64,000 nt of DNA, from positions 1 through 64,000 of the forward strand of contig NZ_JAATJG010000014.1 of assembly GCF_011927765.1 (NCBI RefSeq), written 5' to 3'. The notes under the pieces were generated by a model that did not search any database, was not told the DNA's origin, and saw only the letters and a program-made list of their open reading frames with translations. Source of the DNA: Wenyingzhuangia aestuarii. Its GTDB lineage: Bacteria; Bacteroidota; Bacteroidia; Flavobacteriales; Flavobacteriaceae. Both the position numbers and the translations under genes were made by a program. How positions within the stretch are numbered: the stretch's first letter is position 1; each line of letters opens with the position of its first letter. Positions 1 to 64,000 of the stretch are shown piece after piece.

Positions 1-181
1 GGATAAAGAACCAGAGGTTACTCTTCCTTAGATGGTCAAAAATAAATGTTTTTTTTCAGTTTTTACTTGGATTTTAAAACAGTACCTTTTTTTGTGTTGC
101 TTATAGGATGTTTATAGATGCTCCTGTTTGTTTGGATTATAGAAGTAGGCCAGTACTTTACTTATTTATATGGTAATACCT

Positions 182-216
182 AAAAAACGGTTTGATGTTT
201 CATCAAACCGTTTTTT
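182..216. terminator. Bidirectional intrinsic terminator
   Basis: A perfect 16-bp inverted repeat (arms 182-197 and 201-216) has a 3-nt loop and A6/T6 flanks, so it can stop transcripts from either side. It directly abuts the stop codon of the leftward DUF2271 gene. Confidence 0.85.
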
Positions 217-217
217 A

Positions 218-703
218 TTATTGTGCTATTAATCTAATGTATTTAATAAATCCCTGACCGTTTATTTTCTGATTGAAAATACTATCGGTTAAGACTATTT
301 CTACATCTTTTTTATAATATTCTTGGTCTTCTACTGCGGTTTCAAACCGAATTTTGTAGCCTTTGTTTATTTTGTTGGGCTCTATTTCTAACATACTCAT
401 TCCTCGTTTGCCACTACTTAGTGTTGCCCCTGTAATGGCATCCAAAGAAGTTCTTCTTTTTCCGTAGAAATTCCACCATTCCGAAATGTCAAAATACCAT
501 TCATCATCTGCACCGTTTACATACAAGGTTTTTTCGTAATCCCCTTGCTTATTGATTAAAGAGACAATTACATAAGCACCCTCTCCTGTGTAGTTTTGCA
601 TTTGAATTAAGCACTTGTATTTGTTTGGATTGGAAGTTCCTATAAAAGCAAACAAACACAAGGCTATAGGGAAGTATAGGAACTGTTTCGTTCTTGTTCT
701 CAT
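218..703 (-). CDS. DUF2271 family exported protein
   Basis: A 161-aa protein with an N-terminal hydrophobic signal segment (about residues 8-24). The body resembles the DUF2271 family of predicted periplasmic proteins, with a tract of the type YTGEGAYVIVSLINKQGDYE followed by a WYFDISEWW segment and a GATLSSG turn. Members often sit beside PepSY or TonB-type iron uptake genes, which fits the neighbours here. It lies 4 bp downstream of the DUF6607 gene, so the two are almost certainly cotranscribed leftwards from the iron-box promoter near 1650. The biochemical role is unknown. Confidence 0.75.
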   Translation of the reverse strand: MRTRTKQFLYFPIALCLFAFIGTSNPNKYKCLIQMQNYTGEGAYVIVSLINKQGDYEKTLYVNGADDEWYFDISEWWNFYGKRRTSLDAITGATLSSGKRGMSMLEIEPNKINKGYKIRFETAVEDQEYYKKDVEIVLTDSIFNQKINGQGFIKYIRLIAQ

Positions 704-707
704 GAAT

Positions 708-1610
708 TTATTTTACAAAATCTTCTATAATTTTACTGATTTTTTCTTGAGATTGGTACTCGTCAGAAAATAAGTATTTGTACAGTAATTTGTTATTTAC
801 TTTAGCTTCTAGGTGTACATCTTTATTTCTACTGTATACTTGATCCCATTTTGCACGTACAACAGCCCATTTGTCTTTGTTTTTTGTCCACCAATCCTGG
901 GCTGCTTGGCATTTTTCATCGGCTACTTTTGTGTAGACATTATACCCTTTTTCATGGGCAATGATGATATCTTCTTTTCCTTTTTCGCGAATTACTTTTG
1001 CATTGTCTTGATCGTGAACCCAACCTGTTTTTGTGATTTCTTGACGATTTCCTCTTAATGTTATGTTGTAATCACTACGCTTGGTGTATTCTCTTCTAGG
1101 TAAAGGGGCTGTAGTGGTACTTTCCCAATAGGTTTTTCCATCTACATGTACCCAAGAACCTGATCCTTCGTATCTAGGACTGTCATCAACCTGATATACT
1201 TTTTGAGTCCATTGGTTGTTTACTTCTTTTTTAGATTTCTCTTTAAAATTCCACTCTCTATCTCCATTAAACACATAAAAATCTCTGTTTTGGTATAACC
1301 AATCCTGTCTCCAGTGCTTAACAATAAAAGGTTTGTTTGGATCTCCTACTTGCAGTAAGTGTTGTATAGAAATATGGTTTTTATCATCTTTTACCAATTG
1401 AGCCCATTCTAGAGCTGTTTCATTTTGTTTGGTTTTAGAAGGTTGGTACAAAGAATCTTTACTGTAATTAAAAGTTTCGGCAAAATTAAAACTCACTTCA
1501 AAGCAACCACACATTTCTTTTATGGCTTCTCTGTCTTTCTTTTTTTGAGCTTGTACATTTCCTGCTAGGGAGAAACACAGCATTAGGCTGGTTATCAAAA
1601 ACTTGTTCAT
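708..1610 (-). CDS. DUF6607 family exported protein
   Basis: A 300-aa protein with a signal peptide ending near AQKKKDR (about residues 1-21) and no later membrane segment. The sequence (CGCFEVSFNFAETF near the N-terminus, repeated Trp-rich strands such as KHWRQDWLYQN) matches DUF6607 proteins of Flavobacteria, known mainly from iron/heme uptake neighbourhoods. It is divergent from the TonB receptor at 1708 and shares a 97-bp intergenic region with back-to-back promoters around one operator. Exported location and iron regulation are inferred from sequence and context. The molecular function is not known. Confidence 0.75.
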   Translation of the reverse strand: MNKFLITSLMLCFSLAGNVQAQKKKDREAIKEMCGCFEVSFNFAETFNYSKDSLYQPSKTKQNETALEWAQLVKDDKNHISIQHLLQVGDPNKPFIVKHWRQDWLYQNRDFYVFNGDREWNFKEKSKKEVNNQWTQKVYQVDDSPRYEGSGSWVHVDGKTYWESTTTAPLPRREYTKRSDYNITLRGNRQEITKTGWVHDQDNAKVIREKGKEDIIIAHEKGYNVYTKVADEKCQAAQDWWTKNKDKWAVVRAKWDQVYSRNKDVHLEAKVNNKLLYKYLFSDEYQSQEKISKIIEDFVK

Positions 1611-1641
1611 TTATTATAATTTTTAAGAATTTATCTGCCGA

Positions 1642-1690
1642 CAAATTTACTAAATTAATTTAGATTGATTTAAAATAGTTTCTATATTTG
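1642..1690. promoter_or_regulatory. Divergent promoters with iron-box-like operator
   Basis: The rightward -7 element TATATTTG is at 1683-1690. The leftward one, TAAATTTG on the minus strand, is at 1642-1649. Between them is the 16-mer TTTAGATTGATTTAAA (1659-1674), overlapping a perfect palindrome CTAAATTAATTTAG (1650-1663). The same 16-bp word recurs before the imelysin, the 115-aa protein and feoA, each time between the -33 and -7 positions. It is therefore read as the binding site of an iron-sensing repressor of the Fur or DtxR type; which one is not known. Confidence 0.7.
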
Positions 1691-1707
1691 CTGAAAATTT
1701 ATTTGGA

Positions 1708-3864
1708 ATGATTTTAAATAGAATTCATAAAACCTTGCTTTTTTATTTTATATCTACTTGTTTGTGGTCGCAAACAACAGCGCATGATAAAGAAACAACA
1801 GCCGTAGAAGCATTAAAAGCCGTAGTACTTACACATAAAGATCAGGTTATGTCTTTAAGTAAAAAGTTGTTTACGGTACAAGAACTTACCAAAGAAGATC
1901 TAGAGAAAGTAGCTGCTAATAACTTAGCCGATTTATTGACTCAAAACTTAAATATTACCATTACACCAGATGCATCTACAGGAAAATCAACTATAAGCAT
2001 GTTTGGGTTGGATGGTCAGTATGTAAAAGTTTTGTTGGATGGGATTCCCGTAGCCAATGACAATGGGATGGGAAACAACATAGATATTAGTCAGTTAAAC
2101 GTAGAAGATGTATTACGGATAGAGGTGGTAGAAGGATCTATGGGAGTTTTGTATGGAGACAATGCTGTTGCCGGAGTTATTAATATTGTTACCAAACGAA
2201 AACAGAGAAGCACATGGCAAATTCAAGCCTCTCTACAAGAAGAAAGCATAGGAAAGGAATATGCCTTTTGGGATAGAGGTAGGCATTTACAAAACTTAAA
2301 ATTAGCACATAATTTTACTAAGAATGTGAGTCTAACCTTGGGAGTTTCTAGAAATGATTATCAAGGGTTTTACAATGGATATCAAGGAAAAGACTACGTA
2401 CACATACAAGATGGAGCTGTAAAAAACGATACGTTAAGAGGAACCGAATGGAATCCAAAACAACAAATGACTTATTATGCCAATACGAATATTGTTTTGG
2501 GGAAACACAGTATTTTTTACAAGCTTCAATATTTTGATGAATCTGTTTCTGTGTACGACAAGTTTGTTACTGGAAGAAAACAAGATGATGGAAGTGTAAA
2601 AGCCACAGCAACTGATGAAATTTTTGATACTCAGCGCTGGGTAAATAATATTACGGTATCGGGACCTTTAAAGGGGGAAACAGATTATAATTTGTTTTTT
2701 TCGCAACAAAGTCAGAAACGCTATTACCAAGATTATATCTACAATATTCTGTTACAAGGAATAGAAGGTTATAATACAAATGCTTTAAGTCAGTCTAGCG
2801 AAGTGTGGTTTTCTAAGGGGTTTGTAAATCATTTAATTCCGAATTCTAAGGTATTTAATCTGCAATTGGGTTATGAGTTTTCTTGGCAAAAAGGATTTGA
2901 TGCCATTGCTACAGGAGCCTATTCTGATGATGTGGTTGAAAATCAACTGAACAATTATGACTTTTTTGGAGTTGCAGATTTTCACGTTAGTTCTAAACTA
3001 TCTTTTTATCCTGGAGCCAGAGTTACCCATAATTCTCAGTTTGGAAAGAAGCTGATTTGGTCTATGTCTTCTACCTATCAATTTACCGATCAATTAAGTC
3101 TTAAAGCCGTATTTGGTTCTGCGTTTAGAGCTCCAAATTTTAGTGAGTTGTTTTACTATTTTGTAGATGCGAATCACAATGTACAAGGAAACCAAAACTT
3201 ACAGCCTGAAGATGGAATTTCTCTTCTTTTGAATATCAACAAGCAAAGTCAGTTTTCTACTCAAAGTCAATTAAAAACCACCTTAAAGGGATATTATTTT
3301 GATATAGAAAACAAAATTGCAGATGTGACCCAAGTAGACGAGGATGGAAGTAATCTGTTTACGTTTGCCAATATAGATAACTCTAAAATTGCGGGAATCT
3401 CTTTAGAAAACACATTTCAATACAAACATTTATCCTTGGGACTAGGAGGAACTTATTTAGGAACTTCTACCAGTATTAATTCCTTAGCTGTTCGTAATTC
3501 CGATTTTTTATGGAGTTTTAATTTGCAATCACATATCAATTATCGCTTTCCCACATTAAAAACCACTTTGTCGGGTCAGTTAAAATACACAGGAAAAAGG
3601 CAAGTCTTATTAGGAAACACAACAGGAGGAAATGAAGTAAGCATTGGACAAACCGATAGTTTTACTTGGTTAGATGCCTCTATTAGACAAGAAATTACCC
3701 AACACTTACAGCTCACTTTTGGAGCTAGAAACATCTTAAATATTGTTACTGTTAATGCTTCGGATGTTTCTGCCGAAGCACATCAAACTGCATCCAATGC
3801 AAGGCTGTTTGGTAACGGAAGATCTTATTTTTTAAAATTATTATTCACTTTAAACTTTAATTAA
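1708..3864 (+). CDS. TonB-dependent outer-membrane receptor (heme/iron type)
   Basis: A 718-aa outer-membrane receptor. A signal peptide (residues about 1-22) is followed by a plug domain (about 50-165, containing LLDGIPVANDNG and the VEVVEGSMGVLYGDNAVAGVINIVT type of conserved plug end) and a 22-strand barrel ending in the aromatic pair LNFN. There is no carboxypeptidase-like N-terminal extension, as usual for siderophore or heme receptors. It is followed after 12 bp by an HmuY-like lipoprotein and preceded by an iron-box promoter. Heme or ferric chelate uptake is the best inference; the exact ligand cannot be read from the sequence. Confidence 0.88.
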   Translation: MILNRIHKTLLFYFISTCLWSQTTAHDKETTAVEALKAVVLTHKDQVMSLSKKLFTVQELTKEDLEKVAANNLADLLTQNLNITITPDASTGKSTISMFGLDGQYVKVLLDGIPVANDNGMGNNIDISQLNVEDVLRIEVVEGSMGVLYGDNAVAGVINIVTKRKQRSTWQIQASLQEESIGKEYAFWDRGRHLQNLKLAHNFTKNVSLTLGVSRNDYQGFYNGYQGKDYVHIQDGAVKNDTLRGTEWNPKQQMTYYANTNIVLGKHSIFYKLQYFDESVSVYDKFVTGRKQDDGSVKATATDEIFDTQRWVNNITVSGPLKGETDYNLFFSQQSQKRYYQDYIYNILLQGIEGYNTNALSQSSEVWFSKGFVNHLIPNSKVFNLQLGYEFSWQKGFDAIATGAYSDDVVENQLNNYDFFGVADFHVSSKLSFYPGARVTHNSQFGKKLIWSMSSTYQFTDQLSLKAVFGSAFRAPNFSELFYYFVDANHNVQGNQNLQPEDGISLLLNINKQSQFSTQSQLKTTLKGYYFDIENKIADVTQVDEDGSNLFTFANIDNSKIAGISLENTFQYKHLSLGLGGTYLGTSTSINSLAVRNSDFLWSFNLQSHINYRFPTLKTTLSGQLKYTGKRQVLLGNTTGGNEVSIGQTDSFTWLDASIRQEITQHLQLTFGARNILNIVTVNASDVSAEAHQTASNARLFGNGRSYFLKLLFTLNFN

Positions 3865-3876
3865 ACATCAATCAAT

Positions 3877-5388
3877 ATGAGAACCTTATTATTTACAAAA
3901 CTACTATGCACCTTATTACTATTTAGTTCGTGTAGTAAAGACGATAGCGACAATTTAATTGACTTTTCGGCCTCTTTTAAAAATGCTAGTACCGGAATTT
4001 TGGAAGGAGATTCTGAAATAAACTTAGATATCAATTTTTCTAGAACAGCTACAGAATCTGGAAGTATTGAGATTGCTTATACGACTGACAACGCTGTTTA
4101 TGGGACTGATTTTACAACACATCCCTCTGGAGAAAATGGTAGCCTTACATTACCTGTAAATGCAGGAGATGGTAAAGCTACTATTACTTTTACCAAATTA
4201 ACAGATCCTATAGAGGGAACTTCTAGATCTATTGATTTTTCTATACAATCTTTTGAAGGAGTTGGTTGGAATGTGGGAGCTAACAAAAACCTAAACCTTA
4301 GTTTTACACCTGTGGCTTCTAGCGGAGCTGTTATTGATTTGTTAACAGGAGGATCTAATTTTCCTAATCAAGTATATATAGACTTAAGTACTAGTAAACA
4401 AACAGCTGTACAAAGAGATACTTGGGAATTGGCAGTGTATAATGGAACTGAAAATCGTGTATTTTTAAACTCTTCCTTATTAGTAGCAGCTGCTCAATTA
4501 GAAGGAAAAACAGATTTGTTAGCGGTTACAGAAAGCACAGCCTTAAGCTCCCCATTAACTTTAAACTCTTGGGGACAACCCTCTCAAGTAAGTACTGTTG
4601 CAGAGTTGTTGGTAAATTTACCTGTAGGTTATTCTCAGTTTAGCAATTTAGCAGAAGGAATTGTATTTACAGATAGTAAAGAAGGAAATTTAGATGAAAC
4701 TGCTTTTGCAGAAGTATCTACCACAGCAAGTGAAAACAACGTTTATCTTGTTTCTTTAGGAAATGAAATTCCAACCGATGCTGCCGAAGCAGGATCCATT
4801 AATACTACAGGAGCTCATAGAGGATTTTTAAAAGTAAGAATTTTGTCAGATGGAAATTCATATACCATTCGTTATGCTGCTTTGAATGAAACTAGCGCTT
4901 ATCAAGAAATTACCGTAGCAAAAAATAGCGATCAGGTAAAAACAGCGGTTAGTTTCACAAGTGGAACCGTTGTAGCTGTAGAGCCAGAAGCTTCTAAATG
5001 GGATCTTAATTTTACAGGAATTTATTCTTACAGTTCAGGAGGTTATGGATTGACTTATTCTGATTATGGATTGCACAATTCTTTAGGAAATGTAGGTTTG
5101 TATGAGGTACTTACTTATCAAATAACTGATGCTGTTAGAACTGATTATGATGTACCTAGTTATACTAATTTTTCTATTAGTGATGTAAATGAGTCAGCCT
5201 TAATCTATAACAATCAAGCTGTTATTGCGAGTGATTGGAGAAATAGCGGAGATGGAATTGCTAAAGATGACCGATACTATATAATTAAAGACGGAGAAGG
5301 TAACTTGTATAAGTTGCGTTTTACAGCCTTGTTAAGCAGTGGAGGAGAAAGAGGGTTTTCTCAATTGGAATATGAGAAATTGAACTAG
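3877..5388 (+). CDS. HmuY-like surface lipoprotein
   Basis: A 503-aa lipoprotein with signal peptide and lipobox LLFSSCSKDD (Cys near residue 19). The N-terminal third (about 28-145) is a Calx-beta or Ig-like region. The C-terminal two thirds show the HmuY pattern of paired strands RDTWELAVYNGTENRVFLNS and SKWDLNFTGIYSYSSGG. HmuY proteins are heme-binding surface lipoproteins that hand heme to a TonB receptor, and the receptor gene lies 12 bp upstream in the same operon. It is much longer than classical HmuY (about 220 aa) because of the extra N-terminal module. Heme binding is inferred from family and position. Confidence 0.8.
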   Translation: MRTLLFTKLLCTLLLFSSCSKDDSDNLIDFSASFKNASTGILEGDSEINLDINFSRTATESGSIEIAYTTDNAVYGTDFTTHPSGENGSLTLPVNAGDGKATITFTKLTDPIEGTSRSIDFSIQSFEGVGWNVGANKNLNLSFTPVASSGAVIDLLTGGSNFPNQVYIDLSTSKQTAVQRDTWELAVYNGTENRVFLNSSLLVAAAQLEGKTDLLAVTESTALSSPLTLNSWGQPSQVSTVAELLVNLPVGYSQFSNLAEGIVFTDSKEGNLDETAFAEVSTTASENNVYLVSLGNEIPTDAAEAGSINTTGAHRGFLKVRILSDGNSYTIRYAALNETSAYQEITVAKNSDQVKTAVSFTSGTVVAVEPEASKWDLNFTGIYSYSSGGYGLTYSDYGLHNSLGNVGLYEVLTYQITDAVRTDYDVPSYTNFSISDVNESALIYNNQAVIASDWRNSGDGIAKDDRYYIIKDGEGNLYKLRFTALLSSGGERGFSQLEYEKLN

Positions 5389-5412
5389 TAAACAAAGAAG
5401 TTTTGTCTTGAA

Positions 5413-5448
5413 AAAAGAGCGGCTCTCCCTAAGGAGAGTCGCTCTTTT
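5413..5448. terminator. Bidirectional terminator between convergent genes
   Basis: A long GC-rich stem (AAAAGAGCGGCTCTCC paired with GGAGAGTCGCTCTTTT, loop CTAA) with A and T tracts lies between the HmuY-like gene and the leftward imelysin gene. Confidence 0.9.
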
Positions 5449-5495
5449 CGTTAGATAAGCATACCAACTATGATTTATAAATGGGTTTTATTGTT

Positions 5496-6554
5496 TTAAT
5501 CCCCATCATTATCTGTAGGTAGAACCGTTACTGATAATAAACTAGCCCCATCTACCGAAAAATGATTGTTTAACAAGGTAAAAGAATTGTATAAGGTGGC
5601 TACTTGTGTAGGATTTTCTGTAATAGCAGTGTATAAACTATTAGGAATTGCAGTTATGTTGGCATCTACTTCTGTAAAATGCAGTGCTATTTGTTTGGAT
5701 AGCTCTTTAGAAGTATCAATCCCATCAATAATACTGGCAAAATTCACTTCACTTTTGCTATATACATATTCAATCTCTTCTAAACTAGCTTTGATCAATT
5801 CCAGAGAAGTTTCACTTCTATAAGCCTCTAATAGTGTAGGAGCCAAGTTGTCTGATTTTTCTAAACCTGCTGGCTTTCCTATTTTGGTGACTTTGTTGAC
5901 ATCTAATATGTTGATGATTTGATTAAAAGCCAAACAACGAGCATTGTCTGTACAAGCTTTTCCGTTAGAATTTGCAAATTCTGTTTTGTAACCGTTTTCC
6001 CAAAAATTAAGTAGATCTTGAATTTGTTTTTGTACTTCTTGGGTAACTCCTATTAAATAGTCGGTTCTAAAAGCCTCTTCCTGAAATAAGTTGAATGCTT
6101 GCTGACGATCTTGGTTGTTAAACAATAAATATTCTAGGGTACCTAATCCTTTGACAGTGGTACTTTTGGTTGCTATGTTTTGAATGTCTGTAGGATCCTT
6201 TTTTTGGATGACATTTTCTATTACGGTTGTGTTTACTGGAAAATTGTAAATGTTTACATCGTAAAATAAGTCCTTTACTCGTCCAAAATTATAGACTCTT
6301 GTTTTGGCATAGGTAGTAGCTGTTACTTTCCATTGCTCTTGCAAGATTTCTAAATTGGCTAAGGTTTTATTTTGTTGAAATTGTTCTGTGTAAAGAATTT
6401 GTTTTTCTATTTCCGTTTTAAAATTGGTTAATGCCGGCTGTATGTTAACCTCGTAATAACTTTGGTAAAAGGTGTCTAAAGGTTGATTTTCCTCTTTTTT
6501 ACAAGCTACTAGTACGGTTAGTGTAGCTAAAATGCTTAGGAATCTTTTTTTCAT
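5496..6554 (-). CDS. Imelysin family lipoprotein
   Basis: A 352-aa secreted lipoprotein (lipobox LTVLVACKKEE, Cys near residue 18). It has the imelysin fold signature GLGTLEYLLF (about residues 137-146) in place of the GxHxxE motif of the other imelysin in this cluster, so the key His is absent, as in one imelysin subgroup. Imelysins are iron-regulated outer-membrane or periplasmic proteins of IrpA/ICMP type. The gene starts 1 bp downstream of the di-heme gene stop, so the two are translationally coupled. The role is probably extracytoplasmic iron handling, inferred from context. Confidence 0.85.
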   Translation of the reverse strand: MKKRFLSILATLTVLVACKKEENQPLDTFYQSYYEVNIQPALTNFKTEIEKQILYTEQFQQNKTLANLEILQEQWKVTATTYAKTRVYNFGRVKDLFYDVNIYNFPVNTTVIENVIQKKDPTDIQNIATKSTTVKGLGTLEYLLFNNQDRQQAFNLFQEEAFRTDYLIGVTQEVQKQIQDLLNFWENGYKTEFANSNGKACTDNARCLAFNQIINILDVNKVTKIGKPAGLEKSDNLAPTLLEAYRSETSLELIKASLEEIEYVYSKSEVNFASIIDGIDTSKELSKQIALHFTEVDANITAIPNSLYTAITENPTQVATLYNSFTLLNNHFSVDGASLLSVTVLPTDNDGD

Positions 6555-6555
6555 C

Positions 6556-7971
6556 TTATAAAGAGTTTAAAAATGCGATTAATTGTTGTCTGCTGCTGTT
6601 GTCTAAATTCATAAAATCTTGTTTAGAAGTTTCTGCTTCTCCACCGTGCCATAAAATAGCTTCCTCTATATTTCTAGCCCTACCATCGTGTAATAAATAG
6701 GTATGGTCATTTACCAATTCAATCAAACCTAAGCCCCATAAAGGCTGTGTTCTCCATTCTTTTCCTGTTGCTAAATAATCAGCTCTGTTGTCTGCCAAAG
6801 CCTCTCCCATATCGTGTAGTAAAAAATCAGAATAAGGTTTGATGTGAATGCCCTCTAATTGAGGTAAAAAAGGATAGTTTCCAGTGGTGAAATTATCTAT
6901 ATGACATTTGACACAAGACAGTTCTGTAAACAATTGTTTCCCTTTTAAGACCTCTTCATTTTTAAAATTTCTTCTGATAGGTACAGAGATTGCTGCCTGA
7001 TAGGTCATCATTCTACTAAATTGCATGTCGGGTATTTCTACGGTTTCACCTTCGTTATTTCCATTTGGCATATCGGTACAATCCATCCCTTGAGGACAGG
7101 TTTCTTCAGGAAAAATAGAAGAGGTTAAACCCATATCTCCATTAAAAGCACCGGCTACTTGTTGTTCTAAACTAGGTTGGTTGGCTTTCCATCCAAATTT
7201 ACCAATGGTTAATTGGTTTGCTTTTACATTCCAAACGTAATTGGCTTTTCCAGAAATTCCATCACCATCTGCATCATTCTCATCTGCATTGGCTAATAAA
7301 CTCTCCTCGCTTAAGGCATCAATAAAACCTAAACCAATAACTTGTGGCCCTACTCTAGAGGATTGTTCTACCCCTGACAAGCTTCCATAATTTGGAAGTA
7401 GGGTGTAGGTAGGTTTTCTTAATTGATAAGCAGTACCATCAGGATAGGTTCCGTTGATGAATTCAAAACTAACATTGATATCTCCTTCTGGTTTTACGTT
7501 AAAGTTGGCATCATCTTGAAACTGTCCTCCATAATTAGGAAAAGGAATGGGACCCTCTGTAAGACTGTTTCCAGCACTTAATCTTATTAAGAAACCAGAT
7601 GAGGCAGCACCTGTTTCTAACAAAGGTTTTCCTCTACCATCAGCTAAATGGCAAGCACTACAAGCTCTAGCATTAAATAAAGGTCCTAATCCGTCTCTAG
7701 AAGTAGTAGTAGCTGGAGCAGAAACCCAGTTCTGATCAAACATAGCATTTCCAACACCAAAAAGAGAAAGTTCTAACTCTGATAAATTAGGAATGGCTCT
7801 ACCAAAAGCTTTGTCTGCCGTAAAAGCTTCTACAGATAGTTCGGAAACTAAATTTTCTTCTCCCTCTACGTAGTATTTTGTTATGTATTCATTTTCACTA
7901 TCTATGTTGTCTGTGTCTGCTGTACAACCAACAAAAAGCAAAGCAATTGATAGTTTATAAAAGGTATTCAT
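6556..7971 (-). CDS. Di-heme oxidoreductase family c-type cytochrome lipoprotein
   Basis: A 471-aa exported lipoprotein (LLFVGCTADTD, Cys near residue 16). Two heme c sites, CSACH (about residues 107-111) and CVKCH (about 352-356), match the di-heme oxidoreductase (DUF1111, formerly thiol oxidoreductase) family, which has a C-terminal region LWGLGLIELVNDHTYLLHDGRA as here. It lies between two imelysin genes. That pairing is common in bacteria and suggests a redox step, such as iron reduction or oxidation, during uptake. Assembly needs the cytochrome c maturation system, which is not in this window. Confidence 0.88.
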   Translation of the reverse strand: MNTFYKLSIALLFVGCTADTDNIDSENEYITKYYVEGEENLVSELSVEAFTADKAFGRAIPNLSELELSLFGVGNAMFDQNWVSAPATTTSRDGLGPLFNARACSACHLADGRGKPLLETGAASSGFLIRLSAGNSLTEGPIPFPNYGGQFQDDANFNVKPEGDINVSFEFINGTYPDGTAYQLRKPTYTLLPNYGSLSGVEQSSRVGPQVIGLGFIDALSEESLLANADENDADGDGISGKANYVWNVKANQLTIGKFGWKANQPSLEQQVAGAFNGDMGLTSSIFPEETCPQGMDCTDMPNGNNEGETVEIPDMQFSRMMTYQAAISVPIRRNFKNEEVLKGKQLFTELSCVKCHIDNFTTGNYPFLPQLEGIHIKPYSDFLLHDMGEALADNRADYLATGKEWRTQPLWGLGLIELVNDHTYLLHDGRARNIEEAILWHGGEAETSKQDFMNLDNSSRQQLIAFLNSL

Positions 7972-7992
7972 GCTAATTATTTTAAAGCCAAA

Positions 7993-8020
7993 AAACTGAA
8001 GCCATTATTGGCTTCAGTTT
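7993..8020 (-). terminator. Intercistronic terminator or attenuator
   Basis: An 11-bp perfect stem (AAACTGAAGCC / GGCTTCAGTTT, 6-nt loop) followed on the minus strand by T6 lies between the first imelysin gene and the di-heme gene. It would reduce read-through, making the first gene more highly expressed than the two downstream. Confidence 0.75.
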
Positions 8021-8055
8021 CTATTATTTATTTACTGGTATTTAGGATCTTATTT

Positions 8056-9285
8056 CTAGTTGATAGAAATGCTTACTCCTAATTCGCTAGCTGCATCTGC
8101 AACCGCTGTTCCTTGTGCTTTTAAGGCAGAAGATAATTGGCCTGCAGGTCCATTAGAACCTAAAGTTTCTTCGCTAATAATCTCATCAAAGTTTTTATTT
8201 AAGGCTAACAAAGCATTTAATTTTGTGATGACATTTGTTGCTTTTGTATTTAAATTTGTTGCAATTTCAGCATCATATTCAGCTACTACATCAATTAATG
8301 AAGTTCCAGAAACTAGGGTGTTGTTTTTAGCTTTGTAAGAACCGTTAATTACATTGTTTAATCCTGTAGCATTTGCCCACATGTCTTGATTGGTGTTGTC
8401 TGAAAAACAAGAATGTTCGTTTTCTTGTCCCTCATCAATAGCAGGATCAATTCTTTCTAAGGCTACCTCTCCATTAGAGATGAAGCCTATACCGTTTAAA
8501 ATATTTTTTAAAGCAACATCTGTATCTAAAGCATTAAACGTAGTTCTGTAAGAACCTCCTGTAGCCCATGTATCGCTTAAGTCTTTTAAATCTTTTACCA
8601 ATAAATCTGTTACCACTTTTAGGTAATCTTTTCTTCTTTCTGCAAAATCAGCTGCTGAAGTATAATCTGTATAAGGTCTGTTTCCAGAAACAGAATAATC
8701 TGTTGCATGAGTTTCTGAATTATAGTTTAAATCTTGTCCCCATAATAAAAATTCAATAGCATGCCATCCTGTAGAAATGTTTGCATCACCACCTTCTTCG
8801 TTTTTGGCTATAATATTAGCTTCTGTAATTTCAAATGTATCATCTGCAATTAAACCGTTATTTACATTGTCATGGGTATTGCTATCAAAAACGTAGTCTA
8901 TATAACCTTCATCTAAAGGCCAAGCATTCATTTGTCCTTCAGTAGCTAATAAATCATCGTTGTCAATAGGTCCATTTGCTTCTCTAAAAGCTTCAGTTTG
9001 TCCATAAAAATCACGAGCATATAACCAAGCCTCTTTTGCAGTTTCTAAAGTAGTTTCAGATGGAGTTGCTAAAAAAGCATTAATAGCTGTTTGCATTTCT
9101 ACAGCCGATGTATAAGCATCGTTGTAGTTGGTTGCTGCAATATTAGCATAAGTACTAATAAAAGCGGTTTTACTTACTTCTAAAGTATTGTCTGTTACGT
9201 TATCATCATCATTGTTACAACTTGTAAAAGCTAGAGCTAATACTAAGCTAGATTTGGTGATTAATTTTAAATAGTTAAAATTCAT
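8056..9285 (-). CDS. Imelysin (IrpA-like) family lipoprotein
   Basis: A 409-aa lipoprotein (LAFTSCNNDDDN, Cys near residue 23). It carries the classic imelysin GxHxxE motif in STGWHAIEFLLWGQD (about residues 170-184), as in iron-regulated protein A. It is the first gene of a leftward three-gene operon (imelysin, di-heme protein, second imelysin). Its promoter has a TATATTTG -7 element (minus strand, 9321-9328) with the iron-box word 7 bp upstream. Imelysins are thought to bind metal or peptide outside the cytoplasm; a role in iron acquisition is supported by regulation and neighbours. Confidence 0.88.
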   Translation of the reverse strand: MNFNYLKLITKSSLVLALAFTSCNNDDDNVTDNTLEVSKTAFISTYANIAATNYNDAYTSAVEMQTAINAFLATPSETTLETAKEAWLYARDFYGQTEAFREANGPIDNDDLLATEGQMNAWPLDEGYIDYVFDSNTHDNVNNGLIADDTFEITEANIIAKNEEGGDANISTGWHAIEFLLWGQDLNYNSETHATDYSVSGNRPYTDYTSAADFAERRKDYLKVVTDLLVKDLKDLSDTWATGGSYRTTFNALDTDVALKNILNGIGFISNGEVALERIDPAIDEGQENEHSCFSDNTNQDMWANATGLNNVINGSYKAKNNTLVSGTSLIDVVAEYDAEIATNLNTKATNVITKLNALLALNKNFDEIISEETLGSNGPAGQLSSALKAQGTAVADAASELGVSISIN

Positions 9286-9290
9286 TATTA

Positions 9291-9350
9291 TTTAGATTTA
9301 TTAAATATAGTATTTGAATGCAAATATATGTTTATTTAGATTGTATTAAA
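9291..9350 (-). promoter_or_regulatory. Imelysin operon promoter with iron box
   Basis: On the minus strand the -7 element TATATTTG lies at 9328-9321. The operator-like word TTTAGATTGTATTAAA (plus-strand reading, 9335-9350) is centred between -7 and -33, the same geometry as at 1659 and 9909. A second, one-base-shorter copy, TTTAGATTTATTAAA, starts at 9291 just before the start codon. Confidence 0.65.
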
Positions 9351-9357
9351 ATAATAG

Positions 9358-9705
9358 TTAGTTTATTTTATATTTATTTAATAACGTATCCATAGAGAGT
9401 TTAAAATCAGTCCCTTTTAACAAATCTTTTAATTGTAGTAATTGATTGTAACTTAACAACATTCTTATTTCGGTTTGTTCTGCTTGATAGATAACCATTT
9501 TATTTTTCAGGTCAGGAGGACAGGTACATTGGCTGTGGTAATTGAGTATAGACTCTGTAGATTTTACAAATTCGCTTAATTCTCTATCGTTAATTAGAAA
9601 AGAAACTTTGTTAATTTCTAGCGCTAAGAAAGCATTATCTTCTGTGTTGTTTATTCTGTAAGAAGTACCTAAGTTGTTTTGATATATATTTTCTAATGTT
9701 CTCAT
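9358..9705 (-). CDS. Conserved hypothetical protein, iron-box controlled
   Basis: A 115-aa cytoplasmic-looking protein without signal peptide or membrane segment. It has two clustered cysteines in HSQCTCPPD (about residues 56-64), predicted alpha/beta content, and a C-terminal helix rich in Leu. I do not recognise the family. It lies just downstream of a minus-strand -7 element TAGTTTTG (9727-9720) with an iron-box word 15 bp further upstream, between the imelysin operon and feoAB, so it is probably iron regulated. The Cys pair could bind metal, but this is speculation. Confidence 0.6.
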   Translation of the reverse strand: MRTLENIYQNNLGTSYRINNTEDNAFLALEINKVSFLINDRELSEFVKSTESILNYHSQCTCPPDLKNKMVIYQAEQTEIRMLLSYNQLLQLKDLLKGTDFKLSMDTLLNKYKIN

Positions 9706-9719
9706 TTGATGTTTTTTTA

Positions 9720-9770
9720 CAAAACTATATATTTATTTTTATTTAGAATAAATTAAAATAGATATATTTG
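9720..9770. promoter_or_regulatory. Divergent promoters around one iron box
   Basis: The operator-like word TTTAGAATAAATTAAA (9742-9757) is flanked by a minus-strand -7 element TAGTTTTG (9727-9720) for the 115-aa protein and a plus-strand -7 element TATATTTG (9763-9770). The plus promoter has no protein-coding gene before the hairpin at 9831, suggesting a short RNA. Confidence 0.6.
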
Positions 9771-9775
9771 TAATG

Positions 9776-9868
9776 TCTTTATACAAATATGGTCATGTAT
9801 AGGATTATTTAGTTTGTTTTTGTTTTGGCGATAAGCCTTCTATTGATTTAGAAGGCTTATTTTATAAG
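9776..9868 (+). ncRNA. Candidate iron-controlled small RNA
   Basis: A plus-strand transcript is predicted from the -7 element at 9763-9770 to a strong 12-bp hairpin (9831-9842 with 9849-9860) followed by TTTT, about 90 nt. It contains only very short reading frames (under 10 codons). The promoter overlaps an iron-box word. No known RNA family was recognised; the call rests on promoter, operator and terminator only. Confidence 0.35.
9831..9866 (+). terminator. Intrinsic terminator upstream of feoA
   Basis: Stem ATAAGCCTTCTA / TAGAAGGCTTAT with a 6-nt loop, then a T-rich tail on the plus strand only. It ends the putative short RNA and insulates the feo promoter at 9932. Confidence 0.7.
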
Positions 9869-9908
9869 AAATAACTTGTAAAGCACTTAAAAATAGGGGG
9901 CTTTTTAT

Positions 9909-9939
9909 TTTAAATAAATCTAAATAGTTTATATCTTTG
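9909..9939 (+). promoter_or_regulatory. feoAB promoter with iron box
   Basis: The -7 element TATCTTTG is at 9932-9939. The operator-like word TTTAAATAAATCTAAA (9909-9924) is the reverse complement form of the 16-mer at 1659, with its end 8 bp from the -7 element. The predicted leader to the feoA start is about 130 nt, with no recognised riboswitch. Confidence 0.7.
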
Positions 9940-10074
9940 GCATTCCTTTTAAAGAGAAAACGTTCCCTTAAGTAGTTTGTATAGGCTTAGGAAACTTAGT
10001 GTTTAAAGGAGTAAGTTAATTGTTTGACAAGACGATTGACTAGGGAGTTTTTATCCTGACAAATATAGAATTGA

Positions 10075-10308
10075 ATGACAAAAGCAAACACAATTGCAGA
10101 TTTACAAAGAGGGGAAAGAGCCATTATTAAATCTTTTTTTGAACTAGACGTTCCTTTAAAATTGATGGAAATGGGTTGCATAGAAGGAAATTATGTAGAA
10201 GTGTTACAAAGAGCCCCTATGCAAGATCCTATCTATTTAAATATTAGCGGTACTTATTTGGCTATTCGTTTAGAAGTGGCTTCAAAAATTTTAGTAGAAA
10301 AATTATGA
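10075..10308 (+). CDS. feoA: Ferrous iron transport accessory protein FeoA
   Basis: A 77-aa cytoplasmic protein with the FeoA SH3-like fold: DLQRGERAIIKSFFE, KLMEMGCIEGNYVEVLQRAP and a terminal LAIRLEVASKILVE strand. FeoA is needed for full activity of the Fe(II) transporter FeoB. Its stop overlaps the feoB start by 4 bp, so the two are translationally coupled. An iron-box promoter lies upstream. Confidence 0.93.
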   Translation: MTKANTIADLQRGERAIIKSFFELDVPLKLMEMGCIEGNYVEVLQRAPMQDPIYLNISGTYLAIRLEVASKILVEKL

Positions 10309-12269
10309 GCGATATTAAAGTAGCTTTAATAGGAAACCCTAATACTGGTAAAACTTCACTATTTAATAGATTAACAGGATTAAATCAAAAAGTAGGAAAT
10401 TACCCAGGAATTACTGTGGATAAAAAAACAGGGATTTCTAAGATTGACAAAGATATTCAGGCAGAAATTATAGATTTACCAGGGACTTATAGCTTAAATG
10501 CTAGTTCTATGGATGAAGATGTTGCCGTACAAGTCCTTTCTGACACTAGCAACGAGAACTATCCAGATGTTGTGGTTGTGGTGGTCGATATTGAAAATTT
10601 AAAACGTAATCTTTTTATTTTTACACAAATTAAAGATTTAGGTTTGCCTACCATTTTGGCTATCAACATGGCTGATCAAATGACCTTAAAAGGAATAGAC
10701 ATTGATATTCCTACTTTAGAAACGCTGTTAAAAACCAAAGTAGCTTTGGTAAGTTCTAAACAGAACAAAGGATTGTCTCATCTTAAAAAACTAATTGCTT
10801 CTTATGAAGGTCTTGACACAGCCCCTTGTTTTGTAGAACAAGATACGGTGTTGTCTAAGTTTGCTAAAGACGAAAAAAAGAAGCATCATTTAGAAACGGT
10901 AAGAAGATACCAGTTTTTAAAAAATGTTTTAGAAAAAACATATAGTCAAGATCCACAAAACGCTAAAGACATTCGTACTCTTTTAGATCGAGTTTTGATT
11001 CACAGAGTTTACGGATACCTTATCTTTTTCACTATTTTATTCACTGTCTTTCAGGCTTTATTTAGTTGGTCTGCCATTCCTATGGATTTGATTGATGCAG
11101 CGTTTGCCAATTTATCAGAATTGACAAGAACTCATTTGCCCGAAGGAATTTTTACCAATTTATTGGCCGAAGGAATTATACCAGGAGTTGGGGGGGTGGT
11201 TATTTTTATTCCACAAATCGCCTTTTTATTTCTGTTTACTTCTTTTTTAGAAGAAAGTGGTTATATGAGTCGTGTGGTTTTCTTAATGGATCGCATTATG
11301 CGTAGGTTTGGTTTGAGCGGAAAAAGTATTGTTCCTTTAATTTCTGGAACAGCCTGTGCCATTCCCGCAATTATGGCTGCAAGAAATATAGAAAATTGGA
11401 AAGAACGTTTGATTACCATATTGGTAACACCGTTTACCACTTGTTCTGCACGTTTGCCAGTATATGCTATTATTATTAGTTTGATAATTCCTGAAGAAGC
11501 TACTTTGTTAAGTTTTAACGTACAAGGTTTGGTTTTAATGGGCTTATATTTACTAGGTTTTTTTACGGCTATTTTGGCTGCAGCTATTTTGGATCAGGTT
11601 TTGCATATTACCTCTAAGTCTTATTTTGTGGTAGAAATGCCTAATTACAAAATGCCATTGTTTAAAAACGTAGCTTACAATGTAATTGAAAAAACCAAAG
11701 CGTTTGTTTTTGATGCCGGTAAAATTATTTTAGCTATTTCTATTTTGTTATGGGTATTGGCTTCTTATGGACCTGGAGATCATATACAACAAGCCACTGA
11801 AGTAGTTCAACAAAATCACCCTAGTTATCATGATGAAGTTTTGCAAGCAGAGGTTGCTTCTTATAAATTGGAACATTCATATATAGGTATAATGGGGAAA
11901 CTTATAGAACCTGTTATTAAACCTTTGGGGTACGATTGGAAAATTGGAGTAGCTGTGATTACTTCTTTTGCTGCAAGAGAAGTGTTTATTGGAACGTTGG
12001 CGACTATCTATAGTGTTGGAAATGCTCAAGAATCTACCATTAAAGAACGTATGAGAAATGAGGTCTTTAATGATACCAAGCAACCCGTTTATTCTTTTGC
12101 AACAGGGGTTTCTATTTTATTATTTTATGCTTTTGCCATGCAGTGCATGAGTACAATTGCAGTGGTAAAAAGAGAAACTAATGGGTGGAAATGGCCTTTG
12201 ATTCAGATGTTTGTGATGTCTGGATTGGCTTATGTTACTGCTTTCATTGCTTATCAAACACTTAGCTAA
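10305..12269 (+). CDS. feoB: Ferrous iron transporter FeoB
   Basis: A 654-aa inner-membrane Fe(II) permease. The N-terminal G domain shows G1 GNPNTGKTS (about 10-18), G3 DLPGTYSL (about 58-65) and G4 NMAD (about 122-125). Two Gate domains follow, including GFGLSGKSIVP-type and CAIPAIMAARN segments and the later FAAREVFIGTLATI segment, with many membrane helices. It is shorter than E. coli FeoB (773 aa), as in many Bacteroidota. It moves Fe2+ into the cytoplasm with FeoA and probably the small Cys-tailed protein that overlaps its stop codon. Confidence 0.95.
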   Translation: MSDIKVALIGNPNTGKTSLFNRLTGLNQKVGNYPGITVDKKTGISKIDKDIQAEIIDLPGTYSLNASSMDEDVAVQVLSDTSNENYPDVVVVVVDIENLKRNLFIFTQIKDLGLPTILAINMADQMTLKGIDIDIPTLETLLKTKVALVSSKQNKGLSHLKKLIASYEGLDTAPCFVEQDTVLSKFAKDEKKKHHLETVRRYQFLKNVLEKTYSQDPQNAKDIRTLLDRVLIHRVYGYLIFFTILFTVFQALFSWSAIPMDLIDAAFANLSELTRTHLPEGIFTNLLAEGIIPGVGGVVIFIPQIAFLFLFTSFLEESGYMSRVVFLMDRIMRRFGLSGKSIVPLISGTACAIPAIMAARNIENWKERLITILVTPFTTCSARLPVYAIIISLIIPEEATLLSFNVQGLVLMGLYLLGFFTAILAAAILDQVLHITSKSYFVVEMPNYKMPLFKNVAYNVIEKTKAFVFDAGKIILAISILLWVLASYGPGDHIQQATEVVQQNHPSYHDEVLQAEVASYKLEHSYIGIMGKLIEPVIKPLGYDWKIGVAVITSFAAREVFIGTLATIYSVGNAQESTIKERMRNEVFNDTKQPVYSFATGVSILLFYAFAMQCMSTIAVVKRETNGWKWPLIQMFVMSGLAYVTAFIAYQTLS

Positions 12270-12394
12270 TGGTGTGGATTCAAAACATATTAACTATTAT
12301 TGTAGTTGCAGGTGCTATATGGTATTTGTATCGTAAATTTATTCGTCCTTCTTCTAACAAAAAAAACTGTGGAGATGATGGTTGCGGATGCTAA
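12269..12394 (+). CDS. FeoB-associated Cys-rich membrane protein
   Basis: A 41-aa ORF starting on the A of the feoB stop (TAATG overlap). It has one N-terminal membrane helix (residues about 4-21), then a basic stretch (YRKFIRPSSNKKN) and a cysteine tail CGDDGCGC. This matches the FeoB-associated Cys-rich membrane protein family, a proposed Bacteroidota and Firmicutes counterpart of FeoC. The Cys tail could bind iron. The overlap with feoB strongly supports it as a real gene despite its size. Confidence 0.85.
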   Translation: MVWIQNILTIIVVAGAIWYLYRKFIRPSSNKKNCGDDGCGC

Positions 12395-12411
12395 TTAAAC
12401 AATAGTCTTAC

Positions 12412-13692
12412 ATGAAAAAAGTTGCTTTGCATTGGAAAATTATGATAGGATTGGTACTAGGAGTTGTTCTAGGATTGATTTGTTCTCAAATCACTGGTGG
12501 TAAACAATTTATTCTTGATTGGGTGCAACCTTTTGGAAACATTTTTGTAAAACTTTTAAAATTAATTGCCATTCCCTTAATAATGGGATCGTTAATTAAA
12601 GGAATATCCGATTTAAAAGATATTTCTAAGTTTCAGTCTATGGGACTTAAAACCATTGTCCTTTATATTTTTTCTACAGTTATAGCCATTTCTATAGGAC
12701 TTTCTTTGGCTAACTTTTTTAAACCCGGTGATGGAATTTCTTTAGAAACTGTAGAAACACTAAAGAGTAATTATGTAGATAATGCTAGTGTGAAAAGTAA
12801 GTTGCTAGAAGCTGAAACTCAACAATCACAAGGACCTTTACAATTTATAGAGGATATGATTCCTAGCAATATTGTAGAGGCTATGGGAGATAATAAGAGC
12901 ATGTTAAAAGTGATCTTTTTTACCTTATTCTTAGGGATCTGTTTGTTGTTGATTGAAGAAAAAAAAGCCAAACCTCTAAAAGATTTTTTTGACTCTTTAA
13001 ATGATGTTATTCTTAAAATGATTGACATTATTATGCTTTTTGCTCCTTATGCAGTTTTGTCTTTATTAGCTACCGTAGTAGTTACTTCAGATGATGTTAC
13101 TGTGTTACTTGCTTTGTTAAAATATGCAGGAGTTGTTGTTTTGGGGCTTTTGTTGATGATTGTTTTTTACTGTTTGTGTATTTCAATTTTTGTAAAAAAA
13201 TCACCTATATGGTTTTTAAAGAATATTTCACCAGCTCAACTATTAGCCTTTTCTACCAGTTCTAGTGCTGCTACTTTGCCTGTTACTATGGAAAGAGTAG
13301 AAGAACATTTAGGTGTAGAAAAAGAGGTGTCTAGTTTTGTGTTGCCAGTGGGGGCTACTATGAATATGGATGGAACTAGCTTGTATCAAGCTGTAGCAGC
13401 AGTATTTATTATGCAAGTTTTATGGCCCGAAGGACTAACGTTTAGCAATCAGATTACAATTATATTAACCGCTTTATTGGCTTCTATAGGTTCTGCTGCA
13501 GTTCCTGGAGCAGGTATGGTAATGTTGTTAATTGTATTAGATACCATTGGCTTTCCAAAGGAATTATTGCCTATAGGATTGTCATTAATCTTTGCTGTAG
13601 ACAGACCTTTGGATATGCTAAGAACTACTATTAATGTAACAGGAGATGCTACAGTAGCTATGCTAGTTTCAAAAATGGAACGTACAAAATAA
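12412..13692 (+). CDS. Dicarboxylate/amino acid:cation symporter
   Basis: A 426-aa DAACS (GltP/DctA) family transporter with about eight membrane segments. It carries the family hallmarks: a serine-rich reentrant loop STSSSAATLPVTMERVEEHL (about residues 281-300) and NMDGTSLYQAVAAVFIMQ (about 321-338). It takes up glutamate, aspartate or C4-dicarboxylates with Na+ or H+; the substrate is not resolvable here. It follows the feo genes by 17 bp and may be read through from them, although no functional link is obvious. Confidence 0.9.
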   Translation: MKKVALHWKIMIGLVLGVVLGLICSQITGGKQFILDWVQPFGNIFVKLLKLIAIPLIMGSLIKGISDLKDISKFQSMGLKTIVLYIFSTVIAISIGLSLANFFKPGDGISLETVETLKSNYVDNASVKSKLLEAETQQSQGPLQFIEDMIPSNIVEAMGDNKSMLKVIFFTLFLGICLLLIEEKKAKPLKDFFDSLNDVILKMIDIIMLFAPYAVLSLLATVVVTSDDVTVLLALLKYAGVVVLGLLLMIVFYCLCISIFVKKSPIWFLKNISPAQLLAFSTSSSAATLPVTMERVEEHLGVEKEVSSFVLPVGATMNMDGTSLYQAVAAVFIMQVLWPEGLTFSNQITIILTALLASIGSAAVPGAGMVMLLIVLDTIGFPKELLPIGLSLIFAVDRPLDMLRTTINVTGDATVAMLVSKMERTK

Positions 13693-13697
13693 ATTTG

Positions 13698-14531
13698 TTA
13701 GGCCATTTTTACACTCATGATAGGGTAGTTGTTTTTGTCAGAAATATCGAATTTCTCACTCTTTTTCAAGAATTTACCTACACTTGTTTTTCCTTGTGTA
13801 GACATGGCAATAAAACCAATATTGTTGTCTTCTGCAAAAGTATGCGTTCCTCTACCTACAGATTTACTATCTATGCTTTTAAAGTTTTCTAAGTTGTCTA
13901 AATTTCCATCCGCAGCCAATAAAAAGATTTTAATTCTTTCTTTAACTTCTATTGCAGATAAGTATTTATCTCCAAATTTATTTACAAACAAAAGCGTAGG
14001 AGTTATGTTTAATCCCTTAAAAATTTGCATTGCTTTTTGGTAGGCAGCAATGGCATTAGGTCTGTAATTACTTACAAATAAGGTATTTTTTGTGTCTAAA
14101 TCTATTTCAGCTTCTTTCACAACAATTACAGGAATATCTGTAGTTCTTACTGCTTTTTCGGTATCAGCACCTAAAAAGTAATCTTCCACATTGCTAGTAC
14201 CATGAGTTCCCATGATAATTAGATCACCATTTACGGTGTTTGCAAAATCACCCAATTCACTAAAAATTCGGTAATGCTTAATTAAGTAATCTACTTTTAT
14301 ATCTTTTAAAAGTTCTTGTTTTACAAAAACTTCCATTTTAGCTTCTGCTTGTTGTATAGAAAGAAAGTTATCTTTAGAAAAAGAGATGGTTTCTTCTGAA
14401 AAAGAAGAAGGATTTTTAATCATTGTAATTAAAGTAATCTGCAAGTTATTTTTCTTTGCTAAAGAAACTGCAGTTTGTAAAGCATGTTCAGAATACTCCG
14501 TAAAATCAATCGGTACTATAATCTTTTTCAT
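13698..14531 (-). CDS. Universal stress protein, tandem UspA domains
   Basis: A 277-aa cytoplasmic protein of two UspA-like halves. The first half begins MKKIIVPIDFTEYSEHALQ and ends with the nucleotide-binding type motif IIMGTHGTSNVEDYFLGADT. The second half is more degenerate and ends with AMSTQGKTSVGKF. A longer frame reaches 14573, but the start at 14531 is preferred because the Usp fold begins exactly there. It is paralogous to the next leftward gene and separated from it by a terminator, so the two are independently transcribed. Confidence 0.85.
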   Translation of the reverse strand: MKKIIVPIDFTEYSEHALQTAVSLAKKNNLQITLITMIKNPSSFSEETISFSKDNFLSIQQAEAKMEVFVKQELLKDIKVDYLIKHYRIFSELGDFANTVNGDLIIMGTHGTSNVEDYFLGADTEKAVRTTDIPVIVVKEAEIDLDTKNTLFVSNYRPNAIAAYQKAMQIFKGLNITPTLLFVNKFGDKYLSAIEVKERIKIFLLAADGNLDNLENFKSIDSKSVGRGTHTFAEDNNIGFIAMSTQGKTSVGKFLKKSEKFDISDKNNYPIMSVKMA

Positions 14532-14616
14532 TCCCTTTTGTAAAAGTTTGATAATTGTTAAAACAAGAGGCAATTATACTAAGATTCTAGTTAATACACA
14601 ACCATATTAAAGACAA

Positions 14617-14653
14617 AAAAAGCCCTGTTTCCGTAGCAAAAACAGGGCTTTTT
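14617..14653. terminator. Intrinsic terminator
   Basis: A 14-bp stem (AAAAAGCCCTGTTT / AAACAGGGCTTTTT) between the two Usp genes. The T-tract on the minus strand terminates the right-hand gene. Confidence 0.85.
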
Positions 14654-14671
14654 GTAAAAAAGATAAATATT

Positions 14672-15502
14672 TTAGATTAAGACTGTTAATACAGGTCTTG
14701 TAGATTTATTTGCAATGTCTAAAGAGATACTTTTGTTAAAGAATTTTGATAAACTAGACTTTCCGTGAGTAGCTACAGAAATTAAAGAAATATCATTTTC
14801 ATCGGCAAAATATCTTACTCCACTAGCAACGGTATAATCGTCGTAGTTTGCAAAAGCATCTAAATTGTCTAAGTTCCCATCTGCTTTCATTAAAAAGTTT
14901 TCAAATCTAGCATTCATTTCACTGGTAGATACAAAGCCACCATCAGGTTTGTTAATAAATAATAGGGTAGGTTTTACATTTATAGATTTAAAGAAGTTTT
15001 TTGCTTTTTGATACGCTTTCACAGATTCCATTTTAAAATCACTCACAAATACCGAGTTTTTAAAATCAATACTAGGCAGCTCTTCTTTGATCACTAAAAC
15101 TGGAATAGGGGAATTTCTCACCACTTTTTCGGTATTAGAACCTAAAAAAGTATCGTTGTGTTCGCTAATTCCATGAGATCCCATAATAATTAAAGAAGCA
15201 TTGTGTTCTTCTGCCAAGTCACCAATTTCTGGGAACAAGGCAAAATGCTTGATAATTACTTGAATTTTTACATCCTGCAAATAGTCTTTTTCAATAAACT
15301 TTTGCATTTTCTTTTCAGCATATTTAATTAAAAAAACAATGGTTTTTCCATAATCACTATCATGATCAGAATAGCCCGTTGGCATCTCTAACATGTGCAC
15401 TAAAATTAGGGTGGAATTTTGTTTTTTTGCAAATTTAGCAGCTGCTTTTAGTGCATATTCAGCATATTTTGAAAAATCTACAGGTATAATAATATTTTTC
15501 AT
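14672..15502 (-). CDS. Universal stress protein, tandem UspA domains
   Basis: A 276-aa protein of two UspA-like domains. The first starts MKNIIIPVDFSKYAEYALKA and contains the nucleotide-binding signature IMGSHGISEHNDTFLGSNT. The second ends with SVATHGKSSLSKFFNKS. The frame is open up to 15631, but those 43 extra codons lie in the guaB promoter side and lack similarity to the family, so the start at 15502 is used. It is a close paralogue of the Usp gene at 13698, presumably from local duplication. Role: general stress survival; ligand unknown. Confidence 0.85.
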   Translation of the reverse strand: MKNIIIPVDFSKYAEYALKAAAKFAKKQNSTLILVHMLEMPTGYSDHDSDYGKTIVFLIKYAEKKMQKFIEKDYLQDVKIQVIIKHFALFPEIGDLAEEHNASLIIMGSHGISEHNDTFLGSNTEKVVRNSPIPVLVIKEELPSIDFKNSVFVSDFKMESVKAYQKAKNFFKSINVKPTLLFINKPDGGFVSTSEMNARFENFLMKADGNLDNLDAFANYDDYTVASGVRYFADENDISLISVATHGKSSLSKFFNKSISLDIANKSTRPVLTVLI

Positions 15503-15595
15503 AATTGTATTTGTATTAGAGTGTCTATTAAAGTTACTAAAAAACGAGTTGATATACAAAGGTTTAAGGATTGAAAATTCTTTAAATTCCTTTAG

Positions 15596-15624
15596 TTTGA
15601 ATCGTTTTAAATGTTGTATATTTG
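15596..15624 (+). promoter_or_regulatory. guaB promoter
   Basis: A -33 element TTTG (15596-15599) and a -7 element TATATTTG (15617-15624) with 17 bp between, a good match to the Bacteroidota primary sigma consensus. The leader is short (about 22 nt). Confidence 0.65.
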
Positions 15625-15652
15625 CATGCAATTAAATCATAACTAATTGCAA

Positions 15653-17116
15653 ATGTCTACAAACAAAGTTATTTCTGAAGGACTTACTTACGATGATGTA
15701 TTATTGGTCCCAGCTTATTCAGAAGTTTTACCTAACACCGTTTCAATAAAGTCAAAATTTACGAAGAATATTCCTTTGAATACTCCGATTGTTTCTGCTG
15801 CTATGGATACTGTAACAGAAGGAAGAATGGCTATTGCTATTGCACGTGAAGGTGGAATAGGAGTGATTCACAAAAACATGTCTATCAAAGAACAAGCTAA
15901 ACAAGTTAAAAAAGTGAAGCGTTCTGAGGCAGGTATGATTTTGGAGCCTGTAACCATTACTGCTGGAGAAACTGTCATGGCTGCAAATTCCTTAATGAAT
16001 GAGCATAAAATTGGTGGAATTCCTGTTGTAGATGCTGATGGTGTTTTAAAAGGAATTGTTACCAATAGAGATTTGCGTTTTGAGAAAAACAGTCAAAGAA
16101 AGATTTCAGAAGTAATGACTTCTAAAGGATTGGTTACTGTTTCTGCCGGAACTTCTTTAAAAGAAGCCGAAGTTATTTTACAAGATAATAAAGTAGAAAA
16201 ATTACCTATTGTTGATGACAACTTTAAATTGGTAGGCTTAATTACTTTTAGAGATATTGTTAAAGTAAGAGAAAACCCAGAAGCAAATAAAGACGAATAC
16301 GGAAGATTAAGAGTTGCTGCAGCTATTGGAGTTACTGATGATTGTTTGGAACGTGTTGCTGCTTTGGCAAAAGAAGGAGTAGATGCAGTTGTATTAGATT
16401 CAGCTCACGGACATTCTATTAATATTTTAAATAAATTAAAAGAAGTAAAAGCAGCTTATCCTAATTTAGATGTAGTTGCTGGAAATATTGTTACAGCAAA
16501 AGCGGCTTTAGATTTAGTTGCAGCAGGAGCAGATGGTGTAAAAGTAGGAATAGGACCTGGTTCTATTTGTACTACACGTGTTGTTGCAGGAGTGGGGTAT
16601 CCACAATTGTCTGCTGTTATGCAAGTTGCCGAAGCTTTAGAAGGAACAGGAGTACCTGTTATTGCTGATGGAGGAGTTCGTTATACAGGAGATATTCCTA
16701 AAGCGATTGCTGCAGGTGCAGATTCTGTAATGTTAGGATCTTTGTTAGCAGGAACTAAAGAAGCTCCAGGAGAAGTTATTTTGTTTAACGGAAGAAGATT
16801 TAAGTCTTACCGTGGAATGGGATCTGTTGAAGCTATGAAAAAAGGTTCAAAAGACAGATATTTCCAAGGAGATGAGGATAATAGTAAGAAATTAGTACCT
16901 GAAGGAATTGAAGGACGTGTTCCTTATAAAGGAGAGTTGTACGAAACAATGCACCAATTTATTGGAGGGTTACGTGCAGGTATGGGATACTGTGGTGCTG
17001 CTACTATAGCAGATCAAAAAACAGCAGAGTTTGTAAGAATTACAGCTTCTGGAATTGCTGAAAGTCACCCACATGATGTTACAATTACCAAAGAAGCTCC
17101 GAATTACTCAAGATAA
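15653..17116 (+). CDS. guaB: IMP dehydrogenase
   Basis: A 487-aa enzyme converting IMP to XMP with NAD+, the first committed step of GMP synthesis. It is a TIM barrel with two inserted CBS domains (about residues 95-205, including [11 protein letters not shown] and [18 protein letters not shown]). The catalytic loop is [15 protein letters not shown] (Cys near residue 303). Further features are [10 protein letters not shown] and [11 protein letters not shown]. An in-frame TTG lies 6 bp upstream, but ATG at 15653 fits the family start ([20 protein letters not shown]). Confidence 0.97.
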
Positions 17117-17143
17117 TCGTAGTTTTTTTTCAAATAAACAAGG

Positions 17144-17174
17144 CCACCTACAATTCATGTTAGGTGGTTTTTTT
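17144..17174 (+). terminator. guaB terminator
   Basis: Stem CCACCTA / TAGGTGG with a 10-nt loop followed by T7, 28 bp after the guaB stop. Confidence 0.8.
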
Positions 17175-17243
17175 ATACCTTTTTAGCTTAAAAAAAAATG
17201 AAAAATTAATCGTTTACACAACACCTGTTTAACCTTTTAAGTT

Positions 17244-18416
17244 ATGAATTACATCCTTTTTGATGGTGCTTGTAGAGAAGCATTGTTGCCTTTTACATTT
17301 ACCAGACCTGTTGCCGATCTTAGAATTGGAATTTTAACGATTCGAGAAAAGTGGGAAACTTTTTTAAGATTTACCACCACAACATTAACAGAAGAATATT
17401 TAGAAGAAAAATATCCTATGTTAGAGTTGGAAGAAAACATTTTTATCAATGCAGGTTATTTACCCAATCTAGCTTTTTTTAAGGCAGTTAAAAATTTAAA
17501 GAAAAATCAAGCTGTTTTTTGTGATGATGAAATGATTGCTTTTTACAGTTGTGAAGATCAAGAAGAAGTAGATTTTTCTACTTATGATATTATTGAAGTT
17601 CAAGATGTAAAAGCTATTGAACACAAATGGGATTTGTTTTTGTTAAATGATTATGCCATTCGACAAGATTTTGAATTGCTAAGCAAAGATGAGTTTTCTG
17701 CAGATATTCCTGTTTATGTACAAGCCATCAATAAAGAGCAAATTTTTATAGAAGAAGGAGCGCAAATCAATCCCTGTATTTTAAATGCCTCTTCCGGACC
17801 TATTTATATTGCTAAAGATGCAGTTGTTTTAGATGGAGCTATGATTAGAGGGCCTTTTGCTTTGGGAGAAAAAGCTTTGGTAAAAATGGGAGCTAAAATT
17901 TATGGAGCTACTACGGTAGGACCTAATTGTAAAGTTGGAGGAGAAATTAAGAACAGTATTTTGTTTGCCAACTCCAATAAAGGACACGAAGGATATTTAG
18001 GAAATTCGGTCATAGGAGAGTGGTGTAATTTTGGAGCCGATTCTAATGTGTCGAATTTAAAAAACACATATAGTAATGTAAGATTGTGGAGTTATGAAGA
18101 AGAAATTTACGAAGAAACCAATCAGTTGTTGTGCGGGTTAATGATGGGAGATCATTCAAAAACCAGCATCAATACAATGTTTAATACTGGTACAGTTGTT
18201 GGAGTAAGTGCCCATATTTTTGGATCTGATTTGCCCGAAAAATTTATTCCATCTTTTAGTTGGAGTGGAAATAAAATTATAGATGTGTATCGTTTTAAAA
18301 AAGCAATTAGAACAGCTACTAAAATGATGGAATTGTCTTCTGTAGAAATTTCAGCACAAGACATTGCTATTTTAGAGCATGTAAAAAACATAACAGAAAA
18401 ATACAGAAAAAAATAA
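17244..18416 (+). CDS. GlmU-like putative sugar nucleotidyltransferase
   Basis: A 390-aa protein. The N-terminal half begins NYILFDGACREALLPFTFTR, a weak nucleotidyltransferase start with Arg-rich loop (TRPVADLRIGI). The C-terminal half is a left-handed beta-helix of hexapeptide repeats (about residues 165-330: VLDGAMIRGPFALGE, VGPNCKVGGEI). This is the Bacteroidota GlmU-family protein often annotated as a putative sugar-phosphate nucleotidyltransferase. The canonical GlmU pyrophosphorylase motif is not seen, so the exact reaction is uncertain. It lies 1 bp upstream of apt and probably heads a three-gene operon. Confidence 0.8.
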   Translation: MNYILFDGACREALLPFTFTRPVADLRIGILTIREKWETFLRFTTTTLTEEYLEEKYPMLELEENIFINAGYLPNLAFFKAVKNLKKNQAVFCDDEMIAFYSCEDQEEVDFSTYDIIEVQDVKAIEHKWDLFLLNDYAIRQDFELLSKDEFSADIPVYVQAINKEQIFIEEGAQINPCILNASSGPIYIAKDAVVLDGAMIRGPFALGEKALVKMGAKIYGATTVGPNCKVGGEIKNSILFANSNKGHEGYLGNSVIGEWCNFGADSNVSNLKNTYSNVRLWSYEEEIYEETNQLLCGLMMGDHSKTSINTMFNTGTVVGVSAHIFGSDLPEKFIPSFSWSGNKIIDVYRFKKAIRTATKMMELSSVEISAQDIAILEHVKNITEKYRKK

Positions 18417-18417
18417 C

Positions 18418-18951
18418 ATGAATTTAAGCCTTCAAGACAAGATCAAATCCGTGATTAGAGATGTTCCCAATTTTCCAAAAGAGGGAATTTTATTTAAAGA
18501 CATTACTCCTATATTATTAGACCCTATTTTGGTTGATGAATTGGTGAGTGCTATGGTAGTACAATTTAAAGATGATGCTATTGATGCAGTTGCAGGTATA
18601 GAATCTAGAGGTTATTTGTTTGGGATTTTATTGGCTCAAAAATTACAAGTTCCTTTTATCATGATTCGTAAAGAAGGTAAACTACCCGCTAAAACCATTA
18701 AAGAATCTTATGATTTAGAATATGGATCTGCAACTATAGAAGTTCACGAAGATGCTATTGTTCCTGGAAGCAATGTGTTAATTCACGATGATTTGTTGGC
18801 AACTGGAGGAACGGCTATTGCTGCGGGAAAATTAATTCAGCAAAAAGCCAAGGTCGCTGGTTTTAGTTTTGTGATTGCCTTGGAGTTTTTAAATGGAATA
18901 CAGCATTTGAATGAAATGAGTTTAAATACAAAATCTTTAATTACGTATTAA
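18418..18951 (+). CDS. apt: Adenine phosphoribosyltransferase
   Basis: A 177-aa enzyme that salvages adenine with PRPP to AMP. The family landmarks are all present: FPKEGILFKDITPIL (about 19-33), AGIESRGYLFG (about 60-70) and the PRPP-binding loop VLIHDDLLATGGTAIAAG (about 119-136). The length matches bacterial APRTases. It begins 1 bp after the GlmU-like gene and is followed 3 bp later by the M1 peptidase, indicating cotranscription. Confidence 0.95.
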   Translation: MNLSLQDKIKSVIRDVPNFPKEGILFKDITPILLDPILVDELVSAMVVQFKDDAIDAVAGIESRGYLFGILLAQKLQVPFIMIRKEGKLPAKTIKESYDLEYGSATIEVHEDAIVPGSNVLIHDDLLATGGTAIAAGKLIQQKAKVAGFSFVIALEFLNGIQHLNEMSLNTKSLITY

Positions 18952-18954
18952 TTT

Positions 18955-21426
18955 ATGAAGAGAATAGCCACTTATATTTTATTGTTTGCTGTTGTTTTTT
19001 ATAGCCATGCGCAACGTGTGTATCGTTATAACGACAATGGAAAAACAAGTACCAAAGAATTTAACTTGATTGACACCAAATTGAATTTAAAATTTGATTT
19101 TGAAGAGCAAACCGTAGATGGTGAAGCTTGGATTCAATTAATTCCACATTTTGATAGTGCTAACAGTTTACAGTTAGATGCTAAAAAAATGAATGTGTAC
19201 GAAGTAAAATCAGAAAATAAAGATTTAAAGTTTTACAATTCAGGTGAAAAATTAAATATTGATTTGTTAAAAACGTATACTAGAAATGATACCATCAATC
19301 TTTATGTTAAGTATAAAGGAAATCCGAATAAAATTCAGAACGATGGAGGAGTTGCTATTACGGATAATAAAGGATTGTATTTTATCAACCCTAAAGGATT
19401 GGACAAAAACAAACCTACTGAAATTTGGACTCAAGGTGAGCCTGAGCAAAATAGTGCTTGGTTTCCTACTATAGACAAACCCAATCAGAAAACAACAGAG
19501 CAAATTACTTTAACGGTTCCTGCTAAATACAAAACCTTATCTAATGGTTTGTTAATTTCTCAAACAGAAAATGCAGACGGTACTAGAACCGATGTTTGGA
19601 AACAAGAATTGCCACATGCACCATATTTGTTTTTTGTAGGTGTTGGAGAATTTGAGATTATTAAAGATGAGTGGAACGGGAAAGAGGTAAGTTATTATGT
19701 AGAGCCTTCTTATAAAGATACTGCTGCGGAGTTGTTTAAAAATACTCCCGAAATGATTTCCTTTTTTTCTGAGTTAACAGGAATTGATTATCCTTGGGAT
19801 AAATACAGTCAAATGATAGTTCGCGATTATGTGAGTGGTGCTATGGAAAATACCAGTGCAGTAATTCACGCAGAACAAGCAATGTTGAGCAAAGGGGAGT
19901 TGTCTGAAAGAAATACTTGGGAAACAGTTATTGCGCATGAATTGTTTCATCATTGGTTTGGAGATTTGGTGACTACAGAAAGTTGGGCGAATATTACGGT
20001 TAACGAATCTTTTGCCAATTATTCTGAGTATTTATGGTTAGAGTATAAATATGGAAAAGATAGAGCGGATGAACATATGCAGAAAACCAAAGATGCTTAC
20101 TTAAATAAGAATCCTGAGAAATTAAAGGAGAATTACGAAAAGCACTTGGTGCGTTATAACTACACTAAAAAAGATGATGTTTTTGATGTGATTAGTTATA
20201 ACAAAGGAGGGATGATTTTACACATGCTAAGAAAGTACTTAGGAGATGAAAAATTCTTTGCAGGTTTGAAACATTATTTAACGACTAATAAATTTAAATC
20301 TGCCGAAGCTCATCAGTTGCGTTTGGCTATGGAAGAAGTTTCAGGAGAAGATTTGATGTGGTTTTTTAGTCAGTGGTATTACAACAGTGGGCATCCTAAG
20401 TTAAAGGTTACTTTAGAAAAGGATTTGTTAGCAGGTGAGCAAAAAGTAAAAATTACACAGTTAGAAAAAGTGTACGATTTTCCGTTGTCTATTGATGTGT
20501 ACACTAAAAAAGGAAAGCAAAACTATCAGGTATTTGTAGATCAAAAAGAAAAGGTTTTTGGTTTTCCTTATAGTGATGATATTCGATTGATAAAGGTGAA
20601 CGGAGATTATGATTTGTTGGCAGAAATTACTCAGGATGAATTGACTACTAAAGAATTGATTTATCAATATCAGAACGTAGCACATTTTGTAGATAGAATG
20701 CAAGCTCTAGAATTGCTAAAAGATCAACAAGAAGAAAAAGAAGTCTTTAAAGTGTTTGAAGAAGCTATGAATGATCCCTATGATGTGGTTCAGGTGTATG
20801 CTATTGAACATATTAATTTATCGGCAAAACACAGTAAAAAGAAAACTATTTCAAAAATAGAGAAGTTGTCTGAAGCTAAAAATCCTAATGTAAAAGCTGC
20901 TGCAATTTCTACTTTAGGGAAGTTAATTAATATTGATTATTTACCCATTTTTAAGGAAGGAATTGAAAGTATTTCTCCTAAGGTAAAAGGAAACAGTTTG
21001 TTGTCTATGTATTATGTAGATAAAAAGACTGCTAAAGAATATGCTAATAAATTACCTAATGAAATTAAAGATGTTATTTATGTGCCTCTGTTAAAAATGT
21101 ACTTAGAAGATCGTAAAGATGAACATGTTACTTTTGTGGCTAAGTATTTATTAACAGGAATGTATTTGATCCAAGATGAGAAATTTAAGAAAGATTTTGA
21201 AGATGCCTTTGATTGGGTAGCTAGTACTAATAATACAGAAGCTATACAGGTAATGACCGATGATTTTGTAGAAAAAGGACTGAGGTATAAAAAATACAAC
21301 TTTAATTACGAGGCGATTCGTGTGTTAAGAAAAGTTATAGACAAACAAAGAGAGGTAAAGAATCCTCAACAGTCTAAAATTATTGCTATTATAGAACAGG
21401 GAATTCGAAAGTTGGCTGTGGACTAA
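18955..21426 (+). CDS. M1 family aminopeptidase, exported
   Basis: An 823-aa zinc metallopeptidase with a signal peptide (residues 1-19, ending SHAQ). It carries the exopeptidase motif GAMEN (about residues 300-304) and the zinc site HELFHHWFGDLVTTESWANI with a downstream NESFAN glutamate (HExxH-x18-E). An N-terminal beta domain and a C-terminal helical HEAT-like region (about 590-823) complete the usual M1 layout. It removes N-terminal residues from peptides in the periplasm. It is the last gene of the apt operon. Confidence 0.93.
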   Translation: MKRIATYILLFAVVFYSHAQRVYRYNDNGKTSTKEFNLIDTKLNLKFDFEEQTVDGEAWIQLIPHFDSANSLQLDAKKMNVYEVKSENKDLKFYNSGEKLNIDLLKTYTRNDTINLYVKYKGNPNKIQNDGGVAITDNKGLYFINPKGLDKNKPTEIWTQGEPEQNSAWFPTIDKPNQKTTEQITLTVPAKYKTLSNGLLISQTENADGTRTDVWKQELPHAPYLFFVGVGEFEIIKDEWNGKEVSYYVEPSYKDTAAELFKNTPEMISFFSELTGIDYPWDKYSQMIVRDYVSGAMENTSAVIHAEQAMLSKGELSERNTWETVIAHELFHHWFGDLVTTESWANITVNESFANYSEYLWLEYKYGKDRADEHMQKTKDAYLNKNPEKLKENYEKHLVRYNYTKKDDVFDVISYNKGGMILHMLRKYLGDEKFFAGLKHYLTTNKFKSAEAHQLRLAMEEVSGEDLMWFFSQWYYNSGHPKLKVTLEKDLLAGEQKVKITQLEKVYDFPLSIDVYTKKGKQNYQVFVDQKEKVFGFPYSDDIRLIKVNGDYDLLAEITQDELTTKELIYQYQNVAHFVDRMQALELLKDQQEEKEVFKVFEEAMNDPYDVVQVYAIEHINLSAKHSKKKTISKIEKLSEAKNPNVKAAAISTLGKLINIDYLPIFKEGIESISPKVKGNSLLSMYYVDKKTAKEYANKLPNEIKDVIYVPLLKMYLEDRKDEHVTFVAKYLLTGMYLIQDEKFKKDFEDAFDWVASTNNTEAIQVMTDDFVEKGLRYKKYNFNYEAIRVLRKVIDKQREVKNPQQSKIIAIIEQGIRKLAVD

Positions 21427-21440
21427 GCTAAGAATCCTTA

Positions 21441-21851
21441 TTACTTTTCGGAATATTCTTTAAAAGTTCCGTCTTTATAAAAAATAACAATCCTTTCAAT
21501 AGCTGAAGGGGTTGTTTTTTTTTGGTCTGGTATGAGTTCTATTGCTTTCTCTATATCAGTTGTTGTTTCTTTTTGAGTAAATAGATTGTTATCTTCTGGT
21601 TTATCTGTTACTGTAGTTCCTTTTCTTTTAGGGAATGTATTCTTTCCGTAGAGCAACCAATCTAAATCTACTTCTTTATAAGTGTCTACAATTTTTAAAA
21701 CAAACTCTAAGCTTGGTTTGTTTCTACCAGATAGGAGATGGGAAATGCTTGATCGTTGTACTTTGATTTCATCAGCAAAGGTAGAAGCACTTAAACCGTA
21801 ATGGTTAAATACTTTGTGGAGTCTATCTATAAATTCTTCTTGGTTTAACAT
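21441..21851 (-). CDS. XRE family transcriptional regulator
   Basis: A 136-aa protein with an N-terminal helix-turn-helix (about residues 8-62: YGLSASTFADEIKVQRSSIS, LLSGRNKPSLEFVLKIVDTY) followed by a WLLYGKNTFP linker and a polar C-terminal tail ending FYKDGTFKEYSE. This layout is common in Flavobacteria. It is divergent from the M14 peptidase gene. Its own promoter and the peptidase promoters share the palindromic word TTACnnTTGTAA over the -7 element, suggesting that it represses itself and the peptidase. It converges with the M1 peptidase gene. Confidence 0.85.
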   Translation of the reverse strand: MLNQEEFIDRLHKVFNHYGLSASTFADEIKVQRSSISHLLSGRNKPSLEFVLKIVDTYKEVDLDWLLYGKNTFPKRKGTTVTDKPEDNNLFTQKETTTDIEKAIELIPDQKKTTPSAIERIVIFYKDGTFKEYSEK

Positions 21852-21889
21852 TGTAAACTATTTAATTCCATTGGTTCTTTTGTCACTTG

Positions 21890-21901
21890 TTACAAATGTA
21901 A
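21890..21901 (-). promoter_or_regulatory. XRE gene promoter with TTACnnTTGTAA operator
   Basis: On the minus strand TTACATTTGTAA contains the -7 element TACATTTG (21900-21893), about 40 bp before the XRE start. The flanking TTAC/GTAA arms match the words at the peptidase promoter. Confidence 0.55.
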
Positions 21902-22110
21902 TCAATTCTATTCAATATCACTATACATATATAAATATAAGACTTTACAATACACTAAATAACTTTAGGTAATTGTTCTTAAATTACTAATTTATAGTGT
22001 TTTGCGTGTTTTTAATTAGAGTGTTTTAAACCGGTTGGTTTTTAGTATTTTAAAGGTTTACAGAAGTTAAAAGATTGGGTTAGGGTCATTTTTAAAACAC
22101 CTCAATAAGT

Positions 22111-22159
22111 TTACTTTTGTAAATTACAATTGTAAACAAAACTTGGTTTACTTTTGTAA
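22111..22159 (+). promoter_or_regulatory. M14 peptidase promoter region with three operator-like palindromes
   Basis: TTACTTTTGTAA occurs at 22111-22122 and again at 22148-22159, with the perfect palindrome TTACAATTGTAA (22124-22135) between. Both outer copies contain a -7 element TACTTTTG. The second is 5 bp before the start codon, so it could give a leaderless transcript or act only as operator. Confidence 0.55.
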
Positions 22160-22160
22160 C

Positions 22161-23216
22161 ATGAAAAAAACAGAATTAGATATTTTAGAAAAATGGTATG
22201 CTGCTAATTTTGAGAACCAATTGGCAGGAAGACGAATTTTAATAGAAGATATAGAACCTATACTTAAAGACTTAAAAGCTCCTTTTCAAGTTCAAAAAAT
22301 TGGAGAGTCTGAAGAAGGTAGAAATATCCATCAGGTGAAGTTAGGTACAGGTCCAAAAAAAATATTGCTATGGACTCAGATGCATGGTAATGAAAGTACA
22401 GGTACTAAAGCTTTGTTTGATTTGTTTAAATACATTAATGACTCTGCTCATCAAGATTCTTTTGTAAAGGACTTGTTAGAGACTTGTACTTTGGTTTGCA
22501 TTCCGATGTTGAACCCTGATGGTTCTAAAAACTTTACACGTGTTAATGCACATCATGTAGATTTAAATAGAGATGCTGTAGACTTAAAAGCAAAAGAGAG
22601 TCTTTTGTTAAGAAGTGTTTTAGATAGTTTTCAGCCCCAATTTTGTTTCAATCTACACGACCAGAGAACGATCTTTAATGTAGAAGGATTTAAGAATCCT
22701 GCTACCATATCGTTTTTAGCACCTTCTATAGATGTAGAAAGAACCTTAACAGCGGGTAGAAAAGAAACTATGGCTGCTATTGTTGCTATGAATGCAACTT
22801 TACAGCAAATCATCCCTAATCACGTAGGAAGATATACCGATGAGTTTTATCCAACAGCGACTGGAGACAACTTTCAGAAGCTAGGACACAATACGATTCT
22901 TATAGAAGCAGGACATTATAAAGACGACTACGATAGAGATGTTGTACGTAAATTTAACTTTTATGCACTCCTAAGCGGACTTACCTATCTTGTAAACAAC
23001 GATACCTATACCGATTATCAGCCTTATTTTGATATTCCTAATAATGGAAAGCAAAATTTTGATCTAATTGTTAGAAATATGAAAATAGACAATAATACAC
23101 AGGTTGATGTGGCTTTTCAGTATGAATATGAGGTAGTTAACAACGAATTGGTGAGCAAATTAGTCGAATATCAACGAGGTGGTTTGAAAGAATTTTATGG
23201 GTATCAGGAATTTTAG
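22161..23216 (+). CDS. M14 family zinc carboxypeptidase-like protein
   Basis: A 351-aa cytoplasmic protein without signal peptide. M14 zinc site: MHGNEST (His and Glu ligands, about residues 75-81) and a later NLHDQRT His (about 166-172). The substrate-binding LNRDAVD is near 135 and the general-base Glu probably lies in LIEAGHYKDDY. Family members cleave C-terminal residues or deacylate amino acids; the substrate is not resolvable. The frame extends 18 bp upstream, but ATG at 22161 fits best. Transcription appears to be under the divergent XRE regulator. Confidence 0.8.
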   Translation: MKKTELDILEKWYAANFENQLAGRRILIEDIEPILKDLKAPFQVQKIGESEEGRNIHQVKLGTGPKKILLWTQMHGNESTGTKALFDLFKYINDSAHQDSFVKDLLETCTLVCIPMLNPDGSKNFTRVNAHHVDLNRDAVDLKAKESLLLRSVLDSFQPQFCFNLHDQRTIFNVEGFKNPATISFLAPSIDVERTLTAGRKETMAAIVAMNATLQQIIPNHVGRYTDEFYPTATGDNFQKLGHNTILIEAGHYKDDYDRDVVRKFNFYALLSGLTYLVNNDTYTDYQPYFDIPNNGKQNFDLIVRNMKIDNNTQVDVAFQYEYEVVNNELVSKLVEYQRGGLKEFYGYQEF

Positions 23217-23281
23217 TTTATATTATCGTTAAGAATTCCTATATTTAGTTTGTAAAACATCAATAATTTTTTAAAATATTG

Positions 23282-23289
23282 TATTTTTG
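23282..23289 (+). promoter_or_regulatory. lrp-like gene -7 element
   Basis: TATTTTTG, matching TAnnTTTG, 40 bp upstream of the regulator start. Confidence 0.5.
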
Positions 23290-23329
23290 TCACTTATAAA
23301 ATTATAGAAAGTAAAGTACTCATTAAGCC

Positions 23330-23809
23330 ATGAAAAAACATCATTTAGACGATATAGATCACCAAATATTAGATATGTTGATCGAAAATGCAAGAACACC
23401 TTTTACCGATATTGCTAAAAAGCTACTGGTGTCTGCAGGAACCATTCACGTACGTGTTAAAAAAATGGAAGATGAGGGAATCATCAAAGGATCTACTTTA
23501 ACATTAGACTACGAAAAAATGCAATACAATTTTATTGCTCACGTAGGTTTGTTTTTAGAAAGTAGTTCTAAGATTAGAGGAGTTTTACAAGCTTTAGAAG
23601 ATATTCCAAACGTAACTGTAGCCTATATTACTGCAGGTAAATACAACATCTTTTGTAAAATTAGAGCAAAGGATACCAACCAAGCTAAAGACATTATCTT
23701 TCAAATAGATGATATTGACGGTGTAAGAAGAACCGAAACAATGATTTCTATGGAAGAAAGTATCAACGATAAGAAAAGAATGATGCACGCAATTTTTAAA
23801 GATTATTAA
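23330..23809 (+). CDS. Lrp/AsnC family transcriptional regulator
   Basis: A 159-aa regulator. The N-terminal winged helix (about residues 5-60: DIDHQILDMLIENARTPFTD, LLVSAGTIHVRVKKMEDEGI) is followed by the AsnC ligand-binding domain (about 68-145). It controls amino-acid related genes in most bacteria; the effector is unknown. It is monocistronic with its own -7 element and a strong terminator 22 bp after the stop. Confidence 0.92.
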   Translation: MKKHHLDDIDHQILDMLIENARTPFTDIAKKLLVSAGTIHVRVKKMEDEGIIKGSTLTLDYEKMQYNFIAHVGLFLESSSKIRGVLQALEDIPNVTVAYITAGKYNIFCKIRAKDTNQAKDIIFQIDDIDGVRRTETMISMEESINDKKRMMHAIFKDY

Positions 23810-23830
23810 TTGTTTTTATTCTTTGTAAGG

Positions 23831-23866
23831 AAACACCTTAGTAATCTACTACTAAGGTGTTTTTTT
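23831..23866 (+). terminator. Intrinsic terminator
   Basis: An 11-bp stem (ACACCTTAGTA / TACTAAGGTGT) followed by T8, after the Lrp-type gene. Confidence 0.88.
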
Positions 23867-23885
23867 ATATACTGTATTTACTTAT

Positions 23886-25073
23886 ATGCTTGATCAACCC
23901 AAACAGGTTTCCCTTACTAATTCACTTACATTTGCCTATTCTTTCTCTATACAGAGTTTGGAGCGTGATTGGTTACAAACTAAGGTTGACACTATTTATT
24001 TACAGCCTAGTTATTTAAAAGCTTTAGAAAACAGTCTATCGGACAAGGTTACTTTTATATATGTAGTTGTTTATCAAGACAAGCTACCTATAGGGGTTGT
24101 TTACTTTCAGTGGATTCGTATTGGAGGTGATTTTTTTACACAAGAGAAGTTTCCTAAGGAAATACATTCTAAGCTTACTTCTAGTGTATTAAAACGAGTT
24201 AAAGGAAGTCTTTTGTTGTGTGGTAATTTTTTTGCTACTGGAGTTCATGGATTTTATTTTAATTCAGACCTTCCCACATCTACATTATCACTACTTGTTA
24301 AAAAAATAAAGAAGCAACTTTGTGCTTCTAAAACCATAGCACATGTAAAGTTTGTGATGTATAAAGAGTTTTGGTTAAACCAAGACGTTGCTTTGCAAGA
24401 AAACCTCCTTGAAACGCATGCCTGTTTTCAGATTGATGTAAATATGGTTCTTGAAATCAAAGAGCAGTGGACAGGTTTAGATACATATTTAGAGAGTATG
24501 ACAACTAAATATAGAACCAGAGCTAAGAGTGTTTATAAAAAAACAGCAGTAGTAAGCAGTAAAGAATTTTCGGCCAAAGAGATTCAGGAAAACTTTAGCA
24601 TCATTCAACGCTTGTATCAGTCGGTACTAGACACGGCAAGTTTTAATATGGTAGAATTGTCTGTAGCTAGTTTTTATGAATTTAAAGTCAACCTTAAAGA
24701 GAACTTTATTTTTACGGGTTATTATAAAGATGATGCATTGGTTGCTTTTAGTACAGCCTGTGTCAACCATCATTATTTGGATGCCAATTATGTGGGACTT
24801 GATTATGAGTTGAACAAGGAGATTCCTGTTTATCAAAGAATTTTGTACGATTATGTACAATTGGCTCTCCGTAAAAAGGTTGTAGAATTAAGACTGGGTA
24901 GAACTGCAGAACTTATGAAGAGTTCTTTAGGAGCAGTTCCTAAGGAAATGAATCTCTATATTAAGCATAGCAATCCCTTACTGCATACCTTGTTAAAACC
25001 TTTAACTCATTATGTAAAACCAAGTACTTATGAAATAAGAAAACCCTTTAAAAAGAGTTTTTGTCAATCTTAA
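23886..25073 (+). CDS. GNAT/FemAB-like acyltransferase, hypothetical
   Basis: A 395-aa cytoplasmic protein. The middle and C-terminal parts resemble the double-GNAT fold of FemAB or peptidogalycan-type acyltransferases: LESMTTKYRTRAKSVYKK, then TGYYKDDALVAFSTACVNHH, YVGLDYELNKEIPVYQRILY and LRLGRTAELMKSSLGA. No catalytic residues can be assigned. It is monocistronic between two terminators. The acyltransferase call is moderate; the substrate is unknown. Confidence 0.55.
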   Translation: MLDQPKQVSLTNSLTFAYSFSIQSLERDWLQTKVDTIYLQPSYLKALENSLSDKVTFIYVVVYQDKLPIGVVYFQWIRIGGDFFTQEKFPKEIHSKLTSSVLKRVKGSLLLCGNFFATGVHGFYFNSDLPTSTLSLLVKKIKKQLCASKTIAHVKFVMYKEFWLNQDVALQENLLETHACFQIDVNMVLEIKEQWTGLDTYLESMTTKYRTRAKSVYKKTAVVSSKEFSAKEIQENFSIIQRLYQSVLDTASFNMVELSVASFYEFKVNLKENFIFTGYYKDDALVAFSTACVNHHYLDANYVGLDYELNKEIPVYQRILYDYVQLALRKKVVELRLGRTAELMKSSLGAVPKEMNLYIKHSNPLLHTLLKPLTHYVKPSTYEIRKPFKKSFCQS

Positions 25074-25104
25074 AAGCCAGAGCGTAGAACTCTGGCTTTT
25101 GTTT
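25072..25104. terminator. Intrinsic terminator between convergent genes
   Basis: An 11-bp stem AAAAGCCAGAG / CTCTGGCTTTT with a 7-nt loop at the end of the GNAT-like gene. Confidence 0.85.
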
Positions 25105-25124
25105 TATAAGGTTTTGTATCTGTG

Positions 25125-25622
25125 TTAAGAGAATTGACAAATAATTCCACCCATGATCGCTAAACAAAGTACCCAATACCCAGCATGTATCATTACATAT
25201 TTAAAAGATTTCTTTTCAAACATCGCATTGATCCCAATTACAGGAGTTATTAGCAATAATGCGTTTATAGTTCCGTGCAACACCCCGTGCTTAAAGGTTC
25301 TAAAATTGTTTCCATAGTTGACCATAAAATCACTAATATATTTACCTAATTCCGAAGTTGGTTCTTCAAAACCAGGCTCTCCATATAAAACAGAGTAAAA
25401 GCCAAATTGATGAATTACCATAGGAGTTAGCATTAAGGCAATTAAAAAGCTTGCTAAGTAACACCACAAGAAAATTAGGGGATTGGGTTTGCCTATTTTT
25501 TCAGTTGTCATTCCACTTTCTTTCATCCAAAGAGTTCCCAAGACTTTAGGATTGTACCAAATAAAACCTATTATTAAAGGAATTAAAGCTGCTGTTAAGT
25601 GTACTAATAAATTGAATTGCAT
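25125..25622 (-). CDS. DUF1761 family membrane protein
   Basis: A 165-aa protein with four likely membrane helices, starting MQFNLLVHLTAALIPLIIGF and containing the family's FIWYNPKVLGTLWMKESGMT. DUF1761 proteins are small inner-membrane proteins of unknown function. The open frame extends 45 bp upstream, but the start at 25622 gives the normal family N-terminus. It is monocistronic and convergent with the GNAT-like gene. Confidence 0.8.
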   Translation of the reverse strand: MQFNLLVHLTAALIPLIIGFIWYNPKVLGTLWMKESGMTTEKIGKPNPLIFLWCYLASFLIALMLTPMVIHQFGFYSVLYGEPGFEEPTSELGKYISDFMVNYGNNFRTFKHGVLHGTINALLLITPVIGINAMFEKKSFKYVMIHAGYWVLCLAIMGGIICQFS

Positions 25623-25749
25623 TGATTTAGTTTTAAGATTTCGTGTTTTAAATATACGGAATTTCAAAAAATAAAATCTAAAGGATGCTAAATGCTATAT
25701 TTTATTGGTAAAAGTGGGGTAATAATTTCGTAGAACTTTAAAAACTGCG

Positions 25750-25757
25750 TAGTTTTG
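25750..25757 (+). promoter_or_regulatory. Helicase gene -7 element
   Basis: TAGTTTTG, matching TAnnTTTG, 20 bp upstream of the helicase start. Confidence 0.5.
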
Positions 25758-25777
25758 CAAAACTCATAAAGCACCAT

Positions 25778-27295
25778 ATGGAAGTAGAAGAAAATAAAAA
25801 AGTGAAGAAAGGAAAGGAATTATACGATTATCAAAAAGAGAATATAGATAAGGTATTTGCCACTATCGATAAAAAGCCTTCTAATTATAACTTAGTATTT
25901 CAGTTACCTACAGGAGGAGGAAAAACCGTTATTTTTTCGGAAATAGCCAGACGTTTTATAGAAGAGTCTAAAAAGAAAGTATTGATTTTAACTCACCGAA
26001 TTGAGTTGAGTAGTCAAACCTCTAAGATGTTAGCAGAATTTGGTGTTGCCAACAAGGTAATTACAAGTGATGTAAAGTCTTTAGACGATCAAGATGAGTA
26101 CATGTGTTTTGTAGCCATGGTAGAGACTTTAAAAAACAGGTTAAATGATGACTTGTTAGATATGCAAGACGTTAGTTTAATTATTATTGATGAAGCTCAC
26201 TACAACTCTTTCAGAAAATTATTTAAATATTTTCAGAACTGTTTTATTTTAGGAGTTACCGCTACACCTTTAAGTTCTAACATTAAGCTTCCCATGAACG
26301 AGATTTATGATGAGTTGCTAGTAGGGGAGCCAATTAATACTTTAATAGACAGAGGATTTTTAGCGAAAGCCACTACATATACTTTTGATGTAGCACTTGG
26401 AGGATTAAAAGTGGGAATTAACGGAGATTATACCGTAAAATCATCGGATGATTTGTATTCTAGTAATTTAATGCAAGACAAGCTTTTGCATGCCTATGTA
26501 GAAAAATCACTAGGAAAGAAAACTCTTATTTTTAACAATGGTATTAACACTTCTTGGCATGTGTACGATACTTTTAAAGCAGCAGGATACGAAAACATTC
26601 GCCATTTAGACAACACGTTTTCTAAACAAGAACGTAGTGAAATCTTACGATGGTTTAAACATACACCCGATGCAGTTTTAACTTCGGTAAGTATTTTAAC
26701 TACCGGTTTTGATGAACCGAGTGTAGATACTATTATTTTAAACAGAGCTACCAAATCTATTACGTTGTATTATCAGATGATTGGTCGTGGATCTCGTGTG
26801 TATAAAGACAAAAAAACGTTTAATGTTATCGATTTAGGAAATAATGCAGCCCGTTTTGGTCTGTGGAGTGCACCTATTAACTGGAAACGTATTTTTAAAT
26901 CTCCAGATTATTACTTAGATAATTTGATTAATGACGAAGATATAGAACGTCAGTTTATTTATGAAATGCCTCCAGAGGTTAGAGAAAAGTTTAAAAACTC
27001 AGAGGACATAACATTTAAGGTTAAAGAAGAATACGAAAAAGCCATTAAACGAGGAATTAAGTCTAAAATAGTGCTAGACAAATCTGTAGAACAACATGCA
27101 CAAATGTGTTTTGAAAATGCAGACGATGTTTTTGATGCTAGAGATTTAGCAATTTTGTTAGATGATGATATTAAAGACAGAATTAAAAAGTACTCACATT
27201 ATATGATTAAGAGTACTAAAAACTACATTATGTGGTTAGAAGAGGATTACAAACGAAAATTGAATACCTCTATTAATATGAAGTTTAAAGAATAA
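25778..27295 (+). CDS. SF2 DEAD/DEAH-box helicase (RadD-like)
   Basis: A 505-aa superfamily 2 helicase. RecA1: Q-motif region YDYQKENIDKV, Walker A PTGGGKT (about 48-54), motif Ia LTHRIEL, motif II DEAH (about 139-142), motif III GVTATPL. RecA2: VLTSVSILTTGFDEPSVDT and motif VI YYQMIGRGSRVYKDK. The C-terminal part (about 390-505) is helical. Organisation and length resemble RadD/YejH-type repair helicases rather than RNA helicases. There is no restriction or nuclease partner nearby, so a defence role is not supported. Confidence 0.8.
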   Translation: MEVEENKKVKKGKELYDYQKENIDKVFATIDKKPSNYNLVFQLPTGGGKTVIFSEIARRFIEESKKKVLILTHRIELSSQTSKMLAEFGVANKVITSDVKSLDDQDEYMCFVAMVETLKNRLNDDLLDMQDVSLIIIDEAHYNSFRKLFKYFQNCFILGVTATPLSSNIKLPMNEIYDELLVGEPINTLIDRGFLAKATTYTFDVALGGLKVGINGDYTVKSSDDLYSSNLMQDKLLHAYVEKSLGKKTLIFNNGINTSWHVYDTFKAAGYENIRHLDNTFSKQERSEILRWFKHTPDAVLTSVSILTTGFDEPSVDTIILNRATKSITLYYQMIGRGSRVYKDKKTFNVIDLGNNAARFGLWSAPINWKRIFKSPDYYLDNLINDEDIERQFIYEMPPEVREKFKNSEDITFKVKEEYEKAIKRGIKSKIVLDKSVEQHAQMCFENADDVFDARDLAILLDDDIKDRIKKYSHYMIKSTKNYIMWLEEDYKRKLNTSINMKFKE

Positions 27296-27329
27296 AAAAA
27301 AGCCATCTATTTCTAGATGGCTTTTTTTA
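27294..27329 (+). terminator. Intrinsic terminator
   Basis: Stem AGCCATCTA / TAGATGGCT with loop TTTC, A and T tracts on both sides, directly after the helicase stop. Confidence 0.9.
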
Positions 27330-27455
27330 TGCGTGGTTATTCAGGGGTTTAGGTTTATCATTTGTTAAATTATAATTATTTTTAATGAAAGAACGTTGTT
27401 TATAGATGTTCTAAGCAAAAAACCATTTATTTTTACAGCATTAAAAAATATAACC

Positions 27456-28142
27456 ATGAAGAAAATTTTTAAAAAATTAGTATTAGTTTGTTTAAGTGCA
27501 AGTATGTTTACAGGATGCTCTAGCATGAACAACACAACCAAAGGAGGTCTTTTAGGTACTGGAGCTGGAGCAGCTATTGGTGCTGGTATTGGAGCTTTAA
27601 TTGGAGGTAAAAAAGGTGCTGCTATTGGAGCTATTGGTGGTGCTGCTGTTGGAGGAACAACAGGAGTTATTATTGGTAAAAAAATGGATAAGCAAGCAGA
27701 GGAATTAAGAAATTCTATTCCTGGAGCTCAAGTTTATAGAGTTGGAGAAGGTATTGATGTTGTTTTTGACGAAGGTTCTGGAATTTATTTTGGATCTAAC
27801 CAAACAGTAGTAAACCAAGACACTAAAAATGTATTAGATAAATTAGCGGTTGTTTTACAAAAATACCCTGATACTAATTTATTTGTAACAGGACATACAG
27901 ATTCTGATGGTTCTGAAGCTTACAATTTAACATTGTCAGAAAAAAGAGCAAATGCTGTAGCAGGTTACTTAAAAAACTTAGGCGTTCCTGCAGATCGTTT
28001 TACTGTTAAAGGTGAAGGAGAAGTTTTACCAATTGCTGATAATTCTACAAAAGAAGGGAAAGCAAAAAACAGAAGAGTTGAATTGGCTATTGTAGCTAAC
28101 GAAACGATGATTAAAGAAGCAAAGGCAGAAGCTAAGCAATAA
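27456..28142 (+). CDS. OmpA family lipoprotein with glycine zipper
   Basis: A 228-aa outer-membrane lipoprotein: lipobox MFTGCSSMNN (Cys near residue 20), a glycine-zipper membrane segment (about 28-75, GxxxGxxxG repeats) and a C-terminal OmpA domain that binds peptidoglycan (FVTGHTDSDGSEAYNLTLSE, then NRRVELAI). It resembles YiaD/Slp-type anchors. The start at 27456 is chosen because it gives a proper signal peptide; the open frame begins 60 bp earlier. It stabilises the outer membrane by tying it to the wall. Confidence 0.9.
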   Translation: MKKIFKKLVLVCLSASMFTGCSSMNNTTKGGLLGTGAGAAIGAGIGALIGGKKGAAIGAIGGAAVGGTTGVIIGKKMDKQAEELRNSIPGAQVYRVGEGIDVVFDEGSGIYFGSNQTVVNQDTKNVLDKLAVVLQKYPDTNLFVTGHTDSDGSEAYNLTLSEKRANAVAGYLKNLGVPADRFTVKGEGEVLPIADNSTKEGKAKNRRVELAIVANETMIKEAKAEAKQ

Positions 28143-28148
28143 ATCAAA

Positions 28149-28182
28149 AAAAAGGACTGATGTAATTGTCAGTCCTTTTCTT
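28149..28182 (+). terminator. Intrinsic terminator
   Basis: Stem AAAAGGACTGA / TCAGTCCTTTT with an 8-nt loop, 8 bp after the OmpA lipoprotein gene. Confidence 0.87.
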
Positions 28183-28364
28183 TATGTTATTCTATTTAAC
28201 ATAATATAAATTATAGTACAATATTATATCTGTTACTTTCTTAAATAATATTGATGATGTGAACAATACATAAATAATTACTTATTGAGGAGTTATTTAG
28301 CTTTTATAGATTTAATTGTTTGATATGCACTAAGTTAAAAAATATATTTCGTAACTAAATAAAA

Positions 28365-28625
28365 TTAGGAGTTATTTAATTGGTTTAAAAGATCTAATCC
28401 TTTTACAGAAACCAATCTGTGTATAAATAGTGAGTTTAAAAAAGCTACTGCATTTTTATTGGTTTGGTAATTAAAAGAGGCATCTGACGTAAAAATAATT
28501 TTAGAAATAGTATCAAAAGATTCACAGGTTTCCTGAATATTTAATTCTTGTTTGTAAAGCCCTTCTTGTATTCCTTTTCAATATTTTGTAAAACATAGGA
28601 TCATTCTTCTGTCTACATCACTTAC
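28365..28625 (-). pseudogene. Remnant of a TetR family regulator (C-terminal part)
   Basis: Read on the minus strand, this stretch encodes FYVSDVDRRMILCFTKY, an in-frame TGA (28580-28578), then KGIQEGLYKQELNIQE and a tail ending in RLVSVKGLDLLNQLNNS with a stop at 28367-28365. The pattern fits the ligand-binding half of Bacteroidota TetR/AcrR regulators (fVsDf...ikeGiqeGlyrkelN). The DNA-binding N-terminus is absent and no start codon is available, so this is a decayed gene. Assignment is by eye only. Confidence 0.5.
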
Positions 28626-28659
28626 ATAAAAAAACTCTTTGTTTAAAAAACAAAGAGTC
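28625..28659 (-). terminator. EF-hand gene terminator
   Basis: Stem ACTCTTTG / CAAAGAGT followed by T7 on the minus strand, 25 bp after the stop of the EF-hand gene. Confidence 0.8.
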
Positions 28660-28683
28660 TAAAATATTTGATATCAACTAATT

Positions 28684-29016
28684 TTATTCTTCTCCACCTT
28701 CATCCTCAATAGTTTCTGACTCTTCTTCTACCACTTTAATTGGTTTTTTAGCTACGTTGGCTTTTTTACCTTTTTGTGCAAAAGCTAAAAACTCCTCTAA
28801 AGAAATAGAACCATTTTCATCTTTATCGATTGCATCGAATTTGTCTTCTATTTTTTTACCTTCTAATTCAGCTTTGCTAATTTTACCATCTTTGTTTTTA
28901 TCTAAGTTTTTAAACCATTTTTCTGGTGATGGTTTTTCTTTTTCTTGAGAAAAAGAAGTTATAGATGTTACTAAGCAAATTGCACTTGCAATGATTGTGA
29001 TTTTTTGTGATTTCAT
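28684..29016 (-). CDS. Small secreted EF-hand protein
   Basis: A 110-aa protein with a signal peptide (MKSQKITIIASAICLVTSIT, cleaved near residue 22). It has two EF-hand loops, DKNKDGKISKAE (about 39-50) and DKDENGSISLEE (about 65-76), and an acidic tail ending EDEGGEE. It binds Ca2+ outside the cytoplasm; the partner is unknown. It is clearly paralogous to the gene at 56433, with near-identical signal peptide, loop spacing and acidic end. Confidence 0.85.
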   Translation of the reverse strand: MKSQKITIIASAICLVTSITSFSQEKEKPSPEKWFKNLDKNKDGKISKAELEGKKIEDKFDAIDKDENGSISLEEFLAFAQKGKKANVAKKPIKVVEEESETIEDEGGEE

Positions 29017-29449
29017 TTTATTTTTTTATTTTAAAATTGTGTGTCTACATCTACATAAATAACTGACAACCTTATAGTTATCCCATGTTTTAATGTAATT
29101 TTATGCAGCAATAGTAATCAAAGTTTTAAATTAAAATATTTAAATTCTTTTTTTATTTTTAAAACTTACGTATTGTTAACTCCTTATGAAACAGTTATCT
29201 AACTGTGATTTGTTTAATTTTATATATTTTGGCTGTAAAACATATAGTTTTAGGTATTAAAAAGTATCTAAAAATTTAGTGTTTATGTCTTATTTCAGAT
29301 CCTGTTTAAATAGACAACTGTTAACCATTAATGTACTTTTCTTGTATAAGAAAAATAAATACGGAAAACTCTATTTAAGCTATTTGGCGAATAAATAATA
29401 AGTAAATAGATATCTACTTAATTAAGAAACTCAAGACCTCATTAAATTG
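29017..29449. other. Gene-free AT-rich stretch
   Basis: About 430 bp with no credible reading frame, hairpin terminator or repeat that I can see. It presumably holds the EF-hand gene promoter at its left side; no clear TAnnTTTG was identified there. Confidence 0.5.
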
Positions 29450-29457
29450 TATATTTG
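29450..29457 (+). promoter_or_regulatory. -7 element of helicase-like gene
   Basis: TATATTTG, 22 bp before the start codon of the one-domain helicase-like protein. Confidence 0.55.
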
Positions 29458-29479
29458 CGCTTATTACAATTAAAAAATT

Positions 29480-30106
29480 ATGTCATTACTTCCTATGCCT
29501 TTTAAGAAATTACATGTGCATTTAAAAGAAACGCTTGAACGTCTTGAAATCACAACACCTACGCAATTTCAAAAAGAAACTATTTCTTTTATTAAAAGCG
29601 GTGTAAACCTTTTTTGTACAGCTGAAAAAGGAAGTGGAAAAACCACCACATTGGTGCTTACTACTTTGCAAAAATTAAAATGCGAAGCCGAAGGAACTGC
29701 TCCTAGAGCTATTGTACTTGTAGAGGATAATGAAAAAGGTAAAGAACTTAACGAGGTTTTTTTACGTTACACTAGATATAGTGAATTACGTGTGTATCAC
29801 GCTAATGAAAAAGAACATATTGATTTGTTAAAATCCGAAATTTTTGAAGGTGTAGATGTTCTTATTGCTACTCCTAAAACTATAGATAAATTACTTTTAC
29901 AATACGGAGTAAATACCTCTAATGTAAAGTTATTTAGCATTGATGATGCTGAATTTTTATCACAAGCCAATGCATATAAGTCCGTTTTGGCTATTACACA
30001 GAGTATTAGTAAATGTCAATATGTAATTTATGCTGAAAAGATGACTCCAGGTATTCAACGTTTAGAAGCTACATTTATGGAACATTCTAATATCATAAGT
30101 GTTTGA
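29480..30106 (+). CDS. Single-RecA-domain DEAD-box helicase-like protein
   Basis: A 208-aa protein matching only the first RecA lobe of DEAD-box RNA helicases: TTPTQFQKETISFIKSG (Q-motif region), Walker A AEKGSGKTTT (about 53-62), LIATPKTIDKL (motif Ib) and a motif II position reading IDDAEF instead of DEAD. There is no second lobe, and the gene has its own promoter and terminator, so it is not an obvious truncation. Such short versions occur in Flavobacteria. Helicase activity is unlikely; nucleotide-dependent binding is possible. Confidence 0.75.
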   Translation: MSLLPMPFKKLHVHLKETLERLEITTPTQFQKETISFIKSGVNLFCTAEKGSGKTTTLVLTTLQKLKCEAEGTAPRAIVLVEDNEKGKELNEVFLRYTRYSELRVYHANEKEHIDLLKSEIFEGVDVLIATPKTIDKLLLQYGVNTSNVKLFSIDDAEFLSQANAYKSVLAITQSISKCQYVIYAEKMTPGIQRLEATFMEHSNIISV

Positions 30107-30126
30107 TATTAATGAATATCCCCTAA

Positions 30127-30163
30127 AAAAAAGCCTAAATGTATATACATTTAGGCTTTTTTT
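30127..30163 (+). terminator. Intrinsic terminator
   Basis: Perfect palindrome centred on TGTATATACA with AAGCCTAAA arms and a T7 tail. Confidence 0.9.
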
Positions 30164-30256
30164 GTTTTTAAATTTTCTATAAATACTAGGATAAAAACAC
30201 CTCTCAACATGTTCTGACCCATCTTGAAGAGGTGTTCAACTTAAATAAATCTAACC

Positions 30257-31990
30257 CTAAAAATTAATAGATTTCTTTTTTCCTTGTTCCGTATAAGTAA
30301 TGTTAAACTGCAAAGAGTTTAAGTTGGCTTTTAGCTCAGCTGTTTCATCTTTGTGTTTCCAAATCACATTTAATTCATTTTCTAGGGTATCTTTAAAGGT
30401 AATTTTTCCTAAAAAGGCAGTATGTGTATTTCTTAATCGAATTAATTCTAGCTGATTGGCTACAATTTCTTTTTCTAATTTATGTTCAACGGTTGCTAAA
30501 CTTAGGTTGGTTCTGTTAATTTCTTTATGACTGTCCTTCCCTCCTCTTTTTACTGCTTCATAATCATTGGAACCTGCAAAAATATCTAAATACCAAATTT
30601 GTGGAGTTCCAGGCATAAATAACTGAATGGCTCTTGCCAATAACATTTTTTGATCATTTTCTCCTAAAGCACTGTAGAACGTAGCGTTTATTTGATAATA
30701 TGAAATCTTTTTTCCTTCTGCATTGTACAGATTTTTGACCATTCCCCCATTATCCATAATGGTAGTCATAATGTTTTCTATTTCACTATCTTCTAATAAA
30801 CCTTTGTTATAAGTACCATTTACTTCTTTTCCTTTTAAATCTAGCACAGGAATTCCATCGTGACAACCTAACATATTTACTGTTTGATAGCCTTTTGTAA
30901 TAATTTCTTTTGCCCAATTTAGTAGTGCTTTGTTGGTTCCTTTTTCTAAGGTATGAATCATCAATCCTGGCAGAAAAAAATCATAAATATGATATCCTTT
31001 TTCTGCTACTTCATCATGTAAGTCCAAGCCATATTCAGCATGAATTTCGGGTAATAATATCAAATTATTTTTTAGAGCTATTTGTTTAATTCTCTCCAAA
31101 TACTCCCAAGTTCCTGGTTTGTTAAAAAAATTGCTCTCTCCCACTTGTTTGTGTAAATAGGCAAAGGCATCTAGTCTTAATATTTTACAGCCAAAATTGC
31201 TTAGCTTCTGTAAGGTTTCTTCGTAAAACTCCCATACTAAAGGAGAATTTGCATTCACATCCATTTGTCCTAAATAACAACTATTTAAGACCACTACTTG
31301 TAGCGCTTCTTTTTTGTAAATGCTATATTCTCTAAAGTCTAGTTCAAAAAGATCTTCGTTTTCTTCTATAGCAACGTTAATTTTATTCGCTATTTCTTTT
31401 GCTGTTGTTAGGCTTACGTAAGGAATGTCTGTTAATTCTTCAGGTTTGATTTTTTGATATGTTATTTTCTGATAAAAGGTATTCCAATAAGCTTGTTCAC
31501 TTCCATCGGGAAAACGAACTTTTAGAATAGGTAAGCCCGATTTACGCATGAACAGTTTGTCTAAATGTTCTTTTTTGGGTACTACAACTCCATCGGCACC
31601 TAAAGTTCCTTCGTTGTTCCAAAAATTATTCCAGTTGATGAAAAAGTCTTTGTATTTAGAATTGTGTCCGTTTTTTAACAAATCTTTAAATTGTGGAGAA
31701 GCCACAGATAAGTGATTCAACACGATGTCAAATTTTAATTTGATGTTTAGCTTTTCTAGATCATCTAAATCTTTTTCAGAAACTAAATCTTTGTTAATGT
31801 TGTAATCTATAATAGAAAACCCTCTATCTAAATCGCTATTAAAAAAGGTAGGTAATACATAAAACAGTGAGAAAAGATCTTTGAATTCTGGTTTCTTTAA
31901 TACCGTAATCATGTCGTGTAAATTGTTTCCAATACTGTCTGGATATGCATTAAGCATTACTCCATTCATATGATTTTTCATGTTTTTCAT
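30257..31990 (-). CDS. Sucrose phosphorylase-like GH13 (subfamily 18) enzyme
   Basis: A 577-aa TIM-barrel enzyme of GH13 subfamily 18, which phosphorolyses sucrose to glucose-1-phosphate and fructose. Signatures: NGVMLNAYPDSIGNNL at the N-terminus, region I FDIVLNHLSV, nucleophile region RLDAFAYLHKQ, acid/base LLPEIHAEYG and LGCHDGIPVLDLKG. Related GH13_18 enzymes act on other glucosides (for example glucosylglycerate), but the adjacent fructokinase, symporter and LacI regulator favour sucrose. The open frame extends into the fructokinase gene; the start at 31990, 11 bp after its stop, is used (31981 also possible). Confidence 0.85.
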   Translation of the reverse strand: MKNMKNHMNGVMLNAYPDSIGNNLHDMITVLKKPEFKDLFSLFYVLPTFFNSDLDRGFSIIDYNINKDLVSEKDLDDLEKLNIKLKFDIVLNHLSVASPQFKDLLKNGHNSKYKDFFINWNNFWNNEGTLGADGVVVPKKEHLDKLFMRKSGLPILKVRFPDGSEQAYWNTFYQKITYQKIKPEELTDIPYVSLTTAKEIANKINVAIEENEDLFELDFREYSIYKKEALQVVVLNSCYLGQMDVNANSPLVWEFYEETLQKLSNFGCKILRLDAFAYLHKQVGESNFFNKPGTWEYLERIKQIALKNNLILLPEIHAEYGLDLHDEVAEKGYHIYDFFLPGLMIHTLEKGTNKALLNWAKEIITKGYQTVNMLGCHDGIPVLDLKGKEVNGTYNKGLLEDSEIENIMTTIMDNGGMVKNLYNAEGKKISYYQINATFYSALGENDQKMLLARAIQLFMPGTPQIWYLDIFAGSNDYEAVKRGGKDSHKEINRTNLSLATVEHKLEKEIVANQLELIRLRNTHTAFLGKITFKDTLENELNVIWKHKDETAELKANLNSLQFNITYTEQGKKKSINF

Positions 31991-32001
31991 AGTTGTATTT
32001 T

Positions 32002-32925
32002 TTATAGCTGAATAGCATCTGGTAAACCTCCAATATTTTGTAGTTTGATGGCTGCTGTTTTTAAACCCGATTCCAAACAAATACGCATGGGTTTGTTACG
32101 GGTGTAGCTTGTTAAGAACCCAGACCAAAAGGCATCTCCAGCTCCTGTAACATCTGCAATTTTCTCTAATCTAATGGCTGGTAACTCTATTGTTTCTTTT
32201 CCTTTTTGTGATAAAATAACTCCCTCAGCCCCTAGTGTTAAACAAATAGTTTGTACCCCTAAGTTGTGGAAATAATCAAAAATTTGTTGATGTGTTAGTG
32301 TTTTGTGAAACAATCTAAACATATCATCTTCGCTTACTTTTACCAAAGGATTGTATTGGCAATATTCTTTTAATACCTCTAAGATTCCTTTGCTACTATC
32401 CCATATTTTTTCTGAGTAATTGACATCAATACTTAATTGACAACCTAATTCATAAGCCTCTTTAGCTTTGTTTAAGATCGTTGTTTGTGCTATGTCTTTA
32501 CTCAGAGCAAAACAAGTGGTGTGAAAAATTTTGGTAGCTAATAACATCTCCTTGGTAATTTGATCTTCTGTAATATGAAAATCTGCATCACGATAAGGAA
32601 TAAAATCAGGAGTAGTTTCTGATTTTGATACAAAAATTACACTGGTTGCTTTTTTATCTATTTTTTTAATGTAGTTGGTGTTTACCCCTACTTTTTCTAT
32701 TTCCTTTAAAACAAACTCTCCAAGACCGTCATTTCCAATAGAAGAAACAATAGCAGAATTTAAGCCTAATTTGTGGCAATTCATAGCTACATTGGTAGGA
32801 GAACCTCCTAAATATCTACGATAATCGCTAGTGTTGTTTATTTGTGCTCCGGATTGATGACCAATAAAATCAATCAATACTTCTCCAACACAAAGGATGT
32901 CTATGTGTTTTGTATTCGTTTTCAT
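32002..32925 (-). CDS. PfkB family fructokinase
   Basis: A 307-aa ribokinase-fold sugar kinase. It has the N-terminal VGEVLIDFIG start, a GGSPTNVAMNCHKLG sugar-binding motif (about residues 35-49) and the C-terminal signature DVTGAGDAFWSGFL (about 255-268) with catalytic Asp. It phosphorylates fructose, presumably that released by the sucrose phosphorylase encoded 11 bp downstream. It is preceded by the sugar symporter gene, so the three genes form one leftward operon. Confidence 0.88.
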   Translation of the reverse strand: MKTNTKHIDILCVGEVLIDFIGHQSGAQINNTSDYRRYLGGSPTNVAMNCHKLGLNSAIVSSIGNDGLGEFVLKEIEKVGVNTNYIKKIDKKATSVIFVSKSETTPDFIPYRDADFHITEDQITKEMLLATKIFHTTCFALSKDIAQTTILNKAKEAYELGCQLSIDVNYSEKIWDSSKGILEVLKEYCQYNPLVKVSEDDMFRLFHKTLTHQQIFDYFHNLGVQTICLTLGAEGVILSQKGKETIELPAIRLEKIADVTGAGDAFWSGFLTSYTRNKPMRICLESGLKTAAIKLQNIGGLPDAIQL

Positions 32926-32938
32926 TTTTAATTTTATT

Positions 32939-34264
32939 TTAGTGATTGCTAGAAAGAACTACCTCTGTTGTTGTCTTTTTTGTTTTCATAAAAAGCGTAA
33001 CTACAGCACTAATTAGTAAGAGTACTCCTGCAAATGTAATTGCCAAACGAGGGTCGTTGTTTAGGAAGTTTTTTAAGATGTATCCAAAAGATAAATTTTG
33101 AATAATCATTGGAATCACAATCATCATGTTGATGATTCCCATGTACACGCCGTAACGCTCCTTTGGAATGTCTGCCACTACCATTAAATAGGGAATTCCC
33201 ATCATACTAGCCCATCCAATTCCAAAACCAGTAATGGCAATGAATAATAGATTTTTATCTTCAATATTAGGAAAGGCTAAAAAACCAACAGCTGCTAATA
33301 ACAAGCAAATTGCATGAACATTTCTTGCACTGTATTTTTTAGCAAAACCTACTAGTAAAAAGGCAACTAAAAAGGTTACAATGTTGTACCATCCGTTTAC
33401 CAAACCCGTCCAACTTACGGCTTGTTCATAAGCCTCTGGATTGTCTTTTGGAGTTGCATTCCAAACAGATAATGCAATACTTTTAGACGAATTTTGCCAG
33501 TAACAAAATAAAGCATACCATTGAAACAGGTAAACCAAAGCCAAATGCCACATAATTCTAGGCATGTCTCCAATTGCTGCAAAAATTTCTATCAAAGGTT
33601 GAAAAGCACTTCTTTTTTCGGCTTTCATTTTTGCCAGTTCCTCATCCGTTGGTGGTATTTCTTTGGTGGTTTTAATACTCCATAAAATAGAACCTATAGA
33701 ACACACTGCTCCTAAAAAGAAAGAAGCATATACCCATGTTGGTAAAGAACCTGTTTTTCCAATAAAAATCATTGGAAAAATAAATAAAGATAAGTTTGCT
33801 AATGTTTGTCCAAAACCTGTAAAAAAGCTTTGCATTTGAAACCCTAAAGGTTGTTGTTCATCATCTAATTTGTCTGCAATAAAAGCTCTGTATGGCTCCA
33901 TTGCTGTATTGTTTCCTGCATCTAAAATCCATAATAATCCTGCTGCCATCCATAAAGAACTACTAAAAGGAAAGGCTATTAAACACAAACTACACATTAA
34001 TGCTCCAATTAGAAAGAAAGGTTTTCTACGTCCAAACCTAGGAGACCATGTTTTATCGCTTATAGCTCCAATAATGGGTTGTACTAACAAACCCGTTACT
34101 GGACCTGCAAGGTTTAACAATGGAATTTCGTGAGGACTAGCTCCTAAAAAATCATAGATAGGATTTACGGCACTTTGTTGTAATCCAAAACTGTATTGAA
34201 TCCCAAAAAAACCAACATTCATGTTTAGAATTTGCCAGAAACTTAATTTTACTTTTTTGAACAT
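32939..34264 (-). CDS. Sugar:cation symporter (MFS/GPH, sucrose-transporter type)
   Basis: A 441-aa inner-membrane transporter with 12 predicted helices. Sequence features of the plant SUT/MalA-like group: NVGFFGIQYSFGLQQSA, AGPVTGLLVQPIIGAISDK and the GRRKPFFLIGA loop between helices 2 and 3. It most likely imports sucrose with H+ or Na+. The frame is open 27 bp further upstream, but the start at 34264 leaves a normal membrane N-terminus. It lies between the TonB receptor and fructokinase genes of the sucrose locus. Confidence 0.82.
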   Translation of the reverse strand: MFKKVKLSFWQILNMNVGFFGIQYSFGLQQSAVNPIYDFLGASPHEIPLLNLAGPVTGLLVQPIIGAISDKTWSPRFGRRKPFFLIGALMCSLCLIAFPFSSSLWMAAGLLWILDAGNNTAMEPYRAFIADKLDDEQQPLGFQMQSFFTGFGQTLANLSLFIFPMIFIGKTGSLPTWVYASFFLGAVCSIGSILWSIKTTKEIPPTDEELAKMKAEKRSAFQPLIEIFAAIGDMPRIMWHLALVYLFQWYALFCYWQNSSKSIALSVWNATPKDNPEAYEQAVSWTGLVNGWYNIVTFLVAFLLVGFAKKYSARNVHAICLLLAAVGFLAFPNIEDKNLLFIAITGFGIGWASMMGIPYLMVVADIPKERYGVYMGIINMMIVIPMIIQNLSFGYILKNFLNNDPRLAITFAGVLLLISAVVTLFMKTKKTTTEVVLSSNH

Positions 34265-34301
34265 AACTTTTGGGTTTAGGTAAGTTAGCAATTTGTTTTA
34301 T

Positions 34302-34335
34302 AAAGAGTTGCTGTAAGAAAATTTACAGCAACTCT
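34302..34335 (-). terminator. Intercistronic hairpin in sucrose operon
   Basis: A perfect 14-bp stem AAGAGTTGCTGTAA / TTACAGCAACTCTT with a 6-nt loop lies between the TonB receptor gene and the symporter gene. Only a weak T-tract follows on the minus strand, so it may be a partial terminator or an mRNA-stabilising end. Confidence 0.6.
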
Positions 34336-34351
34336 TATAGTTATTGAGTTC

Positions 34352-36949
34352 TTAGAATTGGTATTTTAATGCTAAGCTCATAGATCTACCTGGTAAAGTT
34401 CTAGCTCTTACGTAGTTTACTTGGTTGTTTGTAATACTACCTTCTTCTGCTTCTGTTACTGCAATTGAATCAAAGATATTATTTACAGAGAAGTTTGCAT
34501 TTAATGATTTTGTAATTGCGTAGTTGATAAATCCACTAGTTACAACAAAACTTGGCATTACTAACTCGTTAGAATCTTGTGCATATGCTTTAGACTGTCC
34601 TACAAAACTTAATCCGATAGAGTTTTGTTTTTGTGTTCCAAAGTTATAAGATGGCATTAAGTTGTAAATTACATCCGGTTGTCTTCTTGGCTTGTTACCT
34701 TTGTTTGCTCCCGAAGTAATTTCTGCTTTAGTATATGTTACAGCACCTCTTAAGTTAAAGTCTCCAAAGTTATAGAATCCTTCAATTTCAACTCCCATAG
34801 ATTTGTAATCATTTTCTATAATACTGTTAGACGATGCTTCAAAACCACCTTCTTCATTGGTTGTTGCGTAAAAAGCTGTTGCATATACTGCACCTCTTTT
34901 TAAGTTTCTTTTGAATCCAATTTCTGCTTGAGAAAGGAAATCTAATGCGTTAATTTTATCTCCATCTAAGTAATCCAATCCAGAGAATAAAATACGATCT
35001 GCTTTTGCAGAAGCTCCTTTACTATATCTAGCAAATATAGATTGATTGTCAGAGAACTTATAGTTGATACCTGCAGAATAAGAAATGTAGTTGTAATCAT
35101 AATCTACTGCTGTAGGGTTTGCATTGTCTACCACATGAGCTGTTTGTTCTGGAGTAGAAATGGTTCCGTCACCGTTTACATCAATAGCACCTTCTTTTCC
35201 TCCTGCAAAAGATCCACTTACTGATCCCATATCATATCTTACACTAGCATCAATAGTAAGGTCATCTGTAGCATCTACTGAAATGTGCGCATAAGGTGCA
35301 GATACATTGTATTGAGTATCGTAGTTACGTTGTAAATTTCCCCAAGCAGGTGTTCCGTAGTTTAACAATCCGTTTTCACTTAAGGTTCCTACATTGATTA
35401 ATTTAGCATTGTTATCTGTAGCATCTTGTACGTATGTGTTCCATAACCAAGACATAGAAACGTTTTGGATTGATTTAAAATACCCTGCTGTAATACTTAC
35501 GTTTTCAATTGTTTTAGACAATTTTACATCGTTCATAAAATTGTTAAAGTTGTTTAACTCTACATCAAACATATGAATTCTACTTACTAAAGTATTTCCA
35601 TCTACAGCATTTCCATTAGCAGCAAAGGTTAAAGGACCTCCTAAAGTTACCGCCATATCGTTTGCTGTTCCCACACTTTCTACAAAAGGAGTTACAAAAC
35701 TACCTTTGTTCATAGAAAAACGTCCGTTGTTGGTAATTTTCCAATCATTATCTAAATCAAAACTCGCTTCAAAACCTAAAGATGTAGATATTGGGTGCAT
35801 TCCATCTGTTACGCTTCCTCTTGTTGTCGCTCCATCTGCTCCTGTACGTAAAGTTTGTGTAAGGTTTGCTGTATGAATAGAACCTGTAGTTGCATTAAAA
35901 CCTGGTGCATTTTCCCATGTTGGGTTGCTGTTAGTTCCTGTTACTTTAATAGGAACTGGCATGTAAGCTGCTGTTCTATCGTTTAAGTATTTTGCATATA
36001 ACCTAACACGTCCGTTTTCAAACTTTTTTGTCAAGCTCATTTTTAACTGACCACCATTGTTAGCTGTAAATCCTGTAGATCTAATTCCTTCTCCTGCTCT
36101 GTAGAATCCACCAGCATGTAAGAATAAATTATTGCTTACTTCTGTTCCGTAATCAAAATCTGTTCTAAAAGAGTTGTAGTCTACTCCAAAAGTAGTTCCT
36201 ATAGAACCTCCTTCGTTTTCTCCTGTTTTACTAATAATGTTGATGATTCCACCAGGACCATTAGATGTTAATGTAGATGCAGAACCTCCACGGATTGCTT
36301 CTATTTTGGCAACGTTGTTGTCAAATCTTGTAAAAATATCCGAAGTACCAAAAGCAATATCTCCATATAATAATACTGGTAAACCATCTTCTTGTAATTG
36401 TACATATTTAGAACCTCCAGAAGAAATTGGCACCCCTCTTACAGCAATGTTAGAATTTCCTTCCCCTCCTGATGATTCAGCACGAATACCAGGAATAGTT
36501 CTAAAAATTTCTGCTGTAGATCTTGGAGCAGATTGTGTTATTACAGAAGGTTTCATGGTTGTTACAGAAACACTCGATTCAATTTTAGATTTTGGAGTGG
36601 CTACCCCTGTAATAATAATTTCATCTAAAGATTGTGCATCTGCATTCATTACAAAATTCTGTACAAGGTTTCCTCCTTGTGCATTTAATTTTTTTGTGTA
36701 GTTGGTATATCCAATAGAACTAGCCTCTAAAATATAATTTCCGTTTTTTACATTTATAATTGTATAGTTCCCGTTAAAATCTGATACAGATCCTTTTCCT
36801 GTTCCTTTTAAAAGAACGCTAATTCCTAATAAAGGTTCTCCGTTTTGATCTGTAACATTTCCCGAAATAGTTGTTTGAGCTATTATTGATGAAGCAGAAA
36901 ATAGCATCACTAATAAAAATCCCCATCTGACTTGAATTGTTTTTTTCAT
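34352..36949 (-). CDS. TonB-dependent receptor of the sucrose locus
   Basis: An 865-aa outer-membrane receptor. Signal peptide (1-24, ending SSIIAQ), N-terminal carboxypeptidase-regulatory-like domain (about 26-112, TISGNVTDQNGEPLLGISVL), plug (about 115-240, with VRGVPISSGGSKYVQLQEDG and NGPGGIINIISKTG) and barrel ending ALKYQF. No SusD partner is present, so it resembles SuxA-type sucrose receptors rather than SusC. It is the first gene of the leftward operon, divergent from the LacI regulator, with two AACG-n4-CGTT operators between. Sucrose as ligand is inferred from the locus. Confidence 0.85.
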   Translation of the reverse strand: MKKTIQVRWGFLLVMLFSASSIIAQTTISGNVTDQNGEPLLGISVLLKGTGKGSVSDFNGNYTIINVKNGNYILEASSIGYTNYTKKLNAQGGNLVQNFVMNADAQSLDEIIITGVATPKSKIESSVSVTTMKPSVITQSAPRSTAEIFRTIPGIRAESSGGEGNSNIAVRGVPISSGGSKYVQLQEDGLPVLLYGDIAFGTSDIFTRFDNNVAKIEAIRGGSASTLTSNGPGGIINIISKTGENEGGSIGTTFGVDYNSFRTDFDYGTEVSNNLFLHAGGFYRAGEGIRSTGFTANNGGQLKMSLTKKFENGRVRLYAKYLNDRTAAYMPVPIKVTGTNSNPTWENAPGFNATTGSIHTANLTQTLRTGADGATTRGSVTDGMHPISTSLGFEASFDLDNDWKITNNGRFSMNKGSFVTPFVESVGTANDMAVTLGGPLTFAANGNAVDGNTLVSRIHMFDVELNNFNNFMNDVKLSKTIENVSITAGYFKSIQNVSMSWLWNTYVQDATDNNAKLINVGTLSENGLLNYGTPAWGNLQRNYDTQYNVSAPYAHISVDATDDLTIDASVRYDMGSVSGSFAGGKEGAIDVNGDGTISTPEQTAHVVDNANPTAVDYDYNYISYSAGINYKFSDNQSIFARYSKGASAKADRILFSGLDYLDGDKINALDFLSQAEIGFKRNLKRGAVYATAFYATTNEEGGFEASSNSIIENDYKSMGVEIEGFYNFGDFNLRGAVTYTKAEITSGANKGNKPRRQPDVIYNLMPSYNFGTQKQNSIGLSFVGQSKAYAQDSNELVMPSFVVTSGFINYAITKSLNANFSVNNIFDSIAVTEAEEGSITNNQVNYVRARTLPGRSMSLALKYQF

Positions 36950-37035
36950 AATCGTATTATTTAGTTATTTGTTAGTTATTCACTTATTTAACTGCTAAAT
37001 TATCATAAGAATACATTTTAAATTTACAATTATAT

Positions 37036-37074
37036 AACGAAAACGTTATCGATTTTACCTAAAACGTTTTCGTT
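37036..37074. promoter_or_regulatory. Paired LacI-type operators
   Basis: AACGAAAACGTT (37036-37047) and its exact reverse complement AACGTTTTCGTT (37063-37074) lie 27 bp apart in the divergent region between the receptor and LacI genes. AACG/CGTT arms with an internal AT core are typical of LacI family half-sites, so the neighbouring regulator is the likely binder. Confidence 0.7.
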
Positions 37075-37113
37075 ACTTATTTTTTTACTACATTTAAACA
37101 TCAAAAAGAATCC

Positions 37114-38145
37114 ATGAAGCCTGTAACCTTAAAAGAAATTGCCGAAAAATTAAATATATCTGTTACTACCGTATCTAAAGCCTTAAAGGATTATCCGGAT
37201 GTTAGTAAGAAAACCAAGGCCTTGGTTAAAGAGTTGGCAGAGACCTTAAACTATAAGCCTAATAGTTTTGCAGTACATTTAAGAACTAAAGAATCTAAAA
37301 CTATTGGATTGGTAATCCCTGAAATAGTACATCACTTTTTTTCTAGTGTGATTAAAGGGATTATTTCTGAAGCAGAAAAAGAAGGGTATTTGGTGATTAT
37401 TTTACAGTCCAATGAATCTTATGAATTGGAGAAAAAACAAATAGATTTGTTATTGAGTCATCGTGTAGATGGTATTTTAATTTCGTTGGCTAATGGAACT
37501 GCAGATTTTAAACATTTGAATGCTATTTTAGAACAAGACAAACCTTTGGTAATGTTTGATAAAATTGCCAAATTGGTAAAATGTTCTAAGGTTATTATTG
37601 ATGATCAGAAAGCTGCATTTATAGCTACGCAACATTTAATAGATAGTGGTTGTAAACGCATAGCTCATTTTAGAGGACCTTTATTGCCTCAGAACTCCAT
37701 TGATCGATTTTTGGGATACAAAAAAGCTTTGTTGGCTAATGGTATGGAGTACGATCCAAGACTGGTGTACTTAAGTGATTGTGGAGAAAATAGTTTTGAC
37801 GATGGAAAAGTAAACGCAGCTCAACTCTATAAAGATCATAGTGATGTGGATGGTATTTTTATCAATACCGATTTGGTTGCTATAGGAGCTATTTCTGAAT
37901 TTCAGAAGTTAGGAGTTCAAATTCCGGAAGAAATTTCTATTGTTGGATTTAGTAACTGGTTTATGTCTTCTGTTATCTCTCCTACTATTACAACAATTGA
38001 TCAGCCAGGTTATGTTATGGGACAAACTGCATTTATTCAATTGTATAAAGAGATTCAGGCTCTAAAGAAAGGTACTCCTTTACAACCTGAAACTATTACG
38101 TTGGAAACCGCTTTGATTAAAAGAGAATCTACCAAAGGGAGTTGA
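37114..38145 (+). CDS. LacI family transcriptional regulator of sucrose genes
   Basis: A 343-aa regulator with an N-terminal LacI helix-turn-helix (VTLKEIAEKLNISVTTVSKA, hinge through YKPNSFA, residues 3-55) and a periplasmic-binding-protein-like effector domain (about 60-335; SKTIGLVIPEIVHHFFSSVI, TITTIDQPGYVMGQ). It is transcribed away from the receptor-symporter-kinase-phosphorylase operon and probably represses it until sucrose or a derivative binds. Its last 17 bp overlap, convergently, the end of the SDR gene. Confidence 0.9.
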   Translation: MKPVTLKEIAEKLNISVTTVSKALKDYPDVSKKTKALVKELAETLNYKPNSFAVHLRTKESKTIGLVIPEIVHHFFSSVIKGIISEAEKEGYLVIILQSNESYELEKKQIDLLLSHRVDGILISLANGTADFKHLNAILEQDKPLVMFDKIAKLVKCSKVIIDDQKAAFIATQHLIDSGCKRIAHFRGPLLPQNSIDRFLGYKKALLANGMEYDPRLVYLSDCGENSFDDGKVNAAQLYKDHSDVDGIFINTDLVAIGAISEFQKLGVQIPEEISIVGFSNWFMSSVISPTITTIDQPGYVMGQTAFIQLYKEIQALKKGTPLQPETITLETALIKRESTKGS

Positions 38146-38944
38146 TTGATCTAAGTTCTTCGGTAGTTTCCATTAATTCCTTTATTTTAAACTTGTTATA
38201 GGCATCTGGGTGTGCGTTGTTAAAACCTCCGTTGTCATTGTCATAATAAGTTCCTGTACTATTTTGGTAATTTTCAGAACAAGCTAACTCATACAAAATA
38301 TCAGAACCTTTACTTGCTGGAGACCAATGCTGTCCGTAAGCTTCATTTGCCATTTTTGTATTTAATAAAGATCCTGGGTTTACTGCAATTATATTTAGTT
38401 TAGGTTCTTTTTTAGCTAAGTAAAAACTCCACATGGTTAAGGCTAATTTGCTCTGTGCATAAGCTTCGTTTACCAATAGTTCTTTGGTTCCTTTTAAAGC
38501 TTTTATGGATACGGTTGTTTGAGCAGCAGAACTTAAATTGATAATTCTTGTTTGAGTTCCTTTTTTTAACAAAGGCAGTAGCGTATTGGTAAGAACATAG
38601 GGAGCTAAGTAATTGACTACTAAACGTAAATCTATTCCTAAGTGATTTATTGTTGTTGTTGTACTTTTGAATACTCCTGCATTGTTAATTAGTACATCTA
38701 TTTTTGGAACATCTTTTATAATCTGTTCTGCTAATCTTGAGACAGCTTCTAAATCAGAAAAATCTGCAACTAAACCATGAATATTGTGATTGTTTGTTAT
38801 TGTTTTTATTTCCAAAATAACAGCATCTACTTTAGCTTTACCTCTTCCATGTATATAAACCGTATGTCCTTTTTTAGCAAAATTTAAAGCTGTTAACTTT
38901 CCAATACCGTCTGTACTTCCCGTTACTATTATTGTTTTACTCAT
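38129..38944 (-). CDS. Short-chain dehydrogenase/reductase
   Basis: A 271-aa classical SDR with cofactor loop TGSTDGIGKLTA (about residues 7-18), NNAGV (about 87-91), and catalytic YxxxK as EAYAQSKLAL (about 158-167). There is a basic residue HGRGKAKVD after strand 2, suggesting NADP(H). It resembles retinol-dehydrogenase or WW-domain type SDRs; the substrate is unknown. The open frame extends upstream to 39106, overlapping the next gene, but ATG at 38944 matches the fold. It is the last gene of the 38-43 kb leftward cluster. Confidence 0.87.
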   Translation of the reverse strand: MSKTIIVTGSTDGIGKLTALNFAKKGHTVYIHGRGKAKVDAVILEIKTITNNHNIHGLVADFSDLEAVSRLAEQIIKDVPKIDVLINNAGVFKSTTTTINHLGIDLRLVVNYLAPYVLTNTLLPLLKKGTQTRIINLSSAAQTTVSIKALKGTKELLVNEAYAQSKLALTMWSFYLAKKEPKLNIIAVNPGSLLNTKMANEAYGQHWSPASKGSDILYELACSENYQNSTGTYYDNDNGGFNNAHPDAYNKFKIKELMETTEELRSINSLW

Positions 38945-39047
38945 AATTTTTAGGTTGTTTATTTTGATGTCACCTTTATCGTTGTTGAAATATTTTTTTA
39001 ATTTTAAACGATGCTCTACCTTATGTTTTTTTATGAAAAAAAATGTG

Positions 39048-40001
39048 CTAAAAAGGTGCAAAGGTGTCTTTGGGACTCTTTGGCACACTCCAACGCTCAC
39101 GAGCACTAATACTATCTGATGTCACAACTTTAGACTCTGAGTTATCGACACTAGCATAGCTACTTGCTCCTCCTCGTGGGATTTGCATACGATCTCCGTA
39201 TAACCATACGACCAAATTACTGCGCTGTCCACTGATAATTGGATGCGTAGCGTGTGCTACATCACCTCTGTGAATTATTGCTTTCCCTGATTCAAACGTA
39301 GTTTGTACTGTTTTTCCTGTGGTTTTATCGTAAAAATCAACTTGCGAACCTGTAAATACTTCATTCGGTAAATTTATATTTATATTCAAGGTAGCGGCCG
39401 AGGCATCCGTGTGTGCACGTAAATCTACATCTTTATCTGGGTTGTATTGAATAGAAAACCCAAATGTTTGGTTGTCATAGCCATAAGTACCTAATAGCAA
39501 ACGAGCAATTGGACGCATGTAACGATCCATAATGTTATTGTAAAATGTCTGAAAATTAGGAGCTGCAAGATAGCCTTCTGAGCGTGGATCAAGCATAATT
39601 CCGTAACGATTCAATTGAATTCCGTATGGTGCTCGTTTAGGAATTTGTGAATTTACTACAGCTTCTAGATAATTACGAAATTCCGCTAAGCGTTCAGGAT
39701 TAAAAAATTGTGCAACATAAACCCCAGGACTAATTTCTTCCCATAAATCAGCAACAGCAACTTCTTTTTCAGGATTTTCCCATGCTTCTTTAATGGCCTT
39801 TTGTAAGCGTGCATCAAGCAGTGTTTCGTCAGGAATTAGTAAACTATCTTTGTTTTCAATTTCCCATTCTGTCCATGCATTTTCGAGTAAATTTTGGTTA
39901 CTCTTCCAAAAATGAGAAACAGAAGCTTCACGGTTTAAAGACGCTTCACGAGAAGGTAAAGTAAGTGCACGAGCTTGTGCTAGCATATTTTTATTAGTCA
40001 T
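39048..40001 (-). CDS. 2-oxoglutarate/Fe(II)-dependent oxygenase family protein
   Basis: A 317-aa protein without signal peptide. The jelly-roll core shows the Fe(II) triad, with LRAHTDASAATLNININLPN (H-x-D, about residues 194-213) and the distal His in IIHRGDVAHATHPI (about 240-253), followed by QRSNLVVWLYG where the Arg would hold 2-oxoglutarate. This fits the prolyl-4-hydroxylase-like superfamily. The gene is visibly richer in G+C than its neighbours, with more CG-containing codons, suggesting recent acquisition. The substrate is unknown. It lies 100 bp downstream of the yellow-like gene. Confidence 0.75.
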   Translation of the reverse strand: MTNKNMLAQARALTLPSREASLNREASVSHFWKSNQNLLENAWTEWEIENKDSLLIPDETLLDARLQKAIKEAWENPEKEVAVADLWEEISPGVYVAQFFNPERLAEFRNYLEAVVNSQIPKRAPYGIQLNRYGIMLDPRSEGYLAAPNFQTFYNNIMDRYMRPIARLLLGTYGYDNQTFGFSIQYNPDKDVDLRAHTDASAATLNININLPNEVFTGSQVDFYDKTTGKTVQTTFESGKAIIHRGDVAHATHPIISGQRSNLVVWLYGDRMQIPRGGASSYASVDNSESKVVTSDSISARERWSVPKSPKDTFAPF

Positions 40002-40101
40002 TATTTCTATATTTTTTCACCAAAAACTATTGCAATAGGATATTTGGGTTTTGTGTCTATTTTTTAAGTGGTGTTGATTGTTGTTAGCATACGTTGTTTT
40101 G

Positions 40102-41208
40102 TTACCTGAACGATACCCCCTTAACAATAGGTTTGAATCTGAATATATAAAAGGGTTTGGTTGCTGTACTTTGACCGTTGTTAAACACAGCACCTCTATT
40201 TACCTGTGCAGCTGACACATACATATAACCATCTACATGATTGTAACTCACTCCATCTGGCCATACCAAGCGAGGATCTTGTATTAGGGTTTGATTTGTT
40301 TGATCTTTGGCTAAAACTACAGCTACACTATTAGTTTCTAATGCTGTTAAATATAGATTTCCTTTTTTGTCTATCGACATTCCCCCGTTGTTAGGCTTTT
40401 CAGCATAAACATCAATTTTAGCCTCTAACTCTGTTTCTGTCAATTTTGGATTGATTAAATCTAAGGTTTTAACTCTGTATATTTTGGTTCCGTTTAAAGG
40501 ACCATAATACACATATTCAAAATTAGCATCGGCTGTTATTCCATCGTTTCCAACTAATAAGTCTTTTCCATTTACTGCTAAGTGCTTTCCTTTGATTATG
40601 GTTGGTGTATTTTCTGGTTGGGTTGTACGAGTACCTTCTAAAATACGACGAGCTTTTCCCGTTTTCATATTCACCAAAATAAAAGCAGCTTTACTCCCAT
40701 CTCCCCCATTTCCAATACCTTCATCAGCAATTATAAAGTATCCGTTTTTGGTATCTACTACCATATCATTGGGTTGAGCTATTGCTGGTATTACAGATTT
40801 TGGCAAATAATAAATACGTTCTAATTGATTTTTTTGGGTGTTCCATCCTACAATTTTAGGTGTCACATCGTTACGTTGTGCCATATCTAGCATCCAAATA
40901 ATCCCATTTTTATCGTTTCTAATACCTAGTACATTGCTCAAATAATGATCGTCAGTAGTTCGTGGTGTATTCCACGATTTATTAGGAAATGGTTTGCTTT
41001 CTTTAGTTTTTGCATCCATGATCATCACTCTATTTTCTGGTGAGAAAAAAGGATGATGACTATACACTAAATCGCCAGTATAAGAAAAGGAAATATTACC
41101 GACTGCTTGCGCTGTAGTTGCAAAAACTTCGGTTTCACCTACTGTGTTTTGTGCTTTTATGGTCATAACTGAAGCGAATACTAATATTTTGAAACTTACG
41201 TTTTTCAT
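40102..41208 (-). CDS. Yellow / major royal jelly-like exported protein
   Basis: A 368-aa secreted beta-propeller protein (signal peptide about 1-19, ending IKAQN). It matches the MRJP/yellow family known from insects and scattered bacteria: SWNTPRTTDDHYLSNVLGIR, IIWMLDMAQRNDV, AQPNDMVVDTKNGYFIIADE and DGVSYNHVDGYMYVS. Relatives include dopachrome-converting enzymes, but bacterial functions are unknown. The start is 2 bp after the stop of the DUF4437 cupin, showing coupling. Confidence 0.82.
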   Translation of the reverse strand: MKNVSFKILVFASVMTIKAQNTVGETEVFATTAQAVGNISFSYTGDLVYSHHPFFSPENRVMIMDAKTKESKPFPNKSWNTPRTTDDHYLSNVLGIRNDKNGIIWMLDMAQRNDVTPKIVGWNTQKNQLERIYYLPKSVIPAIAQPNDMVVDTKNGYFIIADEGIGNGGDGSKAAFILVNMKTGKARRILEGTRTTQPENTPTIIKGKHLAVNGKDLLVGNDGITADANFEYVYYGPLNGTKIYRVKTLDLINPKLTETELEAKIDVYAEKPNNGGMSIDKKGNLYLTALETNSVAVVLAKDQTNQTLIQDPRLVWPDGVSYNHVDGYMYVSAAQVNRGAVFNNGQSTATKPFYIFRFKPIVKGVSFR

Positions 41209-41210
41209 GA

Positions 41211-42038
41211 TTATTTTACTTCAAATTTTCCGTTACTTCTAATATAAAGAACAGTTTCTTTTTTTGCTGAAATGATGGAAGTTGCGTTTTCTTCTGCTCC
41301 AAAATAAGAACCAGGTTCTAAAACATTTTTATCCTCCTTTATAGAAAACTGATGTGTTGCTTTACCAGAAATAACCACCACTCTAAAATTTGGACTTAAA
41401 TTTTTAATTTTTCCTTTAAAACCTGCTGGTAATCTTAAAAGCGTTGCACGTAATTGATTTTTTTCGTGACTTCCCCATAAAAAAGCAGTTTCTACATTAC
41501 TTTTTGAAGCTACCCATTCTATATCGTTGGCATTTAACCAAACCATATTCGATTTATCTACATTTACTGGACGCTCTCCATTATCAAAAGCATCTGAAGT
41601 TGGTTTTACTAAATATGGACCTTCTTGAATATCTAAAAACGCCATATTTTCCTGACCATCTGCAGCAGTTATGTGTGCTTCACCTGCTGGTTGTTGCCAA
41701 TAAGAACCTGCTGGCAGCCATTGTTTTTCTGCTTGTTCATCATCATTATGTAATAAACCTTGAATTACTACTCCACGATAGGTAATATTGTGAATGTGTG
41801 GTGGCGAAGAAAAACCTTTCTTGAATTTTACTAAAAATCCTGCTGGTCCGTTTTTTGTTCGGTCTCCCCAAAGTTTGCCTGCAGCTGGACTTTTATCTCC
41901 TCGTAACGGATTTAACCATCCCCATTCTACATTGCCTGCGGTTACTACTTCATTTATAGATTTTGTAGTATCTGTTGTTGGTGTCTGTGCATTTGCATAA
42001 AAGCCTACGACTAATGCTATTAGGATATTTTTTTTCAT
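41211..42038 (-). CDS. DUF4437 cupin, exported
   Basis: A 275-aa protein with a signal peptide (1-17, ending YANAQ) and two cupin repeats. The first holds [19 protein letters not shown] and [13 protein letters not shown] (metal-binding His residues). The second, starting near residue 160, is degenerate ([32 protein letters not shown]). It belongs to the DUF4437 (ChrR-like cupin) group. It sits in a tight operon with another cupin and the yellow-like protein; the substrate is unknown. Confidence 0.8.
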
Positions 42039-42058
42039 TTTAAAGTTTTTAAATAGTA

Positions 42059-42520
42059 CTAATCTTGTTTTTCTGTCTTTTTTAAATACTCTGGCAACTC
42101 TTTAGATAACCAATCTTGACGAACAGGTACATGTACATCTAAATCCACCGTTTTTTCTAAAGCCCAAAATTCATGTGGTACATTTTCTGGAAATACAATT
42201 ACTTCTCCCGTTCCTACTATGATTATTTTTTCTTTTCCATCAACGATTGTTTTAATTTTTACCTTTCCAGACATGATATAGGTAATTTGTTCGTTAGGAT
42301 GTTTGTGCCAAGGAATATGGGCCTCTTTTTCTAGGTTAAAAATGGTCATTTGTCCTTTGTCACCATGAAACCATTTTCTTTGAATCCCTTTTCCTATAGT
42401 TTCAGACTTCATCTCTTCAAAATTGAAATGTTGTACTTTACTAACAGGTGTTTCTTGGGCACTAGTGTTCAAAACCATCCATAGTCCTAAAACTATGGAT
42501 AGTAAATTGTTGTTGTTCAT
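42059..42520 (-). CDS. Cupin domain protein, exported
   Basis: A 153-aa single-cupin protein with a signal peptide ([20 protein letters not shown], about 1-22). Metal-binding motif 1 is [20 protein letters not shown] and motif 2 is [14 protein letters not shown]. Such small cupins act as dioxygenases, isomerases or sugar-binding proteins; nothing decides between these. The start at 42520 gives the proper signal peptide (the frame is open 18 bp further). It is flanked by the nitroreductase and DUF4437 genes with short gaps. Confidence 0.8.
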
Positions 42521-42555
42521 TTGTGTGTTGTAAAACAATTATTAAAAAGCAGGAA

Positions 42556-43230
42556 TTATTTCCAAGAAACAATATCTTCTATATTTCTTCTTGATTTTGG
42601 GAATTCTGGATCTGCTTTTCTATATCCAAAAGCGACCATGAATGATAAACCGTATTTGTCGGTATCTACTCCAAATTTTTCTCTTAATAAAGCTTCTGCT
42701 TTTTCTTGATGAAATCCTTCTATAGGGCAACTATCTATACCTGTTAAAGCTGCCGAAGTCATCATATTACCTAAAGCAATGTAGGTTTGTTTAGAAGCCC
42801 AATCGAACATTTTTTTATCGTTGTCTAAGTTAAAATCACGCTCTTGAAATTCTCTATAAAACTTAGTGTACATTTCTATAACATCTTCTGGTAATTGTTT
42901 TACCTCTTTCATCATGTGCATAATGTATTCCGAATCCCATTTTACCATAGGAGCTTTCATACTTAAGCCTAATACAAAATGACTAGCAGTGTCTAATTTT
43001 ACAGGGGCACCCCAAGCTACAGGCTTTAACAACTCTCTTAATTCTTTGTCTTGTACTACAATAAAATGCCATGGTTCAAAACCAAAAGAACTCGGTGATA
43101 ATTGTGCTGTTTCTAAGATAAAGTTGATATCTGCATCTGCTATTTTTTTAGTCGCATCAAATTCTTTGGTTGCATGTCTAAAGTTAAAAGCATTTATAAT
43201 TTCTTGTTGTGATATTTTAGGTGTGTTCAT
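42556..43230 (-). CDS. Nitroreductase family NAD(P)H oxidoreductase (NfsB-like)
   Basis: A 224-aa FMN-dependent nitroreductase. FMN contacts are in NAFNFRHATKEFDATKKI (about 13-30) and SSFGFEPWHFIVVQD (about 47-61). The C-terminal GIDSCPIEGFHQEKAEALL and FMVAFGYRKADP motifs are typical of NfsB/dihydropteridine reductase-like enzymes. It is the first gene of the leftward 43-38 kb cluster and reduces quinones or nitro compounds in general; the role here is unknown. Confidence 0.88.
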   Translation of the reverse strand: MNTPKISQQEIINAFNFRHATKEFDATKKIADADINFILETAQLSPSSFGFEPWHFIVVQDKELRELLKPVAWGAPVKLDTASHFVLGLSMKAPMVKWDSEYIMHMMKEVKQLPEDVIEMYTKFYREFQERDFNLDNDKKMFDWASKQTYIALGNMMTSAALTGIDSCPIEGFHQEKAEALLREKFGVDTDKYGLSFMVAFGYRKADPEFPKSRRNIEDIVSWK

Positions 43231-43340
43231 AATTTTTATTATTTATTTTTAAGCAAAGATAAAACGGAACAGACTCTATTATAAGGTATAATAAAAGGAG
43301 ATATATGTACAAATAAAGGTTTTAGGAGGTTGATTAACAT

Positions 43341-43370
43341 AAAAAAGCCTAGTAACTATTGCTACTAGGC
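43341..43370 (-). terminator. Terminator of four-EF-hand gene
   Basis: Stem GCCTAGTA / TACTAGGC with an 8-nt loop, then T6 on the minus strand. Confidence 0.82.
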
Positions 43371-43398
43371 CTATTATCTGTAAAAAACAAATTTATTA

Positions 43399-43896
43399 TT
43401 ACGCTTCTCTTCCTCCTTTTTTTCTTTCTGGTTTAGGAGCGTTTTCAAATTCATCTTTGTTGATGAACCCATCATTATCGGTATCTATCTTCTCAAAATG
43501 CTTTTCTAAAGGTCCCTTAGCTTCTTCTTTAGAAATCAATCCATCTTTGTTTGTATCTTTTTTATCTAATACCTGTTCAAAAGTAAGACGAGACTTTTTT
43601 CCTTTCTTTTTACTGTTTTTCTTTCCTTTTTTCTTAGGAGTATTTTCTAATTCTTCTTTGGTAATAAAACCATCTTTATTTGTATCAATTTTGTCAAAGT
43701 GCTTTTCTATAGGTCCTTTTGTTTCTTCTTTAGACAGTTTTCCATCATTATTAGTATCCATTTTTTCTAATAATTGCTCAAAGCTTGGACGACCTTTACG
43801 TTCTTCTCTATTACCTTGTTGAGCATTTGCTTGTAGGGTTCCTAATGTGATGAAAGCTATTGCTAAGAAACCTTTTTTTACGATTGATTTTTTCAT
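43399..43896 (-). CDS. Secreted protein with four EF-hands
   Basis: A 165-aa protein with a signal peptide (1-25, ending QANAQQ). Four canonical EF-hand loops (DTNNDGKLSKEE, DTNKDGFITKEE, DTNKDGLISKEE, DTDNDGFINKDE) are arranged as two nearly identical halves of about 60 residues, each FEQ(L/V)L(E/D)K...KGP(I/L)EKHF. The halves are joined by a very basic KKKGKKNSKKKGKK linker. It arose by internal duplication. It shares a 30-bp promoter element with the upstream CotH kinase gene and could be its partner or substrate; that is inference. Confidence 0.88.
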   Translation of the reverse strand: MKKSIVKKGFLAIAFITLGTLQANAQQGNREERKGRPSFEQLLEKMDTNNDGKLSKEETKGPIEKHFDKIDTNKDGFITKEELENTPKKKGKKNSKKKGKKSRLTFEQVLDKKDTNKDGLISKEEAKGPLEKHFEKIDTDNDGFINKDEFENAPKPERKKGGREA

Positions 43897-43961
43897 TTTA
43901 TGTGTTTTTATGATTAACTATGGTTCAAAGATGCAGTTATTCTATGTATGTAATTTGAGTT

Positions 43962-43991
43962 TTCTGTGAATAGGGGTTTCTTTTAAGTGAA
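43962..43991 (-). promoter_or_regulatory. Putative LytTR-type element, EF-hand gene
   Basis: A 30-bp element: TTCTGTGAAT, 9 bp, TTTTAAGTGAA. The GTGAA words recur 21 bp apart as direct repeats, the spacing typical of LytTR binding sites. An element with 26 of 30 identical bases lies at 45571-45600, at almost the same distance from the CotH start. Confidence 0.55.
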
Positions 43992-44053
43992 ACCCCTTTA
44001 CTAAGGAATTAAGCTCCTCAAAAACTATGTAGGGACTGGTTTATAGTATTCTC

Positions 44054-45508
44054 TTATTTTAAATAATTTTTAACTGCAGCCACACGAGAAGTTACATGAC
44101 TTTTTAAGGTGTTGATTGCCGATTGAAAATCTGAACTTGAATTTAAGAACGTATAGCCTTGCTTTTCTGTAGTAGCGTAGGGTTCTATTAAGGTTGCATA
44201 AGCATTGTATTTGATCTGCATAATGCTTGTGTTAAAAACAGTCTCAACTACATCTCCTACATAAGAATCGTACTTTGCTCTATAGATTGCATCATTATAG
44301 ATATAACCAATTAGTGGCCATTCGGAATCATTTAAGTCTGAAAAATCTAAGGCAAGAGAACCTTCTCTGTTTCCTGTTTGTAAGGCTTCGTTGTTATCCC
44401 AAGGAATCCAATTTAACTTGGCTGTATCTGGATTGTTGTATAAAAAATAGTTGTGTGTCATTCTACCATACGTGTCCCAGTTTTGAATGACGGTATTTAC
44501 GGCCAAGTATATTAAAAATACATCTACATCAAAAATAGCTTCTAAGTCTGCTCTCCATGTTTCAGGGTCACTAGTTCTTGTACTTGCATTTACAATGGCT
44601 AGTAAATTAGAGACATCTGAAAAGTTTGCATCCTCTTCATTTGTTTTTTTTACATACTCCTCTTCATTATAAGTACCTACAGCAAAGGTTGCTGCATCAC
44701 CGTCTGGTTTGTATAAATTTCCATCATTGTTAGAAAACTGTGTATCAATTACCGTATCATCAACTTCTTCTACTAAGGTGTATACTCCAAAGTATATGGG
44801 CCCATTACCATGATCTACATATACGGTGTAAAATGCTGCATGAGAACTAACGAGTCCAAAACCTCTAAAGACATCGGTAGCTACTTTTTCACGTAACATA
44901 GATTTGTCGTTATAATTGTTCTTTAGACTTAGTTTTTTAAATCCATAAAAACGCTGATTGTCTATTTGTGGGTATTCATCTTCAAATTCGTCAAAATCTA
45001 GTTTGAATGATAATTTTAAATTTCCATTAGACCAAGTAGATTGTAAACTAGAATTCCCTTTAAAACGAACTCCTACTCTGTACCATTCTTTCTCTTTATA
45101 CCTAATTTCGGCAGGTACAAAAATTGGGTTTTCATCAACTTCTATCAATCCAGCTCCTCCACCAGGACGACCGCCAGTTCCGCCAAAGGCTCCGTAGTTA
45201 GCAGTCATGTCCTCTAACATACTTTGCCAACGTTCTTCTGTAATTACAATATCTAATCGTTTTACGGCATTATCTTCAAAAATTTCATCAAAATTAGGAT
45301 TTGCATTTTTACTGTGGGTGTCCCCTGTCCAATCGGTTGTCTCAAAATCTGTATCTTCATACAATTCTGTATATGTTTCACTTGTGGTTGTTCCTCCTCC
45401 AGTTGTAGTTTCTTCTTCTGATGTGATGTTTTCCATATGATCAGTAGCACAAGCACAAATAAAAACGGCTTGAAGTACTACTAAAAATGGAATATATACT
45501 TTTCTCAT
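44054..45508 (-). CDS. CotH family secreted protein kinase, lipoprotein
   Basis: A 484-aa lipoprotein (AVFICACATDHM, Cys near residue 20-21). It is a CotH kinase domain (Fam20C-like atypical kinase) from about residue 80 to 440. Landmarks are VRFKGNSSLQ, RFYGFKKLSLKNNYNDKSML with the ATP-binding Lys region, HAAFYTVYVDHGNGPIYFGV, VIQNWDTYGRMTHNYFLYNN and the metal-binding IPWDNNEAL. CotH kinases phosphorylate secreted proteins. A Gly-rich loop (GGTGGRPGGGAG) precedes the core. It shares a promoter element with the EF-hand gene and stands beside a LytS/LytTR system. Confidence 0.88.
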   Translation of the reverse strand: MRKVYIPFLVVLQAVFICACATDHMENITSEEETTTGGGTTTSETYTELYEDTDFETTDWTGDTHSKNANPNFDEIFEDNAVKRLDIVITEERWQSMLEDMTANYGAFGGTGGRPGGGAGLIEVDENPIFVPAEIRYKEKEWYRVGVRFKGNSSLQSTWSNGNLKLSFKLDFDEFEDEYPQIDNQRFYGFKKLSLKNNYNDKSMLREKVATDVFRGFGLVSSHAAFYTVYVDHGNGPIYFGVYTLVEEVDDTVIDTQFSNNDGNLYKPDGDAATFAVGTYNEEEYVKKTNEEDANFSDVSNLLAIVNASTRTSDPETWRADLEAIFDVDVFLIYLAVNTVIQNWDTYGRMTHNYFLYNNPDTAKLNWIPWDNNEALQTGNREGSLALDFSDLNDSEWPLIGYIYNDAIYRAKYDSYVGDVVETVFNTSIMQIKYNAYATLIEPYATTEKQGYTFLNSSSDFQSAINTLKSHVTSRVAAVKNYLK

Positions 45509-45570
45509 TTTACAATACTTTTATGTGTTATGTATATATAACAACTATGTAATTTATTACCCTACCCTAA

Positions 45571-45600
45571 TTCTGTGAATGGGGCTTGTTTTTAAGTGAA
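45571..45600. promoter_or_regulatory. Putative LytTR-type element, CotH/LytS divergent region
   Basis: TTCTGTGAAT, 9 bp, TTTTAAGTGAA, with GTGAA direct repeats 21 bp apart, 63 bp upstream of the CotH start and 93 bp upstream of the LytS-type kinase gene. It is the second copy of the element found before the EF-hand gene. Confidence 0.55.
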
Positions 45601-45692
45601 TCGGGTTTTAGCAACCTTAAATAGGGGTTCTAAGTCTATAAACAGGAAGGTTTTGAGTCTTGAATTGATTTTTATTTCACTTAATTTGTGTT

Positions 45693-46721
45693 ATGAATAC
45701 AACAAAAAGATTTATTTCTCAGCTCCTGTTTTGGTTGCTTATATGGTTAATTTTATGGGCACAAAAATCTTGGGATATCTCCTTTGTAAGAGAGAATACC
45801 TTGTCTTTTCTATCTCAAATACTCATTATTGCTAGTTTGGTTTATTATTTAATTCCTCAACTTTTAGTAGAAAAAAAGTATTTGTTATTTGTATCCCTAT
45901 CATTGGTCTTGTTATTTGTGGTTTCTTATGTATGCTTACAATTCCCTGATAAAACAGTACGATTCAAAAATATGCCACGTCCTCCTATGGGAAGGCAAGC
46001 TGCCAGAAAATTTCTGTCACCACGGGTGTTTATGACTCTTTTGTTGTTGTTTTCTTCTTATAGTTTAACTACAGTTATCGAAATTTTATTGTTTGCTCAA
46101 AAGAAGGATGAGGAAATTATTAGAAGTAAAAACGAGAATTTACAAACTGAATTAAAGTTGTTAAAATCTCAGATCAATCCTCATTTCTTATTCAATTCAC
46201 TAAATAATATATATGCTTTATCTGTAATGGATTCTAACAAAACTCAACAGAGTATTAGTTATCTATCAGACATGTTACGCTATGTATTGTACGAGTGTGA
46301 ACGAGCTTTTGTTCCCATAGAAAAAGAAATTCAATACATAGAAAACTACTTGCAATTGTTTTCTTTAAAAAGCAGTAGTAAATACCCAATAGAAATTAGT
46401 TACCAAATAAAAAACTCACAAATTTCTATTGCTCCTATGTTGTTAATTCCTTTTGTTGAAAATGCTATTAAACACAGTAATATAGAGCGTATTACCGATA
46501 CTTTTATTCACATAGAATTAACAGAAATAGAGGATGCAATTTTGTTTAGCGTTCGCAATAGTATTGCTTCTTCTGCTATTAGCAAAGATCAAGTGGGAGG
46601 CATTGGTTTGGAGAATGTAAAAAAGAGGTTGTCTATTATTTATCCTGACCAACATACCTTAGCTATTCATACGGAAGAAGGGGTTTTTCAAGTAAATTTA
46701 AAATTGAACAAGCATGTTTAA
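45693..46721 (+). CDS. LytS/YehU-type sensor histidine kinase
   Basis: A 342-aa membrane kinase: four N-terminal helices (about residues 8-130), then the His_kinase domain with LLKSQINPHFLFNSLNNIYA (phospho-His in NPHF) and an ATPase domain with N-box PFVENAIKHS and GGIGLENVKKRL. There is no periplasmic sensor domain, so the signal may be sensed in the membrane. It overlaps the response regulator gene by 8 bp and is divergent from the CotH kinase gene. Confidence 0.92.
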   Translation: MNTTKRFISQLLFWLLIWLILWAQKSWDISFVRENTLSFLSQILIIASLVYYLIPQLLVEKKYLLFVSLSLVLLFVVSYVCLQFPDKTVRFKNMPRPPMGRQAARKFLSPRVFMTLLLLFSSYSLTTVIEILLFAQKKDEEIIRSKNENLQTELKLLKSQINPHFLFNSLNNIYALSVMDSNKTQQSISYLSDMLRYVLYECERAFVPIEKEIQYIENYLQLFSLKSSSKYPIEISYQIKNSQISIAPMLLIPFVENAIKHSNIERITDTFIHIELTEIEDAILFSVRNSIASSAISKDQVGGIGLENVKKRLSIIYPDQHTLAIHTEEGVFQVNLKLNKHV

Positions 46722-47388
46722 ATGTATTATTATTGATGATGAGGAGTTGGCTAGAATGTTGTTAAAAACATATGTAGATAAACTAGATTTTCTAGAGTTG
46801 GTTGCTTCTTATGACAATCCTTTAGAGGCTATGGCTACGCTTAAAAACAATTCCATTGATGTGGTGTTTTTAGACATACAAATGCCTGATTTGAAAGGAA
46901 CAGATTTTGCAAAAATGATTCCTCCTACTACCAAGGTTATATTTACCACGGCTTATTCAGAATATGCTTTAAAAGGGTTTGAATTGAATGCTTTAGACTA
47001 TTTATTGAAACCCATTACTTTTGAACGTTTTTTAAATGCGGTGAACAAACTACAAACGTTAGCCATTTCAAATCCCATAGCAGAACAAAGTATTACCGTA
47101 AAGTCTGGTTATGATTTGCACAAATTAAAACTAAATGACATCATTTATATAGAAAGTGATAGTGAATATGTGATTTTTCATACCAACACTCAAAAAGTGA
47201 TGAGCAATCAGACTTTAAAAGCTTTGGAAAAAACGTTAGATGCCAATTTGTTTCTTCGTGTACATCGCTCTTATATTGTTAACAAAACTAAAGTAACTAG
47301 TTTAAAGTCTAGAGAATTATTATTGGGTACTATTAATATTCCAGTAAGTGATTCTTATTATGAACAGGTAAAAAAAGAGTTGTTTTAA
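46714..47388 (+). CDS. LytTR-type response regulator
   Basis: A 224-aa regulator: receiver domain (1-115) with acidic pocket IIDDEE, phospho-acceptor Asp in VVFLDIQMPD (about residue 52) and Lys in LLKPI. A LytTR DNA-binding domain follows (about 127-224: LNDIIYIESDSEYVIFHT, FLRVHRSYIVNKTKV). LytTR proteins bind pairs of direct repeats about 21 bp apart; two such elements lie before the CotH and EF-hand genes. It is translationally coupled to its kinase. Confidence 0.93.
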   Translation: MFKCIIIDDEELARMLLKTYVDKLDFLELVASYDNPLEAMATLKNNSIDVVFLDIQMPDLKGTDFAKMIPPTTKVIFTTAYSEYALKGFELNALDYLLKPITFERFLNAVNKLQTLAISNPIAEQSITVKSGYDLHKLKLNDIIYIESDSEYVIFHTNTQKVMSNQTLKALEKTLDANLFLRVHRSYIVNKTKVTSLKSRELLLGTINIPVSDSYYEQVKKELF

Positions 47389-47469
47389 CCAGTTTTTCTT
47401 TATTTCTGTATTCATAAACAATTCATTTTTATGCTTTACAAGTTTAAAATGAATTCTTTAGCATTAAGA

Positions 47470-47643
47470 TTAATGCTTTCTTTTGTTCTTTCTTAATAGA
47501 ACAACACAGATGATGATTACAATGGGAGTTCCTAGGTAAAAAATGACTTCCATCGGGTTCGAAAAATCAAGAGCTTTGTTGTGATCTGGATGTGGAATTT
47601 CTGAAGGTATTTGGAGGAATAATAAGGATTTAAATAAAAACAT
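47470..47643 (-). CDS. Small conserved membrane protein (57 aa)
   Basis: A 57-aa ORF reading MFLFKSLLFLQIPSEIPHPD, a linker LDFSNPMEVIFYLGTP and a single membrane helix IVIIICVVLL before a basic tail RKNKRKH. I recall similar 50-60 aa proteins with the IPHPD...NP(M/W)EV motif in many Flavobacteria, sometimes mislabelled adenylosuccinate synthetase. It lies alone between the LytTR gene and the mannitol operon terminator. Function unknown. Confidence 0.65.
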   Translation of the reverse strand: MFLFKSLLFLQIPSEIPHPDHNKALDFSNPMEVIFYLGTPIVIIICVVLLRKNKRKH

Positions 47644-47701
47644 ACTTAACTTTTTTTTAGGATTCTCTTTTTAAGATACAAAATAGTTAGCGCATTAAAA
47701 A

Positions 47702-47744
47702 ACCTCCTGTTTCTTTACGCTTTTAAACGCAAAACACAGGAGGT
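47702..47744 (-). terminator. Mannitol operon terminator
   Basis: Inverted repeat ACCTCCTGT / ACAGGAGGT with an internal smaller stem, followed on the minus strand by T6, downstream of the fructokinase gene. Confidence 0.8.
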
Positions 47745-47792
47745 CAAACTTAACTATTGGGGTACTTAACTTTAAAAAGGGTATTCAAAATT

Positions 47793-48674
47793 TTAGGCAT
47801 TTATAATTTCGTCAATAGCTTGTTGCTCAATTTTAGGATTGGCTCCTTTACTACTAGCCACAATAGCTCCCACGGCACAAGCAAAATTTATAGCTCTTTG
47901 TGGATGGGTTTCTTTTAATAGTTGATCTATTAAAGAAGCTAAAAAAGAATCCCCAGCTCCTACGGTGTCAACTACTTTTATTGGGTAGCCTGGGTTGTTG
48001 TAAAACACATTGTTGTAATACAACATAGCTCCTTTGCTTCCTTTGGTTACACAAATAGATTTTGTATTGGTTTTTTGAGCAATTAATTTTACAGCCTCCT
48101 CTAAGGATTCCATAGAGGTATCGTAATTTTGGGCAATTTCTAAAATCTCCTCATCGTTAAATTTGATAAAATCAGCCTCACACATTAAGTGATTCAATAC
48201 ATCTGCACTGTAATGTGGTTTTCTTAGGTTGACATCAAATATTTTATAAGGAGCTAGTTTTAACAATTCATACAACGTATTTCTAGAGGTAATATCTCTA
48301 GATGCTAAACTTCCAAAAACAAAAGCATCTGTAGTTTGTAAAGCCGTTTTTGCTTGGTCTGTTAACTGAATGTTGTCCCAGGCTGTAGGGAATTTTATAT
48401 CATACGAAGCAGAACCTGTTGGGTCTAAGGTTACTTTTACTTTTCCTGTTTCTAAAACAGCATCTTTTTGAACTAGTGATGAGCTGACTTTGTTTTGTTG
48501 AATGAAATCTATAATTTCTTCACCATCTCCATCTTTACCTACACTACTTATTAATGAAACATGATTCCCTAAAGATTGTAGTCTTACGGCTACATTTAAA
48601 GGAGCTCCCCCTATTTTTTTATGTTCGGGAAATACATCCCACAACACTTCTCCGAAGCAAATTATATTTTTCAT
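47793..48674 (-). CDS. PfkB family fructokinase (mannitol locus)
   Basis: A 293-aa ribokinase-fold kinase: start ICFGEVLWDVFPEHKKIGGA with sugar-binding GGAPLNVAVRLQSLG, and the C-terminal DTVGAGDSFLASL anion-hole and catalytic Asp motif. It would phosphorylate the fructose made by the mannitol dehydrogenase encoded 10 bp upstream. It is distinct from the kinase at 32002 (different length and only moderate similarity), so the chromosome keeps one fructokinase per sugar route. Confidence 0.88.
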   Translation of the reverse strand: MKNIICFGEVLWDVFPEHKKIGGAPLNVAVRLQSLGNHVSLISSVGKDGDGEEIIDFIQQNKVSSSLVQKDAVLETGKVKVTLDPTGSASYDIKFPTAWDNIQLTDQAKTALQTTDAFVFGSLASRDITSRNTLYELLKLAPYKIFDVNLRKPHYSADVLNHLMCEADFIKFNDEEILEIAQNYDTSMESLEEAVKLIAQKTNTKSICVTKGSKGAMLYYNNVFYNNPGYPIKVVDTVGAGDSFLASLIDQLLKETHPQRAINFACAVGAIVASSKGANPKIEQQAIDEIINA

Positions 48675-48684
48675 TTTGTTGGTC

Positions 48685-50169
48685 TTAAAGGGTATTGTTT
48701 ATCTCAATCACACATTTTTCTACTCCGTGTGTGGTTATGTTTTCATAAGCTTCTTTGTATGCTTGTACAAATACAGCAGACTCTTTTAATGTTCCAAAAA
48801 CAGTTTCTATGTCTAAAAACGCTGTTGGATTCTTTTGTGCTACTTGTGCTTTGGTATGTAATGTAGATTTTAAAGCATCTTTAATGACCAATTCCTTCCC
48901 TTTTTCATCGGTACCTATACTGTATACCGCCCAAGCTGCTAATACAAAAGCTGCACGTTTTACCAATGCCTTGTCTTTTAATTGGGCTTGCACTGTTGGT
49001 AACATAAAAATTGGAATTTTAGCAGAACTCTCAGAGCAAATTCTGTCTAATTGATCTTTGATATTGCTATTTCCAAAACGTTCTATTAAAGATTGTTTAT
49101 ACACTTCTAAGTCTACTCCTTCTAAGGTTCCTAAAGTAGGTGTTACTTCCTCATCCATGTATCCTTTTAAAAAAGTACTAATATTTGGGTTGTGTACTAC
49201 TTCATCAATGGTATTGTATCCTAATAAAGAACCCAGTATTCCTAAAACGGAATGTCCTGCATTTAATAAGCTCAACTTCATTTTTTCATAAGGAACTACA
49301 TCTTTTGCAAACTGTGCTCCTACAGTTTCCCAAGCAGGTCTTTCTGTAGCAAAATCATCTTCAATTACCCATTGTTTAAAAGGTTCGCAAACCACTGGCC
49401 AAGCATCTTCAATTCCTGAAGTTTCTTTTAAATCAACAATATCAGAAGGTGCTGTTGCTGGAGTAATTCTGTCTACCATGCTATTAGGAAAAGAAACGTT
49501 ACTTTCTATCCAAGAAACCAATTCTGGAGCTGCAACTTTTACATAACTCAACAACATTTTTTGAGTCATGTGTCCGTTTCCTTGAATGTTATCACAAGAT
49601 TGTATGGTAATCCCTGGCAACCCTCTTTCCTTTCTTAATTTTAAAGCTTGTGTTAAGTAACCAAAAATGGTTTTAGGAGCCTGTGGATTTTCAATATCTG
49701 ACTGAATCTGTGGATTCTCAAAATTAAATTCTCCCGTAGCTTCGTTGTAATTGTATCCTCCTTCTGTAATGGTTAAAGTGATGATTTTTACGTCTGGACT
49801 GGCCATTTTTTCAATCACTTTTGATGGATCTTCTGGAGCAAATAAACACTCTACTATAGAACCAATAATTCTTTTGGTAAAGGTCCCATCTAGTTCTTTA
49901 ACGACTAGTGTATACAAACCATCTTGTTCTTTTAAGGTGTTGTATATTTTTTGATCAAAGTCTAACAAGGCTACTCCACAAATCCCCCATTGGTTTACCG
50001 ATGGATTGTGTAATAATTGTTCGGTATACAAAGCTTGATGTGCTCTGTGAAAACCACCAATACCTACGTGTACAATTCCTGTTTTAACTTGACTTCTATC
50101 ATATGTAGGAACAGCAACTTGATCTTTAAATTTTGCTAAGTTCTGATTGTTTAATTTGTAACTTTTCAT
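48685..50169 (-). CDS. Mannitol 2-dehydrogenase (long-chain polyol dehydrogenase)
   Basis: A 494-aa NAD-dependent enzyme oxidising mannitol to fructose. The N-terminal nucleotide-binding region is VHVGIGGFHRAHQALYTEQL and the catalytic Lys-Asn-His signature is MKLSLLNAGHSVLG. Length and motif match mannitol dehydrogenases and the related fructuronate or tagaturonate reductases. Fructokinase and a sugar ABC transporter in the same operon favour mannitol. Similar dehydrogenase-fructokinase pairs are known from brown-alga-degrading Flavobacteria. Confidence 0.9.
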   Translation of the reverse strand: MKSYKLNNQNLAKFKDQVAVPTYDRSQVKTGIVHVGIGGFHRAHQALYTEQLLHNPSVNQWGICGVALLDFDQKIYNTLKEQDGLYTLVVKELDGTFTKRIIGSIVECLFAPEDPSKVIEKMASPDVKIITLTITEGGYNYNEATGEFNFENPQIQSDIENPQAPKTIFGYLTQALKLRKERGLPGITIQSCDNIQGNGHMTQKMLLSYVKVAAPELVSWIESNVSFPNSMVDRITPATAPSDIVDLKETSGIEDAWPVVCEPFKQWVIEDDFATERPAWETVGAQFAKDVVPYEKMKLSLLNAGHSVLGILGSLLGYNTIDEVVHNPNISTFLKGYMDEEVTPTLGTLEGVDLEVYKQSLIERFGNSNIKDQLDRICSESSAKIPIFMLPTVQAQLKDKALVKRAAFVLAAWAVYSIGTDEKGKELVIKDALKSTLHTKAQVAQKNPTAFLDIETVFGTLKESAVFVQAYKEAYENITTHGVEKCVIEINNTL

Positions 50170-50186
50170 TTTGATTTCTTTTAAAA

Positions 50187-51155
50187 TTATTTGGTTTCAA
50201 AACGTTGTAATAACACGGCAAACACAATAATTGCTCCTTTTACTACTTGTTGTGGATAAGAGGGTACATTTAATAGGTTTAAAATGTTTCCTATCAATCC
50301 TAAAATAAGAACTCCCATTAACGTGTTAATAGCGGTTCCTTTTCCTCCATTTAAACTAGCACCACCAATAACTACCGCAGCAATGGCATCTAATTCCCAG
50401 GCCATTCCCATGTTAGGAGATCCTAAGTTGGTTCTAGAAGCCACAATAATAGCAGCCGTAGCAGCCAAAGCTCCTGAAATAGCATAAACTAAAAACTTGT
50501 ATTTGTTTACTTTAATTCCAGACAAACGAGCTGCTTCTTCATTACTACCCATGGCAATAATTAAACGTCCAAATACATTGTATTTTAACATGACCATAGC
50601 AGCCATTACAATGATAAAAAAGACAATAGCAATGTTAGGAATTCCTAAGGTTGAGTTGTTTGCAAAATTAGACATAAACAATCCTCCTGCCGTTTCAAAA
50701 GTAATAGGAGAACCTTTAGAATAAATAAACCCTAAACCTCTGGCAATGGTCATTAAGGCTAACGTTGCAATAAATGGAGCCATTTTTTGAAAAGCAACCA
50801 AATACCCTGCAATACTTCCCAGTCCAAACCCAATGGCAATGGTTAATATAATGGCAAGAGGCAATACTATAGTGTTTACCAGTATGGCAAAGGTTACCGC
50901 AAGTAAAGCGACCATAGAACCTACAGATAAATCTATCCCTCCGGTTAGAATTACAATCAGCATCCCAATACTAATAATTCCAATTCCCGATACTTGCTTT
51001 AATAAGTTTGATAAGTTTACCGATGTGAAAAACACATCAGAAATAAAGGCTGAAAAGACAACCAATAAAATGAAAATAAAAATTGTGTTGTGCTTGATTA
51101 AAAAGTTAAGCCATCCCCTTGGGCTGCTTAGTTGTTGTTTTATAGTTAAAGCCAT
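50187..51155 (-). CDS. Sugar ABC transporter permease (RbsC type)
   Basis: A 322-aa inner-membrane permease with about eight to ten helices. It has the RbsC-like ISIGMLIVILTGGIDLSVGS segment (about residues 57-76) and the ATPase-coupling region SGALAATAAIIVASRTNLG followed by ELDAIAAVVIGGASLNGGKG. It works with the ATPase (51187) and binding lipoprotein (52720) of the same operon. The expected substrate is mannitol or a related polyol. Confidence 0.92.
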   Translation of the reverse strand: MALTIKQQLSSPRGWLNFLIKHNTIFIFILLVVFSAFISDVFFTSVNLSNLLKQVSGIGIISIGMLIVILTGGIDLSVGSMVALLAVTFAILVNTIVLPLAIILTIAIGFGLGSIAGYLVAFQKMAPFIATLALMTIARGLGFIYSKGSPITFETAGGLFMSNFANNSTLGIPNIAIVFFIIVMAAMVMLKYNVFGRLIIAMGSNEEAARLSGIKVNKYKFLVYAISGALAATAAIIVASRTNLGSPNMGMAWELDAIAAVVIGGASLNGGKGTAINTLMGVLILGLIGNILNLLNVPSYPQQVVKGAIIVFAVLLQRFETK

Positions 51156-51186
51156 AATATTTTTGTTTATTTTTTGATAAGTAAGT

Positions 51187-52701
51187 TTATTTTAATTCTT
51201 TTCCAATTGCGTAACGTAAAATGTTTTCTTCAGAAAATTGTGCTTTAGATAGTTCCCCATAGATGCTACCTGTGTGCATTACCTGAATTCTGTCTGCAAT
51301 TCCCATTATTTCGGGCATGTCTGACGAGATGACAATGACTGCTACTCCTTTTTCGGCAACTTCATTAATTAGATTGTAAATTTCAATTTTAGCTCCTACA
51401 TCTACTCCACGTGTAGGTTCATCAATAATAATAACTTTACTATCTATACTTAACCATTTTGCCAAGGCTACCTTTTGTTGATTTCCTCCACTTAAGTTTT
51501 TTACCGTTACTTCTGAACTAGGTGTTTTGATATTTAATTTGCTAATTAAATCCGAAACATTTTCTTGTTCTTTGTCTAGTTTTAGAAAGCCAAATTTGTT
51601 GGAGATAAAACCAAAATTAGTCACACTAATATTCTTTTTGATAGACAGTGGTAAAAAGACCCCTTCTTCTTTTCTGTCTTCTGATACAAATCCTATTTTG
51701 TGTGCTACAGCTTCTACTGGAGAGCTGGTTTTAATTTCTTTTCCGTTTAAAAGAATGGTTCCAGATTTCTTTTTGTACAATCCAAAAATAAGCTTTGCCA
51801 TTTCGGTTCTACCACTTCCTCCTAAACCTGCAATTCCTAAGACTTCTCCTGGTTTTACGGCAAAAGAAACATCGTGTACCAGGTTGTCTTTTGCGGTTAA
51901 GTTTTTAACTTCAAAAATGGGAGTATCTCCAATTTTAGCCGTACGTGTAGGGTATAAATCCTTTAATTCTCTACCAATCATTAAACGAATTACGTGATCT
52001 GTATGGGTTTCTGCTGTTGGCATACTTCCAGTATCTACACCATCTCTTAATACGGTAATGGTATCTGCTATTTTAAAAATTTCTTCTAAATGATGAGAAA
52101 TGTAGATAATAGAAATTCCCTTTTCTTTTAACTTAAACAGATTGTCTAATAACTTTTGTGTGTCTTTAGGATCAAAAACGGTTGTGGGTTCATCTAAAAC
52201 CAAAACCTTTGTGTCTTCGGACAAAGCTTTGGCAATTTCTACCACTTGTTTTTGGACAATACTTAAGTCTCTAACAATAGCCGAGGCATCAATTTCAAAC
52301 CCTAAAGAATCAATTAAGTCTTGTGCGTTTTTAGTAATTTCTTTCCAGTTCATCCAAAATTTACTACTCCCTAATTTGTGTAGATAAATATTTTCGGCTA
52401 CTGATAAGTCATTTACTAAAGACAATTCTTGAAACACCACACTAATTCCTAATACCTGACCATCGTGTGTGTTTTTAGGATTGATTTCTTGTCCGTTTAA
52501 TAAAACCTGACCACTATCTTTTTGATGCACTCCACTTAATATTTTAATTAAAGTAGATTTTCCGGCACCGTTTTCTCCAAGTAAAGCGTGAATTTCTCCA
52601 GGTTTTACTTTAATGTTTACATCTTTTAGTACCGACACAACACCAAAACTTTTTGATATTCCAGTCATTTCTAGTCGGTAGTCACTTGTTGAATTTTGCA
52701 T
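51187..52701 (-). CDS. Sugar ABC transporter ATP-binding protein (RbsA type)
   Basis: A 504-aa protein with two fused nucleotide-binding domains, as in RbsA/XylG. First: Walker A GENGAGKST (about 41-49), Walker B VLVLDEPTT. Second: degenerate Walker A GLGGSGRTE (about 292-300), signature LSGGNQQKVALAKWL, Walker B VIIIDEPTRGVDVG. It powers import through the adjacent permease. Confidence 0.94.
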   Translation of the reverse strand: MQNSTSDYRLEMTGISKSFGVVSVLKDVNIKVKPGEIHALLGENGAGKSTLIKILSGVHQKDSGQVLLNGQEINPKNTHDGQVLGISVVFQELSLVNDLSVAENIYLHKLGSSKFWMNWKEITKNAQDLIDSLGFEIDASAIVRDLSIVQKQVVEIAKALSEDTKVLVLDEPTTVFDPKDTQKLLDNLFKLKEKGISIIYISHHLEEIFKIADTITVLRDGVDTGSMPTAETHTDHVIRLMIGRELKDLYPTRTAKIGDTPIFEVKNLTAKDNLVHDVSFAVKPGEVLGIAGLGGSGRTEMAKLIFGLYKKKSGTILLNGKEIKTSSPVEAVAHKIGFVSEDRKEEGVFLPLSIKKNISVTNFGFISNKFGFLKLDKEQENVSDLISKLNIKTPSSEVTVKNLSGGNQQKVALAKWLSIDSKVIIIDEPTRGVDVGAKIEIYNLINEVAEKGVAVIVISSDMPEIMGIADRIQVMHTGSIYGELSKAQFSEENILRYAIGKELK

Positions 52702-52719
52702 ATTGTATCGGTTTAACTA

Positions 52720-53787
52720 TTAAAATAATGCTTTTGGATTGTAGTACTGAGCTGCATTTTCTTTGGTAATTAATAAAGGAGCCGTAAACGATGTTTTAGC
52801 AAAATCTGTTTTACCATTCATGTATTCAATAGCATATTGTACTGCGTTTTTACCTATTTGTACAGGACTGTTCATGGCTGTACATCCGTAAAAATCTGTA
52901 TCCATAATGTATTTAATAGCTTCTTTTTGACCATCGGCACCTGCAACAATTAAAATATCATCTGTTTTACCTGCTTGGGCAATGGCTTTAATAGCTCCTA
53001 ATACACAAACATCAGACTCAGTAATCACTACATTAATATCTGGGTGTGCTACTAAAATATCTTCCATAGCTTTTAACCCTCCTGCATAAGACCATTCTGT
53101 ATAGGCTTGTGTTTTTACGTTTAAGTCAATTTTTCCTTGTGTTCTTAATTGCTCTTCTGTAATACCTTGTAACAATCCTTGTTTACGGGTTCTTCCTACT
53201 GGGTTTCCTGCGTTACCACTTAACAAAGCAATATTCATTCTATTCCCTTTAAAGTTTTTTACCAACCATTCTCCAGCTAAAGCTCCGTTTGCCAAGTTGT
53301 TAGATTGTACGGTAGTTACATAATCTGCTTTAGGGTTGATAGAACTATCTATAATAAATACTGGAATTCCAGCTGCTTTTGCCATTTTAGTTACCCCTAC
53401 TAAAGCATCAGGATCTTTAGGGTTTAACAATAAGGCATCTACTCCTTTGGTAATTAAATCTTCTACTGCAGCAATTTGCTTGTTGATGTCATCTTGTCCA
53501 TCGGCAGATAAAAATACCATTCCATTTTTTTCTGTGGTACTTTTAATGCTTTGCAATAAAGCTTGGTAATAAGGAGCGTTTAAAGAAGGTGTACAGTATC
53601 CTATTTTTTTACCTGTAAGATCTATAGCACTTTCTATTAGTTCTCCTGTTTGTTCTGTGTTTGTACTTGTATCTGATTTAGATGAATTTAATTTTTCTAC
53701 ACAGCTTGTTACACTTAAAGCCAAAGCACCTGCTAAGATTACTTTTGAAATTTGTTTGAAACTAAATTTTATGTTTGTTGTTTTCAT
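52720..53787 (-). CDS. Sugar ABC transporter substrate-binding lipoprotein
   Basis: A 355-aa periplasmic-binding protein of the ribose type, anchored as a lipoprotein (ALSVTSCVEKL, Cys near residue 29). A Ser/Thr-rich linker (30-50) precedes the binding domain: KKIGYCTPSLNAPYYQALLQ, VEDLITKGVDALLLNPKDPD, VFIIDSSI and TESDVCVLGAIKAIAQAG. It delivers the sugar or polyol to the permease; mannitol is inferred from the locus. Confidence 0.92.
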   Translation of the reverse strand: MKTTNIKFSFKQISKVILAGALALSVTSCVEKLNSSKSDTSTNTEQTGELIESAIDLTGKKIGYCTPSLNAPYYQALLQSIKSTTEKNGMVFLSADGQDDINKQIAAVEDLITKGVDALLLNPKDPDALVGVTKMAKAAGIPVFIIDSSINPKADYVTTVQSNNLANGALAGEWLVKNFKGNRMNIALLSGNAGNPVGRTRKQGLLQGITEEQLRTQGKIDLNVKTQAYTEWSYAGGLKAMEDILVAHPDINVVITESDVCVLGAIKAIAQAGKTDDILIVAGADGQKEAIKYIMDTDFYGCTAMNSPVQIGKNAVQYAIEYMNGKTDFAKTSFTAPLLITKENAAQYYNPKALF

Positions 53788-53836
53788 AATATATATAGAA
53801 TTAAGTTGTTCGTTTATTAAATAGTGTTTGTTGTTA

Positions 53837-54706
53837 TTAAAAGATAGTGAAATCTACTTGAAGAACCGTTTTTTCTTGTTCCGGATTCCACATTGCTGTT
53901 ACTTCTACAGGTAATTTAAAGTTTCCTAGGTTTACTTTTTTATTTAAAGTAGCCCCTACATTAATTAAGTTTCCTTGTCCTTTGGTGTAAAATGTTTTGT
54001 CTGTTAAGAAAGACCATGCTCCTCCTGCAAATAAAGATAAGCTAGCCTCTTCTTTTTCCCATACTTTACTTTTTACTTCAAAATAATGAGTCCAAGAGTT
54101 TTCTGTAGAACCATCAGATTTTGTTTCGTAATCACCAGAACCCCCACCTATAATGGTTGCTAAGTATAATAATGTATTAGGGGTAATGTTATAACCAAAG
54201 TTTACATCTACAAAATTATATCCTTGTGTAATATCGTAACTCCAATAGTGTAAGGTATCTCCTCTTTCTTCTACTCCAGTGTAGTTGTTGTGTGATACTG
54301 CTTCTATAAAAAATTTATCAGAAAAACGATAAGCCGTATATATAGAAAACTCTTTATAGTTAGCACTTACGTTTTCTCCTGTTGTTTTGTTTACTACATC
54401 GGTACCTGCAAAACTTGCTCCTCCCCATACTCCAAATGTGTATTTTTTATCTCTAGAGTTAAATTCTAAGTTGGTGGCAATCATAGCTCCAGAATTTACT
54501 ACAAATCCGTGCCATAGGTGCATGTTTTTAATATGGACTCCCCCATTAAAAGCTTGGTAGGTATCTGCTACTTCTGTTTCAGTTTGTGCATTCATAGTAG
54601 TGAATCCTAAAAACAATACAAACAATGTTTTTTTTAACAAACTTACTTTGTTCGTAAAACTAGTTTTGTTTTGTATGATTTGATTTTTATCCAATTTTGA
54701 TTTCAT
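53837..54706 (-). CDS. Outer-membrane beta-barrel protein of the mannitol locus
   Basis: A 289-aa protein with a signal peptide (cleavage after TTMNAQ, about residue 41; the true start may be a later Met). The rest is a series of amphipathic aromatic-ended strands (KYTFGVWGGASFAG, FSIYTAYRFSDKFFIEAVSH, YNFVDVNFGYNITPNTLLYL) ending in LQVDFTIF, typical of outer-membrane barrels. It is the first gene of the operon and probably a diffusion channel for the polyol. No named family was recognised. Confidence 0.7.
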   Translation of the reverse strand: MKSKLDKNQIIQNKTSFTNKVSLLKKTLFVLFLGFTTMNAQTETEVADTYQAFNGGVHIKNMHLWHGFVVNSGAMIATNLEFNSRDKKYTFGVWGGASFAGTDVVNKTTGENVSANYKEFSIYTAYRFSDKFFIEAVSHNNYTGVEERGDTLHYWSYDITQGYNFVDVNFGYNITPNTLLYLATIIGGGSGDYETKSDGSTENSWTHYFEVKSKVWEKEEASLSLFAGGAWSFLTDKTFYTKGQGNLINVGATLNKKVNLGNFKLPVEVTAMWNPEQEKTVLQVDFTIF

Positions 54707-54765
54707 GATATAGAGGTATTTAAATTAGTTGTTTTCTATAAAACGTATAATTGACGTTTGTTTTA

Positions 54766-54816
54766 CAAATGTATATAAATTAAATAGTAGAAAACAAATA
54801 ATAATTAAATTATTTG
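54766..54816 (-). promoter_or_regulatory. Mannitol operon promoter with 22-bp palindrome
   Basis: Minus-strand -7 element TACATTTG (54773-54766) and -33 TTTG (54798-54795), spacer 21 bp. A perfect inverted repeat CAAATAAT-n6-ATTATTTG (54795-54816) overlaps the -33 box. It is the best operator candidate for the divergent Nudix-type regulator. Confidence 0.6.
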
Positions 54817-54881
54817 ATGATAAATTACTTAAATCCAACAAATACTAGTGTTTTAGTGGTGATTTTATAAAATACTATTAC

Positions 54882-54889
54882 TATATTTG
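54882..54889 (+). promoter_or_regulatory. -7 element of the Nudix-type regulator gene
   Basis: TATATTTG, leaving a leader of roughly 95 nt before the start at 54989. Confidence 0.5.
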
Positions 54890-54988
54890 TGGATATCTTA
54901 AAGTGTATTAAATTATTTATAATGTATTTTTAACGTTTAATAGATTTAAGAGCACAATAAATTAATCATTAGAACCGTTGTATTAGCT

Positions 54989-55726
54989 ATGGAATTTATA
55001 AAGAACCCGAACATCTCTGTTGATTGTGTTGTTTTTGGTTATGACCCTAAAACAAAATCATTAAACCTATTATTAATCAAACGTTATTTAGAATCTAAAG
55101 ATGGATCTGAAGTTTTGGTGGATGATTATGTGTTAACAGGATATCATATATATGAGCATGAAACATTAGATGACTCAGCTACACGTGTGTTAAAAGAGTT
55201 AACAGGATTAACCAATACTTATAAAAAACAGTTCAAAGCTTTTGGAGATCCTAATCGTTTAAAAAACGAAAAAGACATGCTTTGGATAGATAACGAAGCC
55301 TTTAACTTTAGAACTGTTACGATTGCCTATTATTTTTTAGTAAAAACAGAAGATGTAGATGTGAACAAAAATAAATACCAGGCAAAATGGTTTCCTATTA
55401 CAGATTTACCCGAATTAGGATTTGATCATGAAAAAATTATTCTAGAAGCCTATGAAGATTTAAAAGTTAAATGTTTGGCAGAACCTATTATTTTTGAATT
55501 GTTGCCTGATAAGTTTACCATTAATGAAGTACAAGATGTGTATCAATCTATATTAAACATAGAAATAGACAATCGTAATTTTAGAAGAAAACTCATCAAT
55601 AAAAAATACATTATTCCTTTGGATGAAAAACAAGTTGGAGTTTCTAAAAAGCCCGCACAACTCTATATGTTTAGTAAAGATATTTATGAGAAAATGTATC
55701 AAAAGAATTATTTAATAAGCATGTAA
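54989..55726 (+). CDS. NrtR/AraR-type Nudix-domain transcriptional regulator
   Basis: A 245-aa protein with an N-terminal Nudix fold (about 1-145) and a C-terminal winged helix (about 165-235; INEVQDVYQSILNIEIDNRN, FRRKLINKKYIIPLDE). The Nudix box reads ETLDDSATRVLKELTGL. Two of the three catalytic glutamates of REUxEE are replaced (Val and Leu), so it should sense rather than hydrolyse, as in Bacteroidota AraR. Divergent from the mannitol operon and 2 bp from the HAD phosphatase gene. It presumably controls that operon in response to a sugar. Confidence 0.87.
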   Translation: MEFIKNPNISVDCVVFGYDPKTKSLNLLLIKRYLESKDGSEVLVDDYVLTGYHIYEHETLDDSATRVLKELTGLTNTYKKQFKAFGDPNRLKNEKDMLWIDNEAFNFRTVTIAYYFLVKTEDVDVNKNKYQAKWFPITDLPELGFDHEKIILEAYEDLKVKCLAEPIIFELLPDKFTINEVQDVYQSILNIEIDNRNFRRKLINKKYIIPLDEKQVGVSKKPAQLYMFSKDIYEKMYQKNYLISM

Positions 55727-55728
55727 GT

Positions 55729-56376
55729 ATGAAACCAACTACTTTTATTTTTGATATGGACGGAGTCATGATAGACTCTGAACCTTTTTGGCAACAAGCA
55801 CAAATAAATGTTTTAGGAAACTTAGGAGTTCCTATTACAGCTAAAGACTGTGAAACCTATACCATGGGAAAAAGAATAGATCATGTGGCAGAAACTTGGT
55901 ATAATTTGTATGACTTAAGCAGCTCTCCTATTGTTTTGGCAGACCAAATTTTAGATCAGGTAGTGTTTCAAATTCTAAAAAACGGAAACGCTATTAGGGG
56001 CTTAACAGAATTGTTGTCTTATCTAAAAAAAGAAAAATATAAAATAGGCTTAGCTACTTCTTCTAGTTGGAAAGTGATTGATGCTGTTTTGCAACGATTA
56101 AATGTTGCTTCTTACTTTGATCAAATTTGTAGTGCCGATGATGAAGTGTACGGAAAACCCAATCCGGCAGTGTATTTACAAGCGATGAAACAATTAAACT
56201 CCCAACCCGAAGAATGTATTATTTTAGAAGATTCGGTAACAGGAATGATTGCCGCTAAAGCTTCTATGGCATATACCATTGTATTAACCAACAATAGTAA
56301 AGCTCCCAAATTTGCTATTGCCGATGCTAGATGCGCTAGTTTGATTGGTGTTATAGACCAGCTACAAAAGCTATAA
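55729..56376 (+). CDS. HAD family sugar/hexitol phosphatase
   Basis: A 215-aa HAD hydrolase with cap: motif I FDMDGVMIDSEP (residues 7-18), motif II ATSSSW, motif III Lys in YGKPNPAVY and motif IV ILEDSVTGM. It is closest in layout to YniC/HxpB hexitol or 2-deoxyglucose-6-phosphate phosphatases and beta-phosphoglucomutases. Cotranscription with the mannitol regulator suggests removal of phosphorylated polyol or sugar side products. A terminator follows within 10 bp. Confidence 0.85.
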   Translation: MKPTTFIFDMDGVMIDSEPFWQQAQINVLGNLGVPITAKDCETYTMGKRIDHVAETWYNLYDLSSSPIVLADQILDQVVFQILKNGNAIRGLTELLSYLKKEKYKIGLATSSSWKVIDAVLQRLNVASYFDQICSADDEVYGKPNPAVYLQAMKQLNSQPEECIILEDSVTGMIAAKASMAYTIVLTNNSKAPKFAIADARCASLIGVIDQLQKL

Positions 56377-56381
56377 AAAAC

Positions 56382-56415
56382 AAAAGCCCCTTGTAAGTTT
56401 ACAAGGGGCTTTTTA
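56382..56415. terminator. Bidirectional terminator
   Basis: Stem AAGCCCCTTGT / ACAAGGGGCTT with flanking A and T tracts, between the HAD gene and the convergent EF-hand gene. Confidence 0.88.
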
Positions 56416-56432
56416 GGGTTTTAAATTAGAGA

Positions 56433-56789
56433 TTATTCCTCTCCACCATCATTGTCTTCGTTGTCTGTATCTTCGTTATGGTTGTGAGCAGGTTTTTCTT
56501 TTTTAGCTTTTCCTTCTCCCTTACCTTTTCCTTTCCCTTTCTTGTTCATTGCATTTGTTAACTCTTCTAAAGTAATAACACCATCACCACTAGCATCAAT
56601 TTTATCAAATCTGTTTAAGATTTTTTTACCTTCTAATTCTTCTTTAGTTACTTTTCCATCTTTGTTCTTATCAAAATTCTTGAACATTTTTTCTGGAGAT
56701 GGTTTTGGTTTTGCTTCTTGTGCAAAAGAACCTACGGTAGCAAATAAACAAATTGCTGATGCGATCACTGTAATTTTTTGAGATTTCAT
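56433..56789 (-). CDS. Small secreted EF-hand protein
   Basis: A 118-aa protein with a signal peptide (MKSQKITVIASAICLFATVG, cleavage near residue 24). It has two EF-hand loops, DKNKDGKVTKEE and DASGDGVITLEE, a basic GKGKGKGEGKAKKEK stretch and an acidic tail ending DNDGGEE. It is a close paralogue of the protein at 28684. The Ca2+-binding role is read from the loops; the biological function is unknown. Monocistronic. Confidence 0.86.
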   Translation of the reverse strand: MKSQKITVIASAICLFATVGSFAQEAKPKPSPEKMFKNFDKNKDGKVTKEELEGKKILNRFDKIDASGDGVITLEELTNAMNKKGKGKGKGEGKAKKEKPAHNHNEDTDNEDNDGGEE

Positions 56790-57060
56790 TTTTCTTAATG
56801 TTTTTTAATTTTATTGTAATTATTTCTTTTATACGGTTCAATCTTCTAGATATATATACTTCATCACCTAATTTTTTATATATCTATGAATTGAATCTAA
56901 GCTAAGACCTCCTTTTATAATTATGGTTTAATCAGCTAACATAAAAAAACTTCTTTTTTTATGATTATTTTCAAAAACACACCTAATCTACTGTAAGTCA
57001 ATAGTTAATATTTACTAATGATTTGCATTTCTTATTAAATTTTAGAAGTATTAGTAAATA

Positions 57061-57093
57061 AATGAACGTTCATTCATTTATTTACTATCTTTG
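57061..57093 (+). promoter_or_regulatory. TetR-type operator and promoter
   Basis: Perfect 14-bp palindrome AATGAACGTTCATT (57061-57074) followed by a third TCATT-like half-word and the -7 element TATCTTTG (57086-57093). The position suggests autorepression by the TetR protein that follows. Confidence 0.65.
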
Positions 57094-57114
57094 TATTGTA
57101 ATACCAAAGAGATC

Positions 57115-57705
57115 ATGAAAGAATTAAGCAAAAGTGAAGTAAAAAGAGAAGCCCTTATTAAGGCAACCATTAGTTTGGTGATTAATAATGGTTTTCATGC
57201 CACTTCTATGTCTAAAATAGCCAAAACAGCAGGAATCTCTCCTGGTACTATTTATTTGTATTATGAAAACAAGCAGGATTTAATTAACAAGGTGTATTTA
57301 CATGTGAAAGAAAACTTTACCACTTATGTATTTAAAGGTTATCATGAATCTGTACCTGTAGAAAAAGGATTTAAAATTATTTGGCATCAAATAGCAGACT
57401 TTAGGTTAAAGTTTGTAGAAGAGGCATTGTTTTTGTCTCATTGTGACAATACTCCTATTATTGATGAAGAAAGTAGAAAAGAAGGAATAAAACACATTCA
57501 GCCTTTGTTGGCTTTATGGGAAAAAGGACAAGAATTAGGTATTATTAAAAAAGCCTGTCCTTATATATTATACGCATATACCGTGTATCCTATGGCTTTT
57601 TTAACCAATGCACAGCAAAGAGACGAATATCATTTAACAGAAGAAAATAGAGCGCTAGCCTATCAAATGTCATGGGATAGCATTAAAATAAACACAAACA
57701 AATAA
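57115..57705 (+). CDS. TetR/AcrR family transcriptional regulator
   Basis: A 196-aa regulator: HTH at about residues 10-56 (TISLVINNGFHATSMSKIAK, TAGISPGTIYLYYENKQDLI) and a divergent helical effector domain. The open frame begins at a TTG 24 bp upstream, inside the promoter's -7 element; ATG at 57115 is the credible start. It is cotranscribed with a nitroreductase (16 bp) and an alcohol dehydrogenase, and probably represses the set through the palindrome at 57061. Confidence 0.9.
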   Translation: MKELSKSEVKREALIKATISLVINNGFHATSMSKIAKTAGISPGTIYLYYENKQDLINKVYLHVKENFTTYVFKGYHESVPVEKGFKIIWHQIADFRLKFVEEALFLSHCDNTPIIDEESRKEGIKHIQPLLALWEKGQELGIIKKACPYILYAYTVYPMAFLTNAQQRDEYHLTEENRALAYQMSWDSIKINTNK

Positions 57706-57721
57706 AACAAATAAAAGAAAT

Positions 57722-58354
57722 ATGGAATTATTAGACAAGTTAAACTGGAGATACGCAACCAAAGCGATGAACGGAGAAAGCGTAGCTGAGGAAAAAGTAG
57801 CTAAAATTATAGAAGCCGCAAGATTGGCTCCAACCTCTAGTGGGTTACAGCCTTTTGAAATTATTGTGGTTAAAAATAAAGAGTTAAAAGAAAAGATTAA
57901 AGCGGTAGGATGGAATCAATCTGTAATTACAGACTGCTCTCACCTATTAGTTTTTGCTGCTTGGGATACTTATACAGAGGATAGAATTAATTATATGTTT
58001 GATTTGACCAATGAAATTCGTGGATTTAAAAACGAAGGATGGGAAAATTACAGACAAATGTTATTAGGAGCTTATCCTCAAAAAGATGCTGAAGAAAACT
58101 TTAACCACGCTGCAAGACAAGCATATATTGCTTTTGGAATGGCTATTGCTGCTGCTGCTTTTGAAGGGGTAGATGCAACTCCTATAGAAGGTTTTGATCC
58201 TGCTTCTGTTGATGAAATTTTAGATTTAAAATCCAAAGGATTAAGAAGTGCCATTTTATTACCTCTTGGATATAGAAATGCAGAAAATGATTGGTTAGAA
58301 CCTTTAGTAAAAGTTAGAAAAAGTACAGAAGACCTTGTAACTGTTATGGAGTAA
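57722..58354 (+). CDS. Nitroreductase family NAD(P)H oxidoreductase
   Basis: A 210-aa FMN-binding nitroreductase: LNWRYATKAMNGESVAEEKV, RLAPTSSGLQPFEIIVVKNK, ARQAYIAFGMAIAAAAFEGV, ATPIEGFDP and LLPLGYRNAENDW. It belongs to the same family as the gene at 42556 but is clearly a different subgroup. With the TetR regulator and iron-type dehydrogenase it probably forms a small inducible detoxification unit for quinones, nitro compounds or reactive aldehydes. Confidence 0.88.
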   Translation: MELLDKLNWRYATKAMNGESVAEEKVAKIIEAARLAPTSSGLQPFEIIVVKNKELKEKIKAVGWNQSVITDCSHLLVFAAWDTYTEDRINYMFDLTNEIRGFKNEGWENYRQMLLGAYPQKDAEENFNHAARQAYIAFGMAIAAAAFEGVDATPIEGFDPASVDEILDLKSKGLRSAILLPLGYRNAENDWLEPLVKVRKSTEDLVTVME

Positions 58355-58403
58355 GTTTTACAAGCCCTATAGATAGCATTACAAATTTCTAAATTAGAAG
58401 AAC

Positions 58404-59564
58404 ATGAACAATTTTGAATACCAAAATCCAACCAAAATATTGTTTGGAAAAAATCAAATAGAAAACTTATCCAAAGAAATCCCAAGTAACACTAAAGTTT
58501 TAATGTTATATGGAGGTGGAAGTATTAAAAAGAATGGAATTTACGAGCAGGTTTTAAATGCATTAGAAGGTTTTGAGGTTGTTGAGTTTGGTGGGATTCC
58601 TGCCAATCCAGAATATGCTGTTTTAATGGAGGCCTTAGAGCTTATTAAAAAAGAAAATATTGGTTTCTTATTAGCTGTAGGTGGTGGTTCTGTTATTGAT
58701 GGAACTAAGTTTTTAGCTTCTGCTGCGTTGTTTAAAGGAGAAACCCCTTGGGATATTTTAACTCAAAACATTAGAACTACCAAAGGAATGCCTTTTGGAA
58801 CGGTATTAACCTTGCCTGCTACGGGATCTGAAATGAATTCTGGAGCTGTAATTACAAGACAAGAAACCAAGGAAAAACTAGCCATGGGTGGACCTGGTTT
58901 GTTTCCACAATTTTCTGTTTTAGACCCTACAGTTATTCAGTCTATTCCTGAAAGACAATTGGCCAATGGTATTACCGATGCTTTTACCCATGTTTTAGAA
59001 CAATACATGACCTACCCTATTGATGCTTTGTTGCAAGATAGAATTTCAGAAAGTATTTTACAGACCTTAATTGAAATTGCTCCAAAAATTATAAAAGATC
59101 CTAGCAACTATAAGGCTGCTTCCGATTTTATGTGGAGTTGTACCATGGCTCTAAACGGATTGATTCAAAAAGGAGTTCCTACCGATTGGCTTGTACATGC
59201 TATTGGTCATGAATTAACAGCTTTGTATGGTATTGATCATGCAAGAACTTTAGCGGTGATTGCTCCAAGTCATTACAAATATAATTTTGAAGCTAAAAAA
59301 GAAAAATTAGCGCAATATGCAGCACGTGTTTGGAACATAACCGAAGGTTCTGTAGAAGAAAAAGCTCAAGAAGCCATTGTTAAAACTGAATTGTTTTTTA
59401 ACAGTTTAGGTATTAATACTAAATTGTCTGATTACACAAAAGACTATCAAGGTACAGCAGAAGAAATTGCTAAAAGATTTACTGCTAGAGGCTGGAATGG
59501 TTTGGGTGAGCATAAAAACTTAACTCCTACCGATGTTGAAAAAATAGTAAAGATGTCTTACTAG
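58404..59564 (+). CDS. Iron-containing alcohol dehydrogenase (BdhA/YqhD-like)
   Basis: A 386-aa NAD(P)H-dependent group III dehydrogenase. N-terminal: NFEYQNPTKILFGKNQIENL; cofactor loop AVGGGSVIDGTKF (about residues 92-104); metal ligands in NGITDAFTHVLEQYMTY and VHAIGHELTALYGIDHARTL (two His). The sequence is closest in layout to YqhD/butanol dehydrogenase types that reduce aldehydes. It is the last gene of the TetR set, and a strong terminator follows. Confidence 0.92.
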   Translation: MNNFEYQNPTKILFGKNQIENLSKEIPSNTKVLMLYGGGSIKKNGIYEQVLNALEGFEVVEFGGIPANPEYAVLMEALELIKKENIGFLLAVGGGSVIDGTKFLASAALFKGETPWDILTQNIRTTKGMPFGTVLTLPATGSEMNSGAVITRQETKEKLAMGGPGLFPQFSVLDPTVIQSIPERQLANGITDAFTHVLEQYMTYPIDALLQDRISESILQTLIEIAPKIIKDPSNYKAASDFMWSCTMALNGLIQKGVPTDWLVHAIGHELTALYGIDHARTLAVIAPSHYKYNFEAKKEKLAQYAARVWNITEGSVEEKAQEAIVKTELFFNSLGINTKLSDYTKDYQGTAEEIAKRFTARGWNGLGEHKNLTPTDVEKIVKMSY

Positions 59565-59582
59565 TTATAAAAATATTAGAAT

Positions 59583-59617
59583 AAAAAATCCAGTAATTTA
59601 GTTTACTGGATTTTTTT
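59583..59617 (+). terminator. Intrinsic terminator
   Basis: Stem AAATCCAGTAA / TTTACTGGATTT with a short loop and T7, 20 bp after the alcohol dehydrogenase gene. Confidence 0.88.
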
Positions 59618-60329
59618 ATTTGTATTTAATTTTAAGAAGGTTCTTAATCTTAATACAAAATCTTTTTAGTCTCCTTAAACACTGTGCTTCAAGACTTCGC
59701 TCGAAGACCGTATAGTAAGATATTCAAACAGCAATAAGGGCGTTCGAGTAGCCTGTGCTGAGTTACACCGAAGTAGAGTCGAGAACAAAAATATTTCTTG
59801 TTATAGTAACCTTTAATTGTACCTAAACACTGTGCTTCTCGACTTCGCTCGAAGACCGTATGTTAATAGCAAATCATTCGAAGCGTGTTCGAGCAAAGGC
59901 ATCCTCAGAGGGTGTTCGAGCTCATTCGAGAACTGGAAGATCTCTTGTTTTAGAAACCTTTAATTATACCTAAACATTATGCTTCTCGACTTCGCTCGAA
60001 GACCGTATATATTACACTACAAAGCCACAAAGGGTGTTCGAGTAGCTTGTACTGAGTTACACCGAAGTATAGTCGAGAACTGGAATATTTCTTAATTATA
60101 GTAACCTTTAATTGTACATAAACATTCTACTTCTCGACTTCGCTCGAAGACCGTATGTTAATAGCAAATCATTCGAAGCGTGTTCGAGCAAAGGCATCCC
60201 TAAAGGGTGTTCGAGCGCAGTCGAGAACTGAAATATCTCTTGTTATAAGAAACCTTTAATCACACCTAAACATTATGCTTCTCGACTTCGCTCCTTTAGA
60301 TTAGTAAAGTGTATTTTTTTTAAATTTAG

Positions 60330-60490
60330 AAAAGAGAAAAAGAAGTTTAAGTAAACTATGACATCCGCTCTGAGACTCCAATCTCGTGTCTTGATTTAGA
60401 CTTAAACTTCTTATTCATCAAAAACTCAAATAGAAATTCGGGAGGTAGAGCCCATTATTAAGGAGTTAAGTAATTGATGATTTTTCTCAT
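60330..60490 (+). ncRNA. Candidate IS110 bridge RNA
   Basis: Two consecutive stem-loops lie between the left end and the transposase. Loop 1: a perfect 13-bp stem (60340-60352 with 60400-60412), an inner GAGA/TCTC hairpin, a 5' side with CGCTC (60366-60370, identical to the left target flank) and a 3' side with GTCTT (60388-60392, complementary to AAGAC of the repeat's right flank). Loop 2: stem TCATCAA/TTGATGA (60415-60421, 60474-60480) with ATAGAAAT (60430-60437, identical to the IS right end) and AAGGA (60460-60464, complementary to TCCTT at the left junction). Boundaries are approximate. Confidence 0.65.
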
Positions 60491-60514
60491 TTCACTTCAC
60501 TTAAACGCTAATTT

Positions 60515-61492
60515 ATGCAAAACATCATTATCGGTATTGATATCAGTAGTAAAACTTTAGATATCTGTTTAAAACAAGAAAAGCTAATTGAATATTACAA
60601 AATAGAAAATACTCAAAAGAGCATTAGAAAATTCTTCAAGTCTTATCAAGAAGAGAAGTTAATTGTTGCTATGGAGAATACAGGGAGATATAATTGGGAA
60701 TTATATGATGTATTACCAGAGTTTAATTTTACTGTTTTTGTTATTAATCCACTACATCTGTCTAAAAGTCAAGGTTTAGTTAGAGGTAAAAATGACAAAG
60801 AAGATTCTTATCGAATTACGCTATTTACAGAAAAGAATAAAGAGGATCTATCTCCTTGGATGCCTAGCTCACTAGCTATTAGAAAAATTAAAGTTTTAAT
60901 GACCGAACGAAATGCTAGGATTAAAACTAAAAGAAGATTAATCAAACAAAAAAATGATTATAAGAAAATGAGGACTTTAGGATTGACACAAAGCCTTACT
61001 AATTGGAATTTACAGCAAATACATCAGTTAGATAAACAAATTAAAAAAATAGAAGAGTTGATTCAACAGACAATTGACTTAGAACCTGAGCTTAAAAAAC
61101 AACAAAAACTAATGCTTAGTGTACCGGGTGTAGGAAAAGTTGTGAGCTGGACTATGATTGCCAAAACAGAAGGTTTTAAAAAAATTACAAACCCAAGGAA
61201 AATGGCTTGTTATTCTGGTGTAGTGCCTTTTGAATATCAATCAGGAACTTCAGTTTATAGGAAGCCTAGAGTCTCTATGTTTGCAGACAAACAAATGAAA
61301 TCTATATTACATCTTGCTGCAATGAGTGCGATTCGTTTGGAAAACGACTTACAAGTGTATTATCGCAGAAAAGTAAAACAAGGCAAAAATAAGATGGCTG
61401 TTTTGAATGCTGTCAGAAACAAAATTATACACCTCATTTTTGCTATTATAAAATCTGAAAATTTATATCAAAATCGTTTGGTAACGTCATAG
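60515..61492 (+). CDS. IS110 family transposase (DEDD recombinase)
   Basis: A 325-aa transposase. N-terminal RuvC-like DEDD domain (1-150): IIGIDISSKTLDI (Asp 8), VAMENTGRYNWEL (Glu), VRGKNDKEDSYRI (two Asp). A coiled-coil middle (about 145-200) and the C-terminal Transposase_20 domain (LMLSVPGVGKVVSWTMIAKT, CYSGVVPFEYQSGTSV with the presumed catalytic Ser) follow. The length is normal and there is no frameshift, so the element looks intact. The bridge RNA lies upstream, as in the IS110 rather than the IS1111 subgroup. Confidence 0.93.
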   Translation: MQNIIIGIDISSKTLDICLKQEKLIEYYKIENTQKSIRKFFKSYQEEKLIVAMENTGRYNWELYDVLPEFNFTVFVINPLHLSKSQGLVRGKNDKEDSYRITLFTEKNKEDLSPWMPSSLAIRKIKVLMTERNARIKTKRRLIKQKNDYKKMRTLGLTQSLTNWNLQQIHQLDKQIKKIEELIQQTIDLEPELKKQQKLMLSVPGVGKVVSWTMIAKTEGFKKITNPRKMACYSGVVPFEYQSGTSVYRKPRVSMFADKQMKSILHLAAMSAIRLENDLQVYYRRKVKQGKNKMAVLNAVRNKIIHLIFAIIKSENLYQNRLVTS

Positions 61493-61997
61493 AAATCGAT
61501 GACCGTATGTTAATAGCAAATCATTCGAAGCGTGTTCGAGCAAAGGCATCCCCAGAGGGTGTTCGAGCGCAGTCGAGAACTGAAATATCTTTTGTTATAG
61601 CAACTTTTAATCACACTTAAACACTGTGCTTCTCGACTGCGCTCGAAGACCGTAGGGTAACACCACACCCCTAAAGGGTGTTCGAGCGGAGTCGAGAACT
61701 GGGATGTTTTTTGTTATAAACAAACCTATCACTCAAAGGGTGTTCGAGTAGCTTGTACTAAGCGGAGACGAAGTAGAGTCGAGAATACATTATAAAAGCA
61801 TCCCTAAAGGGTGTTCGAGTAGCTTGTACTGAGTTACACCGAAGTAGAGCCAACAATATATTATCATACATCCCTAAAGGGTGTTCGAGCGCAGTCGAGA
61901 ACAAAAATATTTCTTGTTATAGTAACCTTTAATTGTACCTAAACACTCTACTTCTCGACTTCGCTCGAAGACCAAATAGTAAGATATTCAAACAGAA

Positions 61998-62250
61998 CTA
62001 AGTACTCCCCTAGTGTGCTCCCTATTTGTTCCCAAAAAAATGAATTTTTAAAAAATACAGCCTAAGCTCACCCGAAGGATTCCCGAACAAGACCCGAACA
62101 AAACCCCCTAAAAATCCAGTTTTTGGGTCTCTGTAAATCACAGTAGGTCTTTAGAGGTCTCAAAAGGTCTCAACATCTTATTCAAGATCAAGACTGTTCA
62201 ATAAGTATTACTTTAGGTTGCTACGTTTCAGTAGGTGTCAGTTTGTGTCA
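61998..62250 (+). repeat. Arrays of short words at 10-11 bp spacing upstream of DUF6266
   Basis: CCCGAA occurs at 62071, 62082 and 62093 (11-bp steps). GGTCT occurs at 62127, 62147, 62157 and 62167 (10-bp grid). GTTTCA/GTGTCA occurs at 62225, 62235 and 62245 (10-bp steps). Looser TCCC words are at 62006, 62019 and 62030. There is no reading frame. The function is unknown; helically phased protein binding or slippage-generated repeats are possible. Confidence 0.6.
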
Positions 62251-62315
62251 AACAATTGTTTAGTAGTGTTTTAGCTTTTATGTTTGTAGTCTATTAACCA
62301 ATAAAAAATAAAATT

Positions 62316-62957
62316 ATGGCTACATTTGAAAAAGGTATTCTTGGTGGATTTTCTGGTAAAGTTGGTAACGTAGTAGGTAGCAGATGGCGTGGTAAAAACG
62401 TAATGCGTAGTTTGCCACAACGTGGTACCTATACTCCTACAGAAAAACAAGAAGAACAACGCGAAAAATTTAAAATTGTGATTGCTTTTTTAAGTCCCAT
62501 TATGGAACTTTTAAATATGTATTTTGGAAGTCCACAAGGCGATCGATCTCGTTCTAATTTGGCTACTTCTTATCATCTTAAAAATGCAGTCATCAGCAGT
62601 CCCACAGGTATGGTGATGGATTATGCCAAAGTACTTATTAGTAAAGGCGATTTAAGAGGTTTAGACTCTGGAACTTTAGCAGCAGGGGCTACACAAACAC
62701 TTGTTTTTGGCTGGCAAGACAATAGCGGACAAGGAAAAGCTGCTGCTACTGATGCTTTAATGGTGGTGGTTTATGCTCCCGATTTAAATTTGTTTTACAG
62801 CAATGTATCGGTTGCTACTCGTGATGCTACCACAGCCACAGTTACACTACCCGAATATATGGCTGGTTTTGAGGTACAAGTTTGGGCTTCTTTTAGCAAA
62901 CCCAACACTAACTATGCAGCTATCAGTACCTACATGGGTGCTATTACAGTACTGTAA
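62316..62957 (+). CDS. DUF6266 family protein
   Basis: A 213-aa protein without signal peptide. The N-terminal region matches the DUF6266 pattern: ATFEKGILGGFSGKVGNVVG, then SRWRGKNVMRSLPQRG. It continues with a beta-rich C-terminal part (LVFGWQDNSGQGKAAATDA, VQVWASFSKPNTNYAA) resembling an Ig-like fold. DUF6266 proteins occur in Bacteroidota, frequently in several copies, and have no known function; the N-terminus loosely recalls phage or mobile-element DNA-associated proteins. It is monocistronic with a terminator. Confidence 0.75.
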   Translation: MATFEKGILGGFSGKVGNVVGSRWRGKNVMRSLPQRGTYTPTEKQEEQREKFKIVIAFLSPIMELLNMYFGSPQGDRSRSNLATSYHLKNAVISSPTGMVMDYAKVLISKGDLRGLDSGTLAAGATQTLVFGWQDNSGQGKAAATDALMVVVYAPDLNLFYSNVSVATRDATTATVTLPEYMAGFEVQVWASFSKPNTNYAAISTYMGAITVL

Positions 62958-63020
62958 AAACAAAGCTGTGTAAAACATTAAATACATAGATCCTTTAAAA
63001 TGTGTTAGTTTGTAACCTAA

Positions 63021-63048
63021 AGAGTGTTATAGGCTAACACTTTTTTTT
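63021..63048 (+). terminator. Intrinsic terminator
   Basis: Stem AGTGTTA / TAACACT with a 5-nt loop followed by T8, about 65 bp after the DUF6266 gene. Confidence 0.78.
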
Positions 63049-63107
63049 AAGTATATAGGGAAGGTATTTATTTAAAAAGCAATTTCTTATGGAGTACTGC
63101 CTGCCTC

Positions 63108-63332
63108 CTATTGAATATTGCTAAGGGATTTTTGTAAAAACAACTTATTTAATAAGTGTTTGGGATACATGGGAATACGACCTAATTTAAAACTAGGAAT
63201 CTGATGGTGTTTTCGCAATCGGTAAATGGTACTACGACTCACTTTTAAATAGTCCATAGCACCTTCGGTGGTTAACCATACCTCATTTTCAAATAAACGG
63301 GCATCAAATTCTAAATGCTTGTGTTTTAACAA
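63108..63332 (-). CDS. Excisionase-like helix-turn-helix protein
   Basis: A 74-aa protein with a MerR/excisionase-type winged helix: EVWLTTEGAMDYLKVSRSTI, YRLRKHHQIPSFKLGRIPMY (about residues 17-56). Such small proteins regulate or direct recombination of mobile elements in Bacteroidota, usually beside an integrase, but none is in this window. An alternative start downstream is unlikely because the fold needs residue 17 onward. Confidence 0.75.
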   Translation of the reverse strand: MLKHKHLEFDARLFENEVWLTTEGAMDYLKVSRSTIYRLRKHHQIPSFKLGRIPMYPKHLLNKLFLQKSLSNIQ

Positions 63333-63662
63333 GGCAGGCTTGTTGTTTTTTTTTTTTCCATAAAGCTTCTTTTTTAATTTTAGATATATCTATGAATTAG
63401 AGCTGTTTAGCATAATAAATATACTTATTTTCTAAAAAAAACAAAACACCTATTGGTTTAAGTGTTGTAAATAAGAGTTTTACAACAAAAACCACTCCGT
63501 TGTAAGCAAGGAATTGTTAAACATTGTTTGATTAAAAACTATTTTTTGTGAATATTTTTAATACTAACAAAAGTTAATTATTTAAAATATGTAAATTAGA
63601 TCTTTCAACAAAAAAACACCTTTGTTATTGTTATTAGGTGTTAGCCCACATTAAAACCAACA
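63333..63662. other. Gene-free stretch before DUF4365 gene
   Basis: About 330 bp with no credible ORF. A hairpin (AACACCT / AGGTGTT, 63613-63641) is followed on the minus strand by T7, so it would terminate leftward transcription. No -7 element for the following gene was clearly seen. Confidence 0.45.
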
Positions 63663-64000
63663 ATGAAAAATAGTACACCAATTCAAACCGATTCACAAAA
63701 TCTAGGAGATATTGGAGAAACTACAGTTCAGTTGATATTAAAGAAATTTAAGTGGACTGCTGACATTATAAAAAGTGATTTTGGAGAAGATATAGATTCT
63801 AATATTTTTATTGACAACTCTAGAACAAATTATCATTTGAGATGCCAAGTAAAATCAACTACAAAGGATAGCGAATATGTCAAACTATTAAAAAATGGAA
63901 ATTATAGCGTTTCAATCGCCTCTAGTACACTTAAAGCTTGGTTAACATCATATTTCCCAGTATTCTTAATAATTTACGAAGAACAATCAGATTTATGCTA
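63663..64000 (+). CDS. DUF4365 domain protein, cut by window end
   Basis: The frame is open from ATG at 63663 to the last base (112 codons). It reads SQNLGDIGETTVQLILKKFK, then IKSDFGEDIDSNIFIDN and RCQVKSTTKDSEYVKLL. The GE...DFGxD...QVKS pattern is the DUF4365 domain, a PD-(D/E)XK nuclease-like fold often found in defence genes, alone or fused to helicase or other domains. The C-terminal part is outside the window, so the full architecture is unknown. Confidence 0.7.
   Translation, partial: MKNSTPIQTDSQNLGDIGETTVQLILKKFKWTADIIKSDFGEDIDSNIFIDNSRTNYHLRCQVKSTTKDSEYVKLLKNGNYSVSIASSTLKAWLTSYFPVFLIIYEEQSDLC

Follow-up and report, generated by a model that had tools for sequence, protein, structure and literature searches.

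An IS110-group element with a predicted left-end bridge RNA in a REP-like repeat array of Wenyingzhuangia aestuarii

The window (the whole 64,000-nucleotide stretch of Wenyingzhuangia aestuarii DNA analyzed here) holds a complete IS110-group element at positions 60292–61497, in which the recombinase gene lies behind a predicted left-end RNA. We consider it very likely that this element resides in a REP-like array and carries a left-end bridge RNA that guides donor and target pairing as in IS621. The analysis establishes the element with its ends, a covarying RNA fold, full donor complementarity, agreement of guides and targets across eight elements at a single register, and a repeat target for this copy. 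A sequence-only reading of this DNA had proposed the bridge RNA of an IS110 element, and the proposal is borne out by recombinase homology, a covarying two-loop RNA, donor guides of the IS621 pattern, and one-register concordance. The coordinates of all features are collected in Table 1.

Table 1. Features of the element and its insertion site, in window coordinates
Feature	Position	Strand	Remarks
Tandem array of REP-like units with a period of about 148 (295 dimer), holding the element	59676–60293	.	
Left TC core copy	60292–60293	+	TC at both ends in 26/26 complete placements, which were chosen by end patterns that already demand TC at both ends
IS110-group insertion sequence, 1204 bp with one core counted	60294–61497	+	Repeat sequence on both flanks
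TAGATTAG, -7-like box of the proposed promoter, in left end	60297–60304	+	Spacing of 20 to TTTG in 8/8 elements
Bridge RNA (predicted)	60309–60485	+	From structure; both ends inferred, the start about 5 nt past the -7-like box and the end past the donor-loop stem
Left target guide with core, CATCCGC-TC	60362–60370	+	Family register; 4/6 core-adjacent bases match the site
Hairpin at tip of target-binding loop	60372–60385	+	Two-sided changes in 3/4 pairs
Right target guide with core complement, GTCTT-GA	60388–60394	+	Family register; own site 1/5 Watson-Crick, 3/5 with wobble
Left donor guide, ATAGAAA-T	60430–60437	+	8/8 pairs in 8/8 elements
Right donor guide, UA(UU)AAGGA, two bases skipped	60456–60464	+	7/7 pairs in 8/8 elements
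IS110 recombinase, 325 aa	60515–61492	+	PF01548 and PF02371; D9, E54, D94, D97, S243
TTTG, -33-like box of the proposed promoter, within end of recombinase gene	61477–61480	+	
Left donor (right end), ATAGAAA	61489–61495	+	Overlaps recombinase stop codon, 61490–61492
Right TC core copy	61496–61497	+	Dinucleotide shared with 60292–60293
Right target flank, remainder of the interrupted unit (GATGACCGTATG...)	61498–61572	+	Matches the unit tail from 60146 on at 72/75 positions

Results

The element and its repeat target

The recombinase matches PF01548 (6.7e-19) and PF02371 (2.2e-18) and aligns with the chains of IS621 (4.4e-20) and ISCro4 (2.2e-23). It thus combines the DEDD domain and the C-terminal domain with a conserved serine that define the IS110 family; the five residues listed in Table 1, which were assigned from the IS621 alignment, are present in all eight elements compared below. 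The recombinase genes of the window and of Tamlana agarivorans differ with a dN of 0.09 and a dS of 1.31, and the protein has therefore been under selection. The noncoding left end spans 221 nt (60294 to the gene) versus 5 nt 3′ of the stop codon, which places the element in the IS110 rather than the IS1111 group. Gene and element share bases at their ends: the stop codon falls within ATAGAAA of the donor, and GTCATAGAAATC is kept in 8/8 elements.

The dinucleotide common to both junctions is TC, not CT, and TC-CTTTA is also read in two left-end relics found by DNA similarity. We favor TC as the probable core of the element over an alternative displaced by a single base (NT), since the end of the left donor guide and the skip in the right donor guide speak for TC.

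The left flank ends in CTTCTCGACTTCGC-TC and the right flank starts with TC-GATGACCGTATG. Units of the array read TC-GAAGAC, while the occupied site reads TC-GATGAC. The host genome (3.53 Mb) contains 82 sites of the TCGACTNCGCTC type within one mismatch, the element's own left junction included, compared with 3 for the control. By eye, 22 of these continue with GAAGACC and 14 with GATGACC. Since GATGACC follows CGCTC at 14/82 sites, the occupied right flank is a normal repeat variant. The sequence-only reading had noted a weaker right match at the occupied site; in the register found in relatives the match is 1/5, and a damaged target is not needed to account for it.

In a congener (G002), the same two neighboring genes flank a repeat that lacks the element. 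Relic ends lie at G002:C1:412809-412870 (L132), G002:C23:44111-44206 (L130), and G000:C2:71563-71590 (L002), and each borders repeat-like sequence at TC, as judged by eye. The relic right end in G002 reads ATAGAAA-TC-TGCAACC, with an unbroken TCCGC-TC-TGCAACC nearby; the relic left ends read GACTGCGC-TC-CTTTA in G002 and GACAGGC-TC-CTTTAG in the host genome. One intact copy was found in the host genome. The protein search gave one match (5/5 candidates scored), and the DNA search gave, besides the window copy, only a 28-base match (40/113 first-look candidates scored).

The window holds a second tandem, repeat-rich array at 61735–61889, with a period of about 71 bases. Both arrays lie between an ORF that by eye resembles alcohol dehydrogenase and an ORF starting with MATFEKG. 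In G001, G002, and G004, repeats of this kind also occur 3′ of the alcohol dehydrogenase-like ORF.

Relatives of the element

A DNA pattern of the donor loop matched 29 stretches in the genome contigs collection: 18 in Salegentibacter maritimus, 5 in Mesonia (two records), 3 in Lutibacter sp. HS1-25, and one each in Tamlana agarivorans, a Gillisia MAG, and a Bacteroidetes MAG (DX1.bin71). With the window, the donor-loop places numbered 32 (31 in L049–L077), and the 26 that have both ends entered the tests as eight distinct elements, namely the window copy and seven relatives. Six places without an end (L050, the 3265 place of L051, L056, L061, L069, and the 7819 place of L071) were left out. 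L043 and L044 are the same elements as L073 and L063; duplicates of these and of the Salegentibacter places were counted once. Protein identity to the window copy is 84% for Tamlana, 67% for Lutibacter, 52% for DX1, and 47–48% for the others. Many Salegentibacter copies lie at contig ends, so one copy supplied a left flank and another a right flank. The register and wobble permutations used only distinct flanks of at least 13 bases. The match counts per copy include one flank from the dropped L061, and the left flanks of L056 and L069 were displayed without being permuted.

A protein match at or below 1e-30 was obtained in 51/397 family genomes. Besides the host genome, the nearest three (48–52% identity) were used; the rest reach at most 44%. 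Peptide-pattern scans yielded no relative in the genome contigs (34 stretches, none confirmed) or in viral contigs, and the donor-loop pattern matched nothing in viral contigs. A distant blastn search with the left end gave no match in plasmids, and the 2387 records of the plasmid protein search were all below 60% identity and did not enter the comparison. Pattern scans matched 2/395 order genomes and 4/397 family genomes and added no new species, as judged by the places of the matches.

In two of the Mesonia places, L056 and L069, a left end with a bridge-RNA-like stretch starts about 160 bases 5′ of the donor loop and the recombinase is reduced to its first codons. These left ends lie directly 5′ of an ORF that by eye resembles a response regulator; the next ORF is histidine-kinase-like. 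Their target guides are unlike those of the complete Mesonia copies.

Fold of the bridge RNA

When the eight left ends are folded jointly with RNAalifold, 32 pairs form a long target-loop stem and a donor-loop stem, each with a tip hairpin. These are two stem-loops with internal guide loops, as expected for a bridge RNA. Two-sided changes occur in 17/32 pairs (shuffled mean 7.8), paired cells reach 90.6% (78.4), two-sided cells number 34 (11.0), and the covariation score is 0.377 (0.161); for each of these measures, 0/500 shuffles were as high. Further pair types (22 versus 20.7) were reached by 164/500 shuffles and are not above chance. Pairing drops to 25–50% when the structure is slid along the alignment. 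The two-loop fold claimed in the sequence-only reading is thus seen in the covariation of relatives and is also predicted for the window RNA alone, at −38.3 kcal/mol with a moderate z of −2.34 (7/200 shuffles fold equally well). A 5′ stem-loop before the target loop, like that of IS621, is absent from the consensus of eight, in which this stretch aligns badly. A check against bridge-RNA models had been suggested; the Rfam search, with E up to 1, returned no bridge-RNA match. It also returned a sub-threshold CRISPR-repeat match on the opposite strand inside the gene, which we take as chance.

Donor guides

The guides lie where the sequence-only reading had put them: CGCTC at 60366–60370, GTCTT at 60388–60392, ATAGAAAT at 60430–60437 and again at the right end (61489–61496), AAGGA at 60460–60464, and TCCTT, the partner of AAGGA, at 60292–60296. 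Both donor guides had been identified correctly, and the right one proves to be longer than AAGGA. It comprises UAUUAAGGA, which forms 7/7 pairs with T-C-C-T-T-T-A when two U are flipped out. The same arrangement is described for IS621, in which the left donor guide pairs with positions 1–8 and includes only the first core base, while nine RNA bases of the right donor guide pair with seven donor bases (positions 8–14), two U being flipped out (PMC11208160, PMC11208158). In 8/8 elements, the donor loop is complementary to both element ends. Because guides and ends are invariant across the eight elements, this agreement is a pattern match and not covariation.

Target guides across the family

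The target guides were anchored on TC after the left guide, read as the core, and on GA after the right guide, read as the core complement; we picked these anchors with the sequences in view. Seven positions of each guide were scored against its own flanks and against the flanks of the other elements. At offset 0, left guides scored 33.2/56 with their own flanks versus 20.1 with others and right guides scored 32.4 versus 18.7, with exact permutation P values of 0.0011 and 0.00012 that are approximate because the elements are related. Other offsets from −2 to +2 gave no signal (P 0.28–0.93). The left and right P values were 0.0040 and 0.0004 without the window, 0.0044 and 0.0004 without one Mesonia variant, and 0.014 and 0.0014 without both. 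Allowing rG:dT and rU:dG pairs gave 0.0009 and 0.0003 over seven positions and 0.0030 and 0.0005 over five. With wobble, the two core-adjacent right positions pair in 8/8 elements, and the two left ones in 7/8 and 8/8. For the family of eight, the target loop therefore agrees with the insertion site.

Salegentibacter shows this most clearly. Its guides AACAAGT-TC and AGCAT accompany sites such as GAAACAAGT-TC and TC-AGCATGAC, and its target repeat occurs at 114 sites versus 0 for the control within two mismatches; the same pattern has 0 sites in the Mesonia and DX1 genomes. Some Salegentibacter copies match on the left at only 3/6 positions. One shared repeat pattern was counted 33 times in Tamlana (control 5) and 12 times in Lutibacter (control 2); its count in Gillisia (15 versus 13) is not above the control. 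The right guide of Lutibacter matches at 2/5 positions, and that of Mesonia A at 5/5, with 2/6 on the left. The latter values are found in the Mesonia place L063/L044, in which the right flank resembles, by eye, a DNA-methylase gene and not a repeat; its two flanks may stem from different sites after rearrangement.

Target guides of the window copy

Taken alone, the target guides of the window copy match their site weakly. The sequence-only reading had predicted that the flanks of other copies would match loop 1; this holds as concordance across the family but poorly for the window's own guides. For the left guide, the proposed place is right and the proposed match is too long: CGCTC consists of CGC plus the fixed TC, and two of its letters are uninformative because they are fixed by the core. 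For the right guide, the place again stands, while the proposed match of GTCTT to AAGAC lies one base off the family register. In that register, GA (60393–60394) is opposite the core and GTCTT predicts AAGAC directly after TC, where the site has GATGA. The resulting 1/5 Watson-Crick match is the lowest of the eight elements (2 to 5 in the others). When U·G wobble is allowed, 3/5 positions pair, including both core-proximal ones. The guide-predicted TCCGCTCAAGACA has no site with 0 or 1 mismatch in the host genome, and its 30 sites with two mismatches compare with 27 for the control.

The right guide thus fits its present site poorly; it has probably either drifted after insertion or is used through its core-proximal pairs alone (T8, C9, U·G10, U-A11). 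IS621 is reported to tolerate few mismatches (PMC11208160). Among the readings of the window copy, drift since insertion seems likeliest, although we give it slightly less than an even chance. The element would have inserted with another target loop, or with the help of another copy's RNA, and the loop would have changed since. The Tamlana guide TTCTTC-GA, from an element whose protein is 84% identical, fits the right flank of the window copy at 4/5 positions versus 1/5 for that of the window; the RNAs of the two elements are otherwise similar, and their differences include the guide segments. The host genome has yielded a single intact copy. On the left, however, the Tamlana guide fits the site at 3/6 positions versus 4/6 for the window's own. 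In addition, the more distant Lutibacter has GTGTCCT, which is close to GTGTCTT of the window, and the window may therefore preserve the older state. The core-proximal positions also still pair with wobble.

Another reading keeps the guide and shifts its pairing by one base, so that GTCTT pairs with AAGAC of TC-G-AAGAC and one target base is left unpaired at the core. Such a slip matches five other array units in the window at 5/5 positions; by arithmetic, a five-base match at offset +1 or −1 has a chance probability near 2/1024 before other ways of looking are counted, and some IS621 off-target sites seemed to tolerate target insertions (PMC11208160). Yet offset +1 carries no family signal (right P 0.71), the nearly identical Lutibacter guide (GTGTCCT) accompanies the site AGTGTGAC, and the occupied site, GATGAC, matches at only 4/5 at that offset. 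We consider the slip unlikely. It is very improbable that the recombinase mRNA simply has a leader or attenuator hairpin in this region and that the guide matches are coincidental, given the guide-target concordance over eight elements and a donor complementarity that includes the skipped-base pattern, even though the region lies directly 5′ of the gene and the ISPpu9 gene is described as regulated by small RNAs and a structured leader (PMC8450116).

A candidate promoter split between the ends

When the right end is joined to the left end, (T/C)TTG-20-TAGA(C/T)T(T/A)G is formed in 8/8 elements, a pattern written after seeing the eight elements. The published Bacteroidetes consensus is TTTG/TANNTTTG, with a -7 box whose two middle positions almost never carry G and a -33 motif that is much less evident (PMC6847099). 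The elements described here have G at the first middle position of the -7-like box, and in the window box the G at the third base and the A at the seventh deviate from the published box. We propose a split promoter of the Bacteroidetes type that would form only in the circle. It remains a proposal because the box departs from the consensus at the middle G and because the published -33 motif is much less evident. The IS621 promoter is likewise split between both ends (PMC11208160, PMC11208158).

Discussion

The comparison with IS621 suggests a model in which the element is cut out by its recombinase and circularized. Joining of the ends would generate the Bacteroidetes-type promoter (TTTG, 20 nt, TAGATTAG) from which the bridge RNA is transcribed. 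The donor loop would pair with the circle junction, the left donor guide with the right end and the first core base, and the right donor guide with the core and the left end. The target loop would pair with the genomic repeat around the TC core, and the RuvC and serine domains would exchange strands at the core. For the window copy, this analogy is our ground for proposing expression, use of the promoter, a circular form, the chemistry, and any present activity.

Like IS621 (PMC11208160, PMC11208158), the element combines a DEDD RuvC domain and a serine domain with a left-end RNA that has two guide loops, and the core takes part in pairing. Further likenesses are the left donor guide that ends at the first core base, the discontiguous 9-nt right donor guide on seven donor bases, the split promoter, and the REP targets. 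The core is TC here and CT in IS621. T at core position 9 is described as almost invariant in IS621 and its relatives, and the cores tested in that work were CT, AT, GT, and TT (PMC11208160, PMC11208158). The promoter boxes resemble the Bacteroidetes -33/-7 type in contrast to the sigma-70 type of IS621. The right end lies about 5 nt past the gene, unlike in IS621, and the 5′ stem-loop is missing from the poorly aligned stretch of the consensus.

ISPpu9, ISPpu10, ISPa11, and ISRm19, which we compared by description only, are IS110 family elements of Pseudomonas and Sinorhizobium hosts that also insert in REPs; all counted copies do so (7/7, 7/7, 6/6, and 4/4, respectively; Tobes and Pareja 2006, PMC1525189). 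As proposed here, the noncoding RNA of the seekRNA elements, which include IS1111 and IS110 types, guides target choice (PMC11187229). IS1111 elements have subterminal inverted repeats (PMC11187229) and carry the RNA in the right end (PMC11208160), whereas the RNA here lies in the left end. Bridge RNAs of IS110 elements, REP targets, and natural guide-target concordance have thus been published (PMC11208160, PMC11208158, PMC1525189, PMC11187229). No paper in the open-access library that we searched joins IS110, Flavobacteri, and bridge RNA. What chiefly sets the element apart from the described systems is its TC core, and other TC-core elements may be known.

It is tempting to speculate, though we hold the idea only tentatively, that a TC-core clade of Flavobacteriaceae tracks host repeats by rewriting its short target guides alone, while donor guides and ends stay frozen. 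Core position 9 would be C in this clade, unlike in any core described for IS621, its Bacteroidetes -33/-7 promoter would be split between the ends with one half inside the recombinase gene, and core-proximal pairing that includes U·G wobble may suffice for insertion.

The findings otherwise confirm known biology in a new clade and reveal no new kind of system. The eight related elements provide a compact natural test set in which the fold and donor guides are constant and the target guides and sites change together. They also point to TC-core recombinases in a phylum whose promoters are unlike those of E. coli.
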